Positions 1 to 64,000 of a DNA stretch of 64,000 nucleotides are shown in pieces. Below the pieces are notes generated by a model. That model ran no database searches. It saw only the letters and a program-made list of their open reading frames with translations, and was not told the origin of the DNA. The stretch is from positions 36,929-100,928 of the forward strand of contig NZ_SMKL01000016.1 in the NCBI RefSeq assembly GCF_004348545.1, written 5' to 3'. Positions within the stretch are counted from its first letter, which is position 1. The number at the start of each line of letters is the position of its first letter. The position numbers and the translations under genes are program-made. The stretch is from Jiangella ureilytica. Lineage in GTDB: Bacteria; Actinomycetota; Actinomycetes; Jiangellales; Jiangellaceae.

Positions 1-879
1 GTAGCCGTTCTCGGCGAGGCTGCGGATGGCGGCCGCGGACTCCATGACCGCCTCGTGGCCCCAGGCGCCCGGCTCGAGGTTGTCGATGGCGACCAGGATC
101 TCCGGACCGGCCAGCTTGGTGGCCATGGAGAGCAGCGGCCAGTTCATGTACCGCGGCGCGGTGACGCCCTGGTAGACCCAGGGTGCGATGCCAGTGGCGG
201 CAATGTCGGCGCAGACGTCCATCATCTCCTGCCACGTCGTCGGCACCGGCCAGCCGTTCTCGTCCATGAGGGTCTGGTTGAACCAGAGGCCGAAGACGGT
301 GAACGCGTAGTTCAGGACGTACGGCTTGCCGTCGCGGGTGCCGGACTCGACGGTGCCCGGCAACAGCGTGTCGCGCACCGTCACGTTCGGGTCGTCCCAG
401 CTCGGGGCGTCGAACAGCGGCGTGAGGTCGGCGAGCAGGCCGTCGCTGACGAGCTGGCCCGGGTCCATCTGGCCGTCGCCGGAGTTGTTGATGAAGTCCG
501 GCGGGTCACCCGCGACGAACCGCGCCTGCAGCTCCGCGCCGATGTCGACCGCAGCGTGGTGGTCGATCTGGATGTCCGGCCACTTCTCGTTGAAGATCGG
601 CTGGTGCAGCTCGGTGGCGTACTCGTCGCCGAAGCCTCCGTCGAAGATGTAGACCTCGATCGGCTGGTCCGTGGGGATGCCGAGCGGGTTGTCGTCGGAG
701 ACGTCGCCGGACGGCGCCTCGGAGGCCTCGTCGTCGGCGTCGTCACCGCCGCCGGTCGCGCACGACGCCAGGAAGGCGCCACCGGGCCCGAGGGCCACGC
801 CGGTGATTGCGAGGCGTTGCAGGAAGGCCCGGCGGTCGGTCCCGGCCGCCGCAGGGGTGCGTTCGATGCTGCTGGACAT
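1..879 (-). CDS. Carbohydrate ABC transporter substrate-binding lipoprotein, NgcE-like (3' part outside window)
   Basis: The first 293 residues are present; the gene runs off the left edge. The N-terminus carries a twin-arginine pair (R16 R17), a hydrophobic stretch and a lipobox LASC ending at Cys40, followed by a Gly/Asp/Glu-rich linker, so it should be an exported membrane-anchored lipoprotein. The body reads like a family 1 solute-binding protein; DFINNSGDGQMD and PYVLNYAFTVFGLW resemble NgcE, the N-acetylglucosamine/chitobiose-binding protein of streptomycetes. The ATG is preceded by GGAGAGG. Neighbouring SIS, RpiR and sugar-kinase genes fit amino-sugar uptake. The sugar specificity is inferred, not shown. 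Confidence 0.78.
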   Translation of the reverse strand, partial: MSSSIERTPAAAGTDRRAFLQRLAITGVALGPGGAFLASCATGGGDDADDEASEAPSGDVSDDNPLGIPTDQPIEVYIFDGGFGDEYATELHQPIFNEKWPDIQIDHHAAVDIGAELQARFVAGDPPDFINNSGDGQMDPGQLVSDGLLADLTPLFDAPSWDDPNVTVRDTLLPGTVESGTRDGKPYVLNYAFTVFGLWFNQTLMDENGWPVPTTWQEMMDVCADIAATGIAPWVYQGVTAPRYMNWPLLSMATKLAGPEILVAIDNLEPGAWGHEAVMESAAAIRSLAENGY

Positions 880-927
880 CGTGAAACCTCTCCTGGACTG
901 ATGTCGGAAAATGGGTCCGGCGGTCGC

Positions 928-1683
928 TCAGCCACCGCGCCGGATCCGGCCTGCGTACCGCTGCAGCAGGCCGTCGTTGTGGACGTCTCCCCCTGGGACG
1001 TTGGCGGAGAGATAGACAGGCGGCGTGTCGCCGGCCTCGATGAGCCGGCGGACCACCTCTGCCGTGAGCAGCTGCGCGAGCAGCGCCGCGGTGATGGACG
1101 AGACCGCGCAGACCGCGCCGCCCGCGGGCAGCGGCAGCACGGCGTCGCCGAACGGTCCCCCGTTGTCGAGCACGACGTCGGCGAAGTCGGTGAGCTTGCG
1201 CCCCGAGGGGTGGCGCGACTCCACCTGCGCGCCGTGCTGCAAGGACGTGATGGCGATGACGGGGTGGCCGTTCTTGCGGGCGACCTCGGCCATGCCGACG
1301 ATGCTGCCGTTGATGCCGGAGTTCGACGCGATGACGAAGACGTCGTTCGCCTCGATGGGCGCGAGGTCGTACAGCCGCTGAGCCAGGTTCGGGTCGCGCT
1401 CGGTGCGCGGGTCGAGGATCGTCGCCGGGTCATCGCCGCCGTACATGACCAGGTCGGACAGTGCGATCCGGTTGGTCGGGATGAGCCCGCCGGCCCGCCC
1501 GGCGATCTCCATGGCCGTCGCCTGCGAGTGCCCGGTGCCGAAGGCCTGCACCACGCCGCCGTCGCGCACCGACCGGGCGACGATGTCCGCCGCGCGGTGC
1601 ACGCCGTCGAGCTGCGACGTCGCGACGCCGTCAATGATCTCGGTGATGCGGGCCAGGTACGCGGCCGCGCTGACGTCGTTCAC
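928..1683 (-). CDS. SIS-domain sugar isomerase-like protein
   Basis: A 251-residue cytoplasmic protein with one SIS (sugar isomerase) fold. The phosphosugar-binding loop is visible as GTGHSQATAME at residues 49-59, and a second Ser-rich loop as ASNSGINGS. It resembles the UPF0309 group of stand-alone SIS proteins found next to sugar transporters in actinobacteria. The GTG start overlaps the stop of the upstream RpiR gene in a GTGA junction, and AAGGAG lies just before it, so the two are translationally coupled. A role in converting or sensing a phosphorylated amino sugar is inferred from the neighbours; the reaction is unknown. Confidence 0.82.
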   Translation of the reverse strand: MNDVSAAAYLARITEIIDGVATSQLDGVHRAADIVARSVRDGGVVQAFGTGHSQATAMEIAGRAGGLIPTNRIALSDLVMYGGDDPATILDPRTERDPNLAQRLYDLAPIEANDVFVIASNSGINGSIVGMAEVARKNGHPVIAITSLQHGAQVESRHPSGRKLTDFADVVLDNGGPFGDAVLPLPAGGAVCAVSSITAALLAQLLTAEVVRRLIEAGDTPPVYLSANVPGGDVHNDGLLQRYAGRIRRGG

Positions 1684-2672
1684 CGCTGCTCCTTCCGCAG
1701 GGCCCGGGCCAGCTCGGGACTGAGCGCCCGGTGCGAGCTGACCGCCTGCGCCGTCAGGTTGAGGGCCACCCCGGTGGTCTCGTACCGCCGCTGCGCGACC
1801 GCCACGTAGATGAGGTCGAGCACGATGAGCTGCGGGTGCCGGGCCGCCAGGGCGTCGGGCCGGAACGTCGTCTCGTGGATGGCGGTCGTGAGGACGATGT
1901 CGGCGACCTCGGCCAGCGCGGAGTTGCGGAAGCTGGTGAGTGCGACGGTGGACGCGCCGCGGCTGCCGGCCGCCGACAGCATCTCGACCGTCTCGTAGGT
2001 GGCGCCGGAGTGCGACACCGCGATGGCGACGTCGCTGGGGCCGAGGAGGGCGGCGCTGGTGAGGCCGGAGTGGACGTCGCTCCACGACCACGTCGGGATG
2101 CCGATGCGGTGCAGGCACAGCTGCATCTCGCCGGCGACCAGGGCGCTGCCGCCGATGCCGTAGACCTCGACCCGGCCGGCGTGGGCGATGGCGTCGGCGG
2201 CCTTCTCGACCTCGGCGAGGTCCAGCTGGGCGGCGGTCTCTTGGATGGCTCGCAGGTCGGCCGTCGTGATGAGGTCGAGCATGGCCTGCAGGGAGTCCGT
2301 CGGCAGGATCTCGCGGCCGATGTCGATCTCCCAGCCGGCGACGGCGGACGAGCGCCCGGTCTCCTCGGCCATGGCCAGCCGCAGGTCGGCGTAGCCGGGC
2401 AGTCCGAGCGCCCGGCAGAACCGGGTCACCGTCGCCGCCGACGTCCCGCTGCGCTCCGCCGTCTCGAGGATGGTGGCCCGGGCGACGACGGCGGGCGCGG
2501 ACAGCACCTGCTCCCCCACCCGCTGCAGCGCGGCGGGCAGGTCCGGCAGTGCGGCCCGGATCCGCATGAGCACGGAGTCGGCCGGCGGCCCGGCCTCGGG
2601 CACTTCCGCCGGCTGCTTCGCGGCCTCACCGGAGGTGCGTGCCTCGGCCGTCGGTAGTGTCCCTTCCGCCAA
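1680..2672 (-). CDS. MurR/RpiR family transcriptional regulator
   Basis: A 330-residue regulator. After a Pro/Ala-rich leader of about 35 residues comes an RpiR-type helix-turn-helix (SAATVTRFCRALGLPGYADL), then a C-terminal SIS domain (GIGGSALVAGEM, AVSHSGATYETV) that in this family binds a phosphosugar. The start is TTG, supported by GGGAGG six bases upstream; starting at an internal Met would lose only the low-complexity leader. It is coupled to the SIS-protein gene downstream and divergent from a sugar kinase, so it probably controls both directions. Ligand identity is inferred only. Confidence 0.88.
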   Translation of the reverse strand: MAEGTLPTAEARTSGEAAKQPAEVPEAGPPADSVLMRIRAALPDLPAALQRVGEQVLSAPAVVARATILETAERSGTSAATVTRFCRALGLPGYADLRLAMAEETGRSSAVAGWEIDIGREILPTDSLQAMLDLITTADLRAIQETAAQLDLAEVEKAADAIAHAGRVEVYGIGGSALVAGEMQLCLHRIGIPTWSWSDVHSGLTSAALLGPSDVAIAVSHSGATYETVEMLSAAGSRGASTVALTSFRNSALAEVADIVLTTAIHETTFRPDALAARHPQLIVLDLIYVAVAQRRYETTGVALNLTAQAVSSHRALSPELARALRKEQR

Positions 2673-2832
2673 CGCGACCTCCCGGCCTGGTAGTCAGTTT
2701 CGCCCGTGCCCTCTAGGGCCGCGGTGGTGAGAATTCTTTCTACCCTGGCCCGGATGTCAAGTGTTTGACGAGAGTTTTCAGAAGCGTGACCCAGCCGCAG
2801 CCCGGGTGAGACCGGACGGAGAGGATTGCTAC
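2673..2832. promoter_or_regulatory. Divergent promoter region between RpiR regulator and sugar kinase
   Basis: This 160-base spacer separates the divergent regulator and kinase genes. It contains a local A/T-rich stretch with the 8-base perfect palindrome AGAATTCT at 2730-2737 flanked by purine/pyrimidine arms, the best operator candidate for the RpiR protein. No experimental support; a single short palindrome can arise by chance. Confidence 0.35.
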
Positions 2833-3837
2833 GTGGGGACGATGGAGGCGCCGCTCGCGCTGGGTCTGGACATCGGTGGCACGTCCACCCGGGCGCTGGT
2901 CATCGACGGCGCGGGCCGGCGGCTGGGTTCGGGGCGGGCCGACGGCGCCAACCTCACCTCGCACGCCACGGAGAAGGCGTTCGACGCGGTCTCGGCGGCG
3001 GTGGCGGCCGCCCTGTCCGACGTCGCTCCGGCCGCGGTCGGTGCCGCCGTCATCGCGACCGCCGGCGACCACAACTTCACCCGGCCCGAGATCGCGGCCG
3101 AGCTCTCCGCACGGTGGAAGGCGGCGGGTCTGACCTGCGGCTACACCGTCGTCGCCGACGCCCTGGCCGCCTTCGTGGCCGGCACGCCGTCGCCGGACGG
3201 CACGCTGGTGCTGTCGGGCACCGGCGCGATCACCGCCCGGTTCACCGACCGCGTTCTCGGGCAGATCATCGACGGCCACGGCTGGCTGCTGGGCGACTTC
3301 GGCTCCGGGTTCTGGCTCGGCCGCGAGGCGGTGCTGTCGACGCTGGCCGCCCTCGACCGGGGCGTCGTTCCCGGGCCGATGGGTCGGGCCATGGTGACGG
3401 CACTGCTCGGGCCGTCCGGGTCCTCGGCCGCGCCGTCGCGCGCCGTCACCAACGACATCGTGCTGGCGGTGCATGCCCGCCCGCCGGTCACGTTGTCGGA
3501 ACTGGCCCCGCTGGTGACGGCACACGCGGGAGCCGACGCCGAGGCGGACCGCATCCTCGCCGCGGCCGCCGATCACCTGCTCGCGGCCGCTTCGGTGGTT
3601 CGGGAGGCCGACGACGTGACGCCGATCGTGCTGGCCGGGTCGCTGCTCACCGGCGACACGCCGCTCGCTTCCTTGGTGCGGGCAGGGGTGGCGACGTCCT
3701 GGCCTTCGGCGCCGGTCGGGGTGGCATCGGACGGAGCCGCCGGGGCCGCCTGGCTCGCCGCCCGCTCCCTGCTCGCCGGCGACGACGCCGCGGACCGCCT
3801 GCACGCCGCCCTCTTCCCGCCCCCCGCCCAACGTTGA
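2833..3837 (+). CDS. N-acetylglucosamine kinase-like BadF/BadG/BcrA/BcrD-family ATPase
   Basis: A 334-residue ASKHA-fold kinase. The phosphate-1 motif LDIGGTSTRALVIDG lies near the N-terminus, followed by LSGTGAITA and the GDFGSGFWLG segment typical of N-acetylglucosamine kinases of the BadF/BadG ATPase family. It would phosphorylate an imported amino sugar in the cytoplasm. GTG at 2833 is chosen because GGAGAGG lies eight bases before it; ATG at 2842 is an alternative. It is divergent from the RpiR/SIS/transporter genes, which fits one amino-sugar utilisation locus. The exact substrate cannot be read from sequence. Confidence 0.8.
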   Translation: MGTMEAPLALGLDIGGTSTRALVIDGAGRRLGSGRADGANLTSHATEKAFDAVSAAVAAALSDVAPAAVGAAVIATAGDHNFTRPEIAAELSARWKAAGLTCGYTVVADALAAFVAGTPSPDGTLVLSGTGAITARFTDRVLGQIIDGHGWLLGDFGSGFWLGREAVLSTLAALDRGVVPGPMGRAMVTALLGPSGSSAAPSRAVTNDIVLAVHARPPVTLSELAPLVTAHAGADAEADRILAAAADHLLAAASVVREADDVTPIVLAGSLLTGDTPLASLVRAGVATSWPSAPVGVASDGAAGAAWLAARSLLAGDDAADRLHAALFPPPAQR

Positions 3838-3906
3838 TCTTGGAGTGATGGCAGGGTTCCGGTCCGGAATGTCCGATGACTACCGCACTCACTCCAAGAT
3901 CGACGT
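3831..3906. terminator. Long inverted repeat between convergent genes (bidirectional terminator or repeat element)
   Basis: Left arm ACGTTGATCTTGGAGTGA (3831-3848) pairs with 3889-3906 over 18 positions with one G-U mismatch. The loop holds a smaller palindrome, TTCCGG-T-CCGGAA (3857-3869). The left arm includes the stop codon of the kinase gene, and the right arm ends 11 bases from the stop of the convergent subtilase gene. No U-tract is present. The arm core is shared with hairpins at 16779-16838 and 57733-57781. Confidence 0.65.
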
Positions 3907-3917
3907 CGGGTGGGCGG

Positions 3918-6900
3918 TCAGGGGCAGGCCAGCCGCACCTCCACGACCGACGGGCCGGCAGCGGGCGGCCGGACGCGGCGCGAGTCGGACTCATAGCCGT
4001 CCGCCGTCGTCGTGAGGGTCAGCGGCATCTCCGACCGGTCCAGCCAGCGCAGGAACCGGCCGTCGCGGTCGGTGCGGACGGTCGCGTCGGCGCCGCGGCC
4101 GTCGATCAGCACGTGCGCCCCGGAGACGGGCCCGTCCTCGCCGCCCGAACCGCAGGCCTCGCCCGTCACCGTCCCGCTCAGCGCACCCCAGCGGCGTGGC
4201 ACCTCGACGGTCAGCGACACGTCGACGGGGTCGAGGGCGTACGGGGTGTCCTCGCGCACCCAGAGCCCGCCCTCGTACGTCCCCGGCTGGGCGACGCCGG
4301 CGGTGACGTGCAGCGTCACGTCGGCCGACTCGCCGGGCTCCAGCACGCCCGGCGCGTCGCCGACGGACAGCCAGGACACGTCGGCCGACCGGCAGTCGCC
4401 GTACGTCGGGAGCTGGTCCACGGTCGTGACCGGGAAGAATCCCGTCCGGTCGCTGCCGCCGACCCGGTTCAGGCCGCACGTGCTGCCGGCGCGGTACAGC
4501 ACGTTCGCCGGCGCCGGGAGGTCGAGCCAGGCGTCGGTGTCGGGGTCGTACGCCCAGCTCTCGTTGGTGATGGCGGTGCCGTCGTAGCCGCCGGCGACGA
4601 TCAGCTCGTCGGACGCGCCGGTATAGGCCATGCCCCAACGAGCCGCCGGCAGGTCGGCGACCCGGCTCCAGCTGTCGGTGGCGGGGTCGTAGGCGTACGT
4701 GTGGTCGGAGATGCGGCCGTCGCGCTGGATGCCGCCGGCGCAGTACACCCGGCCCTCGATACCGGCGCAGGCCTGCCGCGACGTGCTGGTGGGGTACGGC
4801 GCCAGCGTGGCCCAGGTGTCCGTCGGCGGGTCGTAGCGGTAGACGGTGTCGCGGCCGCAGTTGTTGTCGCAGCCGCCGACCACGTACAGCTGCCCGTCGA
4901 GCACCGCCCGTCCGGCGCCGTAGACGGGCATCGGCGCCGCGGCCAGGGCCGTCCACCGGTCGGTGTGCGCGTCGTAGGCCCAGGTGTCGCTCTTGGGCCG
5001 CTGGTCGCTCCACCGCCCGCCGGTGACGTAGAACAACTCGCCGATGACGGCACCCATGGCGGCCTCGCGGGCCTGCGGCAGGTCGGCGATCGGTTCCCAG
5101 CGCAGCGTCGCCGGGTCGTACGTCCAGCCCGCGCTCACCCAGTCGAGGTTCCCGGTGCCGCCGATGCCGCCGACGGAGAAGATGCGCCCGTTCAGCTCGC
5201 CGACGGCGTTGTCGAGCACCGGCATCGGGTAGTCGGCGAGGTCGGTCCACGGCCCGTCGGCAGGCGTTCCGGCGCCCGCCGAGCCGGCCGCGCCGCCGGT
5301 GGCACCGTCGGTCGCCGGGTCGAAGCCGAGCGGCGACGCGTCGCCGTCGACCCGCACGATCTCCGCGCCCTCGGCGGCCGCGACGTCGGCCCGGCCGAGG
5401 CTGCTGCCGTCGGGCCGCAGGATCGTGCTGCTCCCCTGCCGCTCGGTGAGCTCGACGGCGACCGGCGCGGTCCCGGTGTTGGTCAGCGTGACGGTGTGCT
5501 CGGCCGACGCGCCCAGTTCGAGCGCCGTGTCGATACCGCCGGACACCGCCAGCCGGCCCGCGGCGAGTGCGATGTCGTGCCTGGTCACGCCCCCGGCGAC
5601 GACGGCGACAGCGTGCTCGCCGCGGGCGTACCGGTCGGCGTCGGCCGTGAGGACGGGCGTGACACCGGCCGCGAACAGCGCGTAGAACCCGTCCACCGAC
5701 TCGACCGGGTCGAGCGGCGCCGCGGCGTCGGCCACGCGGGCCCCGGTGAGCGGCGTGCCCGTGTTGGCGTCGGTGACGGTTCCGACCACCAGCCCGCCCT
5801 CGACCGGCACGCACTCGCGGCTGCCGACGTACACGTCGTCGAGCTGCCAGGAGTACGAGCTGAACCGGGCGTCGTAGTAGTGGAACCGCACCTGGACGTC
5901 CGGATCCCCGGCGGCCTGCGGGATCGGGATCGTCCGCTCCACGCCGCCGCGCGTGTTGACGCCGGTCTGGCGCAGCACGGTCTCCCAGGTGACGCCGCCG
6001 TCGAGGCTGAGGTCGACGTCCGCGACGTCGCCGAGCTGGTTGAGCGCCTGCCGGAACCCGATGACCGGCGCGGCGTCGTCGCTGAGGTCGTAGACCGGCG
6101 TGGTCAGCGTGGTGTCGACGTAGACGCCGAGTCCGGGGCTCTGCACACTGGCCGAGGCCTCGCTGCCGCCGGTGAGGTTGCCCTTGTCGTACGGATCGTC
6201 GAACGCCCAGACCTCGCCGCTGCCGTTGCCGTCGGCGACCGTCCAGCCGGCGGGCAGGCCGTGGTCGAGGTCGGTGCCGCCGCCGGTGTAGGTGTACGCG
6301 TAGCCGGGGGTCGTGCATCGGCCGGCCACCCGGGCGAGCGCGATGTCGGCCGTCACGTCCTCGTCCCCGGCGACGACGGTGGCGGCGCCCGGCTGGTAGC
6401 CGGGATACTCCGAGGCGACGGCGAGGGTGTACGACGCGCCCGCCGGAACCTCGACGGCGTACCGCCCGGTCTCCGGGTCGGTGTGCACGGTGCCGCCGGG
6501 CATGGCGTCGACCGTGACCTCGGCGTGCAGGGGCCAGCCCTGCCCGGACCCGTCGGTGACCCGGCCGCTGACGGTGACGGTGTCCTGTGCCGTCAGGGCG
6601 AGCTCGAGGGTCGCCGTCTCGTCCTGCGTGACCGTCACCGAACCCGAGCGCGGTACGTAGCCGAACGCCGTCGCCGTCACCTCGTAGTCGCCGACCCGCA
6701 ACGGGACGGTGTAGCTGCCGTCGTCGCCGGTGGTCCGTTCGCGCTCGACCGGTCCGGTGATCGAGATCAGCGCGCCCGGGACCGGCTCGCCGGTCGCGGC
6801 GTCGGTGACCGTGGTGACCAGCGTGCCGGTGTCGCCGACCGGTGCGGAGTCGAGCAGCGCGAGCGCGTCGAGCCGGCCCTCGCCGAACACGTTGTTGTCC

Positions 6901-8303
6901 TCGGCGGTGCCGCCGCACTCGTCGTTCGCGGTGTCGCGGGCGGTGCCGTCGAGCAGCTCGATGGTGCTCTCCACGTCGCCGGCCAGCGCGGGCGCCGCCG
7001 ACCACGCGAGCGCGACGGCGCCCGCCACGTGCGGTGCGGCCATCGACGTGCCGTCGGCGATCTCGTAACCCCCGCCCGGCCAGGCGGACCGGACGTCGAC
7101 CCCGGGCGCGGAGAGGTTCGGCTTGATCTCGCCGTCCTGGCCGGTGCCACGGCCGGAGAACCCGGCGATCGTGTCCGTGACGTCGTAGGCGCCGACCGAG
7201 TAGTTGACGGTCCGGCTGCCCGGCGAGCTGGACGTCAGGCAGCGGGAGCCGAGGTTGCCGTTGGCCCAGACCGCGAAGATCCCCGAGGCCGCCCAGGCCC
7301 GGCTGATGTCCTCCATGAACGGGTCGGTCGACGGTGTCTGGCTGCCCCACGAGTTGTTGACGACGTGCGGCCGGCGGCTCGCGTCGGGGTGCTCACCGTG
7401 CGGGTCGGTGGGCTCGAGCAGCCACTGGCCCGATGCGATCAGGGCCTCGTCGGTGCAGCAGCCGTTGGTCGCGATCCAGCGCGCTCCGGGCGCCACCCCG
7501 ATGGCGCTGCCGCCCGCGTCGTCGCCGGCCATGGTGCCCATGGTGTGGGTGCCGTGGCCGTTGTCGTCGCACGGGGCCCCGCCGCAGACGCCCCGGGCGT
7601 CGAACCAGTTGTAGGCGTGGTCGACGGTGCCGTCGGCGCGGGCGCCGCGGTACTGGCCGGCCAGGGCCGGGTGGTCGTACTGGACGCCGGAGTCGATGCT
7701 CGCGACCGTGATGCCCTCGCCCGCGACGCCGTACTGCGCCCAGACGTCGTCGGCGTTGATGTTCGCGATGCCCCACTCGACGGCGGCGGCCGCGCGGGCG
7801 TGGGCGGCCGGCCGGGTGTCGGGGTCGGGCAACTCGTAGGCACGGGCCGGGTGGAGCGAGCCGACCTCCGGCTGCGCGGCCAGCTCGGCCGCGAGCTCGG
7901 CGGTGCCCGCCTGGATCCGGATGGCGTTGGTGGCCCAGAACGCCTCGTACGCGACGCCTTCCTCGTCGAGCCGTTCGCGGACGGCGGCCTGGCTGCTCTC
8001 GGCGGTCTGCCGCAGCGCGGCCGCCACCGCCGCGCCTCGCTCGGTCCAGTCCGCGACCGCCGCGGCCGCCGCCAGGTCGGCCTCGTCCTCGAACCGGACC
8101 CAGAGCTCGGCGGTGTCCTCGGCGGCCAGCTGACGACGCAGCTGCGCCTCGATGGGCGCCGGCGCGTCGGCGGCCGTCCCGGCCGCCGGGACGGCCGCCG
8201 GGACGGCCGCGGGAACCGCGGCCGTCGTCGGGACCGGGACGAACGCCGCCGCCAGCGCGAGCGCGCCCAGCACGCCCAGCCCGGCCCGCACCCGCATGTT
8301 CAT
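3918..8303 (-). CDS. Secreted S8 subtilisin-like serine peptidase with carboxypeptidase-regulatory and Kelch domains
   Basis: A 1461-residue exported protein. Residues 1-30 form a Sec-type signal peptide, followed by a short Val-Pro-Ala-Ala repeat. An inhibitor-like segment precedes the S8 catalytic domain with a complete triad: Asp204 in SIDSG, His250 in GHGTH and Ser420 in GTSMAAPH. Beyond it are carboxypeptidase-regulatory-like beta-sandwiches (about 490-650 and 860-930), a segment with LDDVYVG like adhesive lectin-type folds, a run of Kelch repeats (about 1060-1300, repeated GG and YDP.TD.W signatures) and a final regulatory-like domain. The start has GGGAGG upstream and ATG AAC ATG. Probably an extracellular protease; substrate unknown. 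Confidence 0.9.
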   Translation of the reverse strand: MNMRVRAGLGVLGALALAAAFVPVPTTAAVPAAVPAAVPAAGTAADAPAPIEAQLRRQLAAEDTAELWVRFEDEADLAAAAAVADWTERGAAVAAALRQTAESSQAAVRERLDEEGVAYEAFWATNAIRIQAGTAELAAELAAQPEVGSLHPARAYELPDPDTRPAAHARAAAAVEWGIANINADDVWAQYGVAGEGITVASIDSGVQYDHPALAGQYRGARADGTVDHAYNWFDARGVCGGAPCDDNGHGTHTMGTMAGDDAGGSAIGVAPGARWIATNGCCTDEALIASGQWLLEPTDPHGEHPDASRRPHVVNNSWGSQTPSTDPFMEDISRAWAASGIFAVWANGNLGSRCLTSSSPGSRTVNYSVGAYDVTDTIAGFSGRGTGQDGEIKPNLSAPGVDVRSAWPGGGYEIADGTSMAAPHVAGAVALAWSAAPALAGDVESTIELLDGTARDTANDECGGTAEDNNVFGEGRLDALALLDSAPVGDTGTLVTTVTDAATGEPVPGALISITGPVERERTTGDDGSYTVPLRVGDYEVTATAFGYVPRSGSVTVTQDETATLELALTAQDTVTVSGRVTDGSGQGWPLHAEVTVDAMPGGTVHTDPETGRYAVEVPAGASYTLAVASEYPGYQPGAATVVAGDEDVTADIALARVAGRCTTPGYAYTYTGGGTDLDHGLPAGWTVADGNGSGEVWAFDDPYDKGNLTGGSEASASVQSPGLGVYVDTTLTTPVYDLSDDAAPVIGFRQALNQLGDVADVDLSLDGGVTWETVLRQTGVNTRGGVERTIPIPQAAGDPDVQVRFHYYDARFSSYSWQLDDVYVGSRECVPVEGGLVVGTVTDANTGTPLTGARVADAAAPLDPVESVDGFYALFAAGVTPVLTADADRYARGEHAVAVVAGGVTRHDIALAAGRLAVSGGIDTALELGASAEHTVTLTNTGTAPVAVELTERQGSSTILRPDGSSLGRADVAAAEGAEIVRVDGDASPLGFDPATDGATGGAAGSAGAGTPADGPWTDLADYPMPVLDNAVGELNGRIFSVGGIGGTGNLDWVSAGWTYDPATLRWEPIADLPQAREAAMGAVIGELFYVTGGRWSDQRPKSDTWAYDAHTDRWTALAAAPMPVYGAGRAVLDGQLYVVGGCDNNCGRDTVYRYDPPTDTWATLAPYPTSTSRQACAGIEGRVYCAGGIQRDGRISDHTYAYDPATDSWSRVADLPAARWGMAYTGASDELIVAGGYDGTAITNESWAYDPDTDAWLDLPAPANVLYRAGSTCGLNRVGGSDRTGFFPVTTVDQLPTYGDCRSADVSWLSVGDAPGVLEPGESADVTLHVTAGVAQPGTYEGGLWVREDTPYALDPVDVSLTVEVPRRWGALSGTVTGEACGSGGEDGPVSGAHVLIDGRGADATVRTDRDGRFLRWLDRSEMPLTLTTTADGYESDSRRVRPPAAGPSVVEVRLACP

Positions 8304-8499
8304 CGACCTGACCTCCCATGACGCCGACAGTGGCAGTGACCCTAGGGGCGGAAACGGGCGGATTCCGGGTCGGGATCAGGGCAGTTCACGGGCAATTGGA
8401 GGATGTCGTCCACAGCTTGTACGACGTGTTTGACGCGGCGGGCCGTGCGGGGTCACGATGAACCGCACATCCGGCATAGCGGACATCCCGGAGGCGCGT

Positions 8500-9318
8500 G
8501 TGCAGACCGAGTCGCTGCTCGAAGAGCTGGGCCTCACCAAGACCGAGGCGCGTGTCTACCTGTGTCTGCTCGAGCAGTCACCGCTGGCCGCCGGCACCAT
8601 CGCCGACATCACCGGCACCTCGCGCAGCAGTGTCTACCTCATCCTGCGGTCGCTGGTCGACAAGGGCCTGGTCGACGCCGGCGCGGGCTACAGCAGCAGG
8701 TTCGCGCCGTCGGCACCCGATGTCGCGTTCGCGGGGCTGCTCGAGCGCGACCGCGAGGAGCTGCGCGAGCGCGAGCGCAACGTCGAGACGGCGCTGCCCG
8801 AGCTCATGCGGCGGTTCGGCTCCCATGCCGGCGGCGACGGCGAGCTGGTCGAGATCCTGCGCACGCCCAAGCTCGTCGGCGACCGCTTCGACCGGCTGCA
8901 CGCCGCGGCCGAAGAGAGCATCGACATCGTGGTGCGCCGGCCGGTCCAGGTCGGCGGCTCCAACCAGCCCGAGCTGGACGCGCTGGCCCGCGGGGTCCGG
9001 GCGCGCGCCATCTACGACCACGGCCTCATGCACCACCCGGCCGTCGCCGACAACATCGGGGCCTGGATCGCCGCCGGTGAAGAGGCCCGCGTCTACCACA
9101 GCGACCTGCCCATGAAGTTCGCCGTGTTCGACTCCCACACCGTGCTGATGCCGCTGTTCGCCTCCGGCGTCGGCGGCGTGGTCGCGCTCATCGTGCGCAG
9201 CCGCGAGCTGGCCGGGGCGCTCGGGCTGCTCTTCGACACCCTCTGGTCGGCGTCGGTGACGGTCGAGCCGGTTCGCGAGCCGGTGATCGAGACGATGGGC
9301 GGCGGCCATGCCCAGTGA
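8500..9318 (+). CDS. TrmB-family transcriptional regulator
   Basis: A 272-residue regulator. The first 70 residues form a TrmB/winged helix domain (LLEELGLTKTEARVYLCLLE, then TSRSSVYLILRSLVDKGLV), followed by a charged linker helix (RDREELRERERNVE) and a phospholipase D-like effector-binding domain in which TrmB proteins bind sugars. GTG at 8500 has GGAGG five bases upstream; an in-frame ATG at 8458 would add 14 residues but has no good ribosome site. Its end overlaps the next regulator gene by 11 bases. The ligand is unknown; the divergent secreted protease is a possible target. Confidence 0.8.
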   Translation: MQTESLLEELGLTKTEARVYLCLLEQSPLAAGTIADITGTSRSSVYLILRSLVDKGLVDAGAGYSSRFAPSAPDVAFAGLLERDREELRERERNVETALPELMRRFGSHAGGDGELVEILRTPKLVGDRFDRLHAAAEESIDIVVRRPVQVGGSNQPELDALARGVRARAIYDHGLMHHPAVADNIGAWIAAGEEARVYHSDLPMKFAVFDSHTVLMPLFASGVGGVVALIVRSRELAGALGLLFDTLWSASVTVEPVREPVIETMGGGHAQ

Positions 9319-9838
9319 CCCGGCACCGGTGGTCGTGTGCATCACCAGCTCCCCGGCCGAGCGGGCGCGACTCGCGGGCCAGTTCGACGGCGCCGGCATC
9401 CTCGTGCTCGCGCCCGACGCCGGCAGCGCCGGCAGTTTCCTGCGCCGGCTGGCCGGAAGTGCCGCCGCCGTGCCGGTCCGCTCGCCGTCGCCGCCGCCGC
9501 CCGACGAGGTGGTGCGGGTCGGCGGCCTCGCCCTCCACCTCTCCCGGCACGAGGCCACCTGGCACGGCCGCGGACTGGCTCTGACGCCGTACGAGTTCAA
9601 GGTGCTCGGCTGCCTGGCGGGCCGCCCCGGCCAGGTCTGGACCTACCAGCAGCTGCACGAACACGCCTGGGGCGGCACCTACATCGCCGGCCCGGCAGCG
9701 GTGCAGTCGGTCATCAAGCGGCTGCGGGCCAAGCTCCGCGAGGTCGGCGCCTCCGTGAGCATCCGCGCCACCCGCGGGGTCGGCTTCCGCCTCGACGGCG
9801 GACCGGAGCTCTCGCTCGTCCGGCCCGCCGCCCGCTGA
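9308..9838 (+). CDS. OmpR/PhoB-type winged-helix DNA-binding protein without a complete receiver domain
   Basis: A 176-residue protein. The C-terminal 90 residues are an OmpR/PhoB winged helix (LTPYEFKVLGCLAGRPGQVW, VQSVIKRLRAKLREVG, RATRGVGFRL). The N-terminal 60 residues start like a receiver fold (VVVCITSSPAERARL) but are too short and lack the phospho-acceptor Asp and conserved Lys of a response regulator, so classical phosphorylation is unlikely. The start lies inside the end of the TrmB gene, implying translational coupling. No histidine kinase gene is nearby. Target genes unknown. Confidence 0.78.
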   Translation: MPSDPAPVVVCITSSPAERARLAGQFDGAGILVLAPDAGSAGSFLRRLAGSAAAVPVRSPSPPPPDEVVRVGGLALHLSRHEATWHGRGLALTPYEFKVLGCLAGRPGQVWTYQQLHEHAWGGTYIAGPAAVQSVIKRLRAKLREVGASVSIRATRGVGFRLDGGPELSLVRPAAR

Positions 9839-9877
9839 CGCCGCCGCTCGCCGTCACCCGTCGGCTGTCGAGCGATC

Positions 9878-11155
<1,278 letters not shown>

Positions 11156-11191
11156 GGCGAGAGCCACATCCCCTCGATGTGTCGGTGTCTT

Positions 11192-11290
11192 CCGGGGCAC
11201 CCAGGCGCGCGGTGCCACGGACGTCTGCTCCCCGGTGGTCGGTTCCACCCGTGCCCGGTCTCCCGGGCCGTTGCGCCAGTCGCGACGGGC
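11192..11290 (-). ncRNA. ZTP (pfl) riboswitch upstream of glyA
   Basis: Read on the minus strand, the leader shows the conserved ZTP/pfl features in order: the GACTGGCG block, the hairpin GGTGGAACCGACCACC, CGGGGAGC immediately after it, a variable linker and then the GCGCGCCTGGGTGCC block that closes the pseudoknot subdomain. This class senses ZTP/ZMP, a signal of 10-formyl-tetrahydrofolate shortage, and commonly sits upstream of glyA. Its 5' end abuts the stop codon of the upstream acetyltransferase gene, so its promoter must lie inside that gene or be shared with it. About 36 bases separate it from the glyA start. Confidence 0.9.
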
Positions 11291-11291
11291 A

Positions 11292-11993
11292 TCACTCTAA
11301 CGGTTCTCCGGGCGCCTCGGGCGCCGCGTGGCCGGACCAGTGCGCCACCGCCATCTCCGCCTCCAGCCGCCAGCCGAGGCGCTCGTAGAGCTTGCGCCCG
11401 TCGGCCGACGCGACCAGCAGCCCGGTCCGCGCGCCCCGCTCGCGGGCCGCCGCCGTCAGCGCCCCCATGACGACGGAGCCGAGCCCGCGCCGGCGGTGCG
11501 CGGGGACGGTGAAGATGCGGTCGGCGACGGCGTCGGCGTCGCCCGCGCCGGCGACGGCCAGGTGGCCCTTGGCCGCGAGCGCGCGCGGGTCGCCGCCGGC
11601 CGTCACGACCTCGGCGACCAGGACCGGCGGCCGGCCGCTGAGCCACACCTCGTAGCCGTCCGGCGCGGCCGGCCCGAGCTGGTCGTCGAGCGCGCGCGAC
11701 ATCAGCCACTCCGGCGGGTGCAGCTCGAACCCGGCGGCGACGGCGGCGGCCTCGGTCCGCGCGCGGTCACTGGTGGGCGCCGTGAGCCAGCGGCTCGGCC
11801 CGCCGATCCGCGCGGCCACGTCGGCGTAGAGGTCCGGGTCGTCGCTGAGCAGGATCGTCTCGGTGATGCGGTCCGGCAGCCCGATGCGCACCGTCACGAC
11901 GTCGCCGTCGACGCTGCTGCGGTAGTCGCGCGCCGTCACCCAGCCCGCGTGCCAGCGCAGCACCACGTCGCGCAGGTCCCCGTCCTCGCTCAC
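11292..11993 (-). CDS. GNAT family N-acetyltransferase
   Basis: A 233-residue protein whose C-terminal half is a GNAT fold: the acetyl-CoA pyrophosphate-binding loop is visible in VPAHRRRGLGSVVMGAL and the final strand-helix in LLVASADGRKLYERLGW. The N-terminal half is less conserved. The GTG start is supported by AGGAGG four bases upstream; the divergent GDPD gene begins only 30 bases away. It lies immediately upstream of the glyA riboswitch, so read-through into glyA is possible. The acetyl acceptor is unknown. Confidence 0.82.
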   Translation of the reverse strand: MSEDGDLRDVVLRWHAGWVTARDYRSSVDGDVVTVRIGLPDRITETILLSDDPDLYADVAARIGGPSRWLTAPTSDRARTEAAAVAAGFELHPPEWLMSRALDDQLGPAAPDGYEVWLSGRPPVLVAEVVTAGGDPRALAAKGHLAVAGAGDADAVADRIFTVPAHRRRGLGSVVMGALTAAARERGARTGLLVASADGRKLYERLGWRLEAEMAVAHWSGHAAPEAPGEPLE

Positions 11994-12023
11994 ACCGCCT
12001 CCTGTGCCGGTTAGCCTGGCCCC

Positions 12024-12809
12024 GTGCCCGGACCTCATCCGTATCTCGACCGTCCGGGCCCGCTCGCGCTGGCCCACCGGGGATTCTCCCTCGACGGTCT
12101 CGAGAACAGCATGGCCGCCTTCGCCGCAGCCGTGGATCTCGGCTACGGGTACGTCGAGACCGACGTCCACGCCACGGCCGACGGCGTGGCCGTCGCCCTG
12201 CACGACGCCACGCTGGATCGCGTCACCGATCGCACCGGCGCCGTCGCCGCCCTCCCCTGGGCCGAGGTGCGCCGCGCGCTGATCGGCGGGGTCGAGCCGG
12301 TGCCGGCGCTCGAGGACGTGCTGGGCAGCTGGCCGGACCTGCGGGTGAACATCGACGTGAAGTCCGCCGGCGCCGTCGTGCCGCTGGCCCGGGTGCTCGA
12401 CCGCACCCGCGCCCACGACCGGGTGTGCGTCGCCTCGTTCTCCGACGCGCGCCGCCGGGCCGTGGTGCGCCGGGTGGCCTCGCCGGTCGCCACGTCGGCC
12501 GGCCAGGCGCTGATCGCGGCCTTCGTGGGGGCGGCGTCCACCCCCGGCGCGCGCCGGTTCGCCGCCTCCGTCCTGCGCGGGGTCGACTGCCTGCAGGTGC
12601 CGGCGACGTTCCGGGGCCGGACGGTGGTGACGACGGCGACCGTGGCGGCCGCGCACGCCGCGGGCCGGCAGGTGCACGTCTGGACGGTGAACGAGCCGGC
12701 CGAGATGCGCCGGCTGCTCGACCTCGGCGTCGACGGGATCATCACCGACCGCGCCGACCTGCTCCGCGACGTCCTCGAGTCGCGCGGCCAGTGGGACCCG
12801 CCGAGCTGA
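12024..12809 (+). CDS. Glycerophosphodiester phosphodiesterase
   Basis: A 261-residue TIM-barrel phosphodiesterase of the GDPD family, which hydrolyses glycerophosphodiesters to glycerol 3-phosphate and an alcohol. Visible signatures are LAHRGFSLDGLENSMAAF (catalytic His and substrate-binding Glu-Asn), ETDVHATADG and LHDATLDRVTD with the second catalytic His, VNIDVKS, and the C-terminal VWTVNEPAEM and DGIITDRADLL. No signal peptide, so it acts in the cytoplasm. The GTG start is preceded by a TAGCCT -10 box six bases upstream, indicating a leaderless mRNA. Confidence 0.93.
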   Translation: MPGPHPYLDRPGPLALAHRGFSLDGLENSMAAFAAAVDLGYGYVETDVHATADGVAVALHDATLDRVTDRTGAVAALPWAEVRRALIGGVEPVPALEDVLGSWPDLRVNIDVKSAGAVVPLARVLDRTRAHDRVCVASFSDARRRAVVRRVASPVATSAGQALIAAFVGAASTPGARRFAASVLRGVDCLQVPATFRGRTVVTTATVAAAHAAGRQVHVWTVNEPAEMRRLLDLGVDGIITDRADLLRDVLESRGQWDPPS

Positions 12810-13156
12810 TCAGAGCCGGCGCAGCAGCTCGGCCTTCTTCGCGGCGAACTCCTCGTCGGTGAGGATCCCGTCGCCGTGCAGCTCGCCCAGCCGGCGGATC
12901 TGCTCGATGATCCCGTCCGCGGCCGGCAGGGCCGGCGGGGCCGCCGCGGCTGGTCCGGGGGCGGCGAGGCGCTCGCGCAGCCGCTCGGTCAGTTCGCGGC
13001 CGTCGTCCTTGTGCACGTTGGTGACCTCCGCCTTCACGCCGAAGGCGTGGACGACGACGGTCCCGCTCGCTCGCGGCCGCCGCCGGACGTCAGCCGCATG
13101 AGCGCTTTCGCCGCAGCGATGTCGGACCGCAGGTCGTCCTCGTCGTCGATGGTCAT
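12810..13156 (-). pseudogene. Decayed SHOCT-domain protein gene (internal deletion plus frame change)
   Basis: Two reading frames together look like one damaged gene. An ATG at 13156 opens MTIDDEDDLRSDIAAAKALM, a plausible N-terminus for PH-like/SHOCT proteins, but stops after 40 residues at 13034. A second frame (GTG at 13037, 75 residues, overlapping the stop as GTGA) carries the end of the PH-like domain (VKAEVTNVHKDDGRELTERL) and an intact C-terminal SHOCT helix pair (LGELHGDGILTDEEFAAKKA). The middle of the usual PH-like domain, roughly 60-70 residues, is missing. The 75-residue part may still be translated by coupling. The assignment relies on remembered family architecture. Confidence 0.6.
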
Positions 13157-13192
13157 GGCCCCCCTCACGACGCGCTCACGTCGTCGCGAAGC

Positions 13193-14143
13193 CTAGCCGC
13201 GGTCGAGGTCGGCCAGGACGTCGGCGAACCACTCGATGCCGGCGACGGAGCTCGGGTCCAGCCAGACCTGGATGTGCGACACGCCGGCCGCGGCGTACCC
13301 GCGCAGCGTCTCGGCCACCTGGGTCGGCTCGCCACGGATCGCGCGCCCGCGCCCGGACCGGTACAGCTCGCTGCCCGGGTGCGAGGCGACGTCGGGCAGG
13401 TCGACCTGCAGTGCTGCCGAACGCCGCAGCGTGGCCGGGTCGCGGCCGGCGGCGGCACACGCCTCGTCGCCGCGCGGGCTCACCTCGGCCAGCTCCTCGA
13501 CGCTCTGGCGCCACGGGATGTTCCACTCGTCGGCGTAGGCGGCGACCAGGCGCAGCATCCGGGGCCGCAGGGCGCCGACCATGATCGGCGGGCCTTCGGG
13601 GCGCGGCCCGCGCGGGCGCAGCTCGCAGTCGCGGATCGTGTGGAAGCGGCCCTGGTGATCGATGCGGCCGGTGCGCAGGAGGGTGTGGATGATGCCGATC
13701 TCCTCCTCGAACCGGCTCACCCGGTGCTCCCAGCTGTCGTAGCCGAACGCCGGGAACTCGGGCCCGTGCGAGCCCGCGCCGAGGCCGAGGATCACCCGTC
13801 CGCCGCTGATCTCCTCGACGGCGTCGACCGCCTTGGCGAACATCGCCGGGTTGCGCCACGGCGTGACGGTGACCAGCGTGCCGAGCTCGACCCGGCGGGT
13901 CACCGCCGCGAGCGCCGCCATGAGCGACCAGCACTCCGTCACGCCGAGCTGCGGGGTGTCGGGGAACCGGTACAGCAGGTGGTCGGCGAGCCAGAGCGAG
14001 TCGAAGCCGGCATCCTCGGCCGCGATGGCGAGGGCGGCGAGGTCGGCCCAGCGGGCGGTGCCACCGAGGTAGGAGCCCTCGAGGTGCGGCAGCAGCAGCC
14101 CGACCTGCACCGGCCGGCGTCGCGCCGGGTCCCGGTCAGGCAC
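13193..14143 (-). CDS. LLM-class (luciferase-like) F420-dependent oxidoreductase
   Basis: A 316-residue TIM-barrel flavin/F420 oxidoreductase. Typical features are VGLLLPHLEG at the N-terminus, AEDAGFDSLWLADHLLYR, VELGTLVTVTPWRNPAMFAK and ISGGRVILGLGAGSHGPEF. Actinobacterial relatives with this pattern usually use coenzyme F420, but the cofactor is inferred. The GTG start lies inside the last codons of the peptide deformylase gene (8-base overlap), so the pair is cotranscribed and coupled. Substrate unknown. Confidence 0.85.
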   Translation of the reverse strand: MPDRDPARRRPVQVGLLLPHLEGSYLGGTARWADLAALAIAAEDAGFDSLWLADHLLYRFPDTPQLGVTECWSLMAALAAVTRRVELGTLVTVTPWRNPAMFAKAVDAVEEISGGRVILGLGAGSHGPEFPAFGYDSWEHRVSRFEEEIGIIHTLLRTGRIDHQGRFHTIRDCELRPRGPRPEGPPIMVGALRPRMLRLVAAYADEWNIPWRQSVEELAEVSPRGDEACAAAGRDPATLRRSAALQVDLPDVASHPGSELYRSGRGRAIRGEPTQVAETLRGYAAAGVSHIQVWLDPSSVAGIEWFADVLADLDRG

Positions 14144-14630
14144 TGAACCAGGCCGTGCGGCGGATCTCGCGCATGGCGCCCCGGCGGATCGACGGCTCGA
14201 GTCGGTGGATGTAGACGATGCCGTCGACGTGGTCGGTCTCGTGCTGCAGGCAGCGGGCCAGTTCGCCCTCGCCCTCGACCCGCACCGGCTCGCCGTCGGC
14301 GTCGAAGCCCTCGACGGCGGCCCAGGCGGCCCGCGGCGTCGGGAACCAGAGGCCGGGCACCGACAGGCACCCTTCCTCGCCGCCCTGCTCCCCCTCGGTC
14401 GCGACCAGGGTGGGGTTGAACACGACGCCTCGCTGCCCCTCGAGGTCGTACGAGAACGCCCGCAGCGGCACGCCGATCTGCGGCGCCGCCACGCCCGCCC
14501 GCCCGGGCAGGTCGAGCGTGTCGAGCAGGTCCTGGGCCAGCGCGCGGCTCGCCTCGCCGAACTCCTTGACCGGATCGGCCACCGTCCGCAACACCGGGTC
14601 GCCGTAGAGGCGGATCTCCCGCACCGTCAC
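14136..14630 (-). CDS. def: Peptide deformylase
   Basis: A 164-residue metalloenzyme that removes the formyl group from new proteins. All three family motifs are present: AGVAAPQIG (motif 1), EEGCLSVPG (motif 2 with the metal-binding Cys) and QHETDHVDG (motif 3, HExxH). The first motif has AGVAAPQ in place of the usual GVGLAAPQ. Start is GTG with GGAG upstream. It leads a two-gene overlap with the LLM oxidoreductase; a divergent MFS gene starts 84 bases away. It could be a secondary deformylase, since actinobacteria often have more than one. Confidence 0.94.
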   Translation of the reverse strand: MTVREIRLYGDPVLRTVADPVKEFGEASRALAQDLLDTLDLPGRAGVAAPQIGVPLRAFSYDLEGQRGVVFNPTLVATEGEQGGEEGCLSVPGLWFPTPRAAWAAVEGFDADGEPVRVEGEGELARCLQHETDHVDGIVYIHRLEPSIRRGAMREIRRTAWFSA

Positions 14631-14714
14631 CGTCGTCGTCTCCTCATCACTCGTTCATCGTCGAGCCATCGTGTCGTCTGGCCACGACGGCCCCGCACCC
14701 GGTAGCGTCCGCGC

Positions 14715-16112
14715 GTGACCCGCGTCCTCGCCCCGTCGGGCCCGCTGGCCGACCCCGTCGAGCGGGCCAGGGAGCACCGTGCATGGTACTTCTACGACTG
14801 GGCGAACTCGGCCTTCGTCACCACGACGGCCACCGTCCTGTTCGGTCCGTACCTGACGGCGGTCGCCGAGACTGCCGCCTGCGGCGAGGCCGGCACCACA
14901 GGCGACCCGTGCCGCGGCGACCTGTCCGTGCTGGGCATCCCCATCGCCGCCGGGTCGGTGGCCGCGTACACCGTCACGTTCGCGACCATCCTGTCGGCGA
15001 TCCTGCTGCCGATCGTGGGGGCGATCGCCGACCGCACGTCCAAGAAGCGGCACCTCATGGCCGGCTTCGCGTGGACGGGGTCCGCCGCGGCCGCGGCGAT
15101 GTTCTTCGTCGTCGGGGCGAACTGGCAGCTCGGGGCCGGACTGCTGGTGGTCGCGGCGATCTGTCTCGGCTCATCGATGGTCGTCTATGACGCGATCCTG
15201 GTGCAGATCGCGCACGAGGACGACCGCGACCGCGTGTCGTCGCGCGGCTGGGCGTTCGGCTACCTGGGCGGCGGCCTGCTGCTGGCGCTGAACCTCGCCC
15301 TGGTGACACTGGAGCCGTTCGGGCTGAGCCGGTCCGACACCGTCCGCATCAGCCTGCTGTCGGCCGGGCTGTGGTGGGCGGCGTGGACGATCATCCCCTA
15401 CCGCGGCATCCGCGACCGGCCCGCCACCGGCGTGGAGCGAGTCGGCGGCGGGGCCGGCCGGCAGGCGTTCGGCCAGCTGCGCGAGACGCTTCGGCATGCC
15501 CGCGGCTACCCGCAGACCCTGCTGTTCCTGATCGCGTACATGCTCTACAACGACGGCGTCCAGACCGTCATCTCGGCGTCGTCGATCTACGGCAACCGCG
15601 AGCTCGGGCTCGGCGAGGACGTCCTGATCATCGCGATCCTCATCGTGCAGTTCGTGGCCTTCGGCGGCGCGCTGGCGCTGGGTCGGCTGGCGAACCGGTA
15701 CGGTGCCAAGAACGTCGTCATGACCAGCCTGGGGCTGTGGACGGTGGTCGTCGCCTCGGCGTTCTTCCTGCCGGTCGAGCAGGTGGTGCCGTTCCTCGTC
15801 CTGGCCGTGGCCATCGGGTTCGTGCTGGGCGGCAGCCAGGCGCTGTCGCGCTCGCTGTTCAGCCTGCTCGTCCCCAAGGGCAAGGAGGCGGAGTACTTCA
15901 GTCTCTACCAGGCCGCCGAGCGCGGCACGAGCTGGTTCGGAACCCTGGCGTTCGGTTTGGCGTTCCAGTTGACGGGTAGCTACCGGTGGTCGGTGCTCGT
16001 GCTGGTGACGTTCTTCATCGCCGGGATGATCCTGCTGTCGCGGGTCGACCTGCGGGCCGGCATTCTCGCGGCGGGCAACCAGGTGCCCCGGTCGGTCGAT
16101 CGTTACCGGTGA
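14715..16112 (+). CDS. MFS transporter, UMF1/Atg22-like family
   Basis: A 465-residue integral membrane protein with about twelve hydrophobic segments. The N-terminal ATG22/UMF1 signature is clear: REHRAWYFYDWANSAFVTT, then ILSAILLPIVGAIADRTSKK. Length is standard for the family. The substrate is unknown; related bacterial proteins are annotated only as MFS permeases. A TAGCGT -10 box lies six bases before the GTG start, indicating leaderless transcription. It stands alone between deformylase and rbpA. Confidence 0.88.
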   Translation: MTRVLAPSGPLADPVERAREHRAWYFYDWANSAFVTTTATVLFGPYLTAVAETAACGEAGTTGDPCRGDLSVLGIPIAAGSVAAYTVTFATILSAILLPIVGAIADRTSKKRHLMAGFAWTGSAAAAAMFFVVGANWQLGAGLLVVAAICLGSSMVVYDAILVQIAHEDDRDRVSSRGWAFGYLGGGLLLALNLALVTLEPFGLSRSDTVRISLLSAGLWWAAWTIIPYRGIRDRPATGVERVGGGAGRQAFGQLRETLRHARGYPQTLLFLIAYMLYNDGVQTVISASSIYGNRELGLGEDVLIIAILIVQFVAFGGALALGRLANRYGAKNVVMTSLGLWTVVVASAFFLPVEQVVPFLVLAVAIGFVLGGSQALSRSLFSLLVPKGKEAEYFSLYQAAERGTSWFGTLAFGLAFQLTGSYRWSVLVLVTFFIAGMILLSRVDLRAGILAAGNQVPRSVDRYR

Positions 16113-16153
16113 GGAACATCACGTCACCCGAATTGCATTATCACAGAGAACGC

Positions 16154-16180
16154 GGAACATTACTCTTCGGCTGTCCGTTG
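16154..16180 (+). promoter_or_regulatory. SigR-type promoter upstream of rbpA
   Basis: GGAAC at 16154-16158 and GTTG at 16177-16180 are separated by exactly 18 bases, matching the SigR consensus GGAAT-N18-GTT. rbpA is an established member of the SigR (disulfide-stress) regulon in Streptomyces coelicolor. The implied leader of roughly 85-90 bases runs to the rbpA start. Confidence 0.7.
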
Positions 16181-16274
16181 TCACCATGTCGTTGTGATCG
16201 CTACCTGACCACCACGGCGAGGTAATGGACCGACGTCTCGTCCCAGGGGCTACCGCCCCGGAAGGGTTTCACAC

Positions 16275-16664
16275 ATGTCCGAGCGTTCCACCCTGCGCGG
16301 CTCCCGCCTCGGCGCGACGAGCTACGAGGACGAGCGCGGCGTCGAGTTCGCCGAGCGCCAGACGGTCGCCTACAGCTGCACCGCCGGCCACCGCTTCGAG
16401 ATGACCTTCTCGACCGAGGCTGAGGTGCCGGCACTGTGGGACTGCCCGCGGTGCGGCTCGGAGTCGCTGCGTGTCGCCACTGACCGTCCCGAGGAGGCCC
16501 CGGCCAAGCCGGCGCGCACCCACTGGGACATGCTGCTCGAGCGCCGCTCCATCGAGGACCTCGAGGCGCTTCTCGACGAGCGGCTCGAACTGCTGCGCTC
16601 CGGGCTCATCCCCGGTGCCGCCCACCTGGCCGACCGAGGGGCGCGTCGCAAGAAGACCGCCTGA
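16275..16664 (+). CDS. rbpA: RNA polymerase-binding protein RbpA
   Basis: A 129-residue actinobacterial transcription factor that binds RNA polymerase and the principal sigma factor and stabilises open complexes. The N-terminal tail (RGSRLGATSYEDERGVEF), the zinc-ligand set Cys35, His39, Cys57, Cys60 and the C-terminal sigma-interaction domain (RTHWDMLLERRSIEDLEALL) are all present. The ATG is preceded by GGAAGGG. A SigR-type promoter lies upstream and a strong hairpin terminator follows, so it is a monocistronic unit. Confidence 0.97.
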   Translation: MSERSTLRGSRLGATSYEDERGVEFAERQTVAYSCTAGHRFEMTFSTEAEVPALWDCPRCGSESLRVATDRPEEAPAKPARTHWDMLLERRSIEDLEALLDERLELLRSGLIPGAAHLADRGARRKKTA

Positions 16665-16695
16665 CGGCCACGGCCGTTCGTCTCGTCCGCTGAAC

Positions 16696-16730
16696 CGCGC
16701 CTGCCCCGGAACCCATCCGGGGCAGGCGCG
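16696..16730 (+). terminator. Hairpin terminator after rbpA
   Basis: A perfect 15-bp stem (CGCGCCTGCCCCGGA, 16696-16710, with its complement at 16716-16730) closes a five-base loop 31 bases after the rbpA stop codon. No long U-tract follows, which is common in actinobacteria. Confidence 0.85.
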
Positions 16731-16778
16731 TTGTCATGTCCGCTCATCCCTTACCGGCGTCGTCTCACCCTGCCCGGA

Positions 16779-16838
16779 TCGATCATGGAGAAGGCCGGCT
16801 CCGTCGCGCGGCGGAAGCCTCCCTTTCTCCATGATCGA
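16779..16838. repeat. Palindromic element with GATCATGG arms
   Basis: TCGATCATGGAGAA (16779-16792) and its exact reverse complement (16825-16838) enclose a 32-base loop. It lies in the spacer between the convergent rbpA and fxsA-operon ends, about 130 bases past the fxsA stop. The arm core matches those of 3831-3906 and 57733-57781. Confidence 0.6.
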
Positions 16839-16967
16839 GCGTTTCCGCTGGGCGGCCGAGGGCGGGGACCATCGTCGGCCTGTCGACGCACCATGCCAGC
16901 AGTCGGCCTCGATGTCTGCACGCTCGCGCGCGCCCGACCCGAGTCGGCGGCCGCCGGGGCGACGGGG

Positions 16968-17489
16968 TCAGCGCTGGTCGCGGGGCGAGTCGTTCTCGAC
17001 GACCTCGCCCTCGATGACGACGCCGTGGTGGATGCCACCCGGCCCGGTCGCACCCGGACCACCCTGCCCGCCGGGGCGGCCGAGTCCGCCGGGCCCACGC
17101 CGGCCGGGGAAGGTCCGGAACGCCGAGGCGGCCAGCCGCCGGCCGACGCCGCGGCGGACGGGCGGGACCAGCAGGACCAGGCCGATGAGGTCGGTGACGA
17201 ACCCGGGGAAGGTCAACAGGATGCCGGAGAGGATGCGCGCGCCGGTGTCGGCCATGCGCGCCGACCGGGCGTTGGCGGTCTCGGCCTCGCCCTCGGGATA
17301 GCGGCCGTCGGCCGCGGCGGCGCGCAGTTCGGACCAGGCGCGCAGTCCTTCGATGCGCAGCAGGGCGACGCCGAGGACGCTGGTGCCGGCCAGGATCAGC
17401 AGCGCCCACCCGAGTCCGACCCAGTTGGCCACCATGACCAGCGCGATCAGTTCGATCACGCCGAGGGCTAACGGGCCGAAGCGTCTCAC
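16968..17489 (-). CDS. fxsA: FxsA family membrane protein
   Basis: A 173-residue membrane protein of the FxsA family. N-terminal hydrophobic helices (LALGVIELIALVMVANWVG, LLILAGTSVLGVALLRIEG) and a central LLTFPGFVTDLIGLVLLVPP segment match the family. The C-terminal tail is Gly/Pro-rich and then acidic, and probably cytoplasmic. In E. coli FxsA affects phage F exclusion; its actinobacterial role is unknown. The GTG start overlaps the stop of the upstream mannosyltransferase as GTGA, so it is the third gene of the lnt-ppm-fxsA operon. Confidence 0.88.
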   Translation of the reverse strand: MRRFGPLALGVIELIALVMVANWVGLGWALLILAGTSVLGVALLRIEGLRAWSELRAAAADGRYPEGEAETANARSARMADTGARILSGILLTFPGFVTDLIGLVLLVPPVRRGVGRRLAASAFRTFPGRRGPGGLGRPGGQGGPGATGPGGIHHGVVIEGEVVENDSPRDQR

Positions 17490-18229
17490 CGCCGGCTCCC
17501 TCCGAGCAGTCCGCGCAGCTGCCGGCCGCGGTGGGCGGCACCCCACTGGGTGACCCGCCACAGCGCCTCGCGCACGATCCTGCCGTCCATCTTCGACTCT
17601 CCCTGCTCGCGCTCGACGAACGTGATGGGGACCTCCATGACCCGAAGACCGGCCCGGATGGTCCGCCACGCCATGTCGACCTGGAAGCAATAACCTTGCG
17701 ACGCCACGGCCTGCATGTCCAGTGCGCGCAGGGCGGAGGCGCGATACGCCCGGAACCCGCCGGTGGAGTCGCGCAGCGTCGTCCCGAGGACGATGCGGGT
17801 GTAGGTGTTGCCGATGCGCGAGATGGCCTGCCGCTTGTACGGCCAGTTGACGGTCCGCCCGCCGGGCACGTACCGCGACCCGATGACGAGGTCGGCCCGC
17901 TCGAGCGCGTGCAGCAGCAGCGGCAGCTCCTCGGGCTGGTGCGAGCCGTCGGCGTCCATCTCGACCAGGACGTCGTAGTCGCGCGACAGCCCCCAGCCGA
18001 AGCCGGCCAGGTAGGCCGCGCCGAGGCCCTGCTTGCCGCCGCGGTGCAGCACGTGGACGTGGTCGTCGAGGTCGGCGAGCTCGTCGGCGATGGCGCCGGT
18101 GCCGTCGGGCGAGCCGTCGTCGACCACCAGGACGTGGGCGTCGGGCACCGACGTGCGGGTGCGGTCGACGGCCTTGGCGATGGTCAGAGCCTCGTTGTAG
18201 GTCGGGATCACCACCAGGACGGACGTCAC
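17486..18229 (-). CDS. Polyprenol monophosphomannose synthase (GT2)
   Basis: A 247-residue family 2 glycosyltransferase. It shows VVIPTYNEALTIAKAVD, VVDDGSPDGTG, LVEMDADGSHQPEEL with the metal-binding DxD, and IGSRYVPGGRTVNWP, all characteristic of dolichol/polyprenol-phosphate mannose synthases (Ppm1, DPM1). It should transfer mannose from GDP-mannose to polyprenol phosphate at the inner membrane face, feeding protein O-mannosylation or lipoglycan synthesis. It has no membrane helices of its own. The GTG start overlaps the stop of lnt as GTGA; in mycobacteria the same two activities are fused in one Ppm1 protein. Confidence 0.92.
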   Translation of the reverse strand: MTSVLVVIPTYNEALTIAKAVDRTRTSVPDAHVLVVDDGSPDGTGAIADELADLDDHVHVLHRGGKQGLGAAYLAGFGWGLSRDYDVLVEMDADGSHQPEELPLLLHALERADLVIGSRYVPGGRTVNWPYKRQAISRIGNTYTRIVLGTTLRDSTGGFRAYRASALRALDMQAVASQGYCFQVDMAWRTIRAGLRVMEVPITFVEREQGESKMDGRIVREALWRVTQWGAAHRGRQLRGLLGGSRR

Positions 18230-19767
18230 TGTACCCCCGCCTCGACGGCGGGCCGGGACTGGTCGTCGACGGGTCTGTCGTCGCGCCGGTCGCGGCGTGC
18301 GTTGACGATGACGAGCGCGACGGCGCCGGCGCCCATCGCGGTGAGCAGCCACTCGGGCCAGGCGCCGAGGCGGGTGGCCGGCGTGCGGCCGTCGGCCAGC
18401 GCGACGTCGGTGACCAGGACGTCCTGGGTGAACAGCTCGGCGCGGTCGAGCACGCTGCCGTCGGGGGCGACGACGGCGCTGACCCCGGCCAGGGCCGACA
18501 CCAGCACCGTCCGGCCGTGCTCGAACGCCCGCAGCCGCGACTGCGCGAGCTGCTGCTCGGTCATCTCGGTGCGCCCGAACGTGGCGTTGTTGGTCTGGAC
18601 GGCGAGGAACTGCGCGCCCTCGTTCACGGCATCGCGGACGATGCCGTCGAAGGCGACCTCGAAGCAGATGACGTCGCCGAGGGTGACGTCGCCGACCTGG
18701 AAGGTGCCGATGCGGTCGCCGGGCAGGTGGTCGCGCGGCTGCTGGCGGACGGCGTCGGTGATGCGCTCGGCGATGGACCGGAACGGGATGTACTCGCCGA
18801 AGGGCATCGGATGCCGCTTGACGTAGGTCTGCCCCGGCCCGTCGGCGGGGTCCCAGAGGATCGAGGTGTTGCGGACGTTGCGGCCGTCCTCGGTGGGGAC
18901 GATGGCGCTGATCAGCGTCGGCACGCCGATGGCGCGCACGGCGCCGTCGATGGCCCGGCGGGTGTCGGCGTCGTCGAAGGGGCTGATGTCGGAGGAGTTC
19001 TCGGGCCACACGACGATGTCGGGTCGCTCGACCCGGCCGGCCTCGACGTCTTCGGCAAGCCGCTCGGTGGCCTCGACGTGGTTGCGCGTGATGGCGCGCT
19101 TCTCGTCGTTGTAGGCCAGCCCCTCGGCGGGCACGTTGCCCTGCACGATCGCCACGGTGACGGTGTCGCCGCCGGGCTCCATGGGCTGGATGAGCGCCGG
19201 GACGAGGACGACGGCGATGGCGCCGGCTGCGGCCGCCGCGCGGATCCAGAGCCGCCGCTCGACGACGACCCAGGCCAGCAGTCCGCCGGCCAGCGCGATG
19301 GCGAACGAGAGCCCGGGCGAGCCGAACCAGGACACCAGGCCCAGCGTGGGGCTGTCGGCCTGCGAGAACGCCAGCTTGCCCCAGGTGAAGCCGCCGTACG
19401 GGATGCGGCCGCGGACGGCCTCGTCGGCGACCCAGACCGCCGCCGTCCACACCGGCCAGCCGGGCAGCCGCATAACCAGCGTGACGCCGAGCGCCAGCGG
19501 GATGAAGAACAGCGCCTCGAACAAGGCCAGGATGATCCACGGGATCGGCCCGACCTCCATGCCGGTCCAGTCCAGCAGCGGCAGGAAGAACCCGGCGCCG
19601 AACAGGTAGCCCAGCACGGCCGAGCGCTTCAGCGGCTGGTCGCGGACCAGCAGCGCGAAGGCGGCAGGAACGAGTACCGCGACGATCCAGAGGTCGTACG
19701 GCGGGAACGCGGCGGTGAGGGACGCGCCGAGGAGCGCGGCTCCTGCGTATCGCCACAGGTGACTCAC
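18226..19767 (-). CDS. lnt: Apolipoprotein N-acyltransferase
   Basis: A 513-residue membrane enzyme adding the third acyl chain to lipoproteins. Six or more hydrophobic helices occupy residues 1-190, followed by the carbon-nitrogen hydrolase domain with its triad: Glu256 in VVWPENSS, Lys317 in YVKRHPMPFGEYIPF and Cys368 in GDVICFEVAFD. The essential PFGEYIP loop is intact. A C-terminal helix precedes a charged tail. The GTG start opens the lnt-ppm-fxsA operon after a long non-coding stretch. Several lipoproteins in this window are possible substrates. Confidence 0.95.
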   Translation of the reverse strand: MSHLWRYAGAALLGASLTAAFPPYDLWIVAVLVPAAFALLVRDQPLKRSAVLGYLFGAGFFLPLLDWTGMEVGPIPWIILALFEALFFIPLALGVTLVMRLPGWPVWTAAVWVADEAVRGRIPYGGFTWGKLAFSQADSPTLGLVSWFGSPGLSFAIALAGGLLAWVVVERRLWIRAAAAAGAIAVVLVPALIQPMEPGGDTVTVAIVQGNVPAEGLAYNDEKRAITRNHVEATERLAEDVEAGRVERPDIVVWPENSSDISPFDDADTRRAIDGAVRAIGVPTLISAIVPTEDGRNVRNTSILWDPADGPGQTYVKRHPMPFGEYIPFRSIAERITDAVRQQPRDHLPGDRIGTFQVGDVTLGDVICFEVAFDGIVRDAVNEGAQFLAVQTNNATFGRTEMTEQQLAQSRLRAFEHGRTVLVSALAGVSAVVAPDGSVLDRAELFTQDVLVTDVALADGRTPATRLGAWPEWLLTAMGAGAVALVIVNARRDRRDDRPVDDQSRPAVEAGVQ

Positions 19768-20516
19768 GTGTCGTGCTCCGTCCGACGTCCAGCGGCTGGC
19801 GTTGGCGACCCATCGATGCGGGCTGCCCCGTCAAGTGTGATGCCGATCGCGCGACGGTTCAACGTGCACCCTGGGCAGAGAGTGCCCGGGGCCGGTGCGA
19901 TCCAGCGATGTGTGACGAAGGACGCAGCCCGGCTCCGCCCTTCGGACCGGGCCGCGGACGCCGCTGGATGCGGCTCGCGGACCGTTGTCTACTGGGCGGG
20001 CCGGGCCCGACCTCGTCTCACCCCGTGCCGTTGCGAGCGACATACGGGCGAGCCATGCGAGCGAGGGCCTGGCTCACGAAGGATGCCCGGCCCCGGTGAG
20101 ACACCGGAACCGCCCCTCGACCCTCCTCGCAACGCCCGCCCGGGCCGTCGACCCGAACGGTTTCGTCCGCTGGTGGACTGTCGTGACTTTGCTGCACGCA
20201 AAGGCAGGGTGTCAAGCCGCTGGTCGACCTGCGGAAACGCCTCTGCGAAGCTGGTCAGGCACGATTGGATCCGCGGAAGTCGATCTCAAAACATTGACAT
20301 CCACCGGCGTGTCGTGATCGCCGAGACGGACAAACCGCCTCCCATGATCATCAATCGTCAGCGGGTCGCGAGATCGATCACGAAGCCGGCCGGGACGACG
20401 AGCAGGAGGACGAGGGGCACCATCGGCCCGACGATCGATCCGCCGGCGACGCCCATGACGTCCGGCGGCTCCGGTTCCGGCCGGACGGGGCGAGCGGGTC
20501 CTCTCCTGTCGCCAGG
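19768..20516. other. 749-base gene-free stretch upstream of lnt
   Basis: No convincing gene is seen on either strand. It holds several hairpins: CTTTGC/GCAAAG (20187-20203) and GGGCA-GAGAG-TGCCC near 19873-19887 flanked by GCACC/GGTGC. There is an approximate duplication of a block containing ACGAAGGA and CCCGGC (near 19916 and 20077). Close behind the amidohydrolase stop, a hydrophobic 32-codon frame (20358-20456, minus; ends PLVLLLVVPAGFVIDLATR) is too short and lacks a placed ribosome site to call. The lnt promoter should be here, but I cannot place it. Confidence 0.5.
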
Positions 20517-22109
20517 TCAAGACTGCGCCGAGTACACCGTCCTCCCCCGGACCACGGTGCGCAGGCATCGGGGCAGCGGCGCGCCCGGCGACAGGTCGGG
20601 CAGCCCCGGCACACCGGCCCGCGGATCGGTCGACCACGCGGCCACCCGCGAGTCCGGCGCCTGGACGACCAGCTCGTACGGCACCTCCCACACCGCGAAC
20701 GAGGCCCGCATCCCGGGCGCCAGCACGCCGGCGTCCTCCACGCGCGCCGCCCGCCAGCCGCCTCGGGTCGCCGCCGTGAAGGCGGCCCGGGCGCTCAGCC
20801 GCTGCGACGGCGTGCGGTGCTGCGACGCCGCGCGCACGGTCTCCCAGCCGGCCAGCGGCGTCACCGGTGAGTCCGACCCGAACGCGAGCAGCACGCCGGC
20901 CCGGGCCATGGCGGCGAACGGGTTCAACGACACGCCCCGATCGGGACCCAGCCGCTCCACGTACAGCCCGTCGGACCCGCCCCACAGCGCGTCGAACGCC
21001 GGTTGCACGCTCGCCACCACCCCGAGCCGCGCCAGTTCGGCGATCAGCAGGTCGTCGATCATCTCGACGTGCTCCAGCCGGTGCCGCGAGCCGACCACGG
21101 CGGCCAGCCCGCACACCTCGGCGGCTGCGGCGACGGCCTCGACGGCGACCCGGACGGCCTCGTCGCCGATGCAGTGGAAGCCGGCCTGGATGCCGGCCCG
21201 CGTGCAGGCGATGACGTGTTCGGCGGCGGTCTCGGGGTGGAGATAGAGCAACCCGCGAGATGACGGGTCGTCCGCGTACGGCGCCGACAGCCGGGCGCTG
21301 CGCGAGCCGATCGAGCCGTCGACGTTGAGGTCCCCCGCGGCGCCGGCCGCGCCCAGCGCCTGGGCCTCGCCGACCGCCGTCGCGCCCCAGTAGCCGATGA
21401 CGTCCGGCAGCTCCGGGGACGACCCCAACGCGAGGACGGCCGCGAAGTCCGACGGGTCGCTGATGTGCGGCGCGCCGATCTCGTGCACGGCACCGATGCC
21501 CAGCGACGCCGCGTGCCGCAGCGCGTCCTCGCGCAGCCGTGCCATCCGACCGGCGGGGACGGCGGACCGGGCGGCCTGCCGGGCGCGGTGGTGTGCGTCG
21601 CGACGCACCACGCCGCCCGAGGCGCCGTCGGCGCGGGCGATGGACGGGTCGGCGTTGAGCAGCGCACTCGACACGGCGGCGGTGTGCACGTCGCGGCGGG
21701 CGAGGTAGACGGGGGCGCCTGCGGCCGCGCGGTCGAGCTCGTCGGGCAGCGGCGCGCGACGCTCGGGCCAGCCGTCCTCCTCCCAGCCGAAGCCCAGGAT
21801 CACCTCGTTCGGCCGTTCCTTCGCCCGCGCCGCGACCAGGTCGAGCAGAGCGGTCAGGCTGGCGAGCCCCTCCAGCGCGAGGCCGTCGTGGGCCAGCCCG
21901 GTCTCCGTCAGGTGCACGTGCGCGTCGACGAACGCGGGGGCGACCAGCGCGTCCTCCAGGTCGACGACCTCGTCGGCCGCGTCGAGGTGTGTCTGCGCGG
22001 CGCCCTCGGCGCCCACCCAGGCGACGGTGTCGTCGACCACCACCATCGCGGTCGCGAACGGGTCGGCGGGACTGTGGATGCGGCCGTTGCGGTAGAGCGT
22101 CGTCGTCAC
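20517..22109 (-). CDS. Amidohydrolase, YtcJ-like family
   Basis: A 530-residue amidohydrolase of the YtcJ/N-substituted formamide deformylase type. The metal-binding motif is VDAHVHLTETG; further conserved pieces are GFGWEEDGWPERR, FHCIGDEAVRVAVEAV, HRLEHVEMIDD and AFGSDSPVTPLAGWETVRA. It should be a cytoplasmic metal-dependent hydrolase acting on an amide or related bond; the substrate is unknown. Start is GTG. The divergent winged-helix gene begins about 60 bases away. Confidence 0.87.
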   Translation of the reverse strand: MTTTLYRNGRIHSPADPFATAMVVVDDTVAWVGAEGAAQTHLDAADEVVDLEDALVAPAFVDAHVHLTETGLAHDGLALEGLASLTALLDLVAARAKERPNEVILGFGWEEDGWPERRAPLPDELDRAAAGAPVYLARRDVHTAAVSSALLNADPSIARADGASGGVVRRDAHHRARQAARSAVPAGRMARLREDALRHAASLGIGAVHEIGAPHISDPSDFAAVLALGSSPELPDVIGYWGATAVGEAQALGAAGAAGDLNVDGSIGSRSARLSAPYADDPSSRGLLYLHPETAAEHVIACTRAGIQAGFHCIGDEAVRVAVEAVAAAAEVCGLAAVVGSRHRLEHVEMIDDLLIAELARLGVVASVQPAFDALWGGSDGLYVERLGPDRGVSLNPFAAMARAGVLLAFGSDSPVTPLAGWETVRAASQHRTPSQRLSARAAFTAATRGGWRAARVEDAGVLAPGMRASFAVWEVPYELVVQAPDSRVAAWSTDPRAGVPGLPDLSPGAPLPRCLRTVVRGRTVYSAQS

Positions 22110-22171
22110 CCGCCGATTGTCCCCGCCGCCCCCGAGTGACGTCGCCGCCGGGGTGCGAGAGGGTGGGGCGC

Positions 22172-23275
22172 ATGCCCGACGTGCTCACCCGGCGCGAGCT
22201 GAACCGTGCCACGCTGGCCCGGCAGCTGCTGCTGGACCGCGCCGACCGCCAGGTGCTCCAGACCGTCGAGCACCTGGCGGGGCTGCAGGCTCAGCAGCCG
22301 TTCTCGCCGTACTACCAGCTCTGGTCCCGGCTGCGCGGGTTCCGGCCCGACGACCTCGCCCGGCTGCTGGTCGACCGGACGGTGGTGCGCGTCGCCGCGC
22401 AGCGGGGCACCATCCACCTGCTCTCGGTGCCCGACGCGGTGGGCGTGCGGGCGTGGGTGCAGCCTCTGTACGTCACCGATCTGCGCACGAACGCCGAGCA
22501 CGCGAAGGCGCTGGCCGGCATCGACGTCGACGCCGTCGCCGCGGCCGCCCGGACGCTGCTCGACGAGAAGCCGCGCACCATGGCCGAGCTGGGCGCGCTG
22601 CTGGCGCCGTCGTGGCCCGGCGTCGGGCCGACCCACCTCGCGTACGTGGCGCGGGCACTGCTCGGGCTGGTGCAGGTGCCGCCGCGCGCCGTCTGGGGAC
22701 AGAGAGGCCAGACCCGGGTGACGACGGTGGAGGACTGGCTCGGGCGGCCGCTGGACCCGGCGCCGTCGCCGGCGGAGTACGTGCGCCGCTATCTCGGGTC
22801 GTTCGGTCCGGCGTCGGTCATGGACGTGCAGACCTGGTGCGGGCTGACCCGGCTGAAGTCGGTGGTCGACGAGCTGCGGCCGTCACTGCGCGTCTTCCGC
22901 GACGAGGCCGGCCGCGAGCTGTTCGATCTGCCCGGGGCGCCCCGGCCGCCGGCCGACACCCCCGCTCCGGTCCGGTTCCTGCCCGACTTCGACAACGTGC
23001 TCCGCTCGCACGCCGACCGCACCCGCGTCGTCGACGACGTCAGCCGCAAGCGGATGAACCGCCGCAACGGCGTCGTCCCGCACGCGCTGCTGGTCGACGG
23101 CGAGGTGGCGGGATGGTGGCGGCTCGAGGACGGGGTGCTGACGGTGACGCCGTTCCGCCCGCTGTCGGCTGCGGAGACCGACGCCGTCGAGGCCGAGGGC
23201 CGCGACCTGCTGACGTTCGCGCTCGACGGTGCGGCCGGGGGCGCCGAGGTGCGGATGCTCCCGGCCGAGGAGTGA
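22172..23275 (+). CDS. Winged helix DNA-binding domain protein (HTH_42/AlkZ-like)
   Basis: A 367-residue protein of the winged-helix family that includes the DNA glycosylase AlkZ/YcaQ. Visible features include ARQLLLDRADRQVLQTVEHL, AGLQAQQPFSPYYQLWSRL, RGTIHLLSVPDA and near the C-terminus RFLPDFDNVLRSHADRTRVV. Actinobacterial members are usually annotated only as DNA-binding; whether this one removes DNA crosslinks or alkylated bases is not shown. ATG at 22172 was chosen because it removes a long non-conserved N-terminal extension. Confidence 0.82.
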   Translation: MPDVLTRRELNRATLARQLLLDRADRQVLQTVEHLAGLQAQQPFSPYYQLWSRLRGFRPDDLARLLVDRTVVRVAAQRGTIHLLSVPDAVGVRAWVQPLYVTDLRTNAEHAKALAGIDVDAVAAAARTLLDEKPRTMAELGALLAPSWPGVGPTHLAYVARALLGLVQVPPRAVWGQRGQTRVTTVEDWLGRPLDPAPSPAEYVRRYLGSFGPASVMDVQTWCGLTRLKSVVDELRPSLRVFRDEAGRELFDLPGAPRPPADTPAPVRFLPDFDNVLRSHADRTRVVDDVSRKRMNRRNGVVPHALLVDGEVAGWWRLEDGVLTVTPFRPLSAAETDAVEAEGRDLLTFALDGAAGGAEVRMLPAEE

Positions 23276-23285
23276 GCCGCGGCCG

Positions 23286-23849
23286 TCACGTGCGCGGACG
23301 CATGATCAACGCGGCCACGTGGTACGTGCACGGCTCGGCCCAGGGGTTGGCGTACGCGTGCGCGACGTCGGCGGCGAAGTAGATCGAGTCGCCGGCCGTG
23401 AGCTCGTACACGTCGTCCACGCGGAGGGTCAGCCGCAGTCGGCCGGTCTCGACGACGACGTACTCGTGCGAGCCCGCCGCCCACCCCGGGTAGTCGAGGC
23501 GCTCGCAGTGCGGCGGGAGCTCGGTGCGGACCCACTCGAAGTTCACCCCCGGCACCACCGGCGTCAGGATGGTGCGCCGCCAGCCGTCGGGCGCCTCGGC
23601 GACGTCCTGCTCGGCGGCCCGGCGGACGATCACCCGCGCTACCTCGCCGGTGTCGAGCAGCGCGGCGAGCGGGGTGCCCAGCGCCCGGGCGATCCGGTCC
23701 AGCACGACGACGGTGGGCGCCTTGCGGCCGCGCTCGACCGACCAGAGCATGCTGGCGCTGACGCCGGCCCGCTCGGCCAGCGCCTTCATGGTCGTGCGGC
23801 GTTGCAGCCGCGCGTCGGTGATGCGCCGGCCGAGCGCTTCGAGGTCCAT
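23286..23849 (-). CDS. XRE-family regulator with C-terminal cupin domain
   Basis: A 187-residue regulator. Residues 1-65 form a Cro/C1-type helix-turn-helix (TMKALAERAGVSASMLWSVE, KAPTVVVLDRIARALG); residues 105-180 form a cupin small-molecule domain (GSHEYVVVETGRLRLTL, LTAGDSIYFAADVAHAYANP). This two-domain layout usually represses a neighbouring catabolic or detoxification gene. It is divergent from a GNAT acetyltransferase across 21 bases that contain overlapping -10 boxes, with a 14-base perfect palindrome just inside the acetyltransferase gene. It probably represses both genes; the ligand is unknown. Confidence 0.88.
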   Translation of the reverse strand: MDLEALGRRITDARLQRRTTMKALAERAGVSASMLWSVERGRKAPTVVVLDRIARALGTPLAALLDTGEVARVIVRRAAEQDVAEAPDGWRRTILTPVVPGVNFEWVRTELPPHCERLDYPGWAAGSHEYVVVETGRLRLTLRVDDVYELTAGDSIYFAADVAHAYANPWAEPCTYHVAALIMRPRT

Positions 23850-23888
23850 GACGAATCACTATAATGAGGCATGCTTCGCTATAGCGAA
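23850..23888. promoter_or_regulatory. Overlapping divergent promoters and palindromic operator
   Basis: On the plus strand a perfect TATAAT (23860-23865) lies five bases before the acetyltransferase ATG. The opposite strand reads TATAGT eight bases before the regulator ATG, so the two -10 elements overlap. The perfect 14-base palindrome TTCGCTATAGCGAA (23875-23888) covers codons 2-6 of the acetyltransferase gene and is the likely regulator-binding site. Confidence 0.65.
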
Positions 23889-24395
23889 CGGCCGGTCATC
23901 CGCCCGGCGACGGTGGCCGACCTGCCCGCCGTCGCCGCGATCTTCGCCCACTACGTCGAGACCAGCGTCGTCACGTTCGAGGAGACGCCCCCGACGGTCG
24001 CTGACTGGGCACGCAAGCTCGCCGACCTCGACGACCACGGGCTCCCCTTCCTCGTCACGGCGGAAGCGGACACCGGCGCGGTGGCCGGCTACGCCTACGC
24101 CGCGCCCTGGCGGCCGAAGCCGGCCTACCGGCACACCGCCGAGAACACCGTCTACCTCTCCCCCGCGCACACCGGCCGGGGCCTCGGCCGGTCCTTGGTG
24201 ACGGCGCTTCTCGACGCCTGCACACGCACCGCCGTCCGGCAGCTGGTCGCCGTCGTCGTCGACGAGAAGGGCGAACCGAACCCGTCACTGGCCCTGCACC
24301 GCTCCCTCGGCTTCACCGAGGCCGGCCGGCTGAGCGCCGTCGGGCACAAGCACGGGCGCTGGCTCGACACCGTCCTGCTGCAGCGCGCCGTCTGA
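23871..24395 (+). CDS. GNAT N-acetyltransferase, phosphinothricin acetyltransferase-like
   Basis: A 174-residue GNAT enzyme. IRPATVADLPAVAAIFAHYV, VVTFEETPPT, YAYAAPWRPKPAYRHTAENT and VYLSPAHTGRGLGRSLVTAL follow the phosphinothricin/methionine sulfoximine acetyltransferase (Pat/Bar/MddA) pattern closely. It would use acetyl-CoA to N-acetylate a toxic amino acid analogue or another amine. No ribosome site is present; the perfect -10 five bases upstream means a leaderless message. It is controlled from the shared divergent promoter. Confidence 0.88.
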   Translation: MLRYSERPVIRPATVADLPAVAAIFAHYVETSVVTFEETPPTVADWARKLADLDDHGLPFLVTAEADTGAVAGYAYAAPWRPKPAYRHTAENTVYLSPAHTGRGLGRSLVTALLDACTRTAVRQLVAVVVDEKGEPNPSLALHRSLGFTEAGRLSAVGHKHGRWLDTVLLQRAV

Positions 24396-24440
24396 AACGC
24401 GCCGGAAGCGCCCATTCGCGCCGGACCGGGACGGGATGTC

Positions 24441-24471
24441 TTCTTGCGATACCCGCCCAACAACGCAAGAA
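24441..24471 (+). promoter_or_regulatory. Inverted repeat upstream of lat (candidate Lrp-type operator)
   Basis: TTCTTGCG (24441-24448) and CGCAAGAA (24464-24471) form a perfect 8-base inverted repeat with a 15-base spacer, about 70 bases before the lat start. An Lrp/AsnC gene lies 8 kb downstream (32632-33072). Binding is inferred. Confidence 0.45.
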
Positions 24472-24540
24472 TTACAGGAAGGCGAGCCTCACGAGGGACG
24501 TCTTCTGTCACCGTTCCCGGTTCGAGGAGGTTCACCGATC

Positions 24541-25881
24541 GTGGCCGAACAGCTCACCATCACCGCCGCCGAGGTCCACGCCGTGCTGGGCAGGCACCTG
24601 CTGACCGACGGCTTCAAGCTGGTCCTCGACACCGACGCGAGCCAGGGCAGCTGGCTGGTCGACGCCCGCGACGGCAAGCGCTACCTCGACATGTACACCT
24701 TCTTCGCGTCCGCGCCGCTGGGCTGCAACCCGCCCGGCCTGGTCGACGACCTCGCGTTCATGGACCTGCTGGGCCGCGTCGCCGCGAACAAGCCGGCGAA
24801 CCCCGACATCTACTCGATCCACCTCGCCGAGTTCACCGAGACGTTCGTCCGCGTGCTCGGCGATCCGCGGCTGCCGCACCTGTTCTTCGTCGAGGGCGGC
24901 GCGCTGGCCGTCGAGAACGCGCTCAAGGTCGCCTTCGACTGGAAGAGCCGGCACAACGAGGCCAACGGCCGCGACCCGCGCCTGGGCACCCGGGTCATGC
25001 ACCTCACCCGCGCGTTCCACGGGCGCAGCGGCTACACCATGTCGCTCACGAACACCGAGCCGAACAAGACCGCCCGGTTCCCGCAGTTCGACTGGCCGCG
25101 CATCGACGTCCCGGCCATCACGTTCCCGCTCGAGGAGCACCTGGCCGAGGTCGAGGAGGCCGAGCGGCACGCCCTCGACCAGGCCCGGGCCGCGTTCGAG
25201 GCACACCCGCACGACATCGCCGCGTTCATCTGCGAGCCGATCCAGGGCGAGGGCGGCGACAACCACATGCGCGCCGAGTTCCTGCAGGCCATGCAGGCCC
25301 TGGTGCACGAGCACGACGCGCTGTTCATCGTCGACGAGGTCCAGACCGGCGCCGGCACCACGGGGTCCGCCTGGGCCTACCAGCAGCTCGGCCTGCGGCC
25401 CGACGTCGTCGCGTTCTCGAAGAAGACCCAGGTCGGCGGCATCATGGCCGGCGGCCGGGTCGACGAGGTCGCCGACAACGTGTTCACCGTCTCCGGCCGC
25501 ATCAACTCCACCTGGGGCGGCGGGCTGGCCGACATGGTCCGCTCGCGCCGCCTGCTCGAGATCATCGAGCGCGACGGCCTCGTCGAGGCCGCCCGCGCCA
25601 AGGGCGAGCGGTTCCTCGCCGGGCTGCGCGCCGTCGCCACCGAGACCGGCGCCGTCAGCAACGTGCGCGGCCGCGGCCTCATGCTCGCCTGCGACCTGCC
25701 CGACGGCGCCACCCGCGACGCCGTCCTGTCCGACCTCCGCGAGAAGGAGCAGGTCATCGCGCTGCCCAGCGGCGAACGGGCGATCCGCTTCCGCCCCGCG
25801 CTGTCGGTGACCGATGATGAGATCGACCTCGCCGTCGCGGCGCTCGGCCGCGCCGTCGCCCGTCAGTTCGCCCGCGTCTGA
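24541..25881 (+). CDS. lat: L-lysine 6-transaminase
   Basis: A 446-residue class III PLP aminotransferase moving the epsilon-amino group of lysine to 2-oxoglutarate, giving 2-aminoadipate semialdehyde, which cyclises to piperideine-6-carboxylate. The specific signature is FSKKTQVGGIMAGGRVDE with the PLP lysine (Lys295, next to Lys294); FFVEGGALAVENALKVAFDWK and EPIQGEGGDNHMRAEF are typical of LAT. GTG at 24541 has AGGAGG ten bases upstream. First gene of an operon with aldehyde dehydrogenase, a fused E1 and gcdH. Confidence 0.95.
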   Translation: MAEQLTITAAEVHAVLGRHLLTDGFKLVLDTDASQGSWLVDARDGKRYLDMYTFFASAPLGCNPPGLVDDLAFMDLLGRVAANKPANPDIYSIHLAEFTETFVRVLGDPRLPHLFFVEGGALAVENALKVAFDWKSRHNEANGRDPRLGTRVMHLTRAFHGRSGYTMSLTNTEPNKTARFPQFDWPRIDVPAITFPLEEHLAEVEEAERHALDQARAAFEAHPHDIAAFICEPIQGEGGDNHMRAEFLQAMQALVHEHDALFIVDEVQTGAGTTGSAWAYQQLGLRPDVVAFSKKTQVGGIMAGGRVDEVADNVFTVSGRINSTWGGGLADMVRSRRLLEIIERDGLVEAARAKGERFLAGLRAVATETGAVSNVRGRGLMLACDLPDGATRDAVLSDLREKEQVIALPSGERAIRFRPALSVTDDEIDLAVAALGRAVARQFARV

Positions 25882-25903
25882 GCACCCGAGGAGCACACGC
25901 ACC

Positions 25904-27457
25904 GTGACCCGCACCGTCACCTCCGTCGTCGACGGCCGTCCCGTCCCCGGCGACCGCACGATCGCCAGCCTCAACCCGGCCGACCTCGACGACGTCGTCG
26001 GCGAGGTCAGCCTGGTCCCGGGCCGCATCTTCACCGCCGCCGCCGTCGTCGCCCGCAACGCGCAGAAGGCGTGGGCCGACGTGCCGGCGCCGGTGCGAGG
26101 GCGGGCCATCGCCCACATCGGCCGCGTGGTCGAGGAGAACGCCGAGTCGCTGGCGCGGCTGGTCACGCGCGAGATCGGCAAGCCCTACGCCGAAGCGCTC
26201 GGCGAGGTTCGCGAGATCGTCGACACCTGCGACTTCTTCCTGGGCGAGGGCCGGCGTCTCTACGGCCAGACGGTGCCCAGCGAGATGCCGGACAAGCAGC
26301 TGTTCACGTTCCGCAACCCGGTCGGCACGGTCGCGGTCATCACCGCCGGCAACTTCCCGGTGGCCGTGCCGTCCTGGTACATCGTCCCGGCGCTGCTCAC
26401 CGGCAACACCATCGTGTGGAAGCCGGCCGAGTACTCCGCGGTCGTCTCCAACGCCTTCCACGACCTGTTCGTCAGGGGCGGCGGGCTGCCCGACGGCGTG
26501 TTCAACCTCGTGCATGCCGACGGTGCCGAGACCTACGCCGGCCTGCAGGAGTCGCTCGAGCTCGGCTACATCGACAAGGTCGGCTTCACCGGGTCGTCGG
26601 AGGTGGGCCGCGAGATCGGCGCGCTCACCGGCCGGCACCTGCAGACCGCCTGCCTCGAGCTGGGCGGCAAGAACCCGCTCGTCGTGGCACCGAGCGCCGA
26701 CCTCGACCTCGCCGTCGAGGGCGCGCTGTTCTCCGGCTTCGGCACCGCCGGCCAGCGGTGCACGTCGCTGGGCACGGTCATCGTGCACGAGTCGCTGCAC
26801 GACGAGTTCGTGCGCCGCTACACCGCCGCGGTCGACTCCGCCGCCGTCGGCGACCCGTCCCAGGACGTCCTCATGGGCCCGCTGCTCGACGCCAAGTTCG
26901 CCGAGCGGTACGAGAAGTTCCTCGGCTGGGTGCAGCCGCAGCACACCGTGCTCGGGCGCACCGGCCGCATCACCGAGGGCAACCCGCGCCCCGGCTTCGT
27001 CGGCGATCCCACGAAGGGCCTCTTCTACCACCCGGTGGTCGTCGACGGCGTCCGCCCGGGCGACGAGCTGTTCGACCAGGAGACGTTCGGCCCCATCGTC
27101 GGCATCACCTCGTACTCGACGCTCGACGAGGCCATCGACCTCGCCAACGCGCCGGGCTACGGGCTGTCCAGCTCCATCTACACGACGAACCCGGCCGACG
27201 CGTTCGCGTACCGGCGCGGCATCTCGGCCGGCATGGTGAGCATCAACAACTCCACGTCCGGCGCCGAGGCGCATCTGCCGTTCGGCGGCAACGGCAAGTC
27301 CGGCAACGGCTCGCGGCAGTCCGGCATGTGGGTGCTCGACCAGTTCACCCGCTGGCAGTCGGTCAACTGGGACTACTCCGGGCGGCTGCAGAAGGCTCAG
27401 ATGGACGTCGCCGACCTCGACGCGGATCTCGCCTTCCGGCTCGACGACGACCAGTGA
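25904..27457 (+). CDS. Aldehyde dehydrogenase (probable piperideine-6-carboxylate dehydrogenase)
   Basis: A 517-residue NAD(P)-dependent aldehyde dehydrogenase. Catalytic Glu252 lies in CLELGGKN and catalytic Cys286 in GTAGQRCTSLG; the Rossmann region shows VAVITAGNFPVAVPSWY and GFTGSSEVGREIG. Placed directly after lysine 6-transaminase, it most likely oxidises 2-aminoadipate semialdehyde/piperideine-6-carboxylate to 2-aminoadipate, as Pcd/AmaB enzymes do. GTG at 25904 has GAGGAG upstream and lies 22 bases after the lat stop. Its own stop overlaps the next start as GTGA. Confidence 0.87.
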   Translation: MTRTVTSVVDGRPVPGDRTIASLNPADLDDVVGEVSLVPGRIFTAAAVVARNAQKAWADVPAPVRGRAIAHIGRVVEENAESLARLVTREIGKPYAEALGEVREIVDTCDFFLGEGRRLYGQTVPSEMPDKQLFTFRNPVGTVAVITAGNFPVAVPSWYIVPALLTGNTIVWKPAEYSAVVSNAFHDLFVRGGGLPDGVFNLVHADGAETYAGLQESLELGYIDKVGFTGSSEVGREIGALTGRHLQTACLELGGKNPLVVAPSADLDLAVEGALFSGFGTAGQRCTSLGTVIVHESLHDEFVRRYTAAVDSAAVGDPSQDVLMGPLLDAKFAERYEKFLGWVQPQHTVLGRTGRITEGNPRPGFVGDPTKGLFYHPVVVDGVRPGDELFDQETFGPIVGITSYSTLDEAIDLANAPGYGLSSSIYTTNPADAFAYRRGISAGMVSINNSTSGAEAHLPFGGNGKSGNGSRQSGMWVLDQFTRWQSVNWDYSGRLQKAQMDVADLDADLAFRLDDDQ

Positions 27458-29661
27458 CCACGCCCGCCGCGCTCGACGAGTCGCTGGTCGCGGCGATCTC
27501 GGCGCTCGCCGAGCCGCCCGCGGCGACTCCGGGGGCAACGGTGTCAGCCGCCGGTTCCGCGGGGGTGCTGCGCGGCGTCTTCGACGCCCAGGTGACCAGC
27601 CGGCACCTCGACGTCGTCGCCCGCGAGCTGCAGGCGGCCGGGCGCGGCTTCTACACCATCTCCTCGGCCGGACACGAGGCGAACGCGCTGGTCGCGACCG
27701 CGTTGCGACCGAGCGACCCAGCGCTGCTGCACTACCGCTCGGGCGGCTTCTATGCCGCCCGGGCGGCCCAGGTGCCCGGCAGCACGCCGGTCCGCGACGT
27801 GCTGCAGAGCCTCATGGGCGCCGCCGACGAGCCGATCGCCGGCGGCCGGCACAAGGTCTTCGGCCACGCGGGGCTGTCGATCATCCCGCAGACGTCGACC
27901 ATCGCCTCGCACCTGCCGCGCGCGGTCGGGCTGGCCGTCGCGCTGCACCGGGCGCACCGCCTCGGCGTGCCCGCGGCCTGGCCGGCCGACGCCGTGGTGG
28001 TCTGCTCGTTCGGCGACGCGTCGGCCAACCACTCGACCGCCGTCGGCGCGATCAACACCGCGCTGAACACGGCGTTCCGCGGGCTGCCGGTGCCGGTGCT
28101 GTTCGTGTGCGAGGACAACGGCCTCGGCATCTCGGTCCCGACGCCGGCCGGCTGGGTCGAGACGGCGTACGGGTCGCGGCCGGGGCTGACCTACATCCGG
28201 GTCGACGGCTCGGACCCGGCGACGGCGCTCACGGGCGCGAAGCGGGCCGTGGGCTACGTCAGGTCGGAGCGCAAGCCGGCGTTCCTGCACCTCGAGACCG
28301 TCCGTTACCTCGGCCACGCCGGCAGCGACGCCGAGATCAGCTACCGCACGCCCACGCAGATGGCCGCCGACCACGCCCGCGACCCGATCCTCGGCACGGC
28401 CCGCGCGCTGGTCGCGGCCGGCGCCGCGACAGCCGATGAGCTGCTGGCCCGCTACCGCGCGCTGCGGGCCGAGGTCGACACCGTCGCCGAGTCGTTGCGG
28501 GATGCCCGCACCCTCGGGTCCGCCACGGAGATCGTCGCTCCCCTCTCCCCGCGCACGCCCGATGCCGTCGCCGTCGCCGCCCGGGGCCTCTACGACGAGT
28601 CGCGCGACGGCGAGCCGGCCACCCTCGCCGAGTCGATCAACGCCACGCTCTCCGCCGCCCTCGAGCGCGACCGCCGCGTCGTCCTGTTCGGCGAGGACGT
28701 CGGGCGCAAGGGCGGCGTCTACGGCGTCACCCGCGGGCTGGCGCGCACGCACGGCCGCGCCCGGGTCTTCGACACGCTGCTGGACGAGCAGTCGATCCTC
28801 GGCCTCGGGCTGGGCGCGGGCCTGGCCGGGCTGCTCCCCGTCCCCGAGATCCAGTACCTCGCCTACCTGCACAACGCCGAGGACCAGCTGCGCGGCGAGG
28901 CGGCCTCGCTGGCGTTCTTCTCCACCGGGCAGTACCGCAACCCGTTGGTGGTGCGCGTCGCCGGTCTCGCCTACCAGCGCGGCTTCGGCGGGCACTTCCA
29001 CAACGACAACGGCGTGGCCGTGCTGCGCGACATTCCCGGTCTGGTGGTCGCCTGCCCGTCCCGCGGCGACGACGCGGCGGCGATGCTGCGGACGTGCCTC
29101 GCCGCTGCTGCCGTCGACGGGACGGTGTCGGCGTTCCTCGAGCCGATCGCGCTCTACCACGTCCGCGACCTGCACTCCGACGGCGACGGTGAGTGGCTGT
29201 CGGTCGACGGCGGCGAGCATGTGCCGATCGGGCGGGCGAGGGTGCACGGCGAAGGCTCGGGCCCTGCCGGAGGGTCCGGTCGCGAGAGTGACACCGCCGA
29301 TCTCACCATCGTCACGTTCGGCAACGGCGTGCCGATGAGCCTGCGGGTGGCGCGGCGGCTGGCCGCGAGCGACATCGCGGCCCGGGTGCTGGACCTGCGC
29401 TGGCTGGCGCCGCTGCCGGTCGAGGACCTCGTCCGCGAGGCCAACCTCACCGGCAAGGTGCTGGTGGCCGACGAGACCCGCCACTCCGGCGGCGTCGGCG
29501 AGGGGGTCGTCACGGCGCTGGTCGAGGCCGGCTACGACGGCCGCATCGCCCGGGTCGCCAGCCACGACAGCTTCGTACCGCTGGGCACCGCCGCGAACCA
29601 CGTGCTGCTCGGCGAGCAGGACATCGAGAGGGCCGCCGTCGAGCTGGCCGAGAAGGAGTGA
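27454..29661 (+). CDS. Fused alpha-beta E1 subunit of a 2-oxoacid dehydrogenase (thiamine diphosphate enzyme)
   Basis: A 735-residue fusion of branched-chain-type E1 alpha (about 1-370) and E1 beta (about 390-735). The alpha half has the thiamine diphosphate region VVCSFGDASANHSTAVGAI and VLFVCEDNGLGIS; the beta half has VVLFGEDVGRKGGVYGVTRG, FDTLLDEQSILGLGLGAGLA, a transketolase pyrimidine-binding domain and a C-terminal domain with ARVLDLRWLAPLP. The GTG start overlaps the preceding gene by four bases. In a lysine operon just before gcdH, oxidative decarboxylation of 2-oxoadipate to glutaryl-CoA is the expected step; that substrate is an inference. E2 and E3 genes are absent here. Confidence 0.85.
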   Translation: MTTPAALDESLVAAISALAEPPAATPGATVSAAGSAGVLRGVFDAQVTSRHLDVVARELQAAGRGFYTISSAGHEANALVATALRPSDPALLHYRSGGFYAARAAQVPGSTPVRDVLQSLMGAADEPIAGGRHKVFGHAGLSIIPQTSTIASHLPRAVGLAVALHRAHRLGVPAAWPADAVVVCSFGDASANHSTAVGAINTALNTAFRGLPVPVLFVCEDNGLGISVPTPAGWVETAYGSRPGLTYIRVDGSDPATALTGAKRAVGYVRSERKPAFLHLETVRYLGHAGSDAEISYRTPTQMAADHARDPILGTARALVAAGAATADELLARYRALRAEVDTVAESLRDARTLGSATEIVAPLSPRTPDAVAVAARGLYDESRDGEPATLAESINATLSAALERDRRVVLFGEDVGRKGGVYGVTRGLARTHGRARVFDTLLDEQSILGLGLGAGLAGLLPVPEIQYLAYLHNAEDQLRGEAASLAFFSTGQYRNPLVVRVAGLAYQRGFGGHFHNDNGVAVLRDIPGLVVACPSRGDDAAAMLRTCLAAAAVDGTVSAFLEPIALYHVRDLHSDGDGEWLSVDGGEHVPIGRARVHGEGSGPAGGSGRESDTADLTIVTFGNGVPMSLRVARRLAASDIAARVLDLRWLAPLPVEDLVREANLTGKVLVADETRHSGGVGEGVVTALVEAGYDGRIARVASHDSFVPLGTAANHVLLGEQDIERAAVELAEKE

Positions 29662-29662
29662 C

Positions 29663-30838
29663 ATGACCACGCCCCTGGAACTGCTGAGCGTCGAGCACCT
29701 GCTCAGCGAGGAGGAGCGCGACCTGCGCGATGCCGTCGCCCACTTCGTCGACGACCGCGTCCGCCCGTCCGTCGCGGACTGGTACGAGGACGGGCTGTCC
29801 TCGTCGGCCGTCCGCGAGCTCGCGCTCGAGGCCGGGAAGCTCGGCCTGCTCGGCATGCACCTGACCGGCTACGGCTGCGCCGGCACCAACGCCGTCTCCT
29901 ACGGCCTGGCCTGCATGGAACTCGAGGCCGGCGACTCCGGCGTCCGCTCTCTGGTGTCGGTGCAGGGGTCGCTGGCGATGTTCGCCATCTGGAAGTTCGG
30001 GTCCGAGGAGCAGAAGCAGCAGTGGCTGCCCGGCATGGCCGCCGGCGAGCTGATCGGCTGCTTCGGCCTGACCGAGCCCGACTTCGGCTCCAACCCGGCC
30101 GGCATGCGCACCTGCGCCCGCCGCGACGGCGACGACTGGGTGCTCGACGGCACCAAGATGTGGATCACCAACGGCTCGGTCGCCGACGTCGCCGTCGTCT
30201 GGGCCCGCTGTGCCGACGACGGTGCCGTCCGCGGCTTCCTCGTGCCGGCGGGGACGCCGGGGTTCACCGCACCCAAGATCGGGAAGAAGCTGTCGCTGCG
30301 GGCGTCGGTGACCAGCGAGCTGGTGCTCGAGGGCGTCCGCCTGCCGTCGTCGGCCGTGCTGCCCGAGGTGTCGAGCCTTCGGGGTCCGCTGTCGTGCCTC
30401 AACGAGGCCCGCTTCGGCATCGTCTTCGGAGCCTTGGGCGCGGCCCGCGACTGCCTGGCCGCCGCTCTCTCCTACGTGCAGACGCGCGAGGTGTTCGACA
30501 AGCCGCTCGCGTCGTTCCAGCTCACCCAGGCCAAGCTCGCCGACATGGCGTTGGAGCTGCAGAAGGGCTACCTGCTCGCGCTGCACCTGGGGCGCTTGAA
30601 GGACGACGGCACGCTCACGCCGCAGCAGGTCAGCCTGGGCAAGCTGAACAACGTCCGCGAGGCGCTGGCCATCGCCCGCGAGTGCCGGACGATTCTCGGC
30701 GCCAACGGCATCACGCTGGAGTACCCGGTGCTGCGCCACGCCAACAACCTCGAGTCGGTGCTCACCTACGAGGGCACCAGCGAGGTGCACCAGCTCGTCA
30801 TCGGCCAGGCCCTGACCGGCCAGAGCGCCTTCAGCTGA
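29663..30838 (+). CDS. gcdH: Glutaryl-CoA dehydrogenase
   Basis: A 391-residue acyl-CoA dehydrogenase. Signatures specific for the glutaryl-CoA group are present: SGVRSLVSVQGSLAM with Arg95 for the distal carboxylate, GCFGLTEPDFGSNPAGM, LSCLNEARFGI and catalytic Glu370 in LTYEGTSEVH. The enzyme oxidises and decarboxylates glutaryl-CoA to crotonyl-CoA with FAD and electron-transferring flavoprotein. The start lies two bases after the preceding stop with AAGGAG overlapping the end of the E1 gene. It closes the lysine operon and gives its direction: lysine to crotonyl-CoA. Confidence 0.93.
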   Translation: MTTPLELLSVEHLLSEEERDLRDAVAHFVDDRVRPSVADWYEDGLSSSAVRELALEAGKLGLLGMHLTGYGCAGTNAVSYGLACMELEAGDSGVRSLVSVQGSLAMFAIWKFGSEEQKQQWLPGMAAGELIGCFGLTEPDFGSNPAGMRTCARRDGDDWVLDGTKMWITNGSVADVAVVWARCADDGAVRGFLVPAGTPGFTAPKIGKKLSLRASVTSELVLEGVRLPSSAVLPEVSSLRGPLSCLNEARFGIVFGALGAARDCLAAALSYVQTREVFDKPLASFQLTQAKLADMALELQKGYLLALHLGRLKDDGTLTPQQVSLGKLNNVREALAIARECRTILGANGITLEYPVLRHANNLESVLTYEGTSEVHQLVIGQALTGQSAFS

Positions 30839-30994
30839 CGCGCCCCTCGCTCCACCCCGGTAAAGGCTCATCCCGCTCCGCCCGTGTATTCCTGGGGACG
30901 TGCGAACATCTCGGGGAATGGATTCGTGGCAGAGCGAACGCACGCCGACTTCGACGTGATCATTCCGACGGGCCACGGGCGTATTGTCCGCTTT

Positions 30995-31017
30995 GTCCGC
31001 TGGCCGGGCCAGCGGAC
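30995..31017. terminator. Palindrome/hairpin downstream of the lysine operon
   Basis: GTCCGCTGGCC (30995-31005) and its exact reverse complement (31007-31017) are separated by one base, about 155 bases after the gcdH stop. It is likely to end the lysine operon transcript or insulate the next unit. The half-site TTGTCCGC occurs once more just upstream. Confidence 0.5.
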
Positions 31018-31050
31018 CAGTGAGACGCCGGACACATTTCCTCCATTGTC

Positions 31051-31135
31051 GTCACCCATGGTGACGGAACTCCGGGCCGCCGGCGCGCTCCAGCGTCACG
31101 CATCGTGACAATCCAGCGTTCTGACCAGCGGTGAC
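31051..31135 (+). promoter_or_regulatory. Three BldD-like boxes upstream of the glycosyltransferase/LAQTG unit
   Basis: Dyads GTCACCCATGGTGAC (31051-31065) and GTCACGCATCGTGAC (31095-31109) each match eight of nine specified positions of the BldD consensus nTnACnC(A/T)GnGTnAn. A weaker third, CTGACCAGCGGTGAC (31121-31135), keeps both outer half-sites. All three lie upstream of the TAGCCT -10 at 31183. BldD is the c-di-GMP-dependent developmental regulator of actinobacteria; its binding here is predicted only. Confidence 0.5.
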
Positions 31136-31182
31136 GCGGAGAACGCCGGTACTTTCGAGATGCGCGCGGCGCCCGGCGGGAT

Positions 31183-31292
31183 TAGCCTCAAAGGGCAACA
31201 TCGGCCACCGGGAAACTCCGGCGGCAAGGGGGGCAACCGGGCCGAGGTGCCGTGCATTTCATGACGGCACTTCGGCCTGCATTCGCGGGGGG
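31183..31292 (+). ncRNA. Structured leader RNA (candidate cis-regulatory element)
   Basis: After a TAGCCT box (31183-31188) the predicted transcript begins near 31195. It contains a small hairpin CCGG-GAAACT-CCGG, then a long 14-bp stem GGCCGAGGTGCCGT/ACGGCACTTCGGCC (31240-31277, one G-U pair) with a ten-base loop, ending just before a GGGGGG ribosome site (about 31287-31292). The 5' TCGGCC (31201-31206) can pair with GGCCGA of that stem, giving two mutually exclusive folds. The arrangement loosely recalls c-di-GMP-I aptamers, but the canonical core GACGCAAAGCC is absent. Confidence 0.4.
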
Positions 31293-31303
31293 ACTCGATC
31301 TTC

Positions 31304-32392
31304 GTGGGCAATGGCCTACGTTATTCCGGTGTGCCGGATGTCCGGATCACCGTGCTCATTCCGGCGCACAACGAGGAAGCAGGCATCGGTGCGGCATTGG
31401 CCGCGCTGAGCCGCCAGACCCATCGGCCGGACAGCGTCATCGTCATCGCCGACAACTGCACCGACGACACGGCGAAGGTCGCGGCCGCATGGCGTGCCGA
31501 GGTCGCGGTGACGGTGGGGAACACCGACAAGAAGGCGGGCGCACTCAACCAGGTCCTCGCGGACATCCTGCCGAGGCTGCGCGATCACGACCTCGTACTC
31601 GTCCAGGACGCCGACAGCCAGCTCGGTGAGCACTTCATCGAGGCGGCGCTCGAGCACATGGACGCGCGTCCCGAGCTCGGCGCCATCGGCGGCGTCTTCC
31701 AGGGCGAGGCCGGTGCCGGGCTGGTCGGGTACCTCCAGCGCAACGAGTACGCCAGGTACGCGAGAGACGTGCGCCGCCTGGGCGGGAAGTGCCTGGTCGT
31801 GACCGGTACCGCTGCGATGATGCGGGCCGGCACGCTCAAGCACGTCTCCCGGGCGAGGCTGAGCGACGCGGTGCCCGCCGGTGACGGGCGGGGTGGCATC
31901 TATGACACCACGGTCCTGACCGAGGACAACGAGCTGACGTTCGCGCTTCTCCACCTGGGCTATGAGGTGCTCAGTCCGAAGGAGTGCACGCTCGTGACCG
32001 AGGTCATGCCGACGTGGCGCGATCTGTGGAAGCAGCGGCTGCGCTGGAAGCGCGGCGCGGTGGAGAACTGCTTCCAGTACGGCGTGACCCCGGTGACGTG
32101 GCGCTACTGGGGCCGCCAGCTCCTGACGATGGCCGGCGTCGCGGTCACGTTCATCTACCTGACTTCCATCGCCGTCGCCATCGCAGCCGACGGTGGTGTG
32201 AGCCTCCAGCCGGTCTGGATGGCGGTCACGGGCGTCTTCATCCTGGAGCGCGTCGTCACCGTCAGCGACCGAGGCTGGCGGCACATGGTGGCGGCCTCCA
32301 CGATGTTCGAGCTGGTGTACGACATCTTCCTTCAGCTCGTGCACGCGAAGGCCTACGCCGATGTGATCCTGAACCGCGAAAGGACGTGGTGA
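31304..32392 (+). CDS. Membrane glycosyltransferase family 2
   Basis: A 362-residue GT2 enzyme of the cellulose/hyaluronan/poly-GlcNAc synthase type. The GT-A domain shows VLIPAHNEEAGIGAAL, VIADNCTDDTA, LVQDADSQ (metal-binding DAD), a TED motif in VLTEDNELTFALLHLGY, and QRLRWKRGAVEN (QxxRW). Two or three C-terminal hydrophobic helices anchor it. It would build or extend a beta-linked surface glycan; sugar and acceptor are unknown. GTG at 31304 has a GGGGGG stretch about 11 bases upstream. This region is visibly less GC-rich than its neighbours. The next gene begins three bases after its stop. Confidence 0.88.
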   Translation: MGNGLRYSGVPDVRITVLIPAHNEEAGIGAALAALSRQTHRPDSVIVIADNCTDDTAKVAAAWRAEVAVTVGNTDKKAGALNQVLADILPRLRDHDLVLVQDADSQLGEHFIEAALEHMDARPELGAIGGVFQGEAGAGLVGYLQRNEYARYARDVRRLGGKCLVVTGTAAMMRAGTLKHVSRARLSDAVPAGDGRGGIYDTTVLTEDNELTFALLHLGYEVLSPKECTLVTEVMPTWRDLWKQRLRWKRGAVENCFQYGVTPVTWRYWGRQLLTMAGVAVTFIYLTSIAVAIAADGGVSLQPVWMAVTGVFILERVVTVSDRGWRHMVAASTMFELVYDIFLQLVHAKAYADVILNRERTW

Positions 32393-32394
32393 CA

Positions 32395-32556
32395 ATGTAC
32401 GACAAGTGCGTGGTGGGCGCCGGGGGCGCCGGCGGTGCCGGGTGCCTGGCTCAGACAGGGATGAGCCCGATCTGGGTGATCTTGGCGGGCTTCGCCCTCC
32501 TGGCCGTCGGCACAGCGGTCATGCGGATCGTCCCGCGCCGGGCAGCGGTCCGGTGA
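32395..32556 (+). CDS. 53-residue LAQTG sorting-signal peptide
   Basis: A 53-residue product made almost only of a cell-wall sorting signal. A short N-terminus with Cys5 and Cys17 and a Gly-Ala run (GAGGAGGAG) leads to LAQTG (residues 18-22), a hydrophobic helix (about 25-42) and a basic tail (RIVPRR). LAXTG is the preferred motif of class E sortases, and one is encoded at 39526-40230. No signal peptide precedes it, unlike known sortase substrates. The ATG lies three bases after the glycosyltransferase stop, with AAAGGA upstream, so the two are cotranscribed. Function unknown; a wall-anchored primer or acceptor for the glycan is a guess. Confidence 0.72.
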   Translation: MYDKCVVGAGGAGGAGCLAQTGMSPIWVILAGFALLAVGTAVMRIVPRRAAVR

Positions 32557-32631
32557 GGTGAGGGTCCGTCGGTCGGCAGGCCGGCGGACCCGCCAGCAGC
32601 CACCTGCCGCCGAGCCGGACCCAGGCCTGAC

Positions 32632-33072
32632 TCAGGCCGTCATGGGACGGTTCTCGTACGGCGTGGACAGCACGATGGTGGTGCGGGTGGTCACGTTCGC
32701 CGACGAGCGGATGCGGGCCAGCAGGTCCTCGAGGTCGGCGGGGCGCCCGACCCGGACCTTGAGGATGTAGCTCTCGTCGCCGGCGACGGAGTAGCAGGCC
32801 TCGATCTCGGGGATGCCCGACAGCCGGTCCGGGGAGTCGTCGGGCTGGCTGGGATCGATCGGCTTGATCGAGATGAACGCCGTCAGCGGAAGGCCCACCG
32901 CCTCGTGGTCGACGACCACGGCGTAGCCGCGGATGACGCCGCGCTCCTCGAGCCTGCGGACCCGCTGGTGCACGGCCGACGTGGACAGGCCGGTGGACTT
33001 GCCGAGGTCGGTGTAGCTCATCCGGCCGTCCCGCATCAGCAACGCCACGATCTTCCTGTCGATGTCCTCCAC
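32632..33072 (-). CDS. Lrp/AsnC family regulator (lat-associated type)
   Basis: A 146-residue regulator: N-terminal winged helix (IDRKIVALLMRDGRMSYTDL, LSTSAVHQRVRRLEERGVI) and C-terminal RAM ligand domain (YSVAGDESYILKVRVG, LARIRSSANVTTRTTIVL). The stretch IKPIDPSQPDDSP closely recalls the Lrp protein encoded beside lat in Mycobacterium tuberculosis (Rv3291c). That makes it the likely lysine-responsive regulator of the lat operon 8 kb upstream, despite the inserted glycosyltransferase unit. Lysine as effector is inferred. Confidence 0.88.
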   Translation of the reverse strand: MEDIDRKIVALLMRDGRMSYTDLGKSTGLSTSAVHQRVRRLEERGVIRGYAVVVDHEAVGLPLTAFISIKPIDPSQPDDSPDRLSGIPEIEACYSVAGDESYILKVRVGRPADLEDLLARIRSSANVTTRTTIVLSTPYENRPMTA

Positions 33073-33142
33073 GGGTGCACTCTACTGGCGACCCGCCCAC
33101 CTGCCGTGACGGCGCGCGGCCGCCCGGTGGCACGATGACCGG

Positions 33143-34180
33143 ATGGACCTGGCCGAGGCGCGCGCTCTCTTCTCCCCCGACCCCGGCTGGCTGAACACCG
33201 CCAGCTACGGCCTGCCCCCGTCGACGGCGTGGACGCAACTGCAGGCGGCGCTCGACGAGTGGCGGCACGGGCGGGTGTCGTGGGAGGGCTGGGGCGAGTC
33301 GACGGCGCGGGCGCGGACGGCGTTCGCGCGGCTCGTGCACGCCGCCGAGGAGGACGTGACGACCGGCGCCCAGGTGTCGCAGCTGGTCGCACAGCTGGCG
33401 GCGTCGGTGCCGGACGGAACCGTGGTGCTGGCGCCCGAGGAGGACTTCACGTCGCTGCTCTTCCCCTGGCTGGCACAACGGCACCGCGGCGTCGTGGTGC
33501 GGACGGCGCCGGCTGCCGGGCTCGCGGCCGCGATCACACCCGAGGTCGACGTCGTCGCGTTCAGCCTCGTGCAGTCCGCCTCCGGCGCGGTGGCCGACGC
33601 CGCTGCCGTCGTGGCCGCGGCCCAGGCGGCCGGCGCATCGACGGTCGTCGATGCGACCCAGGCGGTCGGCTGGCTGCCGGTCGACGCGCGCCGGTACGAC
33701 GCGCTGGTCGCGGGCGGATACAAGTGGCAGCTGTCGCCGCGAGGCACGGCGTTCCTGGTCACAACGGCGCAGCTGCGGTCGCGGGTGGTGCCGTCGCAGG
33801 CCGGATGGTGGGCGGGCGAGGACCCGTTCGGGTCGTACTACGGGCCGCCGCTGCGGCTGGCCCGCGACGCCCGCCGGCTGGACCTCTCGCCGGCCTGGTT
33901 CTCCTGGGTCGGCGCGGCGCCGGCGCTGGAGCTGCTCGCATCGGTGGGGGTCGATGCGGTGCACGACTGGAACGTGGGGCTGGCGAACCGGTTCCTCGAC
34001 GGGCTCGGGCTGGCGCCGGGCGACTCCGCGATCGTCTCGGTCGACGTGCCCGGGGCGCAGGAACGGCTGGCCGCGGCCGGGGTGCGGGCCGCCGTGCGCG
34101 GCGGCCGGCTGCGCGCCTCGTTCCACCTGTACACGACGCAGGCCGATGTCGACCTCGCCGTCGAGGCGCTGACCAGCTGA
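33143..34180 (+). CDS. Class V aminotransferase-fold PLP enzyme
   Basis: A 345-residue PLP-dependent protein of fold type I, class V (cysteine desulfurase/EgtE-like). It begins LNTASYGLPPSTAW, has VVDATQAVGWLPVDA with the PLP-ring Asp, and VAGGYKWQLSPRG with the PLP lysine. The catalytic Cys loop of true desulfurases is not evident, so it may be a lyase or an aminotransferase. Next to lysine genes it could be the missing 2-aminoadipate aminotransferase, but ergothioneine-type lyases look similar. A CACGAT element six bases before the ATG may be a leaderless -10. Confidence 0.75.
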   Translation: MDLAEARALFSPDPGWLNTASYGLPPSTAWTQLQAALDEWRHGRVSWEGWGESTARARTAFARLVHAAEEDVTTGAQVSQLVAQLAASVPDGTVVLAPEEDFTSLLFPWLAQRHRGVVVRTAPAAGLAAAITPEVDVVAFSLVQSASGAVADAAAVVAAAQAAGASTVVDATQAVGWLPVDARRYDALVAGGYKWQLSPRGTAFLVTTAQLRSRVVPSQAGWWAGEDPFGSYYGPPLRLARDARRLDLSPAWFSWVGAAPALELLASVGVDAVHDWNVGLANRFLDGLGLAPGDSAIVSVDVPGAQERLAAAGVRAAVRGGRLRASFHLYTTQADVDLAVEALTS

Positions 34181-34277
34181 TGTCACATTCCCGGGCCGGG
34201 ATCCGTCTCGTTGTCGGACCCGCCCGGCAGACTTGGCCCGGGCACGACCGATCTCAGCACCTGGATGGAGTACCTTG

Positions 34278-35630
34278 ATGGACGACCTCGACGGCTTCCG
34301 CGCATCGCTCACCGGCCGGGCCTGCACTCCCGGCGACGACGGCTACGACGACGTGCGGCGCCCGTGGAACCTGCTCGTCGACCAGCATCCCGCCCTCGTC
34401 GTCATGGCGCGGAGCGCGGCCGACGTCCAGGCGTCGGTCCGGCTGGCCCGCGAGCGCGGCCTGCCGTTCGCCGTGCAGTCCTCCGGCCACGGCGCCGTGC
34501 GCGGCAACGACGACGGCGTCGTCGTCAACGTCACCGAGCTCACCGGGGTCGCCGTCGACGCCGAGCGGCAGGTCGCCCGCATCGACGGCGGCACCCGCTG
34601 GCGCGCCGTGCTCGAGGCGGCCGATCCGCACCAGCTGGCCGGCCTGTCCGGCACGGCGCCCACGGTCGGCGCCATCGGCTACACCATGGGCGCCGGCCTC
34701 GGCCTGCTGCTGCGCCGCTACGGCTTCGCCGCCGACAGCATCGTGGCGGCCGACGTCGTCACGGCCGACGGCGCCCTGGTGCGGGCGAGCGCCGACGAGA
34801 ACCCCGACCTGCTCTGGGCGATCAAGGGCGGCGGCGGCAACTTCGGCGTCGTCACCTCGCTCGAGGTGCGGCTGCAGCACGTGCCGGCCGTGCACCACGG
34901 CACGATGATCTATCCCGGCGCGCGGGCCGCCGACGTGCTGCGCACCTGGGCCGACTGGACCGGCCAGGTCTCCGACGACGTCACCGCGGCGGCCATGGTC
35001 ATGACGGTCCCGCCTGCGCCGACGGTGCCCGAGCCGCTGCGTGGCCAGCACGTCGTCATGCTGCGGGCCACCATCGCCGCCGACCACGGCGACGAGCTCG
35101 AGGCGCTGCGCTCGGCCCTGGGCGCGCCCATCGCCGACATGTTCCGCACCACCGGCTATCTCGAGGCGGCTCTCTCGGGCAGCGAGCCCACCGACCCCAT
35201 GCCGTCGGCCGGTCGCAGCACGGCGCTGGCCGAGCTGGGCGACGACGTCATCGGCGCGCTGACCGACCTGGCCGCGCCGGGCTCGCCGGTGCCGGGGGTC
35301 GAGATCCGGCACCTCGGCGGCGCCGCCGCGAAGGAACAGGACAGCCCGCTGTCGCACCGCGACGCCCCGTACGTCGCGGCGGCGCACGCCCTGGCCGCCA
35401 CGCCGGAACAGCTCGCGGCCGTCGAGGAACGCCTCGACCACGGGTTCGCCGCACTGGGCGACGCCGCCCGGCCGCACGGGTTCCTCAACTTCCTCGCTCC
35501 GGGCTCCACGCCCGAGGTGGTGAAGGCCGCCTACTCCGACGCCGCGTACGAGCGGTTGCAACAGGTCAAGCGCACCTGGGACCCCGACAACGTGTTCCGC
35601 TACACGCACAACATCCCGCCCGCCGCCTGA
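34278..35630 (+). CDS. FAD-binding oxidoreductase with BBE domain (PCMH-type flavoenzyme)
   Basis: A 450-residue flavoenzyme of the berberine-bridge/6-hydroxynicotine oxidase type. The PCMH FAD-binding domain contains FAVQSSGHGAVRG, whose His is the expected 8-alpha-histidyl flavin site; the second (Cys) attachment site of bicovalent relatives is not seen (GTAPTVGAIGY instead). The C-terminal BBE motif is VKRTWDPDNVFRYTHNI. No signal peptide. ATG at 34278 has GGAG seven bases upstream and gives the standard N-terminus. Substrate unknown. Confidence 0.87.
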   Translation: MDDLDGFRASLTGRACTPGDDGYDDVRRPWNLLVDQHPALVVMARSAADVQASVRLARERGLPFAVQSSGHGAVRGNDDGVVVNVTELTGVAVDAERQVARIDGGTRWRAVLEAADPHQLAGLSGTAPTVGAIGYTMGAGLGLLLRRYGFAADSIVAADVVTADGALVRASADENPDLLWAIKGGGGNFGVVTSLEVRLQHVPAVHHGTMIYPGARAADVLRTWADWTGQVSDDVTAAAMVMTVPPAPTVPEPLRGQHVVMLRATIAADHGDELEALRSALGAPIADMFRTTGYLEAALSGSEPTDPMPSAGRSTALAELGDDVIGALTDLAAPGSPVPGVEIRHLGGAAAKEQDSPLSHRDAPYVAAAHALAATPEQLAAVEERLDHGFAALGDAARPHGFLNFLAPGSTPEVVKAAYSDAAYERLQQVKRTWDPDNVFRYTHNIPPAA

Positions 35631-35695
35631 CCTCCGCGCCGGCCCCGTGATGAGAAGACCACCCGGGCAACGATCCCCGCCGAACTCGGCGCACC

Positions 35696-37306
35696 TCACT
35701 CCGACTGCTCGGCCACCTCAGCGGCGGTGAGCCGCGGCCGGGCCGGCGCCAGCGACCGCGCCCCGGCACCAGCCGCCACCGGATCGGCCGGGCGCTGCCA
35801 GTGCCAGTCGGTCAGCGCCTGGTAGGCCGCCGCCACCGAGAGCAGCCGGTCCTCGGCGTACGGCCGGCCGCCCAGAATGGTCCCGATGGGCAGGCCGCCG
35901 GAGAACCCGATCGGCAGCGCCAGCTCGGGCAGCCCGATGATGTCGAACGGCACCGGCGACGTCTGCACCACGACGTCGCACTGCTCGAACAGACCGGACA
36001 GCACCCGCTCCAGCAGCACCAGCTTGGCTCGCTGGCCGGTCACGTACTCGTCGGCGCCCATCAGTGCGCCCTGCAGCCAGCTGGTCAGCGACACCCCGAA
36101 CAGCTTGAGGTCCTGGCGCAGGTACGGCACGAACGGCTCGGACCGCTCGGGCAGCCGGACGTCGTTGAACCGGCCGGTCAGCAGGCCCCACTCGTCCGGC
36201 AGCGTCACGTCCACCACGGTGCAGCCCTCGACGCCGGCCAGCGTGTCGAGGAACGCCCGCCGCGCCGCCGCCGTCGAGCTGGTCCCGGACACGAAGCCCG
36301 GGATCACGCCGATCCGGGTCTTCCACCGCAGCGTCACCCGCGACCCTCGGTACACCGGGGTCGCCGCGGACGCCAGGTTCGGCACCGGCGGCAGCCCCTG
36401 GGTGCGCGGGTCGTTCGGGTCCTCGCCGGCCATGGCCTGCAGCATGATCGCCGCGTCCTTGGCGTCCCGGGCCAGCGGGCCGGGGTGGTCGCGCGAGTAC
36501 GTCAGCGGCACGATCCCGTACAGCGACGCCCGGCCCATGGTCGGCTTGAGGCCGGTGAGGTTCTGCGCGTTCGACGGCGCCGTGATCGAGCCGCCCGTCT
36601 GGGTCCCGATGCCCGACACCGCCAGCCGCCCGGCCACCGCCGTCGCCGTCCCCGTCGAGGAGCCACCGGGGTTGGTCGACGGGTTCGACGGCGTCCACGC
36701 GTTCACCGTGGTCACGACGCCGTCGGGCGTGGTCGCGCGGGTGGTCGCCAGCGGGCCCATCTGGGTCTTGCCCAGGACGATGCCGCCGGCCGTGGTCAGC
36801 CGGGCGACCGCCGTCGCGTCGAACGGCGGCACGAAGTCGGCGAAGACGTACGAGTTGGCCGTCGTCGCCACCCCCGCCGTGTAGTAGTTGTCCTTGATCG
36901 CCAGCGGGATCCCGTGCAGCGGTCCGTGGTACCGGCCGCGCCGCAGCGCCCGCGCCGCCGCCGTCGCCTGCTCGGCGAGCACCAGGTTGAACGCCTGGTA
37001 CGTGCCGTCGAACGCGGCGATGCGCTCCAGGTGCGCCTCGACCAGCGCCTCCGGCCGCAGCCGCCCGGCCCGGATCAGCCAGGCCGCCTCGGCGATGGTC
37101 AGCTCGGTGAGGTCGGCGACGGCCTCGGGCCGCGGCTCGGCGTAGGCGTCCGGGTGCGGGCTCGACCCCGACCGGGTGGCGACGGGGCCCGAGTAGGCCA
37201 CCTGCGGCAGCCCGACGGTGCCGGCCACCGCCGCGCCCGCCCCGAGCACCGCCATGCGCGCCAGGAACGAGCGGCGGTCGACGTGGACGTCCTGCGGGGC
37301 ACTCAT
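35696..37306 (-). CDS. Tat-exported amidase (amidase signature family)
   Basis: A 536-residue amidase. A twin-arginine signal (DRRSFLARMAVLGAGAAVAG) predicts folded export. The Ser-cisSer-Lys triad is intact: Lys in LAIKDNYYTAG, cis-Ser and nucleophile in NPGGSSTGTATAV and TQTGGSITAP. It would hydrolyse an amide or ester outside the membrane; the substrate is unknown. The ATG overlaps the stop of an upstream 93-residue protein as ATGA, so the two are coupled and may form a complex, as AtzE-type amidases do with small AtzG proteins. Confidence 0.88.
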   Translation of the reverse strand: MSAPQDVHVDRRSFLARMAVLGAGAAVAGTVGLPQVAYSGPVATRSGSSPHPDAYAEPRPEAVADLTELTIAEAAWLIRAGRLRPEALVEAHLERIAAFDGTYQAFNLVLAEQATAAARALRRGRYHGPLHGIPLAIKDNYYTAGVATTANSYVFADFVPPFDATAVARLTTAGGIVLGKTQMGPLATTRATTPDGVVTTVNAWTPSNPSTNPGGSSTGTATAVAGRLAVSGIGTQTGGSITAPSNAQNLTGLKPTMGRASLYGIVPLTYSRDHPGPLARDAKDAAIMLQAMAGEDPNDPRTQGLPPVPNLASAATPVYRGSRVTLRWKTRIGVIPGFVSGTSSTAAARRAFLDTLAGVEGCTVVDVTLPDEWGLLTGRFNDVRLPERSEPFVPYLRQDLKLFGVSLTSWLQGALMGADEYVTGQRAKLVLLERVLSGLFEQCDVVVQTSPVPFDIIGLPELALPIGFSGGLPIGTILGGRPYAEDRLLSVAAAYQALTDWHWQRPADPVAAGAGARSLAPARPRLTAAEVAEQSE

Positions 37307-37584
37307 GCGTCCCGCCACGCGGTGCTGATGGACGGGTACAGCATCGGGGCCGCCTGCTGCGAGACCTCGACGCTCGGCGCCGGCGGCACCCACGCGCTGA
37401 TCTCCGACAGCGAGGACCGGACGAACGATCGCAGCGACGACAGGACGGCGGCCTGCCCGGGCGCGCCGGTCTCCGGGTCGTCGGCGGTGCCGGGCGGCAG
37501 CTGGCTCAGGTCGATGCCGACGGCGGCGAGCCGGGCCCGGATCATGACGTCGAGCTCGGCGTCGGTCGGTGGCGTGGGCGCCAT
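37303..37584 (-). CDS. Small protein encoded with the amidase
   Basis: A 93-residue soluble protein with no recognised domain. It starts LDVMIRARLAAVGIDL-like helical sequence, has a central SSLRSFVRSSLSEISAW helix and a Pro-rich stretch. GAGGAG lies just before the ATG. The four-base overlap with the Tat amidase suggests a partner or chaperone, comparable in size and position to AtzG next to AtzE, although sequence similarity to AtzG is not demonstrated. It lacks a signal peptide, so it would have to assist before export or ride along with the folded enzyme. Confidence 0.65.
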   Translation of the reverse strand: MAPTPPTDAELDVMIRARLAAVGIDLSQLPPGTADDPETGAPGQAAVLSSLRSFVRSSLSEISAWVPPAPSVEVSQQAAPMLYPSISTAWRDA

Positions 37585-37661
37585 GTCGCTCCTCGAGGGT
37601 GGTCGGGACGAATGCCAGGACCACGCTCGCGCGGAACGATTTCGGCGCTATGTCGAGAATG

Positions 37662-38768
37662 TCACGTATCCAGGATCACGAGGTCGCGCGGACGCCGGTT
37701 CAACGCCTCGACCCCGTCGGCCGTCACCACCACGATGTCCTCGATGCGCGCCCCGTGCCGGCCGGCCAGGTAGAAGCCCGGCTCGACGGAGAACGCCATG
37801 CCCGGCTCGAGCGGCAGCGTGTTGCCGGCGACGATGTACGGCTCCTCGTGCGTCTCGAGGCCGATGCCGTGGCCGGTGCGGTGGACGAACGCCTCGCCCA
37901 GGCCCGCCTGCGTCAGCACGGAGCGCGCGGCGGCGTCGACCGACTCCGCCGTCACGCCGGGCCGCACGTGGGCCACGGCGGCCGCCTGGGCCGCCTGCAG
38001 CGCGTCGTAGGCCGCCCGGTACTCAGCACCCGGGTCGCCGGCGGCATAGGTGCGGGTGGAGTCGGAGCAGTAGCCGGCCTCGGTCGTGCCGCCGATGTCG
38101 ACGAAGACGGGGTCGCCGGCCTGGATGACCCGGCCGCTGCTCTCATGGTGCGGGCTGGCGGTGTTCGGCCCGGACGCGACGAGCACGAAGTCGGCGCGCA
38201 CGTGACCCTCGGCGACCATGGCGGCGGCGATGTCGCGGCCCACCTCGGCCTCGGTGCGGCCGGGACGCAGCCACTCGGCCATCCGGGCGTGCACGCGGTC
38301 GATCGCCGCCGCCGCCTCGCGCAGCGCCTCGACCTCCGCCTCGGACTTGCGGATCCGCAGTTCGGACAGGACGGCGCCGGCGGCCACCTGCTCGGCGTCC
38401 GGCATCGCGGCGCGGAACCGCAGCGCCTTCTCGGCCCACATCTGGTCGTCCAGCCCGACCCGGCGGACGCCCGGCAGCAGCCCAGCGGCGAGCGCGACGG
38501 CGTCGTCGGTCTCCTGCCAGGTGCGGATGTCGAGCGCCAGCTTCCCGGCGCCCGACGCGACGGAGGCCGGCTCCTCCAGTCCGGGCACCACCAGCGACGC
38601 CGTCCCGTCCACGGGCAGCACCAGGCAGGTCAGCCGCTCCAGCGGCAGGGCCTCGTAGCCGGTGAGGTAGCGCAGCCCGGCGCCGGGCGTGATCAGCAGG
38701 GCGTCGAGGCCCGCGGCGGCCGCGGCGGCGCGGGCACGGGCGAGACGGTCGTCGAGATCGGCGGTCAC
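37662..38768 (-). CDS. M24 family aminopeptidase P/Xaa-Pro dipeptidase (PepE/PepQ-like)
   Basis: A 368-residue metallopeptidase with a creatinase N-terminal domain (1-130) and a pita-bread catalytic domain. All five metal ligands are visible: Asp in FVDIGGT, Asp in CSDSTRTY, His in HRTGHGIGLETHEEP, Glu in FSVEPGFYL and Glu in ARIEDIVVV. It should cleave Xaa-Pro dipeptides in the cytoplasm. The GTG at 38768 is set by a TAGAGT -10 box seven bases upstream (leaderless). Mycobacteria have an M24 dipeptidase (pepE) next to the equivalent exonuclease gene, so its placement is syntenic. Confidence 0.92.
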   Translation of the reverse strand: MTADLDDRLARARAAAAAAGLDALLITPGAGLRYLTGYEALPLERLTCLVLPVDGTASLVVPGLEEPASVASGAGKLALDIRTWQETDDAVALAAGLLPGVRRVGLDDQMWAEKALRFRAAMPDAEQVAAGAVLSELRIRKSEAEVEALREAAAAIDRVHARMAEWLRPGRTEAEVGRDIAAAMVAEGHVRADFVLVASGPNTASPHHESSGRVIQAGDPVFVDIGGTTEAGYCSDSTRTYAAGDPGAEYRAAYDALQAAQAAAVAHVRPGVTAESVDAAARSVLTQAGLGEAFVHRTGHGIGLETHEEPYIVAGNTLPLEPGMAFSVEPGFYLAGRHGARIEDIVVVTADGVEALNRRPRDLVILDT

Positions 38769-38806
38769 CTGCCGAACTCTATCGAGCGGCGTCCGGGCCG
38801 AACGTG

Positions 38807-39487
38807 TCAGCTGCTGCCGCCCGCCACCGCGGCGGTGCTGCCGGCCACGATGGCGGCCGTGACCGCGGCCTGGACCTCCTGGACCGCCTTCTTGACGGCG
38901 TCGGCGGCCCACGCGCCGTCGGAGATTTCCTTGGCCCGCCGCTTGACCGCTCGCCGGTCGTCGGACGGGACGACCTTGTGGACGCCGTCGACGGCGAGCA
39001 GGAGCGACGCCAGCGCGGCCGTGCGCGGGTCGGGCTCGAGCCCGGTGACGAGCACGTCGTGCAGCCGCTGCCGCACGGCGGCCTCGTGCGACGCGTCGTC
39101 GGCCGGCCAGCGGACGGTCGGGAAGATGCCCAGCACCTTGCCGGACTCCTCGCGCAGCAGCCCCCGATCGGCGAGCCGGCGCAGCAGGCGGTCGCGGGTG
39201 CCCTTGCGCAACTGGCCGAGCACGTTCTTCGGCTTCTTGCCCTCGTCGTCGGCCAGCTCGGCCAGGGCGTGGTCGAGGACGTCGTCGCCGACGGGGCTGG
39301 AGTCGCGCACGACCAGCCGGTCGCGCTTGACGTCCTCGCCCGGCCCGGCGACGGCGACCTTGCCGAGCAGCGACAGCTCGATCAGCAGCGCGCCGGCGAG
39401 CGAGTACTCGATGCGCGTGCCGTCGAAGGTCGGTCTGCCCGATTCGTCGTCATAGCTCAGCAGCAGCAGGTCCTCGGCGATCAGCAC
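38807..39487 (-). CDS. GOLPH3/VPS74 (GPP34) family protein
   Basis: A 226-residue protein of the GPP34 family. It begins LIAEDLLLLSYDDESGRPTF and contains SLAGALLIELSLLGKV and TRDRLLRRLADRGLL, the standard features. Eukaryotic members bind phosphatidylinositol 4-phosphate at the Golgi; the function of the abundant actinobacterial copies is unknown. The GTG start at 39487 is preceded by a TACAGT -10 seven bases upstream on its strand. It is divergent from the class E sortase across only 38 bases. Confidence 0.9.
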   Translation of the reverse strand: MLIAEDLLLLSYDDESGRPTFDGTRIEYSLAGALLIELSLLGKVAVAGPGEDVKRDRLVVRDSSPVGDDVLDHALAELADDEGKKPKNVLGQLRKGTRDRLLRRLADRGLLREESGKVLGIFPTVRWPADDASHEAAVRQRLHDVLVTGLEPDPRTAALASLLLAVDGVHKVVPSDDRRAVKRRAKEISDGAWAADAVKKAVQEVQAAVTAAIVAGSTAAVAGGSS

Positions 39488-39525
39488 GTGTTCGACTGTA
39501 GCGGGACGCCTATTAGGGTCGTGGT
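39488..39525. promoter_or_regulatory. Compact divergent leaderless promoters (GPP34 gene / sortase gene)
   Basis: Within 38 bases two -10 boxes point outward: ACTGTA at 39495-39500 (TACAGT on the minus strand, seven bases from the GTG) and TAGGGT at 39514-39519 (six bases from the sortase ATG). Their expected -35 regions overlap the opposite gene or promoter, so the two should interfere. Confidence 0.55.
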
Positions 39526-40230
39526 ATGCCACGACACGCGCCCCAGCGCGTCAGCACCCGGCCGCGCCGCAGTGCGTGGGCCACCGTCATCGGCGGCATC
39601 GGCGAGCTCCTCCTCACCGCGGGCGCCCTGGTCCTGCTCTTCGTCGTCTACATCATCTGGGGCACCGGCATCCAGACCGCCCAGGCGCAGGACGCGCTCG
39701 AGGACGAGCTGGGCCAGCAGTGGGGGCAGATCGAGCCCGGCACGCCGCCGCCCGACCCCGACGAGCTGGCCGACGGCGACGCCTACGGCATCCTGCGGAT
39801 CCCCCGCTTCGGCGACGACTGGGAGTTCACCGTCGTCCAGGGCGTGCTGGCCGACGACCTCGCCCGCGGCCCCGGCCACTACCCCGGCACCGCGAACCCG
39901 GGCGAGGTCGGCAACGTCGGCATCGCCGCGCACCGCTCCGGCCATCTGTCGCCGTTCGCCGACTTCCCGGACCTGCGGGTGGGCGACACCATCGAGATCG
40001 AGATGGCCGACGGCACCTACGTCTACCAGCTCGACGACGCCCCCGACGGCGACAGCAACGGCAACAAGATCGACATCAGCGACGTGTGGGTGGTCGACCC
40101 CGTGCCCGGCGAGCCGCGCGACACCGAGCCGACGGAGCGGCGCATCACGCTGACCACGTGCTGGCCGCGCTTCGGCTCGTCGCATCGCATGTACGCCACC
40201 GGCACCCTGGTCAGCGGCCCGGCCGGCTGA
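39526..40230 (+). CDS. Class E sortase
   Basis: A 234-residue membrane-bound transpeptidase. A single N-terminal helix (GELLLTAGALVLLFVVYIIW) anchors it; the sortase barrel follows with catalytic His136 in GIAAHRSGH, Cys212 in LTTCWPRFG and Arg221 in SSHRMYATG. The TLTTCWP type signature and the length match SrtE-type sortases, which attach LAXTG proteins to peptidoglycan in actinobacteria. The LAQTG peptide at 32395-32556 is a possible substrate. A TAGGGT box six bases before the ATG indicates a leaderless transcript. Confidence 0.93.
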   Translation: MPRHAPQRVSTRPRRSAWATVIGGIGELLLTAGALVLLFVVYIIWGTGIQTAQAQDALEDELGQQWGQIEPGTPPPDPDELADGDAYGILRIPRFGDDWEFTVVQGVLADDLARGPGHYPGTANPGEVGNVGIAAHRSGHLSPFADFPDLRVGDTIEIEMADGTYVYQLDDAPDGDSNGNKIDISDVWVVDPVPGEPRDTEPTERRITLTTCWPRFGSSHRMYATGTLVSGPAG

Positions 40231-40376
40231 CCTCCGCACTCGCCGCCGACCCACCTCCAAGCGGGTGAGGACCGCGCCGCGCGCGGTCGCCTCCGGCGTT
40301 CTCCTTGCGAACGTAGGAGCGGTGCCCAGGTGAGTCAACGGACCTTCGGCCCTAACCCGCCAGTACGCTGACGGGC

Positions 40377-41306
40377 ATGCCCGGGACCGAGAACCGCCTG
40401 ATGCTCCTCGACACCGCCTCGCTGTACTTCCGCGCCTTCTTCGGAGTGCCCGACTCCATCAAGGCGCCCGACGGCACGCCGGTCAATGCCGTCCGCGGGC
40501 TGCTCGACTTCATCGCCCGGCTGACGACCGACCGCGGCCCGTCCCGGCTGGTCGCCTGCCTCGACGCCGACTGGCGTCCGGCGTTCCGGGTCGAGCTGCT
40601 GCCGTCGTACAAGGCGCACCGGCTGGCCAACGCGGCCCGCAACATCGAGGAGGTCCCGGCGGCGCTCGAGGCGCAGATCCCGGTCATCCTCGAGGTGCTG
40701 ACGGCACTGGGCATCGCCCACATCGGGGTCAAGGGCTTCGAGGCCGACGACGTCATCGGCACGCTCGCCACTCGCGACAAGGGCCCGGTCGACGTCGTCA
40801 CCGGCGACCGCGACCTGTTCCAGCTGGTCGACGACGACCGCGGCGTGCGCATCCTCTACACCGCCCGCGGCGTGGGCCGGCACGAGGTCGTCGACGAGAC
40901 CGTCGTCACCACGAAGTACGGCATCCCGGGCCGCTCGTACGCCGACTTCGCGACGCTGCGCGGCGACCCCAGCGACGGCCTGCCGGGCGTGGCCGGTGTC
41001 GGCGACAAGACCGCCGGCACGCTGATCACCCGGTTCGGCAGCATCGACGGGCTGCTGGCCGCCGTCGACGACCCCGAGGCGGAGCTGTCGCCCACGCTGC
41101 GCCGCAAGATCGCCGACGCGCGCGATTACCTCGCCGTTGCGCCCACCGTCGTCAAGGTGCGCCACGACGTGCCGCTGCCCGACTACGACGACACCCTGCC
41201 CCAGGCGCCGGCCGACCCCGAGGCGCTGGTCGAGCTGGCGAACCGGTGGGGCCTCGACTCCTCGCTGAATCGCGTGCTCAACGCGTTCAACCCGGACCCG
41301 GCCTGA
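40377..41306 (+). CDS. 5'-3' exonuclease (polymerase I-type, stand-alone)
   Basis: A 309-residue flap-type nuclease like the N-terminal domain of DNA polymerase I. Metal-binding acidic residues lie in LLDTASLYFRAF, GFEADDVIGTLA, VVTGDRDLFQLV and RGDPSDGLPGV, and a helix-hairpin-helix follows (GVAGVGDKTAGTLITRFGSI). It acts on DNA flaps or RNA primers in replication and repair. The mycobacterial counterpart (Rv2090) sits in the same helY/pepE neighbourhood. A TACGCT box seven bases before the ATG indicates leaderless expression. Confidence 0.93.
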   Translation: MPGTENRLMLLDTASLYFRAFFGVPDSIKAPDGTPVNAVRGLLDFIARLTTDRGPSRLVACLDADWRPAFRVELLPSYKAHRLANAARNIEEVPAALEAQIPVILEVLTALGIAHIGVKGFEADDVIGTLATRDKGPVDVVTGDRDLFQLVDDDRGVRILYTARGVGRHEVVDETVVTTKYGIPGRSYADFATLRGDPSDGLPGVAGVGDKTAGTLITRFGSIDGLLAAVDDPEAELSPTLRRKIADARDYLAVAPTVVKVRHDVPLPDYDDTLPQAPADPEALVELANRWGLDSSLNRVLNAFNPDPA

Positions 41307-41357
41307 GGTCGCGCGGCGGTCGCCTGCCGTTCGCCCGGCGCCGGTAGCGTCACCACC

Positions 41358-41708
41358 ATGCGCACCACCGTCGCGGCGGCCGCACTGGTCGTGCTCCTGG
41401 CCGGCTGCTCCGGCTCCGGCGACGACGTCGCCGGCTGCGACTTCGACACCGAGGAGTGGGTGGGCCTCGACGCCACCGACGACGACCAGGGCGCCCGCAA
41501 GGGCGAGCTCGCCGGCATCGTCGTCGACTGCGGCCTGCTCGACGACGCCACCCGCGCCGAGACGGCGCAGCTGCTCGGCGAGGGCGGCGCCGCCGACGCC
41601 ACCAGCTGGGAGTACATGACCCGGCCGACGATGATCGACTTCGAGCTGCTGGTCGTGGACTTCGGCCCCGGCGACACCGTCACGCGGGTCTACGTCAGCC
41701 AGAGCTGA
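41358..41708 (+). CDS. Small secreted lipoprotein of unknown function
   Basis: A 116-residue precursor: hydrophobic signal followed by lipobox LLAGC with Cys17 as the lipidation site, then an acidic domain with Cys residues in AGCDFDTEEW and IVVDCGLL that could pair. I recognise no family. The ATG follows a TAGCGT -10 box by seven bases, so it probably has its own leaderless transcript. It is convergent with the epimerase gene. Confidence 0.75.
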   Translation: MRTTVAAAALVVLLAGCSGSGDDVAGCDFDTEEWVGLDATDDDQGARKGELAGIVVDCGLLDDATRAETAQLLGEGGAADATSWEYMTRPTMIDFELLVVDFGPGDTVTRVYVSQS

Positions 41709-41732
41709 CGCCCGCCCCCTCCGGCGTGGCGG

Positions 41733-42788
41733 TCACGACGCCGGCGTTCCGGCCGCGCGCAGGATGGCGGCCTCGACCTCCGGGTCGAGGCCGACGGCGG
41801 GCCGGTCGGCGCGCTGCGGCGCGGTGCCGCCGATCGAGCCCAGCCAGGCCCAGGTGTCGGCCACGGTCTCCTCGACCGGCCGGGCCCGAAGGCCGGTCGC
41901 CAGGGCACGCGACACGTCGGCGGTGTGCAGGCCGAGCGTCTCGAACTCGTGACCGGGCGGGATCCAGACCGGCAGGTCGTTCCACGGCACCACACCGGCC
42001 TCGAGGATCACCGACGGCTCGACCCAGCGCAGCGTGGCGTTGCCGCCGGTCACCGCCACGACCGACGCCAGCAGCTCGCCCATGGTCGTGTGGCCGGGCC
42101 GGCTGACGGCGTTGAACACGCCGCCCGTGCCGGCGGCCACGGAATCGACCAGCCAGGACGCGAGGTCGCGGGCGTCGATGTACTGGATCGGCAGATCCGC
42201 CGGACCGGGAGCCAGCATCGGCCCGCCGCGGGCGGCACGGTTCAGCCACCACGGCAGCCGGCCGACGTCCTCGTAGGGGCCGAGGATCAAGCCGGCGCGG
42301 GCGATCAGCGCGCGGTCGCCGAACGCGGCGAGGGCGGCCAGCTCCGCGCCGGCCTTCTGCTGGCCGTAGTCTCCGTCCTCGGCGTCCGGTGAGGACTGCA
42401 CCGCCGGCCACGACTCGTCGGCGCCGGGCGGCACCGGCGGGGCGTACACCGACCGGCTGGACACGTACGCGTACGCTCCCACCCGGTCGCGCAGCACGGC
42501 GGCGCTGTCGCGGACCGCCCGCGGGATGCCCGACCAGGTGTCGACGACGGCGTCCCACTCGCGGCCGCCGTCCAGCACCGACAGCGACGACGGATCCAGC
42601 CGGTCGCCGTGCAGCACCGACAGCGACGACGGATCCAGCCGGTCGCCGTGCAGCACCTCGACACCGTCGGGCCGGGACGACACCCGCAGCCCCCGGTTGA
42701 ACGTCGTCACGTCCCAGCCGCGCGACACCGCGTCGTCGACCACCGCGCGTCCGACGAACCCGGACCCGCCCAGCACCAGCAGCCGCAT
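41733..42788 (-). CDS. NAD-dependent epimerase/dehydratase family protein
   Basis: A 351-residue extended short-chain dehydrogenase. The Rossmann nucleotide loop LVLGGSGFVGRAVVDD opens the protein; further pieces are AYAYVSSRSVYAPP, DYGQQKAGAELA (YxxxK-like, with Tyr and Lys displaced) and IARAGLILGPYEDVGRLPWW. Similar actinobacterial proteins act as reductases or epimerases on unknown sugars. Near the N-terminus a 13-residue block (LHGDRLDPSSLSV) is tandemly duplicated by an exact 39-base DNA repeat. Start ATG at 42788; the helicase gene ends 10 bases upstream. Confidence 0.85.
   Translation of the reverse strand: MRLLVLGGSGFVGRAVVDDAVSRGWDVTTFNRGLRVSSRPDGVEVLHGDRLDPSSLSVLHGDRLDPSSLSVLDGGREWDAVVDTWSGIPRAVRDSAAVLRDRVGAYAYVSSRSVYAPPVPPGADESWPAVQSSPDAEDGDYGQQKAGAELAALAAFGDRALIARAGLILGPYEDVGRLPWWLNRAARGGPMLAPGPADLPIQYIDARDLASWLVDSVAAGTGGVFNAVSRPGHTTMGELLASVVAVTGGNATLRWVEPSVILEAGVVPWNDLPVWIPPGHEFETLGLHTADVSRALATGLRARPVEETVADTWAWLGSIGGTAPQRADRPAVGLDPEVEAAILRAAGTPAS
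42573..42650. repeat. Exact 39-base tandem duplication inside the epimerase gene
   Basis: Two identical 39-base units (42573-42611 and 42612-42650) are followed by seven bases of a third. Being a multiple of three, the repeat duplicates 13 residues without breaking the frame. The identity at every base suggests a recent replication-slippage event, or variable copy number. Confidence 0.9.
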
Positions 42789-42798
42789 CAGTCGTCCC

Positions 42799-45561
42799 TC
42801 ACTCCGCCGACAGCGTCGCGTACGCGACCACGCCGCGCCGCAGGGCCCCCGACGCCTGCCGCGCCGTCTCGCGCAGCGGCGTGCCGGACGCGGCGTCGGC
42901 GATCTGGTCCAGCAGGTCGAGCAGCTGGCGCACCGCGCGCACGAAGTCGCCGGCGGCCAGTTCGGCGTCGCGCAGCACGGAGTCGAGCCGATGCCCGCTG
43001 GCCCAGCGCCAGGCGGCATGGGTGAACCCGAGGTCGGGCTCGCGCAGGAAGTCGAGCCGGTGCGTGGACTCGACGTGGTCGAGATCGCCCCACAACCGCA
43101 CCATCTCGGCCAGCACGTCGCGGACCGGGCCGGGTGGCAGCCGCGGCGGGACGGCGTCGTCGGGCTGGCGCGACTCGTAGGTGAGGGCGGCGACGGCGCC
43201 GGCCAGCTCGGCAGGGTCGAGGCCGGCCCAGACGTCGCGGCGGATGCACTCGGCGGCCAGCAGGTCCAGCTCGCCGTAGAGCCGGGCCAGCCGCCGCCCC
43301 GGCGGGGTGACGGCGTCGCCGGACAGGTAGTCGAGGTCCTCGAGCACGCGGCACACGCGGTCGAACTGGCGGGCGACGGTGTTGGTGCGCGACTCGACCC
43401 GGCGCTGCAGCTGCTCGGCCTCGCGCTTGAGCCGCAGCCAGCGCTCGGACCAGCGGGCGTGCTCCTCGCGGTCGGGGCAGCGATGGCACGGGTGGTCGCG
43501 CAGCTCGCGGCGCAGCCGGGCCAGTTCCTCGTCGTCGGCCGCCGCGGACCGGCCGCGCCGCTTCCCCTCGTACTGCCTGCCGGCGCCGTCGGGTGCCTTG
43601 GCCCGCAGCGACGCGGCAAGGTCGCGCCGGGAGGCCGGGACCCGCGGGTTGAACGACTTCGGGATGCGCAGCTTCGCCAGCGGCTCGACGGCGTTCGGGA
43701 AGTCGATCAGCGACAGCCGGCGGACCTGGCGGCCCTCGGTGAGCACCGTCGGGCGCGGGCCGTCGCCGCCGTGGGGGCCGCCGCCGGGCATGCCGGGGTC
43801 GAGGACGACGGCGAGACCGGCGAACTTGCCCGTGGGCACCCGGATGACGTCGCCCGGGCGCAGCTTCTCGAGCGCCGCCGCCGACGCCGCTCGCCGCTGT
43901 GCCGTGCCCTCGCGGGCCAGCCGGGTCTCGCGGTCCTTGATCGCCTGCCGAAGCCCGGCGTACTCCTCGAAGTCACCCTTGTCGCAGGTCATGGCCTCGC
44001 GGTAGCCCTCGAGCGCCTCTTCGGCGCGGCGCAGCTGCCGAGCCAGGCCGACGACGGCGCGGTCGGCCTGGAACTGGGCGAACGACGACTCGAGGATCTC
44101 GCGCGACGCGGTGCGCCCGACGCTGTCGACCAGGTTGACGGCCATGTTGTACGACGGCCGGAACGACGAGCGCAGCGGGAAGGTCCGCGTCGAGGCCAGC
44201 CCGGCCACCGCCGTGGGGTCGAACCCGGGCTGCCACAGCACGACGGCGTGCCCCTCGATGTCGATGCCCCGGCGCCCGGCCCGCCCGGTGAGCTGGGTGT
44301 ACTCCCCCGGCGTGACGTCGGCGTGGGTCTCGCCGTTCCACTTGACCAGCCGCTCGAGCACGACGGTGCGGGCCGGCATGTTGATGCCGAGGGCCAGCGT
44401 CTCGGTGGCGAAGACGGCGCGGATCAACCCGCGGACGAACAGCTCCTCGACGACCTCCTTGAAGGTCGGCAGCATGCCCGCGTGGTGCGCGGCGATGCCC
44501 CGCTCCAGCCCCTCGGACCACTCGTGGAAGCCCAGGACGTGCAGGTCCTCGTCGGGGATGCCGGTGGTGCGCTCCTCGATCAGCTGCCGGATCTCGAGCT
44601 GCTCGTCCGGTGAGGTGAGCCGGACGCCGGCGCTCAGGCACTGCTGCACCGCGGCCTCGCAACCGGCCCGGCTGAACACGAACACGATGGCCGGCAGCAG
44701 CCCGGCCGAGTCGAGCTTCTCGAGCACCTCGACCCGGCCCGGCGTGTACGTGCCGCGCGGACGGCGTGGCGGTCGCCCGCCGCGGCCCGCACGTCCGCCG
44801 GGCCGGGAGCTGCGGACGTCGTCGCGGGCGGACCGGACCAGCTCGGGGCTGACGACGCGCCGGCCCTCGCCGTCGGCCTCGCCCTGCGCGAACAGGTCGT
44901 ACAGCCGCGGCCCGACGAGGACGTGCTGCCAGAGCGGTACCGGCCGCTTCTCCTCGACGACGACGTCGGTGTCGCCGCGGACGGTGGTGAGCCAGTCGCC
45001 GAACTCCTCGGCGTTGGAGACGGTGGCCGACAGCGAGATGACGCTCACCGACTCCGGGAGGTTGATGATCACTTCCTCCCAGACGGCGCCGCGGAACCGG
45101 TCGGCGAGGTAGTGCACCTCGTCCATGACGACGTAGCTCAGCCCGTTCAGCGTCGGCGAGCCCGCATAGAGCATGTTCCGCAGCACCTCGGTGGTCATGA
45201 CGACCACCGGCGCCTCGCCGTTGACGGTGTTGTCGCCGGTGAGCAGGCCGACCTTGGCCTCGCCGTGGCGGGCGACGAGGTCGTGGTACTTCTGGTTCGA
45301 CAGCGCCTTGATGGGCGCGGTGTAGAAGCACTTGCGGCCCTCGGCGAGCGCCAGGTGCACGGCGAACTCGCCGACCAGCGTCTTGCCGGCCCCCGTGGGC
45401 GCCGCGACCAGCACACCGCGGCCGGCCTCGACACTGCGGCAGGCGCGCAGCTGGAAGTCGTCGAACTCGAACCCGTAGTCGGCCTGGAACCGCCGCAGAT
45501 GCGGGGACGGATCGCGTTGTCGCCGATGTGCTGCCGCGTACCGTTCCGCCGGCGAACTCAT
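42799..45561 (-). CDS. helY: Superfamily 2 RNA helicase, Ski2/Mtr4-like (HelY)
   Basis: A 920-residue helicase. Motif I APTGAGKT (residues 54-61), DEVH in VVMDEVHYLADR, motif III SLSATVSN and motif VI TQLTGRAGRRGID are all present, followed by a winged-helix and helical-bundle C-terminus. CDKGDFEEY and HPCHRCPDREEH add Cys-rich patches, possibly metal-binding. It probably unwinds structured RNA for decay or processing. The start overlaps the stop of the lipid kinase gene as ATGA, while a TACCGT box seven bases upstream suggests its own leaderless promoter too. Position matches mycobacterial helY near tatAC and pafBC. Confidence 0.93.
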   Translation of the reverse strand: MSSPAERYAAAHRRQRDPSPHLRRFQADYGFEFDDFQLRACRSVEAGRGVLVAAPTGAGKTLVGEFAVHLALAEGRKCFYTAPIKALSNQKYHDLVARHGEAKVGLLTGDNTVNGEAPVVVMTTEVLRNMLYAGSPTLNGLSYVVMDEVHYLADRFRGAVWEEVIINLPESVSVISLSATVSNAEEFGDWLTTVRGDTDVVVEEKRPVPLWQHVLVGPRLYDLFAQGEADGEGRRVVSPELVRSARDDVRSSRPGGRAGRGGRPPRRPRGTYTPGRVEVLEKLDSAGLLPAIVFVFSRAGCEAAVQQCLSAGVRLTSPDEQLEIRQLIEERTTGIPDEDLHVLGFHEWSEGLERGIAAHHAGMLPTFKEVVEELFVRGLIRAVFATETLALGINMPARTVVLERLVKWNGETHADVTPGEYTQLTGRAGRRGIDIEGHAVVLWQPGFDPTAVAGLASTRTFPLRSSFRPSYNMAVNLVDSVGRTASREILESSFAQFQADRAVVGLARQLRRAEEALEGYREAMTCDKGDFEEYAGLRQAIKDRETRLAREGTAQRRAASAAALEKLRPGDVIRVPTGKFAGLAVVLDPGMPGGGPHGGDGPRPTVLTEGRQVRRLSLIDFPNAVEPLAKLRIPKSFNPRVPASRRDLAASLRAKAPDGAGRQYEGKRRGRSAAADDEELARLRRELRDHPCHRCPDREEHARWSERWLRLKREAEQLQRRVESRTNTVARQFDRVCRVLEDLDYLSGDAVTPPGRRLARLYGELDLLAAECIRRDVWAGLDPAELAGAVAALTYESRQPDDAVPPRLPPGPVRDVLAEMVRLWGDLDHVESTHRLDFLREPDLGFTHAAWRWASGHRLDSVLRDAELAAGDFVRAVRQLLDLLDQIADAASGTPLRETARQASGALRRGVVAYATLSAE

Positions 45562-46469
45562 GGGTCCAACGGTATCCCGGCCGCCGGCACGAACACCCGC
45601 TGGGCGCGCGGGACGACGTCGAAGGTGCGCGGCAACGGGCCCAGGCGCTCGCCGTCGACGTACGCGGTGATGCCCGGTGCGTCCAGCTTCACCTGCCTGG
45701 CCCGGTGCACCGTCACGAACGGGTACACCGTGTGGGTACCGTGCTTGACCCGGCGGAACGCGCGGACCAGCGTCAGCCGGCCCACCGGCGCCACCACCAC
45801 GACGTCGAACACGCCGTCGTCGAGCTCCGCGCCGGGCGTGATGCGCAGCCCGCCGCCGTAGGACGGGATGTTGCCGACGGCGACCAGCATCGCCTCGAGG
45901 TCGAGCACCTCGCCGTCGAGCTCGAGGTGGTACGGGATCGGGGTGAAGACGCCCAGCTCGGCGAAGGTGGCGAGGTCGTAGCGGCGCGGCCCCTTGGGCC
46001 AGCGCATGCGGTTGACGCGGTCGTTGACCTTCGCGTCGAACCCGGCGGCGACGACGCCGGCGAACCACTGGCCGTCGGTGCGGCCGAGGTCGATCTCGCG
46101 CAGGTGGCCGGCGGCCACGACGTCGGCGGCGGCGTCGGCGTCGCCCAGTGGCAGGCCCAAGGCCCGGGCGAGGTCGTTGCCCGTGCCGGCCGGGACGACC
46201 CCGAACGGTGTGCCGCTGCCGGCGACCGCCTGCAGGCCCAGGTGGACCATGCCGTCGCCGCCCACGACGACGAGGGCGCGGACGCCGTCCTCGACGCTCT
46301 CGCGGGCGAGATCGGCCGCTTCCCGGACGTCGCGGCCGGCCAGCGTGCGCACCGCCAGGCCGGCCTCGGCGAGGCGGTGGGCGGCACGCCGGCCGGCCCG
46401 GGCGCCACGCCCACGGCCGGCCGACGGGTTGATCAGAAGTGCGAGCTCATCGCCGGCGGCGGTCGTCAT
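45558..46469 (-). CDS. Diacylglycerol kinase-family lipid kinase
   Basis: A 303-residue lipid kinase of the DagK/YegS fold. LLINPSAGRGRG opens the catalytic domain, VVVGGDGMVHLGLQAVAGS carries the nucleotide loop (GGDGM where many have GGDGT) and VPAGTGNDLARALGLP follows. The C-terminal domain ends AYVDGERLGPLP. It phosphorylates diacylglycerol or a related lipid at the inner membrane face; no membrane helices. The ATG lies 23 bases inside tatC, and its own stop overlaps the helicase start. Confidence 0.9.
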   Translation of the reverse strand: MTTAAGDELALLINPSAGRGRGARAGRRAAHRLAEAGLAVRTLAGRDVREAADLARESVEDGVRALVVVGGDGMVHLGLQAVAGSGTPFGVVPAGTGNDLARALGLPLGDADAAADVVAAGHLREIDLGRTDGQWFAGVVAAGFDAKVNDRVNRMRWPKGPRRYDLATFAELGVFTPIPYHLELDGEVLDLEAMLVAVGNIPSYGGGLRITPGAELDDGVFDVVVVAPVGRLTLVRAFRRVKHGTHTVYPFVTVHRARQVKLDAPGITAYVDGERLGPLPRTFDVVPRAQRVFVPAAGIPLDP

Positions 46470-47325
46470 CGTCGTCGACGCGGCCCAGCTCGTCGAGCAG
46501 GTCGTCAGGCGTGGCCTCGTCGTCGGACAGCCCGGACCCGGCGGCGCGGTCGCGGCGCTTGTCCATGACGCGGCAGACCAGCACCGCCATCTCGAACAGG
46601 ATCCACATCGGGATGGCCAGGACCATGAGCGAGAGCGGGTCGCCGGTGGGGGTGGCGACGGCGCCGAAGGCGAAGATGCCGACGATGACCCAGCGCCGTG
46701 CCGCCCCCAGGGTCTCGTGCCGCAGCACGCCGACGGCGTTGAGCAGCACGACGAAGATGGGCAGCAGGAACCCGATGCCGAAGACCAGCACCAGCCGGAT
46801 CGAGAAGCTCAGATAGCTGCGGAAGTCGACGATGTTCGTGAAGTCGCTCGGGGTGAAGTCGAGCAGGAACTCCATGGCCCGCGGCATCAGCCAGATGGCC
46901 AGCAGCACGCCGAGGCCGAACATCGGCACGGCCGTGCCGATGACGGCGAGCGCCCACTTCTTCTCGTTGCGGTACAGCGCCGGGGTGACGAACGCCCAGA
47001 GCTGGTAGATCCACACCGGTGCGCCGAGGACCAGGCCGGTCAGCATGGCGATCTGCAACGGGACGACGAGCGGGTCCATCATCTCGCGCAGGTTGAGATC
47101 GGCCTCGCGGTCGCTGTTGCGCGCGGCGTCGAGGAACGGGTCGACCAGGAAGCTGACGATCTGGTCGCGGAAGACGAATCCGAGAATGCCGAACGCCACC
47201 ACCGCCAGCGCGGACTTGACCAGGCGGTTACGGAGCTCGCGCAGGTGCTCGGTGAGGGTCATGCGGCCCTCGGGGTCGCGCTCCGGCTTGGAGCCCTTGC
47301 CCCGACGGCCGATCACGGTGGCCAC
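46447..47325 (-). CDS. tatC: Sec-independent protein translocase TatC
   Basis: A 292-residue six-helix membrane protein, the receptor of the twin-arginine translocase. It begins MTLTEHLRELRNRLVKS after a short basic leader, has FVTPALYRNEKKWA and ends with an acidic, Arg-rich cytoplasmic tail. It pairs with TatA encoded immediately upstream; twin-arginine substrates in this window include the amidase (35696-37306) and possibly the NgcE-like protein. GTG start at 47325. The lipid kinase start overlaps its 3' end. Confidence 0.96.
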   Translation of the reverse strand: MATVIGRRGKGSKPERDPEGRMTLTEHLRELRNRLVKSALAVVAFGILGFVFRDQIVSFLVDPFLDAARNSDREADLNLREMMDPLVVPLQIAMLTGLVLGAPVWIYQLWAFVTPALYRNEKKWALAVIGTAVPMFGLGVLLAIWLMPRAMEFLLDFTPSDFTNIVDFRSYLSFSIRLVLVFGIGFLLPIFVVLLNAVGVLRHETLGAARRWVIVGIFAFGAVATPTGDPLSLMVLAIPMWILFEMAVLVCRVMDKRRDRAAGSGLSDDEATPDDLLDELGRVDDDDDRRRR

Positions 47326-47347
47326 GTCGGTCTACGTCGGACGTACG

Positions 47348-47656
47348 TCAGGCGTCGCGGCGCTGGTCGTTCGCCGGGTCGGCCGGCTGTTGTGCGGGCT
47401 GCTGCGGGGCGGCCTGCTGCGGCGCCGCGGTGGGCTCGACGGCGCGCTGGACCGGCTGCTGCGCCTGCGGGGCGGAGCCCTCGCCGGTGATGTCGTCGCG
47501 CTTGTCGTCCTTGTTGATGAGGCCCTCGGTCTCGGACTTGAAGATCTTCAGCGAACGACCCAGCCCACGAGCGGCCTCCGGCAGCCGCTTGGCCCCGAAC
47601 AGCAGGAACACGATGGCCAAGACGATGATGAGTTGCCAGGTGCCGATGCTACCCAT
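47348..47656 (-). CDS. tatA: Sec-independent protein translocase TatA
   Basis: A 102-residue protein: one short membrane helix ([17 protein letters not shown]) followed by the amphipathic helix [21 protein letters not shown] and a long Gln/Pro/Ala-rich tail ([16 protein letters not shown]). It forms the translocation pore of the Tat system with TatC. The ATG at 47656 has GGAAGAGG upstream. The disordered tail is longer than in the E. coli protein but usual for actinobacteria. Confidence 0.95.
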
Positions 47657-47741
47657 GGTCGACCTCTTCCTGACGGGGGACGTCCCGTCGATGGTACCCG
47701 CCGCGCTCGGCGGGCCTGGCATGCCGATCGCGTGCCGGGGA

Positions 47742-47915
47742 CTACTTCAACCTTGATCCTACGGTTTCGTCAAGGTCGTCTTGCAGAGCGTTCATCTCCC
47801 TGCCCAGCGTGCCGAGCTTGCGCAGTAGCCCCCAGGCCGCCCGCACGACCAGCACGATGGCGAGGACCAGCGCGACGGCGAGGGCGACGAACAGCCAGAC
47901 GGCGAGGGCGGACAC
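47742..47915 (-). CDS. 57-residue single-pass membrane protein between pafC and tatA
   Basis: A short gene of 57 codons. The product starts [20 protein letters not shown], one membrane helix of about 23 residues, then a basic/amphipathic segment ([17 protein letters not shown]) and an acidic end. The GTG at 47915 is preceded at seven bases by TAGTGT, a leaderless -10 whose TAG is also the pafC stop codon. The layout resembles a tiny TatA/TatB (helix plus amphipathic helix), but it lacks the conserved FG hinge, so function is open. Confidence 0.65.
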
Positions 47916-47925
47916 GATGCGAACA

Positions 47926-48990
47926 CTACTCCCCGTACGCGGCCAGCGCGTCGCGGGCGGCCGCTGTGACCTCGGCGGACAGCTCGGCGGGCTCCACGAC
48001 GCGCCCGGTGGAGCCCAGCCGCAGCGCCAGCCGTCGCACCCACCCGCGGTCGCGGGCGCGCAGCTGCAGCCGCAGCTCGCCGCCGGGCAGCTCCTCAGCG
48101 GACTCGTACGGGTAGTAGTCGGCCACCCACCGGCCAGCCGGAGTGAGGACGAATGTCACCAACTCGTCATCGGGAGACGGCTGGAACAGGCCGCCGTCGA
48201 GGTCGCGGGGGCGTGCCTCGCTGGGCACCTGGGCCGGGACGTCGAGCTCCTTGACGTCGAGCACGCGGTCGAGGCGGAACAGCCGCACCGACTCGGCACG
48301 GTGGCACCAGCCCTCGAGGTAGAGCCGGCCGTCGACCACGACCAGCCGCATGGGGTCGACATCGCGCTCGGTGGCCTCGTCGCGAGCCGGCACCCAGTAG
48401 GACAGGTGCAGGCGGTTCTTGCTGTCCAGCGCGCCGCGGACGGTGGCGGCGACGTCGGCCACGGCGTCGCCGTCGACCTGCACCTGCACGGCCGCGGCCT
48501 GCTGGGCGGCTTCGCCGGCGGCGTTCTCGAGCTTCGTGATGGCCCGCTCGACGGCGCCGCGCTCGAACGAGCCGGGCACCGCCGCCAGCGTGCGCAGCGC
48601 CACGATGAGCGCGACGGCCTCGTCGGTGCGCAGGCGAAGCGGCCGGGCGAGGTAGTCGGCGTTCGAGACGCTGATGATGCCCTCGCCCTCGACCGCCTCC
48701 ATGTCGACCTCGATGTAGTCGCCCATCTGCAGGCCGGGTAGACCCGAGAACCAGAGCACCTGCAGGTCGCGGATGACCTGCCGCTCACTGACCCCGAACA
48801 GCGCCGCCACCTCGGACACCCTGGCGCTGGGGTGCGAGCGCAGGTACGGCAGCATCGAGAGCAGCCGGGTGACCTGCGCCTGGGCGCTGTCGGCCCGGCG
48901 CACCGGCGCGGTGGTCTTCGCGGCCGTCCGCTTCCGGGTGGTCTTCTTCGCGGCGGTCTTCCTCACCGGCTTCCTCGCCGGAGTGGTCAC
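47926..48990 (-). CDS. pafC: WYL-domain transcriptional regulator PafC
   Basis: A 354-residue regulator. A Lys/Arg/Ala-rich N-terminal extension (about 30 residues, histone-tail-like) precedes the winged helix (RLLSMLPYLRSHPSARVSEV, FGVSERQVIRDLQVLWFSG), then a WYL domain (RLHLSYWVPARDEATERDVDPM, LYLEGWCHRAESVRLFRLDRV). PafB and PafC form a heterodimeric activator of the mycobacterial LexA-independent DNA-damage response. The GTG start overlaps the pafB stop as GTGA. The basic extension is unusual and may aid DNA binding. Confidence 0.93.
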   Translation of the reverse strand: MTTPARKPVRKTAAKKTTRKRTAAKTTAPVRRADSAQAQVTRLLSMLPYLRSHPSARVSEVAALFGVSERQVIRDLQVLWFSGLPGLQMGDYIEVDMEAVEGEGIISVSNADYLARPLRLRTDEAVALIVALRTLAAVPGSFERGAVERAITKLENAAGEAAQQAAAVQVQVDGDAVADVAATVRGALDSKNRLHLSYWVPARDEATERDVDPMRLVVVDGRLYLEGWCHRAESVRLFRLDRVLDVKELDVPAQVPSEARPRDLDGGLFQPSPDDELVTFVLTPAGRWVADYYPYESAEELPGGELRLQLRARDRGWVRRLALRLGSTGRVVEPAELSAEVTAAARDALAAYGE

Positions 48991-49961
48991 GCCGGCACCG
49001 CCAGGATCGCGCGCAGCCGTTCGACGACGGCGTCGCGCAGCTCGACCGGCTCGGCCGCGACGACGTCGGCGCCGTGGCTGACCAGCTCTTCGGCCAGTGC
49101 CTGGTTGCTCGTGTAGGGCACCGTCACCTCGTCCCATCCGGTGATCGCGTCGGTCGCTACGAACGTAGCGCGCCGGCGCAGGCCGTGCCCGCTGCCGTGC
49201 CGGACCCGGACGATCGCGTGCAGGACCGGCGAGCGCTCCGGCGGCGCCAGCGAGGCGGCGGCCTCGCGCACGGTCTCGGGCGACGGGACCTCGTAGCTGC
49301 CGGGCTCGCCGTCGGGCCGGACGTCGCCGACGATGCGCGACATGCGGAACATCCGCGCGTCGTCGCGGTCGGTGTCGTGGCCCACGACGTACCAGCGGCC
49401 GTGCCAGGACAGCACGCTCCACGGCTGCAGATGGCGCTGCAAGGGCTGCGACGTCGAGCTCTTGCGGTGCTGGAAGGCGACCGGGCGGCGGTCGCGCACG
49501 GCCTCCCAGAGCGGCCAGAACGCCGGCTCCTCTCCCCCGACCCGCGGTTCGACGGCGCCCAGCGACCGGGTGTCGGCCTCGACGCCGACGGCCTGCAGCT
49601 TGACGACGGCGTTGCTGGAGGCCTCGGAGAGGTAGGTGTGCTGCCAGACCCGCGCGGCCAGACCGACGACGGCGGCCTCGTCGGGCTCGAGCCGGATCTC
49701 GGGCAGCTCGAACTCGTGGCGCAGGATGCGGTAGCCGGGCTCCTCGTCGCCGAGCGGGTCGAAGCCGCCGGTCTCGATGGGGATGCCGACCTCGCGCAGC
49801 TCCTCCTTGTCGCGCTCGAACATCCGCTCGAACGCGTCGTCGCTCTGGTCGCCGTAGCCGCCCACGACCTCGCGGATCCGGCTCTTCGGCACGTACCCGC
49901 GCGCAACGAGCAGACAGATGACCAGATTCATCAGCCGCTCGCTCTTGGCCGCCTGCGACAC
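48987..49961 (-). CDS. pafB: WYL-domain transcriptional regulator PafB
   Basis: A 324-residue regulator with an N-terminal winged helix (KSERLMNLVICLLVARGYVP, GYGDQSDDAFERMFERDKEE) and a WYL domain (RRPVAFQHRKSSTSQPLQRH, RWYVVGHDTDRDDARMFRMS). It is the obligate partner of PafC. GTG at 49961 was chosen because GGGGGTTGG precedes it and homologues begin at SERLMNLV; an upstream TTG would add 13 unlike residues. Divergent from the DUF3866 gene across 55 bases. Confidence 0.93.
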   Translation of the reverse strand: MSQAAKSERLMNLVICLLVARGYVPKSRIREVVGGYGDQSDDAFERMFERDKEELREVGIPIETGGFDPLGDEEPGYRILRHEFELPEIRLEPDEAAVVGLAARVWQHTYLSEASSNAVVKLQAVGVEADTRSLGAVEPRVGGEEPAFWPLWEAVRDRRPVAFQHRKSSTSQPLQRHLQPWSVLSWHGRWYVVGHDTDRDDARMFRMSRIVGDVRPDGEPGSYEVPSPETVREAAASLAPPERSPVLHAIVRVRHGSGHGLRRRATFVATDAITGWDEVTVPYTSNQALAEELVSHGADVVAAEPVELRDAVVERLRAILAVPA

Positions 49962-50016
49962 GCCAACCCCCAATCCCCTTGCCAGCGCGAGAGTAGCCAA
50001 TAGCTAGTCTCAAGGC

Positions 50017-51105
50017 GTGATCCGCTGGCGAAACGGTGTTGTCAAAACAGTAGACGCCTCCTGGGCCGGAGCCACGCAGCTGCGTGTCGAGGTCGACGGG
50101 CAGCTGGTGCGCGCCCTCGCATACGACGAGCTGGTCGGCCGGCCCCGCCCGGGCGAGATCGTCGTGCTCAACACCACGGCGCTGGCCATGGGCCTGGGGA
50201 CCGGCGGGTTCGCGCTGGTCGTCGCCGTGCCCAACCAGCTGCCGCCTGACCCCGCGCCCGGCCCCGGGCACCTGGTCAAGGCCCGCTACACGCCGCTGCA
50301 GGCCACCGTCCTGGGCGTCGACGAGCAGGACTCCGAGTGGCACGAGGTGCTGCGCGAGGCCGACGACCTCGCCGGCATGCCGGTCGTGACGGCCGACCTG
50401 CACTCGGCGCTGCCGGCGATCCTGGCCGGGCTGACCACCTCGGCCGAGTTCCCGGCCTCGGTGCGGGTGGCCTACGTCATGACCGACGGCGGCGCACTGC
50501 CGCTGTGGTTCAGCAAGAACGCGGCGGCGCTGCGCGAGGCCGGCTGGCTGGCCGGCACGGTCACCGTCGGTCAGGCCTTCGGCGGCGACCTCGAGGCCGT
50601 CACGCTGCACACCGGGCTGCTGGCCGCCAAGCACGTGCTCGAGGCCGACGTCGCCGTCGTCACCCAGGGCCCGGGCAACCTGGGCACCGGCACGAAGTGG
50701 GGCTTCTCCGGCGTGGCCTGCGGCGAGGCCGTCAACGCCGCCGTCGTGCTGGGCGGCCGCCCGGTCGCGTCACTGCGGGTCAGCTCGGCCGACCCGCGGG
50801 CCCGCCACCACGGCGTGTCGCACCACAGCCTGACGGCGTACGGCAAGGTCGCGCTGGCCCCGGCCGATGTCGTGGTGCCGGACCTGCCCGGCGAGTTCGG
50901 CGAGAAGGTCCGCATGCAGGCGGCCCGGCTCGACAACCGCCACCACGTCGTCACCGTGGCCGTCGACGGGCTCGAGGAGGCGCTGGCAACATCGCCGGTG
51001 GCCCTGTCGACCATGGGCCGCGGCCTCGACGACGACGCCGCCTACTTCCTGGCCGCGGCCGCCGCCGGCAAGCACGCCGGCGACCTGCTGAAGCACGACG
51101 GCTGA
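50017..51105 (+). CDS. DUF3866 family protein
   Basis: A 362-residue conserved actinobacterial protein of unknown function. It begins IRWRNGVVKTVDASW, has VKARYTPLQATVLGVDEQDS, DLHSALPAILAGL and TQGPGNLGTGTKWGFSGVACG, recognisable DUF3866 features. There is no signal peptide or membrane helix; the Gly-rich loops suggest a nucleotide- or phosphate-binding fold. A TAGTCT box lies six bases before the GTG start, so it is leaderless and shares a short divergent region with pafB. It is followed by the convergent sigma-partner gene with no gap. Confidence 0.85.
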   Translation: MIRWRNGVVKTVDASWAGATQLRVEVDGQLVRALAYDELVGRPRPGEIVVLNTTALAMGLGTGGFALVVAVPNQLPPDPAPGPGHLVKARYTPLQATVLGVDEQDSEWHEVLREADDLAGMPVVTADLHSALPAILAGLTTSAEFPASVRVAYVMTDGGALPLWFSKNAAALREAGWLAGTVTVGQAFGGDLEAVTLHTGLLAAKHVLEADVAVVTQGPGNLGTGTKWGFSGVACGEAVNAAVVLGGRPVASLRVSSADPRARHHGVSHHSLTAYGKVALAPADVVVPDLPGEFGEKVRMQAARLDNRHHVVTVAVDGLEEALATSPVALSTMGRGLDDDAAYFLAAAAAGKHAGDLLKHDG

Positions 51106-52167
51106 TCAGCGGGTCGCGGTCGGTGTCTCGGACGGCTCGGCCTCCGGAACGGCGGCGGCGGCGTCGACCACCCGCTGGTCGTCGGCCGGCACCGGGCCGA
51201 CGGTCGCGGCGATCTCGAGGGGGTCGAGGCCCTCGGCGAGGGTGAGCGTGGCGATCACGCCAGGCGCCGGGACCCACACCAGAGCGCCCTCGCGGCGTAG
51301 GAGGGCCGGGCGGCCGGCGACGTCGACGAGCCGGTCGCCGACCAGCCCCCAGCCGTAGATGCCGCCTGCCGCCGTCTGGACGGTGAGCGACCCCTGCGGG
51401 CCGGAGACCGTCCAGTCGTACAGGGTCGACCGCGCCTGACCGCGCTCGCCGACGTGCTCGATCCCCATCGCGGCCTGCCAGTCGCTCAGATCGACGACGC
51501 CGTCCTCCACGGTGGCCGTGGCGGCCAGGTCCGCCAGCTCGGCGGGGGTGAAGCCGTCCGCGTCGATCCGCAGCTGCCGGCCGTCCGGCAGCAGCCAGGC
51601 GAGGTCGCGCCGGCCCGCCTCGCCGTCCTCCGGCCCGGGCACCAGCGTGCCCGGCGCCGTCCCGGCCGGCACCACGTCGGCCGGCTCCGGGCCGGACACG
51701 ACGGCCAGCCGCACGATCACACCGTCGGCGTCCACGTCGGCCAAACTCACCTCGCCGTCGCCGCCGCACGGGCCGGTCTCCATCCGCGGCCAGGCCTCCC
51801 GGACGTCGAGCCGGCCGTCGTCGGGCCAGAGCAGCCGCACCTCGTCCGGCAGCTCCGCCGGCGTGATCCGGTAGCCGTACCCGGGCAGGTCCTCGCAGTC
51901 CCCGCCGACCCCCGTCGGCAGGTCGGACGGCGCCATGGTGGCGGGCTGCGGCGTCGTCGTCTGCGAGCCGGTGCCGCCGAGGAGCGGCAGCACCCCGCCG
52001 GCCACGGCCGCCGCCGTCAGGACCGAGGCCGCCCCCACCTGCACGCGGTGCCGGCGCAGCCGCCGCCGGCCGCCGTCGCGGGCCCGCCGCAGCACGTCGC
52101 CGTCGGGGTCCAGGCCGTTCGTCGCGGCCGTCAGGGCGGCGCGCAGGGCGTTCTCGTCGCTGGTCAT
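51106..52167 (-). CDS. Membrane protein encoded with a SigE-type sigma factor (putative anti-sigma partner)
   Basis: A 353-residue protein: a 45-residue charged cytoplasmic start (ENALRAALTAATNGLDPDGD, then a basic stretch), one membrane helix (VGAASVLTAAAVAGGVLPLL), and an extracytoplasmic domain with paired Cys residues in GGDCEDLPGYGY and METGPCGGDG. The topology is that of an anti-sigma factor, but no zinc HxxxCxxC motif is seen. The ATG overlaps the sigma gene stop as ATGA, so the two are coupled. Regulation of the sigma factor is inferred from position. Confidence 0.72.
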   Translation of the reverse strand: MTSDENALRAALTAATNGLDPDGDVLRRARDGGRRRLRRHRVQVGAASVLTAAAVAGGVLPLLGGTGSQTTTPQPATMAPSDLPTGVGGDCEDLPGYGYRITPAELPDEVRLLWPDDGRLDVREAWPRMETGPCGGDGEVSLADVDADGVIVRLAVVSGPEPADVVPAGTAPGTLVPGPEDGEAGRRDLAWLLPDGRQLRIDADGFTPAELADLAATATVEDGVVDLSDWQAAMGIEHVGERGQARSTLYDWTVSGPQGSLTVQTAAGGIYGWGLVGDRLVDVAGRPALLRREGALVWVPAPGVIATLTLAEGLDPLEIAATVGPVPADDQRVVDAAAAVPEAEPSETPTATR

Positions 52168-52679
52168 GACCGTGCCTCCGGGGTGAGATGGGTGTCGTCG
52201 ATGGCGGGCAGCACCGTGCGCAGCCGGGCCAGGGCGCGCGCCGTCTGGCTCTTCACGGTGCCGACGGAGCAGCCCATGGCGGCCGCGGCGTCGGCCTCGG
52301 AGAGGTCGGCGAAGAACCGCAGCACCACGACCGTCCGCTGCCGCGCCGTCAGCGCCCGCAGCGCCGCCACGACGACGGCGCGCTCGTGGTACGCGGTGGC
52401 GGCGTCGGCGCGGTGGTCCGGCCGGTCGTGCTCGAGCCCGAACGCGGACTCCTGGGGCCGCCGCGACCGCAGCCGCCAGCGGTTGATCGCCTGCCGGGTC
52501 AGCGCCCGGTGCGCGTAGGCCGCCGGGTCGGCGACCCGTGGCCAGGCCACGTACAGCCGCTCGTAGACGTCCTGGACCAGGTCCTCGGCGAGGCCGCGGT
52601 CCCCCGTCAGCAGGTAGGCCGAGCGGAGCAGCCGGGCCGACCACCCGGCCACGAACTCGTCGAATCCGTCGTTGCGCAC
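52164..52679 (-). CDS. SigE family RNA polymerase sigma factor (ECF)
   Basis: A 171-residue ECF sigma factor. Region 2 is DEFVAGWSARLLRSAYLLTG with AEDLVQDVYERLYVAWPRV; region 4 is LRALTARQRTVVVLRFFADL with DAAAAMGCSVGTVKSQTARA. It matches the actinobacterial SigE group that lacks a separate region 3. GTG start with AGGAGG close upstream. It is coupled to a membrane partner and separated by a strong terminator from the FKBP genes. The inducing signal is unknown. Confidence 0.92.
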   Translation of the reverse strand: MRNDGFDEFVAGWSARLLRSAYLLTGDRGLAEDLVQDVYERLYVAWPRVADPAAYAHRALTRQAINRWRLRSRRPQESAFGLEHDRPDHRADAATAYHERAVVVAALRALTARQRTVVVLRFFADLSEADAAAAMGCSVGTVKSQTARALARLRTVLPAIDDTHLTPEARS

Positions 52680-52722
52680 ACCCCTCCTGACACCGCCCTG
52701 ACCGGAAAGGTTGCCGCGAACG

Positions 52723-52764
52723 CGAGGACTCCCGCCACCCCGGGCGGGGTGACGGGAGTCCTCG
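52723..52764 (-). terminator. Strong hairpin terminator after the FKBP genes
   Basis: CGAGGACTCCCG (52723-52734) pairs with 52753-52764, and inside it CACCCC pairs with GGGGTG around a GGGC loop; only one mismatched C/A position interrupts an 18-bp stem. It lies 18 bases past the FKBP stop and isolates that operon from the sigma factor gene. Confidence 0.88.
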
Positions 52765-52781
52765 GCGCTGTGCGGGCGCGG

Positions 52782-53147
52782 CTACTTCACGGCGAGCAGG
52801 TCGATGACGAAGATCAGCGTCTTGCCGGACAGCCGGTGGCCGCCACCGGCCGGGCCGTAGGCCTGCGCCGGCGGGACGACGAGCTGACGGCGTCCGCCCA
52901 CGCGCATGCCGGGGATGCCGTCCTGCCAGCCCTTGATCAGGCCCTGCAACGGGAACTCGATGGCCGCGCCGCGGTTCCACGACGCGTCGAACTCCTCGCC
53001 GGACTCGAACTCGACGCCCACGTAGTGGACGAGGACGGTCGCGCCCGGGGTGGCCTCGTCGCCGTCGCCGACGGTGAGGTCGGTGATCTGCAGGTCGGCC
53101 GGAGCCTCGCCGCCGACGAAGTCGATCTCGGGGCGTTGCAGGCTCAT
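52782..53147 (-). CDS. FKBP-type peptidyl-prolyl isomerase (cytoplasmic)
   Basis: A 121-residue single-domain FKBP. The fold is complete: VLVHYVGVEFESGEEFDASW, GLIKGWQDGIPGMRVGGRRQ and LIFVIDLLAVK, with most active-site aromatics present. It catalyses cis-trans isomerisation at proline, helping protein folding. No signal peptide. The ATG shares one base with the stop of the upstream exported FKBP (TGATG), so both are made from one message. FKBP genes also sit next to pafA in streptomycetes. Confidence 0.93.
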   Translation of the reverse strand: MSLQRPEIDFVGGEAPADLQITDLTVGDGDEATPGATVLVHYVGVEFESGEEFDASWNRGAAIEFPLQGLIKGWQDGIPGMRVGGRRQLVVPPAQAYGPAGGGHRLSGKTLIFVIDLLAVK

Positions 53148-54268
53148 CAGTAGCTCCCGATGACGTCGATGACCAGGACGAGCGGCGTGCCGGCGGTGCC
53201 GTCGGCCGCGGCGTTGTCGGCGGCCGAGATGCGGCTGACGACGCGGCTGCCGACCGTGGCGCCGGTGAGCGCGTCGGCCAGACCGGGGATGCCGGCCAGC
53301 TGCTCGGCGGCCAGGGTCAGGGGCGCCTGGCCCTCGTCCCACGTGGTGATGACGTCGGCGCCGTCGGGATAGGACGCCTGGACCATGTTGACCACGAGGT
53401 TCTCGCCGACCTCGTCGCCGTCGCCGGTGATGACGAGGGTGGAGTCGGACGTCTCGGGCGGGGTCGCGCCCTCGAAGTCGAGCGTCGGCGCGGCGCCCTC
53501 TTCGCCGTCGGTGACGGCGGGCAGGCCCTCGGGCACGTCGGTGACGGGCTCACCGGACGCGTGCGCGGCGGGGTCGATGGAGTCGACGATCTCGACCACG
53601 AAGACCAGCGTGTCGTTCTGCAGGTCGTGGCCCTCTTGGGCGCCGTAGCCCTGCTCCGGCGGGATCGACATCAGGACGCGGGAGCCGACGGTCTGCCCCG
53701 CCAGGCCCTCCTTCCAGCCCTCGATGACCTGGTCCAGCGAGAAGCTGGCGGCCGCGCCGCGGTCGTAGGAGTTGTCGAAGACATAGGGCTCGGCCTCGCC
53801 GGAGTCCTCACCGGAGCCGGAGTCGTCCGTCGCGTCGTCGGTCGCCTCGTCCTCGGGTGTGCTGGTGCCGCCGACGTCGCCCTCGGCGGGCGGCTCGGTC
53901 TCGGCAGGAGCCTCGGTCTCGGCGGGGGGCGGGGTCTCGCCCTCCGGCGGGGCCTCGCCCTCGGCCGGCGGCTCCATGGGGGCCTCTTCGGCCGGTGGCC
54001 GCGGGGCCCAGGTCTGGCCCAGGTAGTTCGCGACGACGACGTCGGTCTCGCCGACCTCGCGGCCGTCGCCCTCGTCGAGCACCTCGACCTGCAGATCCGA
54101 GGGCGGGTCCTCGTCGGGGATGGTGAGCGTCGGCTTCTCGCCCGGCGCGCCGGAGACCTCGACGCCCAGATCGGTCGACGCGGTGGTGTCGCCGTCGTCG
54201 CCGCCGCAAGCGGAGAGCGCCAGTGCGGACGACACGATCAGAGCGGCCAGAGCCTGTCTTCTGCGCAC
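53147..54268 (-). CDS. FKBP-type peptidyl-prolyl isomerase lipoprotein with interrupted domain
   Basis: A 373-residue lipoprotein: signal and lipobox LSAC (Cys21), then an FKBP domain split by a long Pro/Glu/Ala/Asp low-complexity insert (about residues 88-158) between VVVANYLGQTW and VFDNSYDRG. The domain resumes with GWKEGLAGQTVGSRVLMSIP and LVFVVEIVDSID. A second, divergent FKBP-like domain occupies 240-373 (GIPGLADALTGATVGSRVVS) and lacks several active-site residues. It probably folds exported proteins at the membrane. Start GTG at 54268. Confidence 0.88.
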   Translation of the reverse strand: MRRRQALAALIVSSALALSACGGDDGDTTASTDLGVEVSGAPGEKPTLTIPDEDPPSDLQVEVLDEGDGREVGETDVVVANYLGQTWAPRPPAEEAPMEPPAEGEAPPEGETPPPAETEAPAETEPPAEGDVGGTSTPEDEATDDATDDSGSGEDSGEAEPYVFDNSYDRGAAASFSLDQVIEGWKEGLAGQTVGSRVLMSIPPEQGYGAQEGHDLQNDTLVFVVEIVDSIDPAAHASGEPVTDVPEGLPAVTDGEEGAAPTLDFEGATPPETSDSTLVITGDGDEVGENLVVNMVQASYPDGADVITTWDEGQAPLTLAAEQLAGIPGLADALTGATVGSRVVSRISAADNAAADGTAGTPLVLVIDVIGSY

Positions 54269-54380
54269 GGTGAACTAGTCCTTCATCTCTTCGCGGGCTG
54301 TCTGGAGTTCCGTTCGAAACGGCAAGCCTAGGCGCTGCACCTGAGAAGTACCTGAACGGGCTGCGGCAGGAAGCTTACGC

Positions 54381-55742
54381 TCACATGCCCTCGATGAGCC
54401 GGGCCACCCTCTCGTCCACCGAGCGGAACGGGTCCTTGCACAGCACCGTCCGCTGCGCCTGGTCGTTGAGCTTGAGATGCACCCAGTCGACGGTGAAGTC
54501 GCGGCGGCGCTCCTGGGCTCGCTTGATGAACTCGCCGCGCAGCTTCGCCCGCGTGGTCTGCGGCGGCACGGACTTGGCCTCGAAGATCTCGACGTCGCGG
54601 GCCACGCGCCGCACCTGCCCGCGCTTCTCGAGCAGGTAGTACAGGCCGCGGCCGCGGTGGATGTCGTGGTAGGCGAGGTCGAGCTGGGCCACCCGCGGGT
54701 GCGTGAGCGTCATGTTGTGCTTGGCGCGGTAGCGCTCGATGAGCCGGTACTTCGTGACCCAGTCGATCTCGCCCTCGACCAGCGAGAGGTCGGCGGAGTC
54801 GATGGCCTTGATGGTCCGCTCCCACAGCTCGAGCACCCGCTGGATGGCCGGGGTGGCCAGCTCGCGGCGCTCGACGAAGTCGCGGGCCTTGGTGAAGTAC
54901 TCCTCCTGGATCTCCAGCGCCGACGCCTCGCGCCCCCCGGCCAGCCGGACCTTGCGGCGGCCGGTGAGGTCGTGGCTGATCTCGCGGATGGCCCGGATGG
55001 GGTTCTCGAGCGTCATGTCGCGCAGCCCCACGCCGGCCTCGATCATGCGCAGCACCAGGTCGGTGGCGCCGACCTTGAGCAGCGTGGTGCACTCGTTCAT
55101 GTTGGAGTCGCCGACGATGACGTGCAGCCGGCGGTAGCGCTCGGCGTCGGCGTGCGGCTCGTCGCGGGTGTTGATGATGGGGCGGCTGCGCGTGGTGGCG
55201 CTGGAGACGCCCTCCCAGATGTGCTCGGCCCGCTGGCTGACGGCGAACACCGCGCCCCGCGGGGTCTGCAGCACCTTTCCGGCGCCGCAGATGATCTGCC
55301 GCGTGACCAGGAACGGGATGAGGACGTCGGCCAGCCGGGAGAACTCGCCGTGCCGCCCGACCAGGTAGTTCTCGTGGCAGCCGTAGGAGTTGCCGGCGGA
55401 GTCGGTGTTGTTCTTGAACAGGTAGACGTCGCCGGCGATGCCCTCTTCGGCCAGCCGCTTCTCGGCGTCGACCAGCAGCCCTTCGAGGACGCGCTCGCCC
55501 GCCTTGTCGTGCGTGACGAGGTCGATGATGCTGTCGCACTCGGGCGTGGCGTACTCGGGATGGCTGCCGACGTCGAGGTACAGGCGCGCCCCGTTGGACA
55601 GGAACACGTTGCTGCTGCGGCCCCAGGTGACGACCCGGCGGAACAGGTAGCGGGCGACCTCGTCGGGCGACAGGCGCCGCTGCCCGCGGAACGTGCACGT
55701 GACGCCGTACTCGTTCTCGAGTCCGAAGATGCGGCGGTCCAT
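54381..55742 (-). CDS. pafA: Pup-protein ligase PafA
   Basis: A 453-residue carboxylate-amine ligase that joins the C-terminal Glu of Pup to lysines of target proteins. It starts [16 protein letters not shown] with the ATP/Mg-binding Glu residues, has [16 protein letters not shown] with the catalytic-base Asp57, and [20 protein letters not shown]. It ends [10 protein letters not shown]. The ATG follows a TAGGCT -10 box by six bases; the TAG of that box is the prcA stop codon, so pafA has its own leaderless promoter besides read-through. Confidence 0.97.
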
Positions 55743-55751
55743 GCTTCGAGC

Positions 55752-56492
55752 CTAGTCGCCCGAACCCTCGGGACCGGCCGGTGCGGAGGTCTCGGAACCG
55801 CCACGGTCGAGCAACGAGTCCAGGACCGGCCCGCTGAGCCGCCGGAACGTGCGCCGGGGCCGCTCGCGATCGAGCACGGCGACCTCGAGCGACGACGGCG
55901 CCAGCTGCCGGGGCTCGTCGGTGTCGCGGCCCAGGGCGTCGACGGCCAGCCGCAGCGAGCCCTCGAGCGACGCACCGGCCGTGAAGTGCTCGCCCACGTA
56001 GCGGCCGACCTGCTCGGCGGCCCCGCCCATGACGGAGTAGCCGCTGTCGGCGGCCACCGAGCCGTCGTAGGTGATGCGGTAGATCTGGTCGTTCTCGAGC
56101 GTCTGGCCGACCTCGGCCACCACCAGCTCGACCTCGTACGGCTTCGGGTCCTGGGTGAAGATGGTGCCCAGGGTCTGCGCGTAGACGTTGGCCAGGGCCC
56201 GCCCGGACACATCGACGCGGTCGTAGGAGTAGCCGCGCAGGTCGGCCAGCCGGACGCCGGCCTGGCGCAGGTTCTCGAACTCGTTGTACTTGCCGACTGC
56301 GGCGAACGCGATGCGGTCGTAGATCTCACTGATCTTGTGCAGCGACGGTGACGGGCTCTCGGCGGCGAACAGGATGCCACCCGCGTACTGGATCACGATG
56401 ACCGACCGGCCGCGGGCGATGCCCTTGCGGGCGTAGTCGGCCCGGTCCTTCATGATCTGCTCGGGCGAGACGTATCCGAACTGCATCGACAC
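55752..56492 (-). CDS. prcA: 20S proteasome alpha subunit
   Basis: A 246-residue alpha-type subunit forming the outer rings of the core particle. The N-terminal gate segment ([20 protein letters not shown]), [20 protein letters not shown] and [20 protein letters not shown] are typical of actinobacterial PrcA. The C-terminal tail is Gly/Ser/Pro-rich. The start is GTG with AGGAGAGG upstream; an internal ATG two codons on would be further from it. It lies 47 bases after prcB. Confidence 0.97.
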
Positions 56493-56539
56493 CGACTGGT
56501 CCTCTCCTGCGGGCTGTGGTGGTGAGTGGGGGCTGCGGG

Positions 56540-57379
56540 TCAGCGCACCGGGGCGACCGGGCCGTCGGGCCGGGTGTTGCGGCCGGCGACGACCTCTTCG
56601 ACGATCTGGGCGACCGCCTGCTCGTCGCGCTGCCGGTAGCCGGCCTCGTCGACCACCGCCACGATGGGGTAGATGCGCCGCTGCAGGTCGGGCCCGCCGG
56701 TCGCGGAGTCGTCGTCGGCGGCGTCGTACAGCGCCTGGACGGTGACCGCGATGGCGTCGTCGACCACGAGGTCGTCGCGGTACAGCTTCTTCAGCGCCCC
56801 GCGGGCGAAGATCGAGCCGGAGCCGACGGAGAAGAACTGGTGCTCCTCGTACCGCCCGCCGGTGACGTCGTAGGAGAAGATGCGACCCTGGCCTGTGCCC
56901 TGGTCGTAGCCGGCGAACAGCGGCACCACCGCCAGGCCCTGCATGGCCATGCCGAGGTTGCCGCGGATCATGTGCGAGAGCCGGTTCGCCTTGCCCTCGA
57001 GGGAGAGCACGGTGCCCTCGATCTTCTCGTAATGTTCCAGCTCGAGCTGGAACAACCGGATCAGCTCGAGGCCCAGGCCGGCCGCGCCGGCCATGCCGAC
57101 CGCGGAGAACTCGTCGGCCTGGAAGACCTTCTGGATGTCGCGCTGGGCGATCATGTTGCCCATGGTGGCCCGCCGGTCGCCGGCCATGACCACGCCGCCC
57201 GGGAATGTCGTGGCCACCAGTGTGGTGGCGTGCGGCGTGAGGCCGCCGAGCTCGGCGCCCGCCGGCAGGCGGTTCCCCGGCAGCAGCTCGGGCGAGTACT
57301 GCCGCAGGAACTCGGTGAACGACGACGTCCCCGGGTTCAGGAACTCCGCCGGCAGGCTGCCGATGCGCGACACATCCAC
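56540..57379 (-). CDS. prcB: 20S proteasome beta subunit
   Basis: A 279-residue proteolytic subunit made with a propeptide. Residues 1-51 form the propeptide ([17 protein letters not shown]); autocleavage before Thr52 in [13 protein letters not shown] exposes the catalytic threonine. [15 protein letters not shown] with the catalytic Lys region and [15 protein letters not shown] follow. GTG immediately follows the pup stop codon with GGAG just upstream, so pup and prcB are tightly coupled. Confidence 0.97.
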
Positions 57380-57589
57380 TTACTCTCCACCCTTCTGCAC
57401 GAACGACCGGACGAAGTCCTCGGCGTTCTCCTCCAGCACCTCGTCGATCTCGTCGAGGATGGAGTCGACGTCGTCGTCGATCTTGTCCTGCCGCTCCTTG
57501 AGCTCTTCGCTCGACTCGGTCGCCGCGGTGTCCTCGACGTCCTCGTTCTTCCGCGGCTGCTTGTGACCGCCGGTTGTCTCACGCGCCAT
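57380..57589 (-). CDS. pup: Prokaryotic ubiquitin-like protein Pup
   Basis: A 69-residue, acidic, largely disordered modifier. It shows the central helical ARC-binding stretch ([40 protein letters not shown]) and ends Gly-Gly-Glu. Because Glu is already encoded, deamidation by Dop, needed where Pup ends in Gln, is not required before ligation. ATG at 57589 has GGAGGT eight bases upstream; an earlier in-frame start lacks support. It precedes prcB directly. Confidence 0.97.
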
Positions 57590-57732
57590 GTCGCCAACCT
57601 CCACCTGGTCGCCTTGAGAACGACCCTATCCAGGAGTGGTGACATCGTGCCGCCCGGGGACACCGGATCGGGGCAGAGATTTTCCACTTACGCCGACAGC
57701 GCAACCCCCGCCGGCGGTCCGGCCGAACGAGC

Positions 57733-57781
57733 TGATCATGGTCGCCCGCGGTCGCTCAGGCGCCGCCAGGGACCATGATCA
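57733..57781. repeat. Palindromic element with GATCATGG arms after dop
   Basis: TGATCATGGTC (57733-57743) and its exact reverse complement (57771-57781) enclose a 27-base loop, 23 bases past the dop stop. It may terminate dop transcription before pup. It shares its arm core with the elements at 3831-3906 and 16779-16838. Confidence 0.6.
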
Positions 57782-57803
57782 TGGGATTGAAGGGGCCGGA
57801 ACG

Positions 57804-59315
57804 TCAGCGGGAGGTGAGGCGGCTGACCAGGTCGCCGGCGGTCTCGCACTGGTCGAGCAGGTCGCCGACGTGGGCCTTCGTGCCGCGGGTGGGGTCGAGG
57901 GTGGGCACCCGCTGCAGCGCCTCGCGGCCGGGCAGGTCGAAGATCACGGAGTCCCACGAGGCCGCCGCGATGGACTCGGCGTACTTGTCGAGGCAGCGGC
58001 CGCGGAAGTAGGCCCGGGTGTCCTCGGGCGGGTAGTGCACGGCGTCGTCGACCTGCTGGTCGGTGACGACGCGCTGCATGCGACCCTTCGCGACCAGCCG
58101 CCGGTACAGGCCGCGCTCGGGCCGGATGTCGGCGTACTGCAGGTCGATGAGGTGCAGCTTCGGGTGCGACCAGTCCATGCCGTCGCGGTCGCGGTACTGC
58201 TGCAGCAGCGACAGCTTGGCCACCCAGTCCAGCTGGTCCGACAGCGACATCGGGTCGGTGGCCAGCGCGTGCAGCGTGGCCTCCCACCGGGCCAGGACGT
58301 CGGCCGTGACGGGGTCGACGTCGGCGCCGTAGCGGTCCTCGACGAACTTGCGGGCCTGCTCGGCGTACTCGGTCTGGAGCTGGACGGCCGTCAGCTTGCG
58401 GCCGTCGGCGAGCTCGACCAGGTGCGACAGCGTGGGGTCGTGCGAGACCTCGTGCAGCGCGCCGACCGGCCGCGACACCGCGAGGTCGCCGCCGAGGAAG
58501 CCGTCCTCGATCATGGCCAGGACCAGCGCCGTGGTGCCGAGCTTGAGATAGGTCGAGATCTCGGAGAGGTTGGCGTCGCCGATGATGACGTGCAGCCGGC
58601 GGTAGCGCTCGGGGTCGGCGTGCGGCTCGTCGCGGGTGTTGATGATGGGCCGCTTGAGGGTGGTCTCGAGGCCGACCTCGACCTCGAAGTAGTCGGCGCG
58701 CTGCGAGAGCTGGAACCCGTGCCCGCTGCCGTCCTGGCCGATGCCGACCCGGCCGGCGCCGCAGACGACCTGCCGCGACACGAAGAACGGGATGAGGTGG
58801 CGGACGATGTCGGCGAACGGCGTGCTGCGGTTCATCAGGTAGTTCTCGTGGCAGCCGTAGGAGGCGCCCTTGTTGTCGGTGTTGTTCTTGTACAGCTGGA
58901 TGGGCTGCGCGCCGGGCAGCCGGCCGGCCCAGGTGGCCGCGACGCCCATGATGGCCTCGCCGGCCTTGTCCCAGATGACGGCGTCGCGCGGCGAGGTGAC
59001 CTCGGGCGAGGAGTACTCGGGGTGGGCGTGGTCGACGTAGAGCCGGGCGCCGTTGGTGAGGATGAGGTTGGCCAGCCCGATCTCCTCGTCGGTGAGCTGG
59101 CTGGGGTCGGCGCCGCCGCGCGAGAGCTCGAACCCGCGGGCGTCGCGCAGCGGGTTCTCCTCTTCGAAGTCCCAGCGGGCCCGGCGCGCGTGGGCGCGCT
59201 GCGCGGCGTAGCCGTTGACCACCTGCGACGACGCCAGCATGGAGTTGGCGGCAGGGTTGCTGGGCACCGAGATGCCGTATTCGGTCTCGATTCCCATGAT
59301 GCGCCGGGCACTCAT
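57804..59315 (-). CDS. dop: Pup deamidase/depupylase Dop
   Basis: A 503-residue paralogue of PafA. It begins [20 protein letters not shown], carries the long Dop-loop region after residue 35, has [15 protein letters not shown] with nucleophile Asp95, and [20 protein letters not shown]. It cleaves Pup from substrates; with a GGE-ending Pup its deamidase activity should be redundant. A TAGGCT -10 box lies six bases before the ATG, the same arrangement as pafA, so it is expressed from a leaderless promoter. Confidence 0.97.
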
Positions 59316-59363
59316 GCATCGAGCCTACGGCAGCAACCGTCGCGGACCACGCCCGGCGGACCG

Positions 59364-59921
59364 TCAGGCCAGCACCAGCCGCATGATCGGGCGTTCGGGC
59401 GAGCGCCGCGCGACCTCGGTGAACCCGGCCCGCCGGAACGCGGAGTCGTAGCCGGTGCTGGTCGAGCTGGGCGAGACGGCGCCGTCGAGCGGGTAGGCCT
59501 CGACGGCGGGCGCCCCAGCGGCGCGGGCGTGGCCGACGGCGGCCGCGACCAGCGCCGACGCCACGCCCTGACGGCGGTGGCTCTTGCGGACGTAGAAGCA
59601 GCTGATGGCCCAGACGGGGACGTCGTCGACCCGCCGCAGCCGCCACGGGCCGTCCAGCGCCGGGACGGCGCCGCGCGGCGTCACCTGGCACCAGCCGACC
59701 GCCCGGTCCCCCGTCAGGGCCAGCAACCCCGGCGGCGGACCGGCCGTGACCACCGCCCGGAAGTCGTCGTGGTTCGCCGCGGGCTCACGGCCGCGGTACG
59801 CGGGCCCGATCCGCCAGGCCATGCACCAGCACCGGGCCGCCGGTCCCCCGCCGCCTGCGATGAGGTCCTCGAACGCCGGCCACAGCGCCTCGGTGAGCGG
59901 CTCGACCCGCAACCCGGCCAT
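59364..59921 (-). CDS. GNAT family N-acetyltransferase
   Basis: A 185-residue acetyltransferase. The acetyl-CoA loop is visible in ISCFYVRKSHRRQGVASALV, and WCMAWRIGPAYRGRE near the N-terminus resembles a group of GNATs often found near regulatory genes. The ATG lies three bases after the stop of the oxidoreductase gene, so the two share a transcript. Substrate unknown; it is inserted between arc and dop, which are closer together in mycobacteria. Confidence 0.83.
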   Translation of the reverse strand: MAGLRVEPLTEALWPAFEDLIAGGGGPAARCWCMAWRIGPAYRGREPAANHDDFRAVVTAGPPPGLLALTGDRAVGWCQVTPRGAVPALDGPWRLRRVDDVPVWAISCFYVRKSHRRQGVASALVAAAVGHARAAGAPAVEAYPLDGAVSPSSTSTGYDSAFRRAGFTEVARRSPERPIMRLVLA

Positions 59922-59924
59922 GGC

Positions 59925-60950
59925 TCAGCGCAGCGACACGACCGGCGCCGGCTCCGGATACCGGACACCCAGCCCGGCCAGCGCCTGGTCGAGGATGTCG
60001 GCGATCTCGACGGTGTGGGCGAGCGGCATCTCCGGGCACTCGGTGCGTCCGTCGCGGACGGCCTGAGCGACGGCGCGCAGCATGGGCACGTAGCCGCGGC
60101 CCTCCTTCTCCCACTCGAACGTCTGCGACTCCTCGATGCCGCGCCCCGGGGCGTGCACGAGCCGCATGGTGGTGGCGGCGTGGAACCGCGGCGGCACCTC
60201 GATGCGCCCCGTGGTGCCCATGACCAGCGCGGATCCGGGGATCGGCGAGATCAGCGAGACGTCGAGGTGCGCGCGGACGCCGTCGGGCCAGGTGAGGAAG
60301 AGCCCTGCCTCGCTGTCGACGCCCTGCTCGTTGAGGGTGCCGGTGACGGTGAGCGCCGTGGGCGCGCCCAGGAGCATCTGCGCGAACGCCACCGGGTAGA
60401 TGCCGACGTCGAGCAGCACGCCGCCGCCCAGCGCGGGGTCCCAGAGCCGGTCGGTGCGGTCGGCAGGAGCGACGAAGCCCAGGTCGGCCGTCACCGCGCG
60501 GACGTCGCCGATGGCGCCGTCGGCCACCAGCTGCCGCAGCCGGACGATGAGCGGGTTGAACCGCGTCCACATGGCCTCCATGCAGAACACGCCGCGCTCG
60601 CGGGCCAGCTCGGCCAGCCGCGCCGTGTCGGCCAGCGACGTCGTGAACGCCTTCTCGCACAGCACCGCCTTGCCCGCGTCGAGGGCCTGCTCGACGACGG
60701 GGGCGTGCTGGGCGTGCGGGGTGGCGACGTAGACGACGTCGACGGCGGGGTCGTCGACCAGGGCGCGGACGTCGTCGTAGGCGGTCGTGGCGGCGTCGCC
60801 GAACTCGCGGGCGAACGTCCCGGCGCGGTCCAGCAGGCGTGAGCTCACCGCGGCGAGCCGGCTGTTCTCGAGCTGCCGGAGGTCGCCGGCGACGTTGTGG
60901 GCGATGGCGCCGGTGGCGACGACGCCCCAGCCGATGGTCCGCTCGGTCAT
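59925..60950 (-). CDS. Gfo/Idh/MocA family oxidoreductase
   Basis: A 341-residue NAD(P)-dependent oxidoreductase. The Rossmann start GWGVVATGAIAHNVAGDL, the VDVVYVATPHAQHAPVVEQA strand-helix and the conserved VLCEKAFTTSLADTARL (EKP-like, here EKA) are clear. Such enzymes act on sugars, inositols or dihydrodiols; the substrate is not readable. The replaced Pro in the EKP motif is a mild oddity. A TAGGGT box seven bases before the ATG indicates a leaderless start. Confidence 0.88.
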   Translation of the reverse strand: MTERTIGWGVVATGAIAHNVAGDLRQLENSRLAAVSSRLLDRAGTFAREFGDAATTAYDDVRALVDDPAVDVVYVATPHAQHAPVVEQALDAGKAVLCEKAFTTSLADTARLAELARERGVFCMEAMWTRFNPLIVRLRQLVADGAIGDVRAVTADLGFVAPADRTDRLWDPALGGGVLLDVGIYPVAFAQMLLGAPTALTVTGTLNEQGVDSEAGLFLTWPDGVRAHLDVSLISPIPGSALVMGTTGRIEVPPRFHAATTMRLVHAPGRGIEESQTFEWEKEGRGYVPMLRAVAQAVRDGRTECPEMPLAHTVEIADILDQALAGLGVRYPEPAPVVSLR

Positions 60951-60991
60951 GCCTGGAACCCTACGTGGGCCCGGAGTCGCCCGGAACGGCG

Positions 60992-61027
60992 GAGGCGCCG
61001 CCCCGCGCGATCGCGGAACGGCGCCTC
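60992..61027 (-). terminator. Hairpin terminator after arc
   Basis: GAGGCGCCG (60992-61000) and CGGCGCCTC (61019-61027) form a 9-bp stem; the loop contains the self-complementary CGCGATCGCG. It lies 15 bases downstream of the arc stop codon and separates it from the oxidoreductase gene. Confidence 0.7.
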
Positions 61028-61041
61028 GGCGGCCTCTGAGA

Positions 61042-62727
61042 TCAGAGGTACTGGCCGGTGTTGGCCACGGTGTCGATGGAGCGGCCGGCCTCGGTGCCCT
61101 GCTTGCCGGAGATGAGCGTGCGGATGTAGACGATGCGCTCGCCCTTCTTGCCGGAGATGCGGGCCCAGTCGTCGGGGTTGGTGGTGTTGGGGAGGTCTTC
61201 GTTCTCCTTGAACTCGTCGAAGCACGCGGTGAGCAGGTGCTGCACGCGCAGGCCCTTGGAGCCGGTCTCGAGGAGGTCCTTGATCGCCATCTTCTTCGCG
61301 CGGTCGACGATGTTCTGGATCATCGCGCCGGAGTTGAAGTCGCGGAAGTACAGGACCTCTTTGTCGCCGTTGGCGTAGGTGACCTCGAGGAAGCGGTTCT
61401 CCTCGGTCTCGGAGTACATCTTCTCGACCGACCGCTGGATCATGGCCGAGGTGGTGGCCGCGGCGTCGCCGCCGTGCTCGGCGAGGTCGTCGGCGTGCAG
61501 CGGCAGGGTGGTCGTGAGGTACTTGCTGAAGATGTCGCGGGCCGCCTCGGCGTCGGGCCGCTCGATCTTGATCTTCACGTCCAGGCGGCCGGGCCGCAGG
61601 ATGGCCGGGTCGATCATGTCCTCGCGGTTCGAGGCGCCGATGACGATGACGTTCTCGAGGCTCTCGACGCCGTCGATCTCGCTCAGCAGCTGCGGGACGA
61701 TGGTGTTCTCGACGTCGGACGAGACGCCCGACCCGCGGGTGCGGAACAGGGAGTCCATCTCGTCGAAGAACACGATGACCGGCGTGCCCTCGCTGGCCTT
61801 CTCGCGGGCCCGCTGGAAGACCAGGCGGATGTGCCGCTCGGTCTCGCCGACGTACTTGTTCAGCAGCTCGGGACCCTTGATGTTGAGGAAGTAGGACTTG
61901 TGCTCGGAGATGCCCTTGAGCTTCGCGATCTGCTTGGCCAGCGAGTTGGCGACGGCCTTGGCGATGAGCGTCTTGCCGCACCCGGGCGGGCCGTAGAGCA
62001 GGACACCCTTGGGCGGGCGCAGCTCGTGCTCGCGGAACAGGTCGGCGTGCAGGAACGGCAGCTCGACGGCGTCGCGGATCTGGTCGATCTGCCGGGACAG
62101 GCCGCCGATGTCGGAGTAGTCGATGTCCGGAACCTCTTCGAGGATGAGCTCCTCGACCTCGGACTTCGGGACGCGCTCGTAGACGAACCCGGCGCGCGGC
62201 TCGAGCAGCAGGGAGTCGCCGACCCGCATGCCGGCGTCCTGCAGCGGCGACGCGATGCGCACCACGCGCTCTTCGTCGGTGTGGCCGATGACCAGGGCGC
62301 GCTCGCCGTCGGCGAGCAGCTCCTTGAGCATGACGACCTCGCCGACCTGCTCGTACTCGAGCGCCCGCACGACGTTGAGGGCCTCGTTGAGCATGACCTC
62401 CTGGCCCGGGCGGAGCTCGTCGAAATCGACGTCGGGGCTGACCGCGACGCGGAGCTTGCGCCCGCCGGTGAAGACGTCGACGGTGCCGTCGTCGTACTTG
62501 GAGAGGTACGTGCCGAAACCGGACGGCGGCTGCGCCAGCCGGTCGATCTCCTCCTTGAGCGCCACGATCTGGTCGCGTGCTTCTCGAAGGGTGGCCGCCA
62601 GCCGCTCGTTCTGGGCGTTCACCGATGCCAGTCGGGCTTCGAGGAAGGCCACTTCGCCGGCCATGTCGGACGGCTCGCGTCCGGGGCCGCGACGGCCATG
62701 ATCGAAACCATCGTCATACGACGCCAT
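61042..62727 (-). CDS. arc: Proteasome-associated AAA ATPase ARC/Mpa
   Basis: A 561-residue ring ATPase that recognises pupylated proteins and feeds them into PrcAB. An N-terminal coiled coil (about 22-65, [20 protein letters not shown]) binds Pup, two OB-fold segments follow, and the AAA domain has Walker [14 protein letters not shown] and Walker [13 protein letters not shown]. The protein ends Gly-Gln-Tyr-Leu, the proteasome-docking tail of Mpa. GAGGAGG precedes the ATG. It is its own unit with a promoter and terminator, separated from dop by two unrelated genes. Confidence 0.97.
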
Positions 62728-62740
62728 CTCGCACCTCCTC

Positions 62741-62770
62741 GTAAGGGGGTCGTCTATAGCCAGACCTTAC
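62741..62770 (-). promoter_or_regulatory. Candidate arc promoter with inverted repeat
   Basis: GTAAGG (62741-62746) and CCTTAC (62765-62770) flank an 18-base spacer that contains TATAGA on the minus strand (62753-62758), a possible -10 about 25 bases before the arc start. The left arm overlaps the region just upstream of the ribosome site. Regulator unknown. Confidence 0.35.
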
Positions 62771-62852
62771 AGTCGCCGGGCCGGAACGCCATGCAGGAGA
62801 TCAGCTAGTGACCAGATGTTGACTTCCGGTGCCGCCGCGCGTGGATTTCTGC

Positions 62853-64000
<1,148 letters not shown>

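What the first reader, a model, noticed from the sequence alone, without database searches (positions are those of the whole stretch)
32395..32556. A 53-residue peptide that is almost only an LAQTG sorting signal, cotranscribed with a GT2 glycosyltransferase
The product has a Gly/Ala run with two Cys residues, LAQTG, one hydrophobic helix and RIVPRR, but no signal peptide or mature domain. It starts three bases after a membrane glycosyltransferase stop. Known sortase substrates carry an export signal and a sizeable domain. One idea is a minimal wall anchor or primer for a glycan made by the adjacent enzyme and attached by a class E sortase such as the one at 39526.
Basis: partly seen in the sequence, partly recalled or inferred. 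Interest (0 to 1): 0.75.

Follow-up and report, generated by a model that had tools for sequence, protein, structure and literature searches.

The report
Bare wall-anchor peptide behind sugar-polymer synthase
A 53-codon gene directly behind a gene that resembles sugar-polymer synthases in a soil actinobacterium encodes little more than a cell-wall attachment tag; its counterparts follow the same gene in many related genera and in several lineages lie beside genes for attaching enzymes (sortases), so the peptide would likely be tied to the cell wall and may hold the polymer there.

Summary
The 53-codon frame starts 2 bases after the GT2 stop. A GT2 scan blind to the peptide kept 80 relatives (51-94% identity, 22 named genera); all 80 have a small frame behind the GT2: Tyr near the start, Gly/Ala-rich tail, one hydrophobic segment, basic end (one is frame-shifted). 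dN/dS is 0.10-0.15 in four groups. The GT2 models as a processive synthase (hyaluronan/cellulose/chitin synthase fold). L[AP]x[TS]G is present in 47 of 80. In 25 of the 33 without it a sortase gene lies in the flank (class F in 10 of 10 tested; 23 of 25 form one lineage, support 85), and the peptide reads SPWLG, APFxG or close variants in the same register. Four other loci have a class E-type sortase gene behind an LPxTG peptide; in one the peptide sits with the sortase, apart from the GT2. GH16-like genes adjoin 31 of 80. I read it as a signal-peptide-less mini sortase substrate dedicated to a processive GT2. Wall anchoring and any link to the glycan are inferred.

The parts
31165..31303 (+). 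GT2 leader, candidate structured RNA, no Rfam family
   Evidence: RNA fold z-score -3.18; 86-89% identical leader before the GT2 of G002 and G007, 74% before the 55%-identical GT2 of G011; no convincing Rfam match
31304..32392 (+). GT2 glycosyltransferase, 362 aa, processive-synthase type
   Evidence: Pfam PF13641, PF00535 and PF13632 over cut-off; DxD, ED and QRxxW invariant in 13 aligned rows; fold match of a relative's model to hyaluronan, cellulose and chitin synthases
32395..32556 (+). mini sorting peptide, 53 aa
32398..32400 (+). Tyr2 codon, the only invariant residue of the N-terminal tail besides Met
   Evidence: 40 of 40 in alignment A3, with an MY start preferred when peptides were picked; without that preference the first ATG is followed by Tyr in 57 of 80
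32446..32460 (+). LAQTG motif, predicted cut between T and G
   Evidence: TIGR01167 16.1 bits against cut-off 15.9; L[AP]x[TS]G in 47 of 80 relatives
32470..32523 (+). hydrophobic segment IWVILAGFALLAVGTAVM
   Evidence: hydropathy; W27, L30 and F33 invariant or nearly so
32524..32553 (+). basic C-terminus RIVPRRAAVR
   Evidence: R44 and P47 invariant; C-tail net charge +3 or +4 in 63 of 80 peptides
39526..40230 (+). class E sortase, general to the genus, candidate but not dedicated processing enzyme
   Evidence: NF033747 210.4 bits against cut-off 160; present in 11 of 11 other genomes of the genus searched

Best explanation
The 53-codon gene behind the GT2 gene encodes a bare sorting signal (Tyr near the start, Gly/Ala-rich tail, LAQTG, one hydrophobic segment, basic end) whose counterparts follow the same GT2 in 80 of 80 relatives; it is likely inserted N-out without a signal peptide, predicted to be cut by a sortase between T and G, and would then be tied by its short tail to the cell wall, where it may hold the GT2's polymer. 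Shown here: conservation, purifying selection, a predicted processive-synthase fold for the GT2, and sortase genes beside this pair in several lineages. Inferred: N-out insertion (charge pattern), cleavage and wall transfer (motif and neighbourhood). Least certain: that the tail carries or guides the glycan. Where a class F sortase adjoins, the motif reads SPWLG, APFxG or close variants in the same register, as if substrate and enzyme had changed together. In this organism the processing enzyme would be one of its class E sortases, not necessarily the one at 39526.
For: 80 of 80 GT2 relatives have the small frame; a peptide-first search of 396 genomes gave 12 matches in 11 genomes, 10 of the 12 beside a GT2 homologue. 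dN/dS 0.10-0.15 in four groups. L[AP]x[TS]G in 47 of 80, and LPETG, LPDTG, LPITG, LPVTG or LAATG in more distant versions. In 25 of the 33 motif-less loci a sortase gene lies in the flank, class F in 10 of 10 scanned, in three arrangements: divergent 9, upstream in the same direction 14, downstream 2; 23 of the 25 form one lineage apart from 22 other sortase matches. Class E-type sortase genes follow the peptide in L112, L136/L171, L168/L214 and, divergent from the GT2, L213. N-tail net charge -2 to +1, C-tail +1 to +7.
Against: 33 of 80 peptides lack L[AP]x[TS]G and 8 of these have no sortase in the flank either. 46 of the 47 loci with the motif have no sortase in the flank, nor have 17 of the 18 GT2 regions or 13 of the 15; the window's nearest is 7 kb away. 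L166 and L172 have the GT2 without the peptide. The SPWLG lineage is one clade with largely shared gene order, so 25 loci are few independent events. L103's sortase is 3 kb away and outside the lineage. Deleting all four class F sortases of Actinoplanes missouriensis gave no visible phenotype (PMC13251363, passages). Export without a signal peptide is unusual for a sortase substrate. Nothing here shows translation, cleavage, anchoring or a glycan.
Confidence: 0.6

Rival explanations
1. The peptide is a structural subunit of the synthase (as IcaD/PgaD is for IcaA/PgaC): its helix completes the membrane part of a GT2 that lacks the N-terminal helices of hyaluronan synthase, and the LAxTG-like stretch is incidental or only a membrane-interface element.
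For: Tight coupling to the GT2; helix and RxxP end more conserved than the motif; the GT2 model aligns to hyaluronan synthase residues 82-451 only; 33 of 80 lack L[AP]x[TS]G.
Against: Sortase genes of two classes adjoin the pair; in L213 the peptide is paired with a sortase and divergent from the GT2; L[AP]xTG is kept in versions whose GT2 is only 37-50% identical.
Confidence: 0.22
2. Both at once: the peptide is a synthase subunit whose tail is later wall-anchored, which pins the synthase or its product to a wall site.
For: Conserved helix and conserved motif together, GT2 coupling and sortase neighbours.
Against: Cleavage at the motif would separate helix from tail, so a subunit role would have to precede it; no direct test.
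Confidence: 0.13
3. The frame is a chance open frame without function.
For: GC-rich DNA has many long frames; one homologue, L080, is frame-shifted.
Against: 80 of 80 conservation, dN/dS 0.10-0.15, 0 in 60 random windows.
Confidence: 0.02

Closest known systems
LAXTG substrates of class E sortases, such as the chaplins ChpA-C of Streptomyces coelicolor (PMC5148588, passages seen)
   Same: LAxTG, hydrophobic segment and basic end
   Different: No signal peptide, no mature domain, cotranscribed with a GT2
NCBIfam NF058583, LAXTG motif-containing small protein (LAXTG_small_WW)
   Same: Same plan and length; matches at 25.8 bits
   Different: Far below its cut-off of 65; its two best matches in 393 genomes (also below cut-off) adjoin exosortase-family genes and an XrtP-type GT2
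Exosortase systems with a GT2 (XrtP, XrtG; NF053846, TIGR03111)
   Same: GT2 with a transpeptidase-like enzyme; 5 of 30 XrtP-type GT2 loci have an MY mini-peptide
   Different: No exosortase here; the window's genome has no NF053846 match at 1e-50; the GT2 is another subfamily
Class I hyaluronan synthase, cellulose synthase BcsA, PgaC/IcaA
   Same: GT2 fold and motifs
   Different: No N-terminal helices, sorting peptide behind it, product unknown

Membership tests
[quoted passage not shown]
   LAQTG, helix, RIVPRR; TIGR01167 16.1 bits against cut-off 15.9
[quoted passage not shown]
   Only 17 residues, Gly/Ala-rich, stand before the motif; so it works like one rather than being filed as a canonical member
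[quoted passage not shown]
   needs biochemistry
NF058583 LAXTG_small_WW | curated cut-off 65 bits | tested here: not met
   25.8 bits
Processive GT2 synthase (hyaluronan/cellulose/chitin synthase type) | GT-A fold with DxD, ED and QxxRW-type motifs | tested here: met
Processive GT2 synthase (hyaluronan/cellulose/chitin synthase type) | polymer formed | not testable with these tools
   needs enzyme assay
PgaC/IcaA PNAG synthase (TIGR03937) | curated cut-off 422.3 bits | tested here: not met
   80.1 bits
XrtP exosortase system | XrtP-associated GT (NF053846, cut-off 520 bits) in the genome | tested here: not met
   GT2 scores 32.7 bits; no match at 1e-50 in G000
Class F sortase (neighbour in relatives, not in the window) | NF033748 cut-off 166 bits | tested here: met
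   10 of 10 scanned of the 25
Class E sortase (39526 in the window) | NF033747 cut-off 160 bits | tested here: met
   210.4 bits

The most novel reading that the evidence does not exclude
A protein-primed, sortase-anchored wall polysaccharide: the GT2 starts its polymer on the Tyr near the peptide's N-terminus, the uncharged tail leaves through the synthase's own membrane channel (hence no signal peptide), and a class E, class F or exosortase-type enzyme transfers the glycan-bearing tail to the cell wall. It would be a way of fixing a polysaccharide to a Gram-positive wall apart from lipid carriers and LCP ligases, and would give class F sortases a natural substrate.
Probability: 0.17. Interest if true: 0.95.

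Novelty: new variant of a known kind. Interest (0 to 1): 0.7.

Why it matters
The physiological roles of class F sortases are stated to be unknown (PMC13251363, introduction passage). A conserved candidate substrate of about 50-66 residues with a GT2 next door makes the question testable with one synthetic peptide and one knockout. If the peptide tethers the synthase's polymer, it reveals a compact route to wall-bound glycans in soil actinobacteria. It also suggests that a sortase substrate can shrink to the sorting signal itself, and that substrate surveys keyed to known pentapeptides would miss the SPWLG and APFxG forms.

Tried and rejected
Sortase 39526 as the dedicated enzyme: rejected, it is in 11 of 11 other genomes of the genus searched. 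Cys residues as functional: rejected, 7 of 81 peptides have any. Rfam riboswitch in the leader: nothing at E 1, only implausible sub-threshold matches in the short stretch. Fusion of the peptide helix to the GT2 in L166/L172: their C-terminal extension looked similar by eye, but the A3 profile does not match it. The gap in class F scores by genome (325-377 against 248 or less) is not used as evidence, since those eight enzymes are rows of the query alignment A4; the tree is used instead. The absence of amino-acid change in SPWLG is not used either, since the rows were picked by PWLG; instead 13 of 17 Actinomadura loci have SPWLG. NF058583 as the family's name: below cut-off. Paper searches for this pairing, for class F substrates or for sortase-anchored polysaccharide (listings seen, two papers seen as passages: PMC13251363, PMC5148588) listed nothing on a GT2 with a mini sorting peptide; this covers the held open-access library only.

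A start codon followed by Tyr was preferred; without that preference the first ATG is followed by Tyr in 57 of 80, 12 more have an in-frame MVxMY or MVMY start, and in the other 11 an earlier ATG, a GTG/TTG start or another frame was picked by the script. A3 holds 40 peptides, the window's included (L080 left out as broken). A5 holds 24 of the 26 loci whose peptide is in the GT2 frame (two with two stops left out). The four dN/dS groups were picked by length and motif. The sortase census covers 31 genomes, G000 included. The 22 other sortases come from the best-match loci (18 genomes), and two are short pieces. The GH16 profile was built from 8 of the loci it then found.

Full report
What is there. 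The frame 32395-32556 encodes a 53-residue peptide starting two bases after the stop of a GT2 gene (31304-32392), with AAAGGA about 10 bases before its ATG. The peptide is MY, a Gly/Ala-rich stretch, LAQTG, one hydrophobic segment and a basic end. A search of 5.8 billion proteins with it returned 3 relatives; the only one with an organism name is from Jiangella rhizosphaerae (87% identity), and GT2 relatives in the same genus are 94-95% identical, so the window is Jiangella or close to it. One such frame occurs in the window, none in 60 random windows, and one in 651,003 bases of flanking DNA.

Conservation. All 80 have a small MY frame starting -1 to +43 bases from the GT2 stop; one, L080, is frame-shifted. 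The script preferred an MY start; without that preference the first ATG is followed by Tyr in 57 of 80, and 12 more have an in-frame MVxMY or MVMY start. In 40 aligned peptides M1, Y2, F33, A41, R44 and P47 are invariant, and G22, W27 and L30 nearly so. dN/dS is 0.10-0.15 in four groups. The reverse search, peptide profile against 396 genomes of the phylum, gave 12 matches in 11 genomes; 10 of the 12 lie beside a GT2 homologue, the window's own included, the other nine 37-64% identical to its GT2. In one further genus, probably Streptomyces by inference, 20 of 199 genomes have the GT2 at 1e-40, with 24 matches: 17 have the peptide behind it (15 of them with L[AP]xTG), one (L174, a distant GT2) has a related LAATG frame, one (L167/L213) has the peptide divergently encoded next door, two (L166, L172) have none, and three distant ones (L169, L170, L173) have a different small membrane frame.

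The motif. L[AP]x[TS]G occurs in 47 of 80. On the GT2 tree of 90 rows the present/absent state needs 5 changes; the tree cannot tell gain from loss. More distant versions carry LPETG, LPDTG, LPITG, LPVTG or LAATG, which suggests that the motif is old and was replaced or lost several times. All 31 genomes checked have sortases, those without the motif included, so lack of the motif is not explained by lack of sortases.

The sortase link. Of the 33 motif-less loci, 25 have a sortase gene in the flank; 10 of the 25 were scanned and all 10 pass the class F cut-off. Nine are divergent from the GT2 (Microbispora, Microtetraspora, Nonomuraea, Actinoallomurus), 14 upstream in the same direction (Actinomadura), two downstream (L090 Planotetraspora, L103 Actinomadura, 3 kb away). 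On a tree 23 of the 25 form one lineage apart from 22 other sortase matches of the searched genomes, support 85; L090 and L103 do not join it. In the 25 peptides the pentapeptide register reads SPWLG (13), APFxG (8), APWLG (2), SPLFG (1) or SSWLG (1). His and Cys are invariant in the 11 aligned enzymes (A4); the position where I recall the catalytic Arg is not an invariant Arg. Class E-type sortase genes follow the peptide in L112 (LPFTG; gene cut by the contig end, 45.5 bits, below cut-off), L136/L171 (LPITG) and L168/L214 (LPVTG); in L213 (LPVTG) peptide and sortase stand together, divergent from the GT2; the three complete ones pass the class E cut-off. Against this: eight motif-less loci have no sortase in the flank, nor have 46 of the 47 loci with the motif, 17 of 18 GT2 regions or 13 of 15, and the only sortase found in the window, at 39526, is 7 kb away and general to the genus.

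A parallel. The two matches to NF058583 at 1e-8 in 393 genomes, both below its cut-off, are again MY..LAxTG mini-peptides, next to exosortase-family proteins (TIGR04178, over cut-off) and a GT2 closest to the XrtP-associated family, below its cut-off. Among 30 XrtP-type GT2 loci, seen with 1.5-kb flanks at most, 5 have an MY mini-peptide (two are these same loci) and one more a longer LPFTG frame. So the plan of mini-peptide, GT2 and transpeptidase recurs with class E, class F and exosortase-type enzymes. The A3 peptide profile matches three of these exosortase-linked peptides (E 2e-7 to 4e-5).

Reading. I take the peptide for a mini sortase substrate dedicated to the GT2: N-out by its charge pattern, cut at T-G, tail to the wall. 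The strongest points are sortases of two classes next door in several arrangements, and the motif change where class F adjoins. The weakest is everything about the glycan. The rival, a pure synthase subunit, explains the coupling and the conserved helix but not the sortases.

Noticed in passing
window 31165-31303: Leader that folds better than 200 shuffles (z -3.18), conserved before the GT2 of three relatives and with core pieces elsewhere in G004, G005, G009 and G027; a strong hairpin precedes the GT2 start; no Rfam family.
   Followed up: partly
L007 (G011) and L010 (G003) against the window: Two relatives of the same genus carry a 52-55% identical GT2 and peptide, beside the same downstream regulator reading in L007; in L007 the leader and first 32 residues are nearly those of J. 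rhizosphaerae, as if the cassette had been swapped by recombination.
   Followed up: partly
L080 5067-5177: The peptide frame of Pseudonocardia dioxanivorans is shifted relative to its sister species, either a broken gene or a sequencing error.
   Followed up: no
L048 6944-7018 and L118 6924-6998, minus strand: c-di-GMP-I-GGC riboswitch before the GH16-like gene next to the GT2-peptide pair.
   Followed up: partly
L234, L235, L241, L252, L256: MY..L[AP]xTG mini-peptides beside XrtP-type GT2 genes, in L234 and L235 with an exosortase-family gene between: possible exosortase targets.
   Followed up: partly
L169, L170, L173: More distant GT2 relatives are followed by a different conserved small membrane frame (MNTLRGLG-like) without a sorting motif.
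   Followed up: no
L031, L032 (own genome, C83 and C11): Two near-identical frames of the window's genome end in LPDTG, a hydrophobic segment and a basic tail.
   Followed up: no
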